From assembly GCF_004117855.1 (NCBI RefSeq), contig NZ_QWBW01000045.1:2190-35125 (forward strand): a stretch of 32,936 bases of DNA, read 5' to 3'. Source of the DNA: Modicisalibacter coralii (lineage in GTDB: Bacteria; Pseudomonadota; Gammaproteobacteria; Pseudomonadales; Halomonadaceae). Below are positions 1 to 32,936 of this stretch, in pieces. Position 1 is the first letter of the stretch, and the number at the start of each line of letters is the position of its first letter. The notes beneath the pieces were generated by a model. That model saw nothing but the letters and a program-made list of their open reading frames with translations, was not told the DNA's origin and searched no databases. A program made the position numbers and the translations under genes.

Positions 1-474
1 CTGGCGGCGGGTGCCCCGGTGCGGGTCGACATCGCCAAGCTGGCGCCCGGCCAGCAGGTCACCGTGGCGTGGCGCGGGCGTCCGGTGTGGCTCGTTCACC
101 GCACGCCGGCGATGATCGAGCGCACGCGTGGCTTCGATCCCGACCGCTTGCGTGACCCCGAGTCACGGACGCCTCAACAGCCGCCCTACGCCGACGGGCC
201 GCTGCGCGCGATCAAGCCCGAGATCGGGGTGCTGGTGGGGATCTGCACGCACCTGGGCTGCTCGCCGGTCTACCGTCCCGAGCCCGGCCAGCCGGCCTTC
301 GGCAGCGACTGGCCGGGCGGGTATTTCTGCCCCTGTCATGGTTCCAAGTTCGACCTCGCCGGGCGGGTCTTCACCAACGTCCCGGCGCCCTTGAACCTGG
401 AGGTGCCGCCGCACCGTTACGAGCGCGACAGCGTCGTCGTGATCGGCGAGGACCCGGAGGTGGCCGATGGCTGA
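1..474 (+). CDS. petA: Rieske iron-sulfur subunit of cytochrome bc1 (5' truncated by window)
   Basis: This is the Rieske [2Fe-2S] subunit of the ubiquinol-cytochrome c reductase, which takes an electron from ubiquinol at the Qo site and passes it to cytochrome c1 on the periplasmic side. The reading frame is open from base 1, so the true start and the N-terminal membrane anchor lie upstream; an internal GTG at 19 is not the start. The two cluster-binding boxes are present: C-T-H-L-G-C at 244-261 and C-P-C-H-G-S at 328-345, which together give two Cys and two His ligands plus the disulfide cysteines. The visible part covers the whole soluble fold, including the typical end of the family. It overlaps petB by 8 bases, and petB and petC follow, as in a standard petABC operon. 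Identification is secure; only the 5' end is missing. Confidence 0.95.
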   Translation: MAAGAPVRVDIAKLAPGQQVTVAWRGRPVWLVHRTPAMIERTRGFDPDRLRDPESRTPQQPPYADGPLRAIKPEIGVLVGICTHLGCSPVYRPEPGQPAFGSDWPGGYFCPCHGSKFDLAGRVFTNVPAPLNLEVPPHRYERDSVVVIGEDPEVADG

Positions 475-1729
475 TCCCGATCGCGCCAGGTCGCGGCGCA
501 CGCTGATGCGCTGGGTGGATAAGCGCTTCCCGGCGTCGCGGCTGTGGCAGCATCATCTCAGTCGCTATTACGTGCCGAAGAACCTCAACGTCTGGTACGT
601 CTTCGGCTCGCTGGCACTGCTGGTGCTGGCCAATCAGCTGCTCACCGGCATCTGGCTGACCATGAGCTATACGCCGACGGCGGAGGGGGCGTTCGCGTCG
701 ATCGAGTACATCATGCGCGACGTGAACTACGGCTGGTTGATCCGCTACCTGCACTCCACCGGGGCCTCGGCGTTCTTCGTGGTGATCTATCTGCACATGT
801 TTCGCGGGTTGCTCTACGGCTCCTACAAGGCGCCGCGGGAACTGATCTGGCTGTTCGGCATGGCCCTCTACCTGGCGCTGATGGCGGAGGCCTTCATGGG
901 CTATCTGCTGCCCTGGGGGCAGATGTCGTACTGGGGCGCGCAGGTGATCATCTCGCTGTTTTCGGCGATCCCCGGCATCGGCCCCGACCTGGCGCAGTGG
1001 ATCCGCGGCGACTATCTGGTCTCGGGGGTCACCCTCAACCGCTTCTTCGCCCTGCACGTGGTGGCGCTGCCGATCGGGATTCTCGGCCTGGTGGCCCTGC
1101 ATCTGGTGGCCCTGCACGAAGTGGGCTCGAACAACCCCGACGGCATCGAGATCAAGGCCCGCACCGACGCGCAGGGCAAACCGCTCGACGGCATTCCCTT
1201 TCACCCCTACTACACGGTGAAGGACCTGGTCGGCGTCGCAGTCTTCCTGTGCGTGTTCTGCACCGTGGTGTTCTACTTTCCCGAAGGCGGCGGCTACTTT
1301 CTCGAGTCGCCCAACTTCGCACCTGCCAACGCCCTGGAGACACCCGCGCACATCGCCCCGGTGTGGTACTTCACGCCGTTCTACGCCATGTTGCGGGCGG
1401 TGACCTTCGACCTGCTGGGCCTGGACTCGACGTTCTGGGGCGTGGTGACGATGGGGCTGGCGATCGCGATTCTCTTCGTGCTGCCGTGGCTGGATCGCAG
1501 TCCGGTGCGCTCGATGCGCTACAAGGGCCGGGTTTCGCGGATCATGCTGACCGTGTTCGTCGGGGCCTTCGTGACCCTCGGCGTGCTGGGCACGATGCCG
1601 CCCACCGGTGTGCGCACCGTGATCGCGCAGGTATGCACGGGGGTGTATTTCGCCTTTTTCCTCGCCATGCCGTTCTATACCCGCCTCGAGGCGACGCGGC
1701 CCGTGCCCGACAGGGTGACGGGACGATGA
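467..1729 (+). CDS. petB: Cytochrome b subunit of the bc1 complex
   Basis: This is the membrane-embedded dihaem cytochrome b (420 aa), carrying the quinol-oxidising (Qo) and quinone-reducing (Qi) sites. Four haem-ligand histidines are visible as two pairs: H96/H110 (R-Y-L-H and Y-L-H) and H197/H212 (A-L-H and A-L-H). They are followed by the conserved G-S-N-N-P-D-G segment near residue 220. The Qo-site motif that is P-E-W-Y in many bacteria and mitochondria reads P-V-W-Y here (298-301). From family knowledge, PVWY occurs in some gammaproteobacteria. Several hydrophobic helices extend to about residue 405. The length fits a full-length one-piece bacterial cytochrome b rather than a split b6/subunit IV. 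The ATG at 467 lies inside the end of petA, and the stop overlaps the petC ATG (ATGA), so translation is probably coupled. Confidence 0.97.
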   Translation: MADPDRARSRRTLMRWVDKRFPASRLWQHHLSRYYVPKNLNVWYVFGSLALLVLANQLLTGIWLTMSYTPTAEGAFASIEYIMRDVNYGWLIRYLHSTGASAFFVVIYLHMFRGLLYGSYKAPRELIWLFGMALYLALMAEAFMGYLLPWGQMSYWGAQVIISLFSAIPGIGPDLAQWIRGDYLVSGVTLNRFFALHVVALPIGILGLVALHLVALHEVGSNNPDGIEIKARTDAQGKPLDGIPFHPYYTVKDLVGVAVFLCVFCTVVFYFPEGGGYFLESPNFAPANALETPAHIAPVWYFTPFYAMLRAVTFDLLGLDSTFWGVVTMGLAIAILFVLPWLDRSPVRSMRYKGRVSRIMLTVFVGAFVTLGVLGTMPPTGVRTVIAQVCTGVYFAFFLAMPFYTRLEATRPVPDRVTGR

Positions 1730-2484
1730 GGCGCCATCTGTTTGCCTGGCTCCTGGCCCTGTTGCCGCTCGTCGGCTGGGCGGCGGAAGACGGCGGGGCG
1801 GCGCTCGATGCGATGACGCCCGACCTGCACGACAAGGCCTCGTTGCAACGCGGAATGGTGCTGTTCATCGATGAATGCGCCGGATGCCACTCCCTGCAGT
1901 ACCAGCGCTTCAGTCGCGCCGCCCGCGATCTGGGGATCCCCCGCGATCGGCTCGAGAAGAACCTGATCTTCCCCGAATCGCTGGACTTCAACGACCCCAT
2001 CCGTACCGGCATGGCGCCTGATGACGGCGAGGCCTGGTTCGGGGTGGCGCCGCCCGACCTGACGCTCGAGGCGCGCCTGCGCGGCACCGACTGGATCTAC
2101 ACCTACCTGCACAGCTTCTATCGCGACCCCGAGCGGCCGTGGGGCGTCAACAATACAGTGTTTCCGGGAGTGGCGATGCCCAACGTCCTGGAGCCCCTGC
2201 AGGGCGTTCAGGAACCGGTCTGCGAAGACGCCGGGCGGGCTGGTGGGGGCCGCGATCCGGGCCATCATCGGCCGTGCCGGACGCTCGAGATCGTGACCCC
2301 GGGGAGGCTGTCATCGGCGGCGTTCGACCGGGCGATGTGGGACCTGACCAACTTCCTGGCCTACGTCGGCGAGCCGGCGCGGCTGCAGGCCGAGGCGATC
2401 GCGCCGCGCGTACTGATCTTCCTCGCCGTCTTCGCCCTGATCGCCTATCTGCTCAAGCGCGAGTACTGGCGCGATGTCCACTGA
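1726..2484 (+). CDS. petC: Cytochrome c1 subunit of the bc1 complex
   Basis: Cytochrome c1 (252 aa) accepts electrons from the Rieske protein and passes them to soluble cytochrome c in the periplasm. The N-terminus is a Sec signal peptide (residues 1-20, ending W-A-A). The covalent haem site C-A-G-C-H is at 51-55. The likely axial Met is M151 in V-A-M-P-N-V-L, preceded by the family motif W-G-V-N-N-x-V-F-P. A C-terminal membrane anchor (about 228-246) ends in K-R-E-Y-W-R-D-V-H, typical of gammaproteobacterial c1. Cys166 and Cys184 could form the c1 disulfide. The loop between them (about bases 2224-2275) has unusual composition, and another frame there has better codon use; see findings. The ATGA overlap with petB supports this start. 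No convincing terminator follows the gene. Confidence 0.95.
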   Translation: MRRHLFAWLLALLPLVGWAAEDGGAALDAMTPDLHDKASLQRGMVLFIDECAGCHSLQYQRFSRAARDLGIPRDRLEKNLIFPESLDFNDPIRTGMAPDDGEAWFGVAPPDLTLEARLRGTDWIYTYLHSFYRDPERPWGVNNTVFPGVAMPNVLEPLQGVQEPVCEDAGRAGGGRDPGHHRPCRTLEIVTPGRLSSAAFDRAMWDLTNFLAYVGEPARLQAEAIAPRVLIFLAVFALIAYLLKREYWRDVH

Positions 2485-2543
2485 TGGTGCCATCGGCGGG
2501 TCGGCGCGAGTGCGCTAAACGGTCTCTCGGTCGCGGTTTGTCG

Positions 2544-2552
2544 TGTTATCAT
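2544..2552 (+). promoter_or_regulatory. Putative extended -10 promoter for sspA
   Basis: The 99-base gap between petC and sspA contains TGT followed by TATCAT (hexamer 2547-2552, 5 of 6 to TATAAT), which is an extended -10 (TGn) arrangement. The region 17 bases upstream of the hexamer is a poor -35, as is common when an extended -10 is used. Transcription would begin near 2559. The sspA ribosome site GAGGAA (2571-2576) lies 7 bases before the ATG. The assignment is by motif only. Confidence 0.45.
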
Positions 2553-2583
2553 TCGGGCTCGAACTGATGCGAGGAACTGTTAC

Positions 2584-3210
2584 ATGGGTGTAGTGGCCAA
2601 GCGGTCGTCCATGACCTTCTACTCCGGCAGCGATGATCATTACAGTCATCGCGTGCGTATCGTGCTGGCCGAGAAGGGTGTCGCCGTGGACATCATCGAA
2701 GCCGACGAGGACAACCGTCCCGCCGAGCTGGCGGATCTCAACCCCTATAACAGCGTGCCGACACTCCTGGATCGTGAGCTGGTGCTCTACGAATCCAAGG
2801 TGATGATGGAGTATCTCGACGAGCGCTTCCCGCATCCGCCGCTGTTGCCGGTCTACCCGGTGGCGCGCGCCCAGAGCCGCCTGTGGATGCATCGCATCGA
2901 GCGCGAGTGGTGCCCGCTGGTCGAGGAGATCGTCGCCGGCAACAAGAAGGAGGTGGACCGGGCCCGCAAGGAGCTGCGCGAGAGCATCGTCGGTATCACC
3001 CCCATCTTCGAGGACATGCCGTTCTTCATGAGCGAGGAGTTCTCGCTGGTCGACTGCTGCATCGCCCCGTTGCTCTGGCGCCTGCCGGCGTTGGGCATCG
3101 AACTGCCGGAAAAGCAGGTCAAGCCGCTGATGAGCTACATGGAGCGCCTGTTCTCGCGTGACGCCTTCAAGGCCTCGCTGACCGAGACCGAGCGCGAGAT
3201 GCGCACCTGA
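2584..3210 (+). CDS. sspA: Stringent starvation protein A
   Basis: SspA is a glutathione-S-transferase-fold protein that binds RNA polymerase. In E. coli it supports acid-stress and stationary-phase gene expression. The 208-aa product aligns along its whole length with E. coli SspA as I remember it. Clear blocks are [14 protein letters not shown], then [13 protein letters not shown] near residues 78-90, P-V-Y-P-V-A-R, and the end L-T-E-T-E-R-E-M-R. The N-terminal thioredoxin-like domain covers about 1-85 and the all-helical domain about 95-200. SspA lacks the catalytic glutathione chemistry of true GSTs, so no transferase activity is implied. The ATG at 2584 has GAGGAA 7 bases upstream. sspB follows after 56 bases, and the two are probably one operon. 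Confidence 0.96.
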
Positions 3211-3266
3211 ATTCACCGTCGCGGCCGCCACTGATGCCGGCCGCGCTTTACCGAGGGGGTCCGTGC

Positions 3267-3746
3267 ATGCACTCCAGCCGTCCCTACCTGGCCCGCGCCT
3301 TGTATGAGTGGTTGCTCGACAACGATCACACGCCCTATATCGTCGTCGACGCCGAGCGCGAGGGCGTTCAGGTGCCGGGTCAGTTCGTGCAGAATGGCCA
3401 GATCGTGCTCAATGTCGCGCCCAGCGCGGTCCGCGAGTTGAACATGGCCAACGACGCGATTACCTTCAACGCCCGCTTCGGCGGCCAGCCCATGCAGGTG
3501 ATCGTGCCCTGCGAGGCGCTGATCGCCCTCTACGCCCGCGAGAACGGCGTGGGGATGGTGTTCGGTCACGAGCCGGTGATGCCGGGCGAGCCGGCACCCG
3601 AGGAAGACACGACGAGCGACGAGGCCCGGCCGAGCCTGGAGAGCGTCGACGGCAACGCCGACGCCGGCGACGAGACATCGGGGAGCGACGACGACCCCGA
3701 GGGCGGCAAGAAGAAGGGGCGCCCCTCCCTAAGGGTCATCAAGTAA
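3267..3746 (+). CDS. sspB: ClpXP protease specificity-enhancing factor SspB
   Basis: SspB tethers ssrA-tagged and some other substrates to the ClpX unfoldase. The family N-terminus S-R-P-Y-L-x-R-A-x-Y-E-W-L-x-D-N begins at residue 4 and supports the ATG at 3267, which has a G-rich ribosome site (GAGGGGG, 3253-3259). An in-frame ATG at 3234 would add 11 residues that lie before the family start and is rejected. The substrate-binding domain spans about residues 1-105. It is followed by an acidic, low-complexity linker (about 107-147) and a C-terminal tail G-R-P-S-L-R-V-I-K, which matches the conserved ClpX-docking peptide of the family. The total of 159 aa is normal. The gene ends just before a strong palindrome shared with the convergent dolP operon. 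Confidence 0.95.
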   Translation: MHSSRPYLARALYEWLLDNDHTPYIVVDAEREGVQVPGQFVQNGQIVLNVAPSAVRELNMANDAITFNARFGGQPMQVIVPCEALIALYARENGVGMVFGHEPVMPGEPAPEEDTTSDEARPSLESVDGNADAGDETSGSDDDPEGGKKKGRPSLRVIK

Positions 3747-3771
3747 GCGGCGTCAGCCGGTCATCGCGATA

Positions 3772-3801
3772 CGAAGCGGGCGCCCCGGGGCGCCCGCTTC
3801 G
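3772..3801. terminator. Bidirectional hairpin between convergent sspB and dolP
   Basis: A perfect 30-base palindrome (15 + 15, centred between 3786 and 3787) of the form CGAAGCGGGCGCCCC plus its complement lies between two genes that point at each other. T-rich bases follow it on the plus strand (TCGTTT), but there is no long uninterrupted T tract. As a symmetrical GC-rich hairpin it can act in both directions. The terminator role is inferred from position and strength. Confidence 0.7.
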
Positions 3802-3827
3802 TCGTTTCCGCACCCTGGCTGGCGGGT

Positions 3828-4406
3828 TCAGTCGACGTACTCGAAGATCTTGACGATGCGCTGCACGCCGCCGATGTCGGAGACCTGATTGACGATCCGC
3901 TGGGCCTCGTCGTGGGTCACCATGCCCATCAGATAGAGGGTGGCGTTCTCGCAGATCACCTCGACGTGCCGTGAGTCGATGTCCTCGTTGGCGGCCAGTT
4001 CGGTCTGGGCGCGGGTCTCCAGCCAGTTGTCCTTCATGCGCTGGCCCATGGGCAGGTTGGCGGCCACGGTCAGCTCGTTGTAGACCTGGCGTACCTGACG
4101 GGTGTTCTGGGCGATCGACTCGGCCTCGTCCTTGAGCTCCTGGCTGGGTACCTGGCCGAACAGCAGCACGATGCCGTTGTAGCTGTTGACGCCGACCCGG
4201 GCGTCGGTCAGGCGGGCATCGGTCTGCCCCATGGTTTCCTGGATCTTGGACTCGATGGTCTCGTCCTCGACCTTCATGCCCGGCGTGCGGGTGCTGTAGT
4301 CCTCGCCCTGCGGGGCCGGGGTGGCCACGCTGTTGATGACGCTGCAACCGCCGAGACCGAGGGCGAAGGCCAGTAGGGCCGGAGTTAGCACTGTCTTCTT
4401 CATCAT
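3828..4406 (-). CDS. dolP: BON-domain outer-membrane lipoprotein DolP (YraP)
   Basis: This is a 192-aa lipoprotein with two BON domains (about residues 45-115 and 120-192). In E. coli, DolP binds anionic phospholipid at the division site and supports outer-membrane integrity and BAM activity. The start M-M-K-K leads a short signal sequence with the lipobox L-G-G-C, Cys at 21. Serine follows the Cys, which predicts outer-membrane sorting. An upstream in-frame start at 4526 would lie inside gmhA and spoil the signal, so it is rejected. The start is either the ATG at 4406 or the adjacent ATG at 4403. The gmhA stop lies 5 bases upstream, so the two are co-transcribed. It is the last gene of the lpoA-yraN-gmhA-dolP operon and ends against the 3772-3801 palindrome. 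Confidence 0.92.
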   Translation of the reverse strand: MMKKTVLTPALLAFALGLGGCSVINSVATPAPQGEDYSTRTPGMKVEDETIESKIQETMGQTDARLTDARVGVNSYNGIVLLFGQVPSQELKDEAESIAQNTRQVRQVYNELTVAANLPMGQRMKDNWLETRAQTELAANEDIDSRHVEVICENATLYLMGMVTHDEAQRIVNQVSDIGGVQRIVKIFEYVD

Positions 4407-4411
4407 CGTGA

Positions 4412-5382
<971 letters not shown>

Positions 5383-5402
<20 letters not shown>

Positions 5403-7254
5403 GGGGCGGCTGCGCCGAGTCGAGTGGACGGGTGACGGTATCGTCGGTCTCGTTCGTATCCTCCGTGGACGAGGCCGGCGCCGCGGGCCCGGGCGCAGCG
5501 ACCTGGTGCATGGGCGGTTGCGGAACGCCGCCGGTGAACTGGGCCCAGGGCAACTGGCGGTGAATGCGTCCGTCGTCGGCGGCGCTCAGCGTGCCGGTCG
5601 CCCCGAAGATCTCGATGCCGGACACGGCCTTGAGCACGGGCAGCCGGCGGGCCAGTTCGAAGGCGTCGACACCCATCGCCTCGAGCTTGAACAGCGCCGG
5701 ATCACTGCCGTCGTGGAGTTCCCGGTAGCTGGCGTAGTAGGGCAGGGCGTCGGCACCGCCGACCGCGGCTTCGGGTATCTGCCAGGGGATCTCGACGAAC
5801 TGCACGCCGTTCAGGTCGTGGTCGAGGCGTGGCTGTGGGTGCCCCTCGTAGAGATGCGAGGTGGCGTAGATCGGCAGATCCTTCGCGTAGTAGAACTCGA
5901 GTGTCGGCGGTACCTGGCGGGCAAAGGGCGGCAGCGCCAGCAAAAAGAGCATGTCGAGGTCGTTGCGGGCCCGCTTGCCGCGGGTATCGAGCAGGCGCTG
6001 CACGGCGTTGGCCACCGAGCCCTCGGGGTCGTAGTGGACCTCGCTGGCGACCTGGCCGCCCTGCTGGCGCCAGGCGTCGCGGAAGGCGGCGCCGACGCGG
6101 CTGCCCCAGTCGTTGTCGGGCGTCAGCATGCCGGCCCGCTGATGGCCGTCCAGGCGCGCCCGACGGGCCACCTGACGGGCCTCGTCTTCCGCCGAGAGGC
6201 CGTACTGAAAGAGGCCATCGGCGCGATTGGTGGGGGCCACGCCGTAGTTCAGGGCCAGGGTCGGCAGCGGCACGCTGTCGCGCTGTTCGAGCTGCGAGAC
6301 CTTGTCCTTGTCCAGCGGGCCGAGCACCACCTGGGCGCCATCCAGGGTCGCCTGGGCATAGAGGGTGTCGAGGTTGGCCCCGCTGGAATCGTAGAAGGTC
6401 AGCTGGGGCGTCTGTTCGCCCTGGTCGAGGGCGTTCATGTGGCGGGTTTCGATGCCCTTGCGCAGCGCGCTGGCGACGTTGGCCAGCGGCCCGGTCTCGG
6501 GCAGGAACACGGCGATGTGCCGCACGTCCTGCCCCCGCAGCTCGCGCAGGGCGCGCAGGTCGCCGGGCAGTCGCCGGGCGGCGGGGTGATTGGGGTAGCT
6601 CGAACGCCACTGGTCGAGACGCGCGAACAGCTTGGCGATGTCGCCGCCGTTGCGGCGCTGCAGCTTGACCAGCTCGACCCAGCCACGCGACAGGCTGTCG
6701 CCCTGGTCGACGCCGTCGAGCGCCGGGCCGCGCAGGCGCGAGAGCTGGCGCCAGATGGCGTCGTTGAGCTCGAAGGGGGCGTCGTCGCGCTGCAGCGCGA
6801 TCAGCGCCTTGGCGGCGGCCTGTGGCTCGCCGATCAGCCCCTGGGCCTGGGCGCGGCGATAGCGCAGGGTCAGGGTCTGGTCGCGGGTCATCGACACGTC
6901 GCCGTCGAGCACCGCGGTGGCCTGGATCACGCTCCAGCCGTCTTCCTGGTCGAGCCCCAGTTGCGAGAGCAGCAGCGCCCACTGGACCCGCGTCTGGGCG
7001 TCGAGCTGGGTCGCGTCGATCCCGCCGGCGACCTCGAGCGCCTGCGCCGTATCGCCGCGCCGTGCTAGGATGTCGGCGGCCTGCAGCCGGGTTCGGGCGG
7101 CCTCGGAGGCGCTCTGGTTCTGGGCCCGGGTCAGCAGTTCGGCGGGCTCCGGGCCGCCGCGCACGCCTTCCATCGGGGAGGGTTGACCCGCACAGCCGGA
7201 CATCAGCAGTGCGACAAGGCCGGCGCCGCACAGGCGTCGCAGCGTTTTGTCCAT
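5383..7254 (-). CDS. lpoA: LpoA-type outer-membrane lipoprotein, penicillin-binding protein activator
   Basis: LpoA (LppC/YraM family, 623 aa) is an outer-membrane lipoprotein. In E. coli it reaches through the peptidoglycan to activate the bifunctional synthase PBP1A. The signal peptide has a lipobox M-S-G-C with Cys at 21. An N-terminal helical, TPR-like half (about 30-260) is followed by a periplasmic-binding-protein-like half (about 270-590), which starts around H-I-A-V-F-L-P-E-T-G-P. The tail after about 590 is rich in Ala, Pro and Thr and probably disordered. The ATG at 7254 has AAGGA about 13 bases upstream. It is the first gene of the operon with yraN, gmhA and dolP and diverges from rsmI, the same organisation as yraL/yraM in E. 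coli. Note that Pseudomonas also uses a different activator (LpoP), so the PBP partner here is inferred. Confidence 0.9.
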
Positions 7255-7376
7255 ACGTCTCGATTCCTTGTATCAGGCGAAGTCCGGCCAAGTGTCGGCT
7301 GTGCCGCTCACGCCGTCTGCCACTCGAGTGCCATCCTGGCAGCGGATCATGACTTACGACGTTCGGATAACGACAC
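7255..7376. promoter_or_regulatory. Divergent lpoA/rsmI intergenic region with inverted repeats
   Basis: These 122 bases must hold promoters for both lpoA (minus) and rsmI (plus). I see no convincing sigma70 pair in either direction. Visible structure is a 10-base palindrome CACTCGAGTG (7321-7330) nested within a longer inverted repeat, CTGCCA (7317-7322) and TGGCAG (7337-7342). It could be a regulator site, but I know of no matching operator. Confidence 0.35.
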
Positions 7377-8237
7377 ATGACCGAGTCTAGCAAAGGCACA
7401 TTGTACGTGGTGGCCACGCCGATTGGTAACCTCGGCGACCTTTCCGCCCGAGCGCGTGACGTTCTCGCCTCGGTGGCACTGATCGCCGCCGAGGACACCC
7501 GGCACTCGTCGCGTCTGTTGCGCCATCTGGGCATCGACTGTCCGATGCTGTCGCTCCACGAGCACAACGAGGCGAGTCGCGTCGCACCGCTGTTCGCCAG
7601 GCTCGAGGCGGGCGAGGACGTCGCCCTGATCAGCGACGCGGGCACGCCCTTGATCTCCGATCCCGGCTTCGTGCTGGTCCGCGCCTTGCGCGAACGCGGC
7701 GCGCGGGTGGTCCCCGTCCCGGGCGCCTGTGCGCTGGTCGCGGCGCTCTCGGCCTCGGGCCTGCCGACCGACCGTTTCCTGTTCGCCGGCTTTCTGCCGG
7801 CCCGGAGCGGGGCGCGACGCGCCCGGCTCGAGGCGCTGGTGACCCGCGACGAGACGCTGGTGTTCTACGAATCGCCGCACCGTATCCGCGATACCCTCTC
7901 GGATCTGGCGGCCGTCTTCGGCGACCGGCGTCTGGTGCTCGCCCGGGAACTGACCAAGACCTTCGAGACCTTCCTCGACGGCAGCGCCGATACCCTGCTC
8001 GAGACGCTGGAAGCCGATCCAGATCAGGCGCGCGGCGAGTTCGTGGTGATGGTCGAGGGGGCCGAGCAGACCGATGCCGATACCGACGGCGCCGAGGCCG
8101 AGGGGCGTCGGGTGCTCGCGGCGATGCTCGGCGAAGGGGTCGGCGTCAAGCAGGCCGCCGCGGTGACCGCCAAGTTGCTGGGCGGGCGCAAGAAGGCCTG
8201 GTACGACCTCGCCCTGTCGCTCAAGGCCGACGGTTGA
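7377..8237 (+). CDS. rsmI: 16S rRNA (cytidine1402-2'-O)-methyltransferase RsmI
   Basis: RsmI (286 aa) methylates the 2'-OH of C1402 in the ribosomal decoding centre, using S-adenosylmethionine. The tetrapyrrole-methylase-type fold is evident from the N-terminal G-T-L-Y-V-V-A-T-P-I-G-N-L-G-D-L, then A-A-E-D-T-R-H-S near residues 39-46, and the SAM-binding I-S-D-A-G-T-P-L-I-S-D-P-G near 84-96. The C-terminal K-Q-A-A-A-V-T-A-K-L-L-G-G-R-K-K segment is also typical. The stop codon TGA (8235-8237) lies inside the -35 element of the downstream rnpB promoter. rsmH, later in the window, methylates the same nucleotide at the base, so both C1402 methyltransferases lie within 1.3 kb of one another. Confidence 0.96.
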   Translation: MTESSKGTLYVVATPIGNLGDLSARARDVLASVALIAAEDTRHSSRLLRHLGIDCPMLSLHEHNEASRVAPLFARLEAGEDVALISDAGTPLISDPGFVLVRALRERGARVVPVPGACALVAALSASGLPTDRFLFAGFLPARSGARRARLEALVTRDETLVFYESPHRIRDTLSDLAAVFGDRRLVLARELTKTFETFLDGSADTLLETLEADPDQARGEFVVMVEGAEQTDADTDGAEAEGRRVLAAMLGEGVGVKQAAAVTAKLLGGRKKAWYDLALSLKADG

Positions 8238-8262
8238 GGGGCTCGTGCCGCGCTGCTATTCT
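8234..8262 (+). promoter_or_regulatory. Sigma70-type promoter for rnpB
   Basis: The hexamers TTGAGG (8234-8239) and TATTCT (8257-8262) are separated by exactly 17 bases. The predicted start falls about 8-10 bases downstream, at the mature 5' end of RNase P RNA (8272). The -35 overlaps the rsmI stop codon. Position and spacing make this a good assignment. Confidence 0.75.
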
Positions 8263-8271
8263 TGCGCGCTT

Positions 8272-8626
<355 letters not shown>

Positions 8627-8659
8627 AACCTCTTTCCACATTTGGCCTTCGAGTATCGC

Positions 8660-9610
8660 ATGCCGCATCGCTCTGCCTCCTCGACCCCCTATCGCCATGC
8701 CAGCGTACTGCTCGAGGGGGCCATCGATGCGTTGTTCAACGATCCCGAGGGCTGTTATCTCGACGGCACCTTCGGCCGCGGCGGCCACTCCCGGGCGATT
8801 CTCGAACGCCTCGCCCCGGCGGGTCGTCTGCTGGCCATCGATCGCGATCCGGCGGCGCTGGCCGAGGCCGGGCGCATCGACGATCCACGCTTCTCGATTC
8901 ACGCGAGCCCCTTCAGCCGGCTCGGCGAGGTTGCCCGCGAGCAGGGCGTGCACGGCCGGCTGGCCGGCGTGCTGCTCGACGTCGGGGTGTCGTCGCCGCA
9001 GCTCGACGATCCCGAGCGCGGTTTCAGCTTCCTGCGCGACGGGCCGCTGGACATGCGCATGGATCCCACCTCCGGCGAGAGTGCCGCCGACTGGCTGGCA
9101 CATGCCGGCGAGCAGGAGATCGCGCGGATCTTCAAGACCTACGGCGAGGAGCGCTTTGCCCGGCGCATGGCGCGGGCCATCGTCGAGCGCCGCCGCGAGT
9201 CGCCGGTGACGCGCACCGGCGAGCTCGCCGAGCTGCTCAAGGCCGCTCACCCGGCCTGGGAGAAGGGCAAGCATCCGGCGACCCGGGCCTTCCAGGCCCT
9301 GCGCATCCACGTCAATCGCGAGCTCGAGGAGCTCGATGCCGCCCTGGAGGCGGCGCTCGAGGCCCTGGCCCCCGGCGGGCATCTGGTGGTGATCAGTTTT
9401 CATTCGCTGGAGGATCGCCGCGTCAAGCGTTTCATGCGCGATCAGGCCCGTGGCGATACCCATTTGCCACGCGGCATGCCGATCCGGGATGATCAGTTGC
9501 GGCGTCGCCTGGAAACGCTGGGCAAGGCCCGGCGCCCGGGCGAGGACGAAATCGCGGAGAATCCCCGCGCCCGCAGTGCCGTGATGCGAGCTGCCCGCAA
9601 ACTCGTTTGA
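8660..9610 (+). CDS. rsmH: 16S rRNA (cytosine1402-N4)-methyltransferase RsmH (MraW)
   Basis: RsmH (316 aa) methylates N4 of C1402 in 16S rRNA and is the first gene of the dcw cluster here. The start ATG 8660 ([18 protein letters not shown]) puts the family N-terminus 10 residues in. A longer ORF start at 8582 is inside rnpB and is rejected. The SAM-binding motif [11 protein letters not shown] is at residues 34-44. [10 protein letters not shown] and G-P-L-D-M-R-M-D follow. The RNA-binding helical insert lies at about 120-220. [11 protein letters not shown] and the basic C-terminus [11 protein letters not shown] complete the family pattern. mraZ, normally immediately upstream, is absent. The ribosome site is weak (GAG about 7 bases upstream). 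Confidence 0.96.
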
Positions 9611-9618
9611 GGATCGCC

Positions 9619-9942
9619 ATGACTCAGGCAGGTGCCGACAAGACAGCGCCGGGCCGGCCGGCAGCCTGGCGCCCGGGGTGGCGTCAATGGCTGGTGGCGC
9701 TGCTGATCCTGCTGGTGCTGGTCAGCGCCCTGGGAGTGATCGCCAGCGCCCATCTCACCCGCGTGCAGTATGCGCGTCTGCAGCGTCTCGAGACCCAGCA
9801 GGACAAGCTGCAGACCGAATGGGGGCGGTTGCTGCTCGAGGAGAGTACCTGGTCGGCCCCCTCGCGTATCGAGCGTCTCGCCGCCGAGCGGCTCGAGATG
9901 CGCGTGCCGGATGTCAGTCATATCGAGGTGATCCGACCATGA
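9619..9942 (+). CDS. ftsL: Cell division protein FtsL
   Basis: FtsL (107 aa) is a small bitopic membrane protein that joins FtsB and FtsQ and activates the FtsWI septal synthase. It has a short basic cytoplasmic N-terminus, one membrane helix at about residues 23-45 (W-L-V-A-L-L-I-L-L-V-L-V-S-A-L), and a periplasmic coiled-coil-like region (about 50-95) with R-L-E-T-Q-Q-D-K-L-Q. A conserved end, R-I-E-R-L-A-A-E-R-L-E-M-R-V-P, closes it. The ATG at 9619 has GAGG 6 bases upstream, whereas the TTG at 9607 lies inside the rsmH stop region. The gene starts 8 bases after rsmH ends and overlaps ftsI by ATGA. Identification rests on architecture and position as well as sequence. Confidence 0.93.
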   Translation: MTQAGADKTAPGRPAAWRPGWRQWLVALLILLVLVSALGVIASAHLTRVQYARLQRLETQQDKLQTEWGRLLLEESTWSAPSRIERLAAERLEMRVPDVSHIEVIRP

Positions 9943-11651
9943 CGCAGGCGCGAGGTCCGCAACCGTCGCCGTCGCGTGCCGAGATGGCCCCGATGGGCTC
10001 GGGGCGCTATCGCTTCATGGTGGGGGTGGTGCTGTGTGCCCTGGCGGTGCTGGTGGGGCGCATCTTCGATCTCAACGTGCTCGATCGCAGCTTCCTTCAG
10101 GGCCAGGGCGATGCCCGCACCCTGCGCGTCGAGTCGATCGATGCCCACCGCGGCATGATCACCGACCGCAACGGCGATCCGCTGGCGATCTCGACCCCGG
10201 TGGTGAGTCTCTGGGCCAACCCTCAGGAGCTGCCCGAGGACGACATCCAGCGCCTGGTGCTGGCCAAGGCGCTGGGCGTCGATCTCGACGCCCTCAATGC
10301 GCGCATCGCGCGCTATGCCGATCACGAGTTCATGTACCTGCGTCGGCGAATGACGCCTGCCGCGGCGCAGAAGATCGTCGACCTGCATCTGCCCGGTGTC
10401 TACGAGCAGCACGAATACAAGCGCTACTATCCCTCCGGCGAGGTCACCGCGCAGCTGGTCGGCGTGACCAACGTCGACGATCGCGGCCAGGAGGGGATGG
10501 AGCTCGCCTACAACGGCTATCTCACCGGCGAGCCGGGCAAGCGGCGCGTGCTCAAGGACCGCAAGGGGCGTCTGGTGCGCGATCTGCATCTGATCAAGGA
10601 GGCCAAGCCGGGCGGCGACCTGACCCTGTCGATCGACCTGCGCTTGCAGTACATGGCCTACCGCGAACTCAAGGCGGCGGTCGACGAACATCACGCCGAC
10701 GGCGGCACGCTGGTGATGATGGACGCGCACACCGGCGAGGTCCTGGCGATGGCCAACGCGCCCTCGTACAACCCCAACAACCGCACCGACATCGATGTCG
10801 ACGGGCTGCGCAACCAGGCCATCACCGATGCCTTCGAGCCCGGCTCGGTGATGAAGCCGCTGGCGATGTCGGCGGCGCTGGAGACCGCCAAGATCTCGCC
10901 GGACACGGTGATCGATACCTCGCCCGGCTACATGCGGGTCGACGGTTACACCATCAACGACTTCCGCAACTACGGCAAGCTCAAGCCGGCCGGGATCCTG
11001 CTGCACTCGTCGAACATCGGCATGACCCGCATCGCGCTGCAGCTCGACGACGACACCATCTGGAATCGTTATCAGGCGCTGGGACTGGGACAGGCGCCGG
11101 GCACCGGCTTCCCGGGCGAGGCGGAAGGCAGCCTGCCGGCCCCCTACAACTGGTCGGACAGCAAGCGGGCGACCATGGCCTACGGCTACGGGGTGGCGGT
11201 GTCGGCCCTGCAGCTGGCGACCGCCTACACGGCGATTGCCAATGACGGTCGCGAACTGTCGCCGTCGCTGCTCAAGGTCGCCGATCCGCCCCGGGGCAAG
11301 CCGGTCATCAAGCCCAAGGTGGCGCACGAGCTGCTGGGCATGATGGAGCACATCGTTCAGCCCGATGCCGGCGGCTCGCGGGCGATGGTTCCCGGCTACC
11401 GGATCGCCGGCAAGACCGGCACGGTGCGCAAGGTGGAAAGCTCCGGCTACCAGACCACCGCCTACCGCTCGCTGTTCGCCGGCATCGCCCCGGTGTCCGA
11501 CCCGCGCATCGTCACCGTGGTGATGATCGACAATGCCAAGGGGCAGGAGTACTACGGCGGCCTGGTCGCCGCCCCGGTCTTTTCCCGCGTGGTCGGCAAG
11601 GCGCTGCGCCTGCTCGATGTCCTGCCCGACAAGAAGGAGGCCCTCCAGTGA
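9939..11651 (+). CDS. ftsI: Septal peptidoglycan transpeptidase FtsI (PBP3)
   Basis: FtsI (570 aa) crosslinks septal peptidoglycan in the divisome together with FtsW. A single N-terminal membrane anchor (about 26-46) precedes the pedestal domain with R-G-M-I-T-D-R-N-G (71-79). The transpeptidase domain holds all three active-site motifs: S-V-M-K with nucleophile Ser303, S-S-N at 357-359, and K-T-G-T at 492-495. It is the main beta-lactam target for division. ATG 9939 overlaps the ftsL stop (ATGA), and its own stop overlaps the GTG of murE (GTGA). The length is usual for gammaproteobacteria. Confidence 0.97.
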   Translation: MTQARGPQPSPSRAEMAPMGSGRYRFMVGVVLCALAVLVGRIFDLNVLDRSFLQGQGDARTLRVESIDAHRGMITDRNGDPLAISTPVVSLWANPQELPEDDIQRLVLAKALGVDLDALNARIARYADHEFMYLRRRMTPAAAQKIVDLHLPGVYEQHEYKRYYPSGEVTAQLVGVTNVDDRGQEGMELAYNGYLTGEPGKRRVLKDRKGRLVRDLHLIKEAKPGGDLTLSIDLRLQYMAYRELKAAVDEHHADGGTLVMMDAHTGEVLAMANAPSYNPNNRTDIDVDGLRNQAITDAFEPGSVMKPLAMSAALETAKISPDTVIDTSPGYMRVDGYTINDFRNYGKLKPAGILLHSSNIGMTRIALQLDDDTIWNRYQALGLGQAPGTGFPGEAEGSLPAPYNWSDSKRATMAYGYGVAVSALQLATAYTAIANDGRELSPSLLKVADPPRGKPVIKPKVAHELLGMMEHIVQPDAGGSRAMVPGYRIAGKTGTVRKVESSGYQTTAYRSLFAGIAPVSDPRIVTVVMIDNAKGQEYYGGLVAAPVFSRVVGKALRLLDVLPDKKEALQ

Positions 11652-13198
11652 TCACCACCCAACGGGCGCGTCTCGCCGAGGCCGTGACCTCGCTGTGGCC
11701 CGCGTGCTCCCTGCCCGATGCCGCGCTGGGCGACGATGCCCCGCTGTGCCTGAGCCGCGACAGCCGCGAGATCGGGCGTTGCCCGCACCCGGCGGTCTTC
11801 ATCGCCGTGCCCGGCGTGGCCAGCGACGGACGTCGCTTCATCGCCGACGCCCTGGCCGCCGGCGCCGAGTGGGTGCTCGCCGATGCCGATGAGCGCGAGG
11901 CGTTCGCCGAGGTGCCGGGACACGACGCGGCGCGCGTCGTCTGGCTACCGGAGCTGCGCCACGCCCTCGGCGCGCTGGGACGGGCCCTGTTCGCCGTTCC
12001 CGAGACGCTGTCGCTGATCGGGGTGACCGGCACCAACGGCAAGAGTTCGGTCACCCATTACCTCGCCGCGCTGTCCGAGGCACTGGGCCGGCCGGCCGGC
12101 GTCGTCGGCACGCTGGGCTGGGGGCGGCCCGGCGCGCTCGTCGACAGCGGCCAGACCACCCCGGGCGCGCTGGAACTGCAGGCGGCCCTGGGCGCGATGG
12201 CAGCCGATGGCGTCGAGCGGGTGGCGCTCGAGGTCTCCTCGCACGCCCTCGACCAGGACCGGCTCGCCGGTGCGACGTTGCGCGCCGCGGTCTTCACCAA
12301 CCTGACCCGCGACCATCTCGACTACCACGGCAGCATGGCCGCCTACGCCGCCGCCAAGGCGCGCCTGTTCCGGCGCCCCGAGCTCGAACTGGCGGTGGTC
12401 AACGGCGACGATCCGCTGGCGCCGTTGATGCTGGCGGGGCTGCTGGCGGGGGTTCGCGTGCTGGCGGCCGGCGAGGCCGAGTCGACCACGCTGCGCGTGC
12501 TCGACTGGCTGCCCCATGCCGACGGCCAGCGGGCGCTGATTGCCACCCCGGACGGCGAACGTGCGCTGGAGCTGGCGCTGATGGGGCGCTTCAATCTGGA
12601 CAACGTGCTGCTGGCCATGGCCACCCTGCTGGGCCTGGGTGAAGACCTCGACGCACTGTGCGACGCGGCCGCCTCCCTGGCGCCGGTGCCGGGGCGCATG
12701 CAACGCGTGAGCCGGCCGGGGGCGCCGACGGTGGTGGTCGATTACGCCCATACCCCCGAGGCGTTGCGTCATGCCCTCGAGGCGCTGCGCGCCCATCTGC
12801 CCGGTGACGCGACGGCCCCCGCCCCGGGTCGCCTGTGGTGCCTGTTCGGTTGCGGCGGCGACCGCGACACCGGCAAGCGCGCGCTGATGGGCGCTGCCGC
12901 CGGGGCGGTCGCCGACCGCTGTGTGGTCACCGACGACAACCCGCGCAGCGAGGAGCCGGCGGCCATTCGCCGGCAGATACTCGACGGCATGAATGCGTCG
13001 GCACGAGAGCGAGCCTGGTGCATCGACGGCCGTGGCGCGGCGATCGAGCGTGCGGTGGTCGAAGCCGGCCCCGATGACGTCATCCTGATCGCCGGCAAGG
13101 GTCACGAGGACTATCAGGAGATCGCCGGCAAGCGCTGGCCCTTTTCCGACCTGGCCCGCGCCGAGGCGGCCCTGGCGCAGCGCGGGGCGGCGACATGA
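11648..13198 (+). CDS. murE: UDP-MurNAc-tripeptide ligase MurE (meso-diaminopimelate adding)
   Basis: MurE (516 aa) adds meso-diaminopimelate to UDP-MurNAc-L-Ala-D-Glu in the cytoplasm, consuming ATP. The ATP-binding loop T-G-T-N-G-K-S-S is at 127-134. D-H-L-D-Y-H-G is near 222-228. The amino-acid selecting motif D-N-P-R is at 430-433, which indicates meso-DAP rather than lysine and so a Gram-negative type wall. G-K-G-H-E-D-Y-Q-E near the C-terminus is also diagnostic. The start is GTG 11648, whose last two bases overlap the ftsI TGA stop. No better internal start precedes the conserved substrate domain. The stop overlaps the murF ATG. Confidence 0.97.
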   Translation: MITTQRARLAEAVTSLWPACSLPDAALGDDAPLCLSRDSREIGRCPHPAVFIAVPGVASDGRRFIADALAAGAEWVLADADEREAFAEVPGHDAARVVWLPELRHALGALGRALFAVPETLSLIGVTGTNGKSSVTHYLAALSEALGRPAGVVGTLGWGRPGALVDSGQTTPGALELQAALGAMAADGVERVALEVSSHALDQDRLAGATLRAAVFTNLTRDHLDYHGSMAAYAAAKARLFRRPELELAVVNGDDPLAPLMLAGLLAGVRVLAAGEAESTTLRVLDWLPHADGQRALIATPDGERALELALMGRFNLDNVLLAMATLLGLGEDLDALCDAAASLAPVPGRMQRVSRPGAPTVVVDYAHTPEALRHALEALRAHLPGDATAPAPGRLWCLFGCGGDRDTGKRALMGAAAGAVADRCVVTDDNPRSEEPAAIRRQILDGMNASARERAWCIDGRGAAIERAVVEAGPDDVILIAGKGHEDYQEIAGKRWPFSDLARAEAALAQRGAAT

Positions 13199-14562
13199 TC
13201 CCCTGTGGCCTTGCCTCGCTCGCCGAGGTGGCGGCGCTGCTGGGTGCGCCGGCGCCGGTATCGGACCAGCCGATCGCCGCGGTGAACACCGATACCCGGG
13301 CGCTGGGCGAGAACGACCTGTTCGTGGCGCTGAGCGGCGAGCGCTTCGACGGTCACGACTTCCTGGCGGCGGCGCGCGAGGCGGGGGCTGCGGCCGCGGT
13401 TGTCTCGCGGCGCGTCGACGACCCGCTGACGCAGATCGAGGTGGCCGATACCCGTCTGGCACTGGGGGTTCTCGCCAAGGCGTGGCGCGATGCCTGGCAG
13501 GGGCCGCTGGCCGCGGTGACCGGCAACAGCGGCAAGACCACCGTCAAGGAGATGCTCGCGGCGCTGTTGCGCCGCCGGGGCGAGACGCTGGCGACCCGCG
13601 GCAACCTCAACAACGACATCGGCGTGCCGCTGACGCTGCTGGGGCTGAGCGAGGCGCATCGACAGGCGGTGATCGAGCTGGGCGCCAATCACCTCGGCGA
13701 AATCGCCTGGACGACGGCCCTGGCTCGCCCCCAGGTGGCGGTGATCACCAACGTCACCGGTGCGCACATCGGCGAGTTCGGCGGCCTGGGGCAGATCGCC
13801 CAGGCCAAGGCGGAGATCCTCGCCGGGCTGCCGGCGTCGGGAACCGCGGTGCTCAACCGGGACGACGCCTTCTATCCCTTCTGGCGACGTCTCGCCGGCG
13901 AGCGCGAGGTGATGGACTTTGCCCTCGAGCAACCGGCACGGGTCAACGCTGTCGATCTGGTCTGCGATTCGCTGGGGCGGTATGCTTTCTCGCTTGTGCA
14001 TGACGGGCGCACGCTGGGCCGGGTGCCGCTGTCACTGATGGGGCGCCACAACGTCGCCAATGCCCTGGCGGCGGCGGCGGCGGCGCTCGCCCTGGGGTTG
14101 GCCGAGACGGACGTGCTCGCCGGTCTGGCCGAGGCATCGGCGCTCTCGGGGCGCTTGTCGCTGACCCCGGGCAAGCAGGGGCGCCGCTTGCTGGACGATA
14201 CCTATAACGCCAACCCGGGGGCCGTGAAGGCGGCGCTCGCGGTGCTCGCCGAACTGCCGGCACCGCGCTGGTGCTTCCTGGGCGCGATGGGCGAACTGGG
14301 CGGGGCCTCCGCGGCCCTGCATGCCGAGGTCGGCCGTCACGCGCGCGACCTGGGTATCGATTTTCTCGGCACGCTGGGTGCCGAAGCCGAGCCGGCGGCT
14401 CGGGCCTTCGGCGAACCCGGCTGTCATTTCACGGATTGGGAGGCGCTGCTGCGCCATGCCCACGACCATCTGCCACCCGGGGCCAGCGTGCTGGTCAAGG
14501 GGTCGCGCAGTGCCGGGATGGAACGACTCATCGCCGAGCTGCGCGCGGATGCACCAAGGTGA
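13195..14562 (+). CDS. murF: UDP-MurNAc-pentapeptide synthetase MurF
   Basis: MurF (455 aa) adds the D-Ala-D-Ala dipeptide made by Ddl to the UDP-MurNAc-tripeptide, completing the cytoplasmic stem peptide. The Mur-ligase ATP loop T-G-N-S-G-K-T-T is at 109-116. N-N-D-I-G-V-P-L-T-L-L (about 139-149), E-L-G-A-N-H-x-G-E-I and the D-D-T-Y-N-A-N-P segment are family signatures. ATGA overlap with murE fixes the start. mraY begins 9 bases after its stop, and AAGGTGA at the murF end serves as the mraY ribosome site. Confidence 0.97.
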   Translation: MIPCGLASLAEVAALLGAPAPVSDQPIAAVNTDTRALGENDLFVALSGERFDGHDFLAAAREAGAAAAVVSRRVDDPLTQIEVADTRLALGVLAKAWRDAWQGPLAAVTGNSGKTTVKEMLAALLRRRGETLATRGNLNNDIGVPLTLLGLSEAHRQAVIELGANHLGEIAWTTALARPQVAVITNVTGAHIGEFGGLGQIAQAKAEILAGLPASGTAVLNRDDAFYPFWRRLAGEREVMDFALEQPARVNAVDLVCDSLGRYAFSLVHDGRTLGRVPLSLMGRHNVANALAAAAAALALGLAETDVLAGLAEASALSGRLSLTPGKQGRRLLDDTYNANPGAVKAALAVLAELPAPRWCFLGAMGELGGASAALHAEVGRHARDLGIDFLGTLGAEAEPAARAFGEPGCHFTDWEALLRHAHDHLPPGASVLVKGSRSAGMERLIAELRADAPR

Positions 14563-14571
14563 TCGCGATAC

Positions 14572-15654
14572 ATGCTGCTGTTGCTAGCCGATTTTCTCTC
14601 GCAGTTCCAAAGCGCCTTTACGGTCTTCAACTACCTCACGCTGCGCACCATCCTGGGTACGCTGACCGCCTTGCTGCTCTGCCTGTGGCTGGGGCCGACG
14701 GTGATCCGCCGCCTGGTGGAGCGCCAGATCGGGCAGGCGGTGCGCGACGACGGCCCCCAGTCGCATCTGTCGAAGGCCGGCACGCCGACCATGGGCGGGG
14801 CGATGATCCTGATGGCGATCGCCATCAGTACCCTGCTGTGGGGGGACCTGACCAACCACTACGTATGGCTGGTGCTGATCGTCACCCTGGGCTTCGGCGC
14901 CATCGGCTGGGTCGATGACTATCGCAAGGTCGTCGAGAAGAATCCGCGTGGCCTGCCGGCGCGCTGGAAGTACTTCTGGCAGTCGGTGCTGGGCATCGGC
15001 GCGGCCGTCTTCCTCTATGTCACCGCGGCCAGCCCGGTGGAAACCAGCCTGATCGTCCCGCTGTTCAAGGAAGTGGTGATCCAACTGGGGCTGTTCTACG
15101 TGGTGCTGACCTACCTGGTGATCGTCGGCAGTTCGAACGCGGTCAATCTCACCGACGGTCTCGACGGGCTGGCGATCATGCCCACGGTGATGGTCGCCAT
15201 GGGGCTGGCGGTGTTCGCCTACGCCAGCGGCAATACCGTCTTCGCCGAGTACCTGCACATCCCCCAGGTGCCCGGCGCCGGGGAACTGGCGGTGTTCTGC
15301 GGCACCATCGCCGGCGCCGGTCTGGGATTCCTGTGGTTCAACACCTACCCGGCCCAGGTCTTCATGGGCGATGTCGGCGCCCTGGCGCTGGGGGCCGCAC
15401 TGGGCGTGGTGGCGGTCATCGTGCGCCAGGAGATCGTGCTGTTCGTGATGGGCGGGGTGTTCGTCATGGAAACCGTCTCGGTGATCCTGCAGGTGGGCTC
15501 CTACAAGCTGACCGGGCGGCGCATCTTCCGCATGGCGCCGTTGCATCACCACTTCGAGCTCAAGGGCTGGCCCGAGCCGCGGGTCATCGTGCGCTTCTGG
15601 ATCATCACCGTGGTCCTGGTGCTGCTGGGCCTGTCCACGCTGAAGATTCGCTGA
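14572..15654 (+). CDS. mraY: Phospho-MurNAc-pentapeptide transferase MraY
   Basis: MraY (360 aa) transfers phospho-MurNAc-pentapeptide to undecaprenyl phosphate, making lipid I on the inner face of the cytoplasmic membrane. About ten membrane helices are visible. Conserved cytoplasmic motifs are [10 protein letters not shown] (67-76), the active-site D-D-Y-R-K at 115-119, N-L-T-D-G-L-D-G-L at 192-200, and the His-rich [11 protein letters not shown] near the end. The length equals that of the E. coli enzyme. The ATG lies 8 bases after an AAGGTGA ribosome site. A 46-base gap separates it from murD. Confidence 0.98.
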
Positions 15655-15700
15655 GCGGCATGTCGGCGCTGGCGTATCCAACCAGGCGAGAGGGGTGGCG

Positions 15701-17089
15701 ATGACAAGGGTGCCGCGGGGTCACACGCTGGTGGTCGGCCTGGGCGTCTCGGGCCGGGCGATCGCCCGGCACCTGAGCCGTCTGGGTCGGCCCTTCGTGG
15801 TGGCCGACACCCGGCCGGTGCCGCCGGGACTCGATGACTTTCGGCGCGCCTTCCCGGGCGTGGCGGTGCACTGCGGGGCGTTGACCGAGGTCGATGCCAG
15901 CGCCGCCGAGGAGATCGTGCTGAGCCCCGGCGTCGATCCGCTGACGCCGGGCATCGCCGATTACTGGCGGGCCGCTGGCGAGGGGAGTGACGCGGGTCCA
16001 CGGGTGATCGGCGAGATCGCCCTGTTCGTGCGTGCCTGTCGAGCACCGATCGCGGCGATCACCGGGTCCAATGCCAAGTCCACGGTGACCACACTGCTCG
16101 GCGAGATGGCCCGGGAGGCCGGCCGGCGGGTGGCGGTCGGCGGCAATCTGGGGACGGCGGCCCTCGACCTGCTGGTTGAGCGGCCCGATGCCGAGCTGTT
16201 CGTTCTCGAACTGTCGAGCTTCCAGCTCGAGACCACGCCCCGGCTGGGGGCGGAGAGCGTCGCCTTTCTCAATCTTTCCGAGGATCATCTCGACCGGCAT
16301 GGCGACATGCCCGGCTATCGCGCCGCCAAGGCGGCGATCTTCCGGGGCGCCCGCCATGCGGTGGTCAATGGCGAGGATCCGCTGACCTGGCCGGATGATC
16401 CGGCACTGCCGGTCGAGTGTTTCACCACTCAAGTGCCGCAAGAGGGCGAGTGGGGGATCAAGCGTGACGGGGACGACGCCTGGCTGATGCACGGCGAGCG
16501 TACACTGATGCCGACCGGCGAGCTGCGCCTGGCCGGCCGCCACAATCAGGCCAACGCCCTGGCGGCGCTGGCCATGGGCCGGCACCTGGGCTTTCCGCTG
16601 GACGCCATGCGCCGGGTGCTCGCGCGCTTCCCCGGCCTGGCGCATCGCGGCGAGCTGGTCGCCGAGGCGGCAGGGGTCCGCTGGATCAACGACTCCAAGG
16701 GTACCAACGTCGGCGCGACCCTGGCGGCGATCGCCGGCATCGGGCCGACGCTCGCCGGGCGCTTGATCTGGCTGGGCGGCGGCCTGGGCAAGGGGGCCGA
16801 TTTCACGCCGCTGGCGGCCCCGTTGCAACGCTATGCCCGGGAGGCGATCGTCTTTGGCCGGGATGCCCCGGTGCTGGTCGAGACCCTGACGGGCAGCCTG
16901 CCGGTCACCCGCTGCGCGGATCTCGACGTCGCCATGGACCGCGCCGCGGCGCTGGCCCGCCCCGGCGACTGCGTCCTGCTGTCGCCGGCCTGCGCCAGCC
17001 TCGATCAGTTCACCGATTATCAGGCGCGCGGCGAGGCGTTCCGCGCCGGGGCGCAGGCCTGGCAGCAGCGCACGGAGGAGACACCATGA
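15701..17089 (+). CDS. murD: UDP-MurNAc-L-alanine:D-glutamate ligase MurD
   Basis: MurD (462 aa) adds D-glutamate to UDP-MurNAc-L-Ala. The N-terminal nucleotide-fold segment V-V-G-L-G-V-S-G is at 11-18, and the ATP loop T-G-S-N-A-K-S-T at 121-128. S-S-F-Q-L-E-T and N-L-S-E-D-H-L-D-R-H follow, then R-W-I-N-D-S-K-G-T-N and L-S-P-A-C-A-S-L-D-Q-F near the end, all diagnostic of MurD. I prefer ATG 15701, which has GAGAGG 7 bases upstream, over the in-frame GTG at 15695 that lies inside that ribosome site. The 46 bases between mraY and murD form the longest gap in the cluster before ftsA and may carry only a leader. The stop overlaps the ftsW ATG (ATGA). Confidence 0.97.
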   Translation: MTRVPRGHTLVVGLGVSGRAIARHLSRLGRPFVVADTRPVPPGLDDFRRAFPGVAVHCGALTEVDASAAEEIVLSPGVDPLTPGIADYWRAAGEGSDAGPRVIGEIALFVRACRAPIAAITGSNAKSTVTTLLGEMAREAGRRVAVGGNLGTAALDLLVERPDAELFVLELSSFQLETTPRLGAESVAFLNLSEDHLDRHGDMPGYRAAKAAIFRGARHAVVNGEDPLTWPDDPALPVECFTTQVPQEGEWGIKRDGDDAWLMHGERTLMPTGELRLAGRHNQANALAALAMGRHLGFPLDAMRRVLARFPGLAHRGELVAEAAGVRWINDSKGTNVGATLAAIAGIGPTLAGRLIWLGGGLGKGADFTPLAAPLQRYAREAIVFGRDAPVLVETLTGSLPVTRCADLDVAMDRAAALARPGDCVLLSPACASLDQFTDYQARGEAFRAGAQAWQQRTEETP

Positions 17090-18237
17090 TCGCCGGCCTG
17101 TCGCGTCGCTTGTCGACGGCCCACCAGGCGTGTGACGGCTGGCTGCTGATCGCCACGCTGTCGCTGCTGCTGCTGGGCTGGGTGATGGTCACCTCGGCGT
17201 CGACCGAGATCGCCACCAGCCTGACCGGCAATCCCTACTATTTCAGCCTGCGCCATGGGGCCTTCGTGGTCATCTCGGTGCTGCTCGCCACGCCCTTGAT
17301 CAAGGTGCCGCTGGCCTGGTGGCGGGACAACGGCGGCAAGCTGCTGATCGTGGGGATCCTGCTGCTCGTGGTGGTGCTCTTCATTGGCTCCGAGGTCAAC
17401 GGCAGCCGGCGCTGGATTCCGCTGGGGCTGGTCAACGTCCAGGCCTCGGAGCTCGCCAAGCTGTTCCTGATCGTCTATCTGGCCGGCTACCTGGAGCGCT
17501 TCCTGCCCGGGGTGCGTCGCCACTGGTGGGAGTTCGTCAAGCCGCTGGTGATCCTGGTGCCGGTGGGTATCCTGCTGATCCTCGAACCCGACTATGGTGC
17601 GCTGGTGGTGATGACCGGCTGCGTGATGGGCATGCTGCTGCTGGCCGGGGCGCCCCTGATGCGCTTCATCCTGCTGATGATCGCGGTGGTCCTGCTGGGC
17701 GCCTACGTGGCGGTGGCCGAACCCTATCGCCTGGAACGCATCACCAGCTTCGCCAATCCGTGGGCGGACATGTACGATTCCGGTTATCAGTTGACCCAGG
17801 CGCTGATCGCCTACGGTCGCGGCCACTGGTTCGGGCTGGGGCTGGGCAACAGCGTGCAGAAGCTCTTCTACCTGCCCGAAGCGCACACCGACTTCGTCTT
17901 TGCCGTGATCGCCGAGGAGCTGGGTCTGGTGGGGGCGGTGGCGGTGATCGGTCTGTTCGCGCTGCTGGTCTATCGGGCGCTGGCGATCGGCCGGCGTGCC
18001 GAGCTGGCACGATTGCCGTTCGGCGCCTACCTCAGCTACGGTATCGCCCTGGTTTTCGGCGCCCAGGCCTTCATCAACATCGCCGTGAGTACCGGCATGC
18101 TGCCGACCAAGGGGCTGACACTGCCGCTGCTCAGCTACGGCGGTTCGAGCCTGGTGGTGAGTTGCGTGATGGTGGCGCTGCTGATTCGCGTCGATCTCGA
18201 TACCCGCAAACGGGGCCGCGCGTCAGCGGCTCGATGA
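17086..18237 (+). CDS. ftsW: Septal peptidoglycan polymerase FtsW (SEDS family)
   Basis: FtsW (383 aa) is the SEDS-family glycosyltransferase that polymerises lipid II at the septum as partner of FtsI. About ten membrane helices are visible. Family segments include G-S-R-R-W-I-P-L-G near residue 105, E-P-D-Y-G (about 167-171), H-T-D-F-V-F-A-V-I-A-E-E-L-G (about 267-280), and P-L-L-S-Y-G-G-S-S near 348. The Asp in the H-T-D-F loop is the region where the SEDS catalytic aspartate lies. ATGA overlap with murD supports the start. Its TGA stop is itself inside an ATG that opens a short frame different from that of murG; see the murG entry. Confidence 0.96.
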   Translation: MIAGLSRRLSTAHQACDGWLLIATLSLLLLGWVMVTSASTEIATSLTGNPYYFSLRHGAFVVISVLLATPLIKVPLAWWRDNGGKLLIVGILLLVVVLFIGSEVNGSRRWIPLGLVNVQASELAKLFLIVYLAGYLERFLPGVRRHWWEFVKPLVILVPVGILLILEPDYGALVVMTGCVMGMLLLAGAPLMRFILLMIAVVLLGAYVAVAEPYRLERITSFANPWADMYDSGYQLTQALIAYGRGHWFGLGLGNSVQKLFYLPEAHTDFVFAVIAEELGLVGAVAVIGLFALLVYRALAIGRRAELARLPFGAYLSYGIALVFGAQAFINIAVSTGMLPTKGLTLPLLSYGGSSLVVSCVMVALLIRVDLDTRKRGRASAAR

Positions 18238-18258
18238 CTGACAAGGAGCGCTCAGGCG

Positions 18259-19389
18259 GTGACAACGGAAGTGGCTTCCCCGGCAGCAGCCTCGGGCCGG
18301 CTCGATCGGGTCCTGATCATGGCCGGCGGTACCGGCGGGCACGTGATTCCTGCGCTGTCGCTGGCCGGCGCGCTGCGTGAGCGCGGCGTGCGCGTGGAAT
18401 GGCTGGGCAGTCCGCGGGGAATCGAGAATCGCCTGGTGCCCGCCGCCGACCTGCCCCTGCATCAGATCGACATCGCCGGACTACGTGGCAACGGCGCGGC
18501 GGGCTGGCTGGCGGCCCCGATTCGGCTGATGCGCGCCGTCGCCCAGGCGCGGCGGGTGATCCGTGATTTCGACCCGCAGCTCGTCGTCGGGCTGGGGGGG
18601 TTCGCCAGCGGCCCCGGCGGGCTGGCCGCCTGGCTGACCCGGCGAGCGCTGATCATTCATGAACAGAACGCGGTGGCCGGGCTGACCAACCAGGTGCTGG
18701 CGCGCCTGGCCACCCGGGCCTATGCGGCGTTCCCGGGGGCATTTCGCAAGGGCGGGACCCGGCGCGAGGCGATCGTCATCGGCAACCCGGTGCGCGCGGC
18801 GATCGCCGGCGTCGGCGAATCACCGCGCCGGGCCGGGGACATGCAGGGGCGACGATTGCGCCTGCTGGTCGTCGGCGGGTCGCTGGGCGCGGTGGCGCTC
18901 AATCAGTTGTTGCCCGAGGCCCTGGCGCAGTTGTCCGGCGAGCGGCGGCCCGAGGTGCGCCACCAGGCCGGGCGCGACCGACGCGCGGCCACCGAGCAGG
19001 GCTATACGGCGGTGGGGGTCGAGGCCGAGGTCAGCGAATTCATCGACGACATGGCCGCCGCCTACGACTGGGCCGATCTGGTGGTGTGCCGGTCCGGGGC
19101 GCTGACGGTCAGCGAACTGGCCGCCGCCGCCAAGCCGTCGCTGCTGGTGCCGTACCCCCACGCCGTCGACGACCATCAGACGACCAATGCCCGTTATCTG
19201 GTCGATGCCGGTGCCGCGCGACTGCTGCCGCAATCCTCCCTGAGTGCCACGTCCCTGGCCCGGACGCTGGACGAGGTACTCGATCCCGACCTTCTTGCCA
19301 CCATGGCGAGCGCGGCGCGCGGCCGCGCCCATCTCGACGCCGTCGAGCGCCTGGTGGCCGGCTGCATGGAGACCGCCCTTGAGCGATAG
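18259..19389 (+). CDS. murG: Lipid II-forming N-acetylglucosaminyltransferase MurG
   Basis: MurG (376 aa) adds GlcNAc to lipid I, producing lipid II at the inner membrane surface. The donor and lipid I binding loops are clear: [12 protein letters not shown] at 22-33, [30 protein letters not shown], and [10 protein letters not shown] with [14 protein letters not shown] near the C-terminus. The start is GTG 18259, with AAGGAG (18243-18248) 10 bases upstream, giving a 16-residue extension before the usual R-V-L-I-M. An ATG at 18234 overlaps the ftsW stop but is in another frame and closes at 18380. The stop is overlapped by murC. Confidence 0.95.
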
Positions 19390-20845
19390 CAAGCTTTCCC
19401 CCGTTCCCGGCCAGCTGCGCAAGGGGCCGGGCATGCGCCGCATTCGCGGTATCCACTTCGTGGGCATCGGCGGTGCCGGCATGTGCGGCATCGCCGAGGT
19501 CCTGGCCAACCAGGGGTATCGGGTCAGCGGCAGCGACCTCAAGGCCTCGGCGGTGACGGCGCATCTCGAGGGCTGCGGGATCCGCATCGCCATCGGCCAC
19601 GATCAGGCCAATGCCGAGGGCGCCGACGTTGTGGTGGTCTCGTCGGCGGTCGATACCACCAACCCCGAGATCGCCTGGGCCCGGGAGCATCGCATCCCGG
19701 TGGTGCGCCGCGCCGAGATGCTCGCCGAGCTGATGCGCTTTCGCCACGGCATCGCCGTCGCCGGCACCCACGGCAAGACCACGACGACCAGCCTGACCGC
19801 CACGCTGCTCGCCGAGGGCGGTCTGGACCCGACCTTCGTGATCGGCGGCAAGCTGACCAGCGCGGGTACCAACGCCCGGCTGGGCGAGGGCGACGTGCTG
19901 GTCGCCGAGGCCGACGAATCCGATGCCTCCTTCCTGCACCTGCAGCCGATGGTGTCGATCGTCACCAACATCGACGCCGATCACATGGCGACCTATGCCG
20001 GCGACTTCGCCCGGCTCAAGGACACCTTCGTCGAGTTCCTGCACAATCTGCCGTTCTACGGCCTCGCCGTGCTGTGTCTCGACGATGCCAATGTCCGCGA
20101 GCTGCTGCCCCGCGTGCAGCGCCAGTTCGTCACCTACGGTTTCGACGCCGATGCGGATTACCGGCTCGCCGACTTCGAGCAGAGTGCCGGCGAGATCCGC
20201 TTCACCGCGCTGCGCCCCGAGGGCCATGCGCCGCTGTCCGTCCGGCTGGCGATGCCCGGTGAGCACAACGCGCTCAACGCCCTGGCGGCGATCGCCGTGG
20301 CCACCGATGCCGGGGTCGACGACGAAGCGATACAGCGCGGTCTGGCCGGTTTCGCTGGAGTGGGGCGGCGCTTCCAGGTCCATGGCGAGTACGCCTTGCC
20401 CGACGGTCGCGGCGAGGTCATGCTGGTCGACGACTATGGCCATCATCCGCGCGAGGTGGAGATGATCATTCGCGCGGTGCGGGCCGGCTGGCCGCGCCGG
20501 CGACTGGTGATGGTCTATCAGCCCCACCGTTTCTCGCGGACCCGCGATCTCTACGAGGATTTCGTGCGCGTGCTCTCCGAGGTCGACACGCTGTTGCTGC
20601 TCGATGTCTACAGTGCCGGCGAGACGCCGATTCCCGGTGCCGAGGGGCGCAGTCTGGCCGGTTCGATTCGCCAGCGCGGTCAGGTCGATCCGCTGTTCGT
20701 CGAGACCAAGGCGCAGTTGCCGCGGTTGCTGGGTAACGTCCTGCAGGATGGCGATATCCTGATCACCCAGGGGGCCGGTGACATCGGCGGCATTGCGGTG
20801 GCGCTGGCCGCCAGTCATCTTCGCTTGCAGGAGGTCGCGTTATGA
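19379..20845 (+). CDS. murC: UDP-MurNAc:L-alanine ligase MurC
   Basis: MurC (488 aa from this start) adds L-alanine to UDP-MurNAc, the first amino acid of the stem peptide. Core motifs are [17 protein letters not shown] just after the start, [11 protein letters not shown] (ATP loop), [16 protein letters not shown], and [10 protein letters not shown]. Two starts are possible. TTG 19379 overlaps murG by 11 bases, has GGAG upstream, and gives the usual length with a short basic N-terminal tail like those of other MurC proteins. ATG 19433 has a good AAGGGG ribosome site (19421-19426) and gives 470 aa. I choose the TTG with moderate confidence. The stop overlaps the ddlB ATG. Confidence 0.94.
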
Positions 20846-21786
20846 GCGTCGAGCGTCGAGCGGGAGCGGCGTCTGCCGCCGATTACGGGCGGGTCATCGT
20901 CCTCTACGGGGGCGATTCCGCGGAACGCGAGGTGTCGCTGGTCAGTGGCGCGGCGGTACTGGCGGCGCTGCAGCGCAGTGGGGTCGACGCACGGGGCTAT
21001 GATCTCGCCGCCGGCGGCCTGACCGGACTCGAGGCGCTGGCCCCGGAGCGTGTCTTCATCGCGCTGCACGGCCGAGGCGGCGAGGACGGCACCCTGCAGG
21101 GCGCCCTGGAGCTGCTGAAGATTCCCTACACCGGCAGTGGGGTCCTGGCCTCCGCGCTGGGCATGGACAAGCAGCGTACCAAGCAGCTCTGGCATGCGCT
21201 GGATCTGCCCACCCCGGCCAGCATCACCCTGGGGCCGGACGCCGACTGGGCGAGTGTCGTCGAGCGGCTGGGGCTGCCGCTGGTGGTCAAGCCCGTTCAC
21301 GAGGGCTCGACCCTGGGCATCACCATCGTCGAAAGCCTCGAGGAACTGGCCTCGGCCTACCGCGAGGCGGCGCGTTTCGATGCCGCGGTCATGGCCGAGC
21401 GCTTCGTGCGCGGCGAGGAATATACCGTGTCGCTGCTCGGCGACGTCATCCTGCCGGCGATTCGCGTCGAGGTGCCCACCGGCTTCTACGATTACCAGGC
21501 CAAGTACCACTCCGACGAGACCCATTATCACCTGCCGTGCGGGCTGGCTCCGGCCGATGAGCGCCGGCTGGGCGAGCTGTGTCGCGATGCCTTCCGGGCG
21601 ATCGGCGGCCGGGGCTGGGGGCGGGTCGATGTCATGCGCGACGCCGAGGGCCGTTTCTGGCTGCTCGAGGTCAACACGGTGCCGGGGATGACCGATCACA
21701 GTCTGGTGCCGCAGTCGGCCGCCCATGCGGGCATCGACTTCGACGCCCTGGTGCTGCGCATTCTCGATACCACCCTGGAGCCCTGA
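20842..21786 (+). CDS. ddlB: D-alanine:D-alanine ligase DdlB
   Basis: Ddl (314 aa) joins two D-alanines for MurF, using an ATP-grasp mechanism. Visible family segments are [14 protein letters not shown] near residues 19-32, [32 protein letters not shown]-x-x-E-G-S-T-L-G-I, and the C-terminal [14 protein letters not shown]. The metal ligands of the last block (Glu, Asn) are intact. The ATG overlaps the murC stop, and a strong AGGAGG site lies 8 bases upstream. DdlB-type ligases in the dcw cluster usually act alongside a second, unlinked DdlA; none is in this window. Confidence 0.96.
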
Positions 21787-21791
21787 GTCGC

Positions 21792-22514
21792 ATGGCGGCA
21801 AGCGGTTCGCGGGGTTCGATCCTCGGGGTGATCCTGCTGGTGGTGCTGGTTGGCGCCGGCGGCCGCGCACTCTGGCTGTGGCTCGATCGTCCGGTGGAGC
21901 GGGTCTCGATTCGCGGTGACCTGGAACATGTCAGCGCCGACTATCTGCGCGGCAAGCTGGCGCCGCTGGTCAGCGGGCAGACCTGGCTGTCGGTGAATCT
22001 CGACACCCTGCGCGACCGGGCGCGAAACATCGAGTGGCTGGACGAGGTGCGTGTCTCGCGTCACTGGCCCAATGCCCTGACGTTCGAGCTCTTCGAGCAG
22101 CAGCCGGTGGCGCGCTGGAACGATACGGCGTTGCTCAATCCCCGCGGCGAGCCCTTCCAGCGTGACGGCGTGGCGGTGGACGAGACGTTGCCCGACCTGG
22201 CGGGGCCGGCTGGCAGCGGCGCGGAGGTGCTGGGCTGGTACGATCGCCTGCAGAATCAGTTGAAGTCCCTGGGCTTGCAGGTCACGCAATTGAGGCTGGA
22301 GGATCGGGGCGCCTGGCGCTTCCAGGTCAATGACGGATTGTGGGTCATGCTGGGGCGCAATGCCCGTGAAGAGCGTCTGGCCCGATTCATTGCCGCGTGG
22401 CGTCGTCAGTTGGGTTCGCAGGCGTCGCGAATTCGCTACATCGATCTGCGGTATCCGAACGGTGTTGCCGTTGCCTGGCACGGGGAGAACGATGGCAAGT
22501 TGGCCGAAAAGTGA
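21792..22514 (+). CDS. ftsQ: Cell division protein FtsQ
   Basis: FtsQ (240 aa) is a bitopic divisome scaffold that recruits FtsB and FtsL. It has a very short cytoplasmic tail and one membrane helix (about residues 8-28). The POTRA domain begins near V-E-R-V-S-I-R-G-D (about 35). The beta domain includes W-L-D-E-V-R-V-S-R-H-W-P-N-A-L and F-E-Q-Q-P-V-A-R-W, the most conserved block of the family. Y-I-D-L-R-Y-P-N-G-V-A-V-A-W lies near the C-terminus, in the region that binds FtsB. The ATG at 21792 comes 5 bases after the ddlB stop. An upstream open frame from 21579 is inside ddlB and is ignored. A 206-base gap with promoter and hairpin signals follows. Confidence 0.94.
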   Translation: MAASGSRGSILGVILLVVLVGAGGRALWLWLDRPVERVSIRGDLEHVSADYLRGKLAPLVSGQTWLSVNLDTLRDRARNIEWLDEVRVSRHWPNALTFELFEQQPVARWNDTALLNPRGEPFQRDGVAVDETLPDLAGPAGSGAEVLGWYDRLQNQLKSLGLQVTQLRLEDRGAWRFQVNDGLWVMLGRNAREERLARFIAAWRRQLGSQASRIRYIDLRYPNGVAVAWHGENDGKLAEK

Positions 22515-22564
22515 TTCGAGTGACGCGGCTTTCCCGGAGTAATCGCCCGCCGTTAAAGGCATGA

Positions 22565-22591
22565 GGGTATTTCTTTCGGAAAAAAATACCC
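22565..22591 (+). other. AT-rich hairpin between ftsQ and ftsA
   Basis: GGGTATTT (22565-22572) pairs with AAATACCC (22584-22591). A further TTT/AAA helix caps a CGG loop after one mismatch. No T run follows on either strand, so it is not a standard intrinsic terminator. It could slow read-through from ftsQ, stabilise the upstream mRNA end, or mark a processing site. It is the most AT-rich patch in the cluster. Confidence 0.5.
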
Positions 22592-22610
22592 GTATTCTGA
22601 CCCGGTATTC

Positions 22611-22625
22611 GACAGGGTCGCTGTC
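22611..22625. promoter_or_regulatory. Inverted repeat overlapping the ftsA promoter -35
   Basis: GACAG (22611-22615) and CTGTC (22621-22625) form an inverted repeat around GGTCG. The right half is also the first five bases of the proposed -35 hexamer. That placement is typical of a repressor operator, but the half-sites are short and I recognise no specific regulator. Confidence 0.35.
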
Positions 22626-22649
22626 AAATCGGTATGAAACTTCTATACT
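22621..22649 (+). promoter_or_regulatory. Sigma70-type promoter for ftsA-ftsZ
   Basis: CTGTCA (22621-22626, 4 of 6) and TATACT (22644-22649, 5 of 6) are spaced by 17 bases in the 206-base gap before ftsA. Transcription would start near 22656 and give a leader of about 65 bases ending in the GAGGAG ribosome site at 22703-22708. This promoter would let ftsA and ftsZ be made at a level different from the upstream dcw genes. Confidence 0.6.
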
Positions 22650-22720
22650 TCGGCCCGTCTTTAATCGGCTCTGATAAACGGATTCTTAATTCAGTGAAGA
22701 TCGAGGAGTGATCCCGACCC

Positions 22721-23995
22721 ATGGCAGGACAATCCAATGCTTCCAATATGGTGGTCGGGCTGGATATCGGAACATCCAAGGTTGTCGCGATAGTCGGGCA
22801 GCCCACTGACGACGGTGGGCTGGAAATCGCCGGCATCGGCTCGCACCCCTCACGGGGCATGAAGAAAGGCGTCGTCATCAACATCGAATCCACCGTCCAG
22901 TCGATTCAGCGGGCCGTGGAGGAAGCGGAGTTGATGGCCGGGTGCGATATCCATTCGGTGTATGTCGGCATCGCGGGCAGCCATATCAGTTCCATGAATT
23001 CCGATGGCGTGGTGGCGATCAAGGACCGCGAAGTGACACCCTCGGATATCGAGCGCGTCATCGACTCGGCCCGAGCCCGGGCGATTTCCGAAGGGCAGCG
23101 TATTCTTCACGTGCTGCCCCAGGAGTTCGCCATCGATACCCAGGAAGGCATTCGCGAGCCGCTGGGGATGTCCGGCGTGCGTCTCGAGGCGCGGGTTCAC
23201 CTGGTCACCGCGGCGCTCAATGCCGTCCAGAATATCGAGAAGTGCGTACGGCGTTGCGGCCTGGAGGTCGACGCGATCATTCTCGAGCAGTTGGCGTCGA
23301 GCCACGCCGTGCTGACCGAGGACGAGCGCGAACTCGGCGTCTGCATGGTCGACATCGGTGGCGGCACCACCGACATCGCCGTGTTCACCGAAGGGGCCAT
23401 CCGTCACACGGCGGTGATCCCCATCGCCGGCGATCAGGTGACCAACGATATCGCCATGGCGTTACGTACGCCGACCCAGTATGCGGAGGACATCAAGGTC
23501 AAGTATGCCTGTGCCTTGACCCAGTTGGCCTCCAGCGACGAAATGATCAAGGTTCCCAGCGTGGGGGACCGGCCGGCGCGTGACTTGTCGCGTCAGTCGC
23601 TGGCCGAAGTGGTCGAGCCACGCTACGAGGAACTGTTCACTCTGGTACGTGAGGAACTGCGGCGCAGCGGTTACGAAGATCTCGTGGCGGCAGGCGTGGT
23701 GTTGACCGGGGGCACGGCGCGCATGGAAGGCGTGGTCGAGCTCGCGGAAGAAATTTTCCACATGCCGGTGCGTATCGCCAGTCCGCAGAACGTCCGCGGC
23801 CTGGCAGACGTGGTACGCAATCCAATTTATTCCACGGGTGTGGGTTTGCTACTCTACGGAATGCGTGACGCCAAACATGGTGAGAACCGTGTCGTGTCCG
23901 CCCAGCCCCGTAGAGAGGAAATCTCACGGCGTGGTCTCAAGGACGGTATCTCGGCGCTGGATCGGGTCAAAGGCTGGTTCAAAGGAAATTTCTGA
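22721..23995 (+). CDS. ftsA: Cell division protein FtsA
   Basis: FtsA (424 aa) is the actin-like ATPase that tethers FtsZ to the membrane and recruits later divisome proteins. The phosphate-1 segment [14 protein letters not shown] is at about 11-24. The second ATP segment [15 protein letters not shown] is near 207-221, and the third is [11 protein letters not shown] near 326-336. The C-terminus (V-K-G-W-F-K-G-N-F) is the amphipathic membrane-targeting helix. The ATG 22721 has GAGGAG 12 bases upstream, a slightly long spacing. The gene is preceded by its own putative promoter, and ftsZ follows after 34 bases. Confidence 0.97.
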
Positions 23996-24029
23996 CAAGG
24001 CCGCATTGTGGCCACAGGAGACGGGGCAA

Positions 24030-25190
24030 ATGTTCGAACTGGTAGATAATGCACCTTCCAGCAGCGCTGTCATCAAGGTGATCGGCGTTGGTGGCGGGGG
24101 CGGCAACGCCGTCAACCACATGGTCGAGAGCAACATCGAGGGCGTTGAATTCATCTGCGCCAACACCGATGCGCAGGCCCTCAAGCGGGTCGCCGCGAAG
24201 ACCGTTCTCCAGTTAGGCAGCGAGATCACCAAGGGGCTCGGCGCCGGGGCCAGCCCCGATGTCGGTCGCCAGGCGGCGATGGAGGACCGCGAGCGGATCG
24301 CCGAGCTGCTCCAGGGCGCCGACATGGTCTTCATTACCGCCGGCATGGGCGGGGGCACCGGCACCGGCGGGGCGCCCGTGGTCGCCGAGGTGGCCAAGGA
24401 ACTGGGCATTCTCACCGTGGCCGTGGTGACCCGGCCCTTCCCCTTCGAGGGGCCCAAGCGCATGCGGGTCGCCGAGGAGGGCATGCGTGAGCTGTCCGAG
24501 CATGTCGATTCGCTGATCACCATCCCCAACGAGAAGCTGCTGGCGGTGCTGGGCAAGAGCGCCAGCCTGCTGACGGCCTTCAGTGCGGCCAACGACGTGC
24601 TGCTGGGCGCCGTGCAGGGGATCGCCGAACTGATCACCAGCCCGGGTATCATCAACGTCGACTTCGCCGACGTGCGTACGGTGATGTCCGAGATGGGCAT
24701 GGCGATGATGGGGACCGGTGGAGCGGTCGGCGAGAATCGCGCCCGCGAGGCCGCCGAGAAGGCGATTCGCAGCCCGCTGCTCGAGGACATCGATCTGCAC
24801 GGCGCGCGCGGCATTCTCGTCAACATCACGGCGGGGCCGGATCTGTCGATCGGCGAGTTCAACGACGTCGGCGCCACGGTCCAGGAATTCGCCTCCCAGG
24901 ACGCGACCATCGTGGTGGGCACCGCCATCGACATGGAGATGTCCGACGAGTTGCGCGTCACGGTGGTTGCCGCGGGTCTCGACGGGGCACGGGAAAAGCC
25001 GGCCGCCCGCGAAGCGGTGGCGCGTCCCGAGACGACCGACTACCGCAAGCTGCAGCAGCCAACCGTCATGCGTCAGCAGGCGAAGGCCGATCAGGAAGAA
25101 GCGGCCAAGGCGCGTCAGGAGCGCCGCAAGTCCAAGGAAATCGACGATTATCTCGATATCCCGGCCTTCCTGCGCCGTCAGGCCGATTGA
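24030..25190 (+). CDS. ftsZ: Cell division GTPase FtsZ
   Basis: FtsZ (386 aa) is the tubulin-like GTPase that forms the Z-ring. [15 protein letters not shown] (residues 17-31) and the tubulin signature G-G-G-T-G-T-G (107-113) bind [11 protein letters not shown] is the T7 synergy loop that completes the GTPase site of the next subunit. A variable linker (about 318-370), rich in Ala, Gln, Lys and Arg, leads to the C-terminal conserved peptide [12 protein letters not shown], which contacts FtsA and ZipA. The ATG at 24030 has AGGAGA 8 bases upstream. An upstream in-frame start at 23838 lies inside ftsA and is rejected. Confidence 0.98.
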
Positions 25191-25232
25191 GGCCCGCTAT
25201 GGCCGCCATAGGCATGGCCGGATGACATTTTT

Positions 25233-25261
25233 TTGGTTAAACGGATGTTCGATGTTATAGT
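25233..25261 (+). promoter_or_regulatory. Sigma70-type promoter for lpxC
   Basis: TTGGTT (25233-25238) and TATAGT (25256-25261) are spaced by 17 bases, giving a start near 25268 and a leader of about 36 bases. The seven-T run just upstream (25228-25234) partly overlaps the -35 and follows an imperfect hairpin (CTATGG, CCATAG, 25197-25211). Some ftsZ transcripts may end there. Confidence 0.65.
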
Positions 25262-25303
25262 GAACACTGTTTGACAACTTACATGACAGCCTGGCCATTG
25301 CCC

Positions 25304-26218
25304 ATGATCAAGCAACGTACCCTCAAGAACACCATGCGCGCCACCGGCGTGGGCCTGCATTCGGGCGAAAAGGTCTATCTGACCTTGCGTCCGGCGCCGG
25401 CCAACACGGGTATCGTGTTCGTGCGCACCGACCTCGAGCCGGAAGTCCGCATTCCGGCGCGTGCCGAGAACGTCACCGACACCAAGCTGTGCACTGCCCT
25501 GTCCAGCAACGGCGTCAAGGTGGCGACCGTCGAGCACCTGATGTCGGCTTTCGCCGGCCTGGGCATCGACAATGCCTTCGTCGAGCTCAGTGCGCCGGAA
25601 GTGCCGATCATGGACGGCAGTGCCGGCCCCTTCGTCTTCCTGATCCAGTCCGCGGGGATCGCCGAGCAGGAGGCGCCGAAGAAGTTCATTCGCATCAAGC
25701 GCGAGATCGTCGTTCGTGAGGATGACAAGGAGGCGGTGTTCCTGCCTCATAACGGCTTCAAGGTCACCTTCGCCATCGATTTCGACCACCCGGTCTTCGA
25801 TCAGCAGAAGCAGCTGGCCAGCGTCGATTTCTCGACCACCTCCTTCGTCAAGGAGGTGTCGCGGGCGCGCACCTTTGGCTTCATGCGTGATCTCGAGTTC
25901 CTGCGCTCCCAGAATCTGGCCCTGGGCGGCAGCCTCGACAACGCCATCGTGGTGGATGAATACCGCATCCTCAACGAGGGCGGTCTGCGCTACGAAGACG
26001 AGTTCGTCAAGCACAAGGTTCTCGACGCCATCGGCGATCTGTACCAGTTGGGGTACAGCCTGATCGGTGAGTTCCGTGGCGTGAAGTCCGGTCACTCGCT
26101 CAACAATCAGTTGTGCCGGGCCGTGCTGGCCAATCCCGATGCCTGGGAAATCGTCACGTTCGAGGACGCTTCCCAGAAGGCCCCGATCTCCTATTCGGCG
26201 CCGGCCATGGCCATGTGA
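25304..26218 (+). CDS. lpxC: UDP-3-O-acyl-N-acetylglucosamine deacetylase LpxC
   Basis: LpxC (304 aa) is the zinc enzyme that commits UDP-GlcNAc to lipid A synthesis. Zinc ligands are H78 (in T-V-E-H-L), H237 and D241 (in [10 protein letters not shown]). E77 and H264 (K-S-G-H-S-L-N-N) are the catalytic residues. I-M-D-G-S-A-G-P-F and R-T-F-G-F-M-R-D are additional family blocks. The start M-I-K-Q-R-T-L-K matches the E. coli N-terminus exactly, so the upstream in-frame start at 25271 is rejected. The C-terminus is relevant to FtsH/ClpXP turnover in some species, but no specific degron is asserted. The gene has its own promoter and ends at a strong terminator. Confidence 0.98.
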
Positions 26219-26248
26219 CCCGGTCGAGACGATTCAGCCAGGCTTCGA

Positions 26249-26274
26249 CGCCAGCCCCCGGGCTGGCGTTTTTT
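26249..26274 (+). terminator. Intrinsic terminator after lpxC
   Basis: CGCCAGCC (26249-26256) and GGCTGGCG (26261-26268) form an 8-bp GC-rich stem with a CCCG loop, followed directly by six Ts (26269-26274). It ends the lpxC transcript just before the convergent dciA gene. Confidence 0.92.
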
Positions 26275-26284
26275 CGTCTTGGGG

Positions 26285-26764
26285 TCAGGGCTCGGGCGGG
26301 CGTTCCGCGTGGGAGGCCAGGCGCTCGAGGGCGCGTTTGAGGCGGGGGTCGTCGGTGTCGCGGGCGCAGGACGAGATCTCGTCGGCAGCACGGGAGGAGA
26401 GCGAGCGGGTCTGTGTGGGGGGAGGCTTCGGCGGATTCACGGGACGTACCTTGAAGCTCAGGGCGGTCACCGCCTCGAAGCCCGGCAGCTCGTGCAGCAG
26501 GGCCAGCAGCCGCGACTGTTCGTAGCGCAGTCGGGTCAGCCACACGGCGGCATCGGTGATGAGTGTCAGGCGACCCTGACGGTAGCCGCCGACGAAGAGG
26601 TGCGGGCGCACGTCTTCCGGGAGGTGGGCGCGCAGGTGCGTCTGGGCCTGCTCGATGAGTCCGGCCATGCGCATCAATCCGCCCAGTTCGGACGCACCCC
26701 GTGAATGGCCGTCCAGTAACCGCGTCGCGGGCTGGGCGCGAAAACGCTTAGCCTTTATACTCAT
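26285..26764 (-). CDS. dciA: DciA family (DUF721) replicative helicase operator
   Basis: This 159-aa protein has a DUF721/DciA-type N-terminal domain (about residues 20-105). In bacteria without DnaC, DciA assists loading or operation of the replicative helicase DnaB. The domain shows the family pattern L-x-x-H-L-P-E-D-V-R-P-H-L, then R-L-T-L-I-T-D-A-A-V-W-L-T-R-L-R-Y-E-Q, which is the predicted KH-like fold. The C-terminal part (from about 106) is proline-rich and low in complexity. The gene is convergent with lpxC and divergent from the small ORF upstream of secA, a placement I remember for this family in Pseudomonas. The start is ATG 26764 with a weak ribosome site. Function is by family. 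Confidence 0.85.
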   Translation of the reverse strand: MSIKAKRFRAQPATRLLDGHSRGASELGGLMRMAGLIEQAQTHLRAHLPEDVRPHLFVGGYRQGRLTLITDAAVWLTRLRYEQSRLLALLHELPGFEAVTALSFKVRPVNPPKPPPTQTRSLSSRAADEISSCARDTDDPRLKRALERLASHAERPPEP

Positions 26765-26828
26765 TGGCTTGCCCGTGAATCTTCGAATCGTCTGTGCAAT
26801 CTAGCATGCCCGGGAGCCCCTCGACAGC

Positions 26829-27188
26829 ATGAGCGATACTCTGACAGCACCGATGGCCGGCGGCGGCCGCTGCCGACAGCGCACCAGGCGCATGTCGCGC
26901 TGGTGGCTCGCCGGGCTGTTGGTCGGCTGTCTGCTGCCGACCTCGCTGAGCCATGCCGAGGCGCTGCGCTTCGCCGAACAGCTCACCCAGATCTGCCTGA
27001 TGGCGCCGGCCGCGATTCGCGCCGAATCGCGGCGTGTCGCCCGGCGACGGGCGCGTCGCTGCCTGCCGCCGCGCCGGCGTCGCCCGGCGACCCCCGTCAG
27101 CCAGGCTCATGACGCCCGCGTGGCCCTGCGACCGCGCAGTACCGGACTGGACAGCCTCAACCCCCGCGGGCCGCCCCGTCTCGTGTGA
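26829..27188 (+). CDS. Putative SecM-like secretion-monitor arrest peptide upstream of secA
   Basis: This is a 119-aa hypothetical protein with no recognised domain. The N-terminus is a signal sequence: a basic n-region (Arg at 14, 16, 18, 20, 21, 24), a hydrophobic core about W25-L40, and a likely signal peptidase I site S-H-A at 41-43. The mature part (E44-V119) holds 18 arginines in 76 residues. The C-terminus reads [14 protein letters not shown] and then stops, with R113-G114-P115-P116. E. coli SecM ends I-R-A-G-P-Q-R-L-T, and other arrest peptides use RAPP or RAPG. The G-P-x-R-L-x-stop pattern and the location directly before secA fit a translation-arrest secretion monitor. At arrest the signal peptide would be outside the ribosome. 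Codon use (high GC3) supports real coding. Start is uncertain: ATG 26829 or 26892. An unrelated small secreted protein is the alternative. Confidence 0.6.
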
Positions 27189-27224
27189 CGAACAGCGGCG
27201 ATCGCGTCGCTCACGCCAGTCTCG

Positions 27225-27243
27225 CCGGGTGCTCGGCGCCCGG
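27225..27243 (+). promoter_or_regulatory. Stem-loop in the leader between the SecM-like ORF and secA
   Basis: CCGGGTGC (27225-27232) pairs with GCGCCCGG (27236-27243), including one G-U, around a TCG triloop. The stem lies 37 bases after the small ORF's stop and 28 bases before the secA ATG. The secA ribosome site (GGAA, 27262-27265) is weak. The hairpin does not cover that site as drawn, so a regulatory role is plausible but unproven. No T run follows, so it is not a terminator. Confidence 0.45.
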
Positions 27244-27271
27244 GTTAACGCACGATGACACGGAATCCCTC

Positions 27272-30001
<2,730 letters not shown>

Positions 30002-30073
30002 ACCGCGACTGACGGGCGGTGCCAGGCGCCGTCCATTATCGATTCGTGTCAGGACTTTTCAGGAGAGAGATGC

Positions 30074-31288
30074 ATGGCGGTAGGCGAGGCGGTCTTCCCG
30101 CAAATGCCGGTCATCGAGGGCATTCGGCTCGGCACGGCGCAAGCCGGGATCAAGAAGCCCGGGCGTCGGGACCTGGTGGTGATCGAGTTGCCGGAAGGCA
30201 GTTCGGTGTCGGGTGTCTTCACCCGCAATGCCTTCTGCGCGGCACCGGTGCATGTCGCCAGGCGTCATCTTCGCCAGGCCGGCACGCGCTATCTGGTGAT
30301 CAATACCGGCAATGCCAACGCCGGTACCGGCGAGCGGGGGATGCGCGATGCCGAGGCCACCTGCCAGGCGCTGGCCACGTTGACCGGGTGCGCCGCCGAG
30401 GCCGTGTTGCCGTTTTCCACGGGCGTCATCGGCGAGCCGCTGCCGATGGCGCGCCTGGAGGCGGGGCTGCCTGATGCGCTGGCCGGCCTGGATGACGGCG
30501 CCGAGGCCTGGCAACGGGCCGGCGAGGGCATCCTGACCACCGACACCCGCGCCAAGGGCGCCACGGCCACCTGCACGATCGGCGGGCGTACCGTGACCAT
30601 CAACGGTATCAGCAAGGGCTCGGGCATGATCCAGCCCAACATGGCGACCATGCTGGCCTTCGTCGCCACCGATGCGGCGATCGAGCCGACTCTGCTCGAT
30701 TCGCTGCTTCGCGAATCGGTCGACCGGAGCTTCAACTGCATCACCGTCGACAGCGATACCTCGACCAATGACGCCTGCCTGCTGATGGCGACCGGTCGCA
30801 GTGCCCAAGTGGCCGAAGCCTCGGATATCGCCGACTTCCGCGAGGCCCTCGATCGGGTGATGCTGGCTCTGGCCCAGGCGATCATTCGTGACGGCGAGGG
30901 CGCCACCAAGTTCGTGACGCTGGCAGTCAGTGAGGCCCGGTCGCGCCGGGAGGCGCTGGATGTCGCCTTCACCGTTGCGCACTCGCCGCTGGTCAAGACC
31001 GCCCTGTACGCATCGGATGCCAACTGGGGACGGATTCTCGCCGCCGTGGGCCGCGCGCCCGTCGAGGACTTCGATGTTTCCGCCGTGACCATCGACCTGG
31101 GCGATGTGCGGTTGGTCGAGGGCGGCGGGCGCGCCGAGGACTATACCGAAGCCTCGGGCAGTCGCGAAATGGCCCGCGAGGAGATCACCATCCGGATCGC
31201 CCTGGGGCGCGGTGACGCCGCCGCTACCGTCTGGACGACCGATCTGTCGCACGACTATGTCTCCATCAACGCCGACTATCGAAGTTGA
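30074..31288 (+). CDS. argJ: Bifunctional ornithine acetyltransferase / N-acetylglutamate synthase ArgJ
   Basis: ArgJ (404 aa) recycles the acetyl group from N-acetylornithine to glutamate in arginine biosynthesis, and in many species it can also use acetyl-CoA. It is made as one chain and cuts itself between Ala191 and Thr192 in P-N-M-A-T-M-L-A-F, freeing the Thr nucleophile of the beta chain. The preceding K-G-S-G-M-I motif and the downstream C-I-T-V-D-S-D-T-S-T-N-D-A block are intact, as are A-N-W-G-R-I-L-A-A-V-G and the C-terminal S-H-D-Y-V-S-I-N-A-D-Y-R-S. The ATG 30074 has AGGAGAGAG upstream. The gene follows secA after 72 bases that contain a bulged hairpin but no clear terminator, so it may share secA transcripts. 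Whether it is mono- or bifunctional cannot be read from sequence. Confidence 0.96.
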   Translation: MAVGEAVFPQMPVIEGIRLGTAQAGIKKPGRRDLVVIELPEGSSVSGVFTRNAFCAAPVHVARRHLRQAGTRYLVINTGNANAGTGERGMRDAEATCQALATLTGCAAEAVLPFSTGVIGEPLPMARLEAGLPDALAGLDDGAEAWQRAGEGILTTDTRAKGATATCTIGGRTVTINGISKGSGMIQPNMATMLAFVATDAAIEPTLLDSLLRESVDRSFNCITVDSDTSTNDACLLMATGRSAQVAEASDIADFREALDRVMLALAQAIIRDGEGATKFVTLAVSEARSRREALDVAFTVAHSPLVKTALYASDANWGRILAAVGRAPVEDFDVSAVTIDLGDVRLVEGGGRAEDYTEASGSREMAREEITIRIALGRGDAAATVWTTDLSHDYVSINADYRS

Positions 31289-31354
31289 CAAAAATGCGCC
31301 GATGGCGGCGCCCCGTACCGAAAAAAAGCCAAGGTTCAGAGGTAACAGCGCAAC

Positions 31355-32302
31355 ATGATCAAACGACGGGTGCACGTGGCGGCTGCCGCCATCTTCAGCG
31401 ACGACGGCGGGGAAGTCCTGCTGGCCAGGCGGCCTTCGACGGTCGATCAGGGTGGGCTCTGGGAGTTTCCCGGCGGCAAGCTGGCGCCTTACGAAACCGG
31501 TTTCGAGGCCTTGAAGCGTGAACTCCACGAAGAGCTCGGGCTCTCCATCGAACGCGCACAGCCGCTGATCCGTGTGCATCACGAATATGCCGACAAGCAT
31601 ATCCTGCTCGATGTCTGGCAGGTGCATGCCTTCGGCGGCGAGCCTTACGGCCGTGAAGGGCAGGCCGTGCGCTGGGTGCCGCTGGGCGAACTCTTCAACT
31701 ATCCGTTCCCCGCTGCCAATTTGCCGATCCTGCGTGCGGTGATGCTGCCCACCGAATATCTGATCACCGCCGAGGAGCCCGATGACGCGGCCTTTCTGAC
31801 CAAGCTGGAACGGGCGCTGAAGGAAGACGGGATTCGTCTGGTGCAGCTGCGCGCCAAGACACTGGATGAGGCCGCCTACCTGACCCGTGCCGAGAAGGCC
31901 CTGGCGTTGTGTCATTCCTACAACGCTAGTCTGTTGCTCAACGCCGAGCCCGAAACGCTCGAGCAGGTCGACGCCGATGGCGTGCATCTGACCAGTGAGC
32001 GCCTGATGACCCTCGAGCGCCGGCCCGTGGCTCAGGACAAGTGGCTTTCCGCTTCGACGCATGATGCCGCTCAGCTCGAACAGGCGGCGCGCATCGGCTG
32101 CGATTTCGTCACGCTCTCGCCACTGCGCACCACGCCCACGCATCCCGATGCCACCCCGTTGGGCTGGCACGATTTCCAGCAACTGGTGGAACCGGCCGGC
32201 ATGCCGGTGTTCGCGCTGGGCGGCATGACCCGCCACGATGCCAATCATGCGCGTGCGGTAGGGGCGCAGGGCATCGCCTCGATCCGGGATTTCTGGCGCT
32301 GA
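31355..32302 (+). CDS. Nudix hydrolase (MutT-like) fused to ThiE-like domain
   Basis: This is a 315-aa two-domain protein. Residues 1-130 are a MutT-type Nudix hydrolase. Its Nudix box spans 41-63 with all catalytic positions intact (G41, E47, R55, E56, E59, E60, G62), so hydrolysis of oxidised dGTP or a similar nucleotide is plausible. Residues about 135-315 resemble thiamine-phosphate synthase ThiE: V-Q-L-R-A-K (163-168), D-G-V-H-L (208-212), S-x-S-T-H (232-236) and the P-V-F-A-L-G-G phosphate loop near 284-290. Two ThiE positions differ: the usual I-N-D segment is L-N-A (195-197), and the usual T-K before the substrate loop is T-H (262-263). The same fusion is known in many gammaproteobacteria next to secA and argJ. 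Thiamine synthesis by this domain is doubtful. Confidence 0.9.
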   Translation: MIKRRVHVAAAAIFSDDGGEVLLARRPSTVDQGGLWEFPGGKLAPYETGFEALKRELHEELGLSIERAQPLIRVHHEYADKHILLDVWQVHAFGGEPYGREGQAVRWVPLGELFNYPFPAANLPILRAVMLPTEYLITAEEPDDAAFLTKLERALKEDGIRLVQLRAKTLDEAAYLTRAEKALALCHSYNASLLLNAEPETLEQVDADGVHLTSERLMTLERRPVAQDKWLSASTHDAAQLEQAARIGCDFVTLSPLRTTPTHPDATPLGWHDFQQLVEPAGMPVFALGGMTRHDANHARAVGAQGIASIRDFWR

Positions 32303-32326
32303 CGACCGGCCTTGCGCCGCGGCCCA

Positions 32327-32380
32327 GCGAGCGTGCTTTCTCCTTCTGGCGCTCGCCGGCCCGCTGGACTACACTTTTTT
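32327..32380 (+). terminator. Weak terminator candidate after the Nudix-ThiE gene
   Basis: GCGAGCG (32327-32333) can pair with CGCTCGC (32350-32356) across a 16-base loop. Six Ts at 32375-32380 lie 18 bases beyond the stem. An alternative outer pairing, CCAGCG with CGCTGG (32362-32367), brings the stem closer to the Ts. Neither form is ideal. Confidence 0.4.
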
Positions 32381-32408
32381 CGCTTTGGGGCTTGTCAGAT
32401 CAATAGGA

Positions 32409-32427
32409 GATGCGTAAAGTACGCATC
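32409..32427. promoter_or_regulatory. Compact inverted repeat upstream of the rRNA operon, site 1
   Basis: GATGCGTA (32409-32416) and TACGCATC (32420-32427) form a perfect 8-bp inverted repeat around AAG. No T run follows. It may be an operator, a dispersed palindrome or the stem of a small transcript. It lies more than 90 bases upstream of the first rrn promoter. Confidence 0.5.
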
Positions 32428-32446
32428 CGCTGCCGACGACGGGACA

Positions 32447-32463
32447 CGTCACCGGCGGTGACG
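32447..32463. promoter_or_regulatory. Compact inverted repeat upstream of the rRNA operon, site 2
   Basis: CGTCACC (32447-32453) and GGTGACG (32457-32463) form a perfect 7-bp inverted repeat around GGC. It sits 19 bases after site 1, with the same 3-base loop but an unrelated sequence. Its function is unknown. Confidence 0.45.
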
Positions 32464-32520
32464 GGAGAAGCAAGTGGCTGTTTCTTCGAGGGTTTTGGAA
32501 ATCGGCGGTGAACAAATCGC

Positions 32521-32549
32521 TTGCCGGATCGCCTCGAAGACTGTAGACT
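32521..32549 (+). promoter_or_regulatory. Probable upstream rrn promoter (P1)
   Basis: TTGCCG (32521-32526) and TAGACT (32544-32549) are spaced by 17 bases. The -10 is 125 bases before that of the downstream promoter, similar to the P1-P2 spacing of enteric rrn operons. The 40 bases upstream are A/T-richer than the surroundings and could act as an UP element. Confidence 0.5.
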
Positions 32550-32646
32550 TCGCTCCCACGATTCGCCGGCCTTTCGGGGTCAGCGGTCAAGCGCGGCCGA
32601 GATCGATGGCTGATCTCATCCGGTGTTCGGCACCGGCCACCGAGGC

Positions 32647-32674
32647 TTGACAGCGCAGCGCGAATCGGTAGAAT
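32647..32674 (+). promoter_or_regulatory. Strong rrn promoter (P2)
   Basis: A consensus -35 TTGACA (32647-32652) is followed after 16 bases by TAGAAT (32669-32674) and a GC-containing discriminator. The 16-base spacing and discriminator are typical of growth-rate-controlled rRNA promoters. Transcription should start near 32681. Confidence 0.88.
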
Positions 32675-32716
32675 ACGCCTCTCTCGCGGCGAGGCGCCTT
32701 CGGGCAAACGACGCGA

Positions 32717-32729
32717 TGCTCTTTAACAA
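32717..32729 (+). promoter_or_regulatory. rRNA antitermination boxA, followed by boxC-like element
   Basis: TGCTCTTTAACAA is an exact match to the gammaproteobacterial boxA that loads NusB/NusE for rRNA antitermination. A boxC-like segment, ATGTGGGCGCTTG, begins at 32746. The surrounding leader (32681-32863) also holds sequence that pairs with the 16S 3' flank for RNase III processing, but that partner is outside the window. Confidence 0.9.
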
Positions 32730-32835
32730 GTCGATCAGGTAATTCATGTGGGCGCTTGGCCACGATACGGTGACACTGTCACATGATATCAAGGCAAGCG
32801 ACTCGTCAAGAGACGTTTGAACCTTGAGCCAGGTT

Positions 32836-32854
32836 TGGTCCGCCTAACGGACCA
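32836..32854 (+). other. Hairpin in the 16S rRNA leader
   Basis: TGGTCCG (32836-32842) pairs with CGGACCA (32848-32854) around CCTAA, 10 bases before the mature 16S 5' end. Similar leader hairpins lie within the processing stem of rRNA precursors; a role in 5' end maturation is inferred. Confidence 0.55.
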
Positions 32855-32863
32855 TCAGACTTT

Positions 32864-32936
32864 CAACTGAAGAGTTTGATCATGGCTCAGATTGAACGCT
32901 GGCGGCAGGCTTAACACATGCAAGTCGAGCGGTAAC
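32864..32936 (+). rRNA. rrs: 16S ribosomal RNA, 5' end (truncated by window)
   Basis: The sequence after 32864 matches the start of bacterial 16S rRNA. AGAGTTTGATCATGGCTCAG at 32871 corresponds to E. coli positions 8-27, which places nucleotide 1 at about 32864. GATTGAACGCTGGCGGCAGG and ACATGCAAGTCGAGCGGTAA follow, a form seen in Halomonadaceae. Only the first 73 bases are in the window. Confidence 0.97.

Follow-up and report, generated by a model that had tools for sequence, protein, structure and literature searches.

Arrest peptides of the RQH family, which was defined from more than 30,000 genomes (Fujiwara et al. 2024; PMC10987492), stall the ribosome at the third residue of their motif. 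According to the main-text sections of that paper, the group named uA_RQH_Pseudomonadales consists of small upstream open reading frames (uORFs) of secA in a subset of the order Pseudomonadales, and its representative, carrying R109GPP, arrested translation in both the E. coli and the B. subtilis PURE systems with an fAP above 0.9. In uDF_RQH_Enterobacterales, arrest opens a stem-loop over the downstream Shine-Dalgarno (SD) sequence and induces secDF2. In the proteins of E. coli and B. subtilis, most motifs of the RAPP-like type caused no stall (PMC10987492). RAPP cores are described as admitting the A-site tRNA and preventing peptide-bond formation (PMC10951233). RGPP, which the sequence-only reading of the present locus had taken for a new hybrid motif, is a core already published and, in the part of the study consulted, generally the most robust of those tested (PMC12992588).

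The DNA analyzed here (the window) is a stretch of 32,936 nucleotides from Modicisalibacter coralii, in which a uORF lies between dciA on the minus strand and secA, with its stop codon 83 nt before the secA ATG. Its translation confirmed what had been read from the letters, namely a signal peptide, an RGPP end and, if cleavage follows HA-43 (a site placed by eye), a mature product of 76 residues with 18 Arg. Of the features by which the RQH family is recognized, the following were found: a short unannotated ORF directly upstream of secA, an N-terminal signal, a conserved C-terminal RAPP-like motif, and more than 30 residues between signal and motif (77-84, counted from Cys34). No Pfam family matched the product up to E 10, and NCBIfam returned only two matches, both far below cut-offs (E 0.1 and 0.66). 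Simple scans of positions 26600-27400 revealed neither a terminator-like nor a sigma-70-like site. On the 3' side of secA follows a plus-strand ORF (30074-31288) which we take to be argJ-like, and SecD was located in the genome from which the window comes. The features are collected in Table 1, in which the labels "lipobox-like" and "signal peptidase I site" follow the generally known consensus sequences.

Table 1. Features of the secA upstream region in the window
Feature	Position	Strand	Basis
uORF, 119-aa secreted arrest peptide of RQH/RGPP kind (putative)	26829..27188	+	translation, orthologues, conservation
Signal peptide, residues 1-43: Arg-rich n-region, h-region, putative signal peptidase I site SHA/EA	26829..26957	+	block conserved in 56 members; cleavage site by eye
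Invariant Cys34 codon in L-x-[GST]-C (lipobox-like)	26928..26930	+	130/130 non-redundant loci
Conserved block directly after signal peptide (residues 44-74)	26958..27050	+	column conservation
Arg/Pro-rich spacer, sequence drifting, length nearly fixed	27051..27149	+	Cys34 to P-site Pro, 130 loci
C-terminal arrest core (predicted), D108-S-L-N-P-R-G-P-P116	27150..27176	+	family consensus DVL[ST]RRGPP
RGPP; predicted stall with Pro115 (27171-27173) in P site and Pro116 in A site	27165..27176	+	analogy with toeprints in PMC10987492 (main-text sections)
RNA arm under predicted stalled-ribosome footprint, pairs with secA leader	27178..27187	+	predicted pairing 0.77-0.87 per base
Complementary arm in secA leader, reaching into SD-like CGGAA (27261-27265)	27249..27263	+	folding
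secA, presumed target; first codon ATG 27272	27272..30001	+	sequence
dciA, divergent neighbour	26285..26764	-	PF05258, E 2.8e-10

The distribution of the gene was determined from secA loci. secA was located in all 131 Halomonadaceae genomes and in 113 of 115 genomes drawn from the order, and the upstream DNA was read for 100 of the 131 located family genomes and 80 of the 109 located non-family genomes. Twenty family loci (L001-L020) had been chosen by their match to the window's protein, and the remainder (L021-L100) by secA, with those 20 genomes excluded. At 86 of the 100 family loci there was a uORF that has a stop of its own and carries R(G/A)PP close to its C-terminus, two of these loci (L020 and L094) having been missed by the filter and called by eye. 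Among the 80 family loci fetched by secA, 66 carried the gene, 13 lacked it and one had it without a stop. In this last locus (L081, genome G093) the RGPP codons are intact and the uORF frame runs in frame into secA, by fusion or by sequencing error; the 919-aa secA open frame does not obviously fit a fusion. None of the 80 loci of the order outside the Halomonadaceae had a RAPP/RGPP-type ORF upstream of secA, two weak RSPG/HSPG matches being judged spurious; one of these loci (L152) comprised only 245 bases, and eight needed a fallback placement of secA, of which that of L168 is doubtful. The uORF is not a chance ORF: a search of 38 genomes gave orthologues in 23, counting its own genome, and 22 of the 24 other genomes of the same family belong to these. 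In a filtered recovery, 165 of 180 loci were retained, the 15 dropped being the 13 without the gene, L081 and L216. From a search for related stretches the best 80 of 181 were kept, and the named relatives belong to Modicisalibacter, Chromohalobacter, Salinicola, Billgrantia, Litchfieldella, Aidingimonas, Onishia, Vreelandella and Halomonas.

GTDB places most of the former Oceanospirillales in the Pseudomonadales, with Halomonadaceae listed among the merged families (PMC7498684, as far as consulted). Since this family thus belongs to the order in which the published group occurs, and since such uORFs stand at 86 of 100 Halomonadaceae loci vs 0 of 80 elsewhere in the order, the uORF almost certainly belongs to uA_RQH_Pseudomonadales, whose representative appears without its species in the text available to us. 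Both have the position before secA, an N-terminal signal and RGPP near the C-terminus. The published core begins at R109 and that of the window at R113, and an Arg at 109 is possible in 14 of the 130 non-redundant loci. Probably there is no difference and the window contributes a further orthologue of the group, an identity that we infer from distribution and taxonomy. For this group the main-text sections of PMC10987492 give neither an RNA switch nor a history of the slot, and the Halomonadaceae gene was not found by name in those parts of the literature that were searched. ApdA and ApdP (RAPP, upstream of secDF) and ApcA (RAPG, upstream of yidC) likewise place a RAPP-like core next to the peptidyl-transferase centre, and RAPP itself occurs in 9 of the 130 Halomonadaceae uORFs, but these peptides have other target genes and come from other phyla, a separation made on their descriptions in the same sections (PMC10987492). 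uDF_RQH_Enterobacterales shares the RGPP core, but it is described as controlling secDF2 and not secA (PMC10987492, main-text sections).

Alignment of the C-termini, which the sequence-only reading had proposed, gave R113, P115 and P116 as invariant in all 56 aligned members while the middle drifts; the other invariant positions are M1, L31, C34, L35 and P37. Conservation is high in the signal peptide (25-40), in the block after it (about 47-77) and from D108 to P116, and mostly low between the post-signal block and the core (with P86 as an exception) and beyond P116. Across the motif codons of 84 loci every synonym is in use, six for Arg and four each for Gly and Pro. As the core codons vary in this way around invariant R113, P115 and P116, it is the peptide that is conserved. 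The core consensus is DVL[ST]RRGPP, with RGPP in 121 and RAPP in 9 of the 130 non-redundant loci, these loci having been gathered with an [RHQ][AG]PP filter; reading the 100 family loci with no such filter turned up no homologous ORF that lacked the motif. The tail after the motif has 1-16 residues (sd 3.54) that differ among loci, and the stop lies at a median of 74 nt from secA. RAPP replaces RGPP in at least three groups (L022, L043, L057, L068, L078 and L087 of genus g7; L005 and L008 of g1; L245), and all nine RAPP loci have Pro before the core (PRAPP), like PRGPP in the window, Arg being usual before RGPP. In genus g7 the gap to secA is long as well, at 170-188 nt.

The resemblance to E. 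coli SecM is one of arrangement. Both peptides are encoded upstream of secA (in the order lpxC-secM-secA in E. coli and dciA-uORF-secA here) and have a signal peptide and a C-terminal arrest core; the third core residue in the P site, the regulation by export and the sequestration of the secA start in RNA would likewise be common to both. The SecM-type slot is present in the window, and a stem over the secA start is supported at the level of the family, weakly in the window. SecM uses FxxxxWIxxxxGIRAGP with Gly165 in the P site, vs RGPP with Pro expected there. The uORF has a spacer of about 80 residues from Cys34; for SecM, counting from the end of the signal, the median in the main-text sections of PMC10987492 is 131.5 for the long type and 71 for the short one. 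A divergent orthologue of SecM, in which the arrest core had shifted from RAGP to RGPP, would account for the shared slot and logic, the two signal peptides and the likeness of the window's end, G-P-P-R-L-V, to G-P-Q-R-L-T of SecM. This is very unlikely and descent from SecM was rejected, because Pfam SecM (PF06558) matched 0 of 56 uORF members at E <= 1 (E. coli SecM as positive control, 4e-58) and the profile-profile comparison (hhalign) gave E 0.71, outside SecM's own arrest core. The SecM arrest sequence F-x4-W-I-x4-G-I-R-A-G-P is absent from the uORF, and no Phe, Trp or Ile is conserved 10-16 residues before the RGPP core in the aligned members. The lack of such ORFs at the other 80 loci of the order also speaks against orthology. 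The expectation that the peptide is divergent or independently evolved and lacks the F/W/I arrest residues of SecM was therefore upheld, while the SecM-like RLx-stop tail that had been pointed out in the window proved to be unconserved.

Where the uORF is lacking, the slot is mostly occupied by another gene. At 59 of the 80 non-family loci of the order an M23-peptidase gene, recognized by sequence pattern and confirmed with Pfam in one representative, lies within 500 nt upstream of secA. For the hypothetical gene in the same slot of Pseudomonas that the sequence-only reading had mentioned, no equivalent was found among these 80 loci, which were sampled by order. Within the Halomonadaceae the same sequence pattern placed an M23 gene within 500 nt upstream of secA at 12 of the 13 loci without the uORF and about 0.5 kb upstream at the thirteenth, G047 (the uORF-less loci with M23 at secA are L024, L025, L037, L039, L041, L054, L056, L065, L067, L075, L077, L086 and L278). 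A search of 61 family genomes gave a full-length M23 orthologue in 10, always upstream of secA; the other 51 have only peptidase-domain matches elsewhere and all 51 carry the uORF. The two genes are thus mutually exclusive in 61 of 61 family genomes searched, which together with the slot data indicates that the uORF stands in place of the M23 gene. An origin of the uORF from the M23 N-terminus, prompted by an ERLTQI-like echo, was rejected (profile comparison of 11 columns, E 0.087, probability 0.7%).

The signal, as read by eye, combines an Arg-rich n-region with a run of 17-24 uncharged residues, the length being 19 in 98 of the 130 loci. Cys34, within L-x-[GST]-C, is present in all 130 non-redundant loci and is encoded by TGC in 70 and TGT in 60. 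From this residue to the P-site Pro the distance is 77-84 residues with an sd of 1.77, compared with 6.45 for the N-region and 3.54 for the tail, and locus recovery had allowed a wider range of 50-110 residues from box to motif. The nearly fixed length of the spacer suggests timing between engagement of the signal and arrest. It is conceivable, if improbable, that the invariant L-x-[GST]-C is functional and that the monitor would read, besides Sec pulling, a second membrane event such as lipoprotein maturation at this nearly fixed distance from the stall site. Counting against a lipoprotein-type reading are the A, G or S kept at column 43 after the Cys, as for signal peptidase I, the Thr at -1 in one locus, and the hydrophobic residues following the Cys.

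An ordinary small secreted Arg-rich protein, whose RGPP end served the mature product and not the ribosome, would also have a signal peptide, and the conserved block after it (44-74) and the average net charge of +12 of the mature part would fit such a product. We regard this as highly improbable, since the spacer drifts in sequence at nearly fixed length, the last conserved residues are those of the arrest core, and the gene stands before secA with RNA pairing to the secA leader. RGPP, moreover, is avoided in proteomes, where it is under-represented, and is reported in the part of PMC12992588 consulted to be over-represented in small ORFs upstream of sec genes.

The complementarity between the end of the uORF and the secA ribosome-binding site (RBS) is new here; its statistics are at the level of the family and are weak in the window alone. 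Compared with dinucleotide shuffles, it peaked in the scan segment that spans -6 to +15 relative to the P-site codon (n=130, mean z -1.07, SE 0.12); segments from +12 or later were close to zero, and segments upstream of the core dipped less deeply (to z -0.66 at -24 to -3). With the 18 nt after the core, the locus's own leader surpassed foreign leaders in 30 of 42 dissimilar loci (Wilcoxon p 0.0012); individually, 9 of the 42 reached p <0.05 (2.1 expected) and 4 had p >0.95, worse than shuffles. A first duplex test of matched against swapped pairs (98/130) left base composition uncontrolled and was superseded. As a control, 63 loci with M23 in the slot were scanned with anchoring on the stop codon, because they have no stall site, and the profile was flat (mean z -0.42 to +0.11, slightly negative overall). 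With the same stop anchoring 87 uORF loci reached only z -0.75, a weaker contrast than in the stall-anchored scan.

The cost of opening the region -25..+3 was, on average, 11.88 kcal/mol in the full RNA, 10.37 with a synonymously permuted uORF end, 10.19 with foreign uORF ends and 8.52 with everything up to P+16 removed. The full RNA was dearer to open than its synonymously permuted counterpart in 65 of 87 loci (p 7e-7), than RNA with foreign uORF ends in 58 of 85 (p 2e-6) and than RNA with the footprint removed in 73 of 87 (p 7e-12), the 87 loci having been thinned less strictly than the 42, so that related species are counted repeatedly. For the narrow SD, opening was dearer with the real codons than with synonymous permutations in 60 of 87 loci (p 2e-6), and than with the footprint removed in 77 of 87. 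The footprint-removed comparison is partly trivial, because taking out RNA takes out pairing partners, whereas the permuted and foreign comparisons are not.

In the window a helix between 27178-27187 and 27249-27259 is predicted with pair probabilities of 0.77-0.87 and is kept in the centroid, while the SD end pairs weakly, the Pro116 codon pairing with the arm 27249-27263 at 0.19-0.33. Depending on the folded stretch, opening 27249-27263 costs 4.9-7.0, vs 4.0-4.4 when the footprint is removed. The standard opening costs hardly change, at 2.27 kcal/mol for the narrow SD (1.95 with the footprint removed, 2.34 synonymously permuted) and 6.38 for the wide region (5.75 and 6.10, respectively). The window's fold is less stable than all 200 shuffles (z +2.05) and its 18-nt arm alone is not significant (p 0.11). 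With its own signal this weak, the RNA switch is a result of the family. A leader peptide acting by translational coupling only, in which a passing or terminating ribosome opens the secA leader with no sensing of export, agrees with an RNA arm under the footprint of any ribosome at the ORF end and with the short distance from stop to secA, but it is extremely improbable, since it leaves the invariant R-P-P with varying codons, the signal peptide and the nearly fixed distance from signal to motif unexplained.

We consider it highly probable, on analogy and sequence comparison, that the uORF encodes an arrest peptide of the RQH (RAPP-like) family which monitors Sec export and controls secA. The idea of an export monitor for secA, put forward from the sequence, has thus gained good support from conservation, from the family-level RNA complementarity and from the arrest published for an RGPP uORF (PMC10987492, main-text sections). 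In the proposed mechanism the ribosome would translate the signal peptide and the spacer of about 80 residues and stall when Pro115 occupies the P site and Pro116-tRNA the A site, because the R-G-P core would block transfer to the incoming proline. Pulling on the nascent chain by an engaged export machinery would cancel the arrest, and translation would terminate three codons beyond the motif; the mRNA at the uORF end would then pair with the secA leader and keep secA translation low. When export is limiting, the stalled ribosome would stay, cover the RNA arm and free the secA ribosome-binding region, raising SecA. Arrest, release dependent on pulling and regulation of secA are proposed for this gene by analogy: the main-text sections of PMC10987492 describe, for relatives, the arrest and the position of the stall and, in the case of a secDF relative, that the downstream gene is induced. 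The gene, its conservation, its slot, the spacer length and the family-level RNA complementarity come from the present analysis.

The uORF is real and conserved and very probably acts as an export monitor of a kind already described, and the novelty is modest, consisting of the RNA switch statistics, the nearly fixed spacer, the replacement in the slot and the unexplained invariant Cys. With its 130 non-redundant loci, the family is large and well sampled, so that an RGPP monitor can be studied comparatively, together with its spacer length and its RNA switch. Because a monitor gene has here taken over from a conserved M23-peptidase gene in the slot at secA, it becomes testable whether secA monitors are born independently. 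For the Halomonas strains used in biotechnology, the uORF marks a probable control point of SecA.
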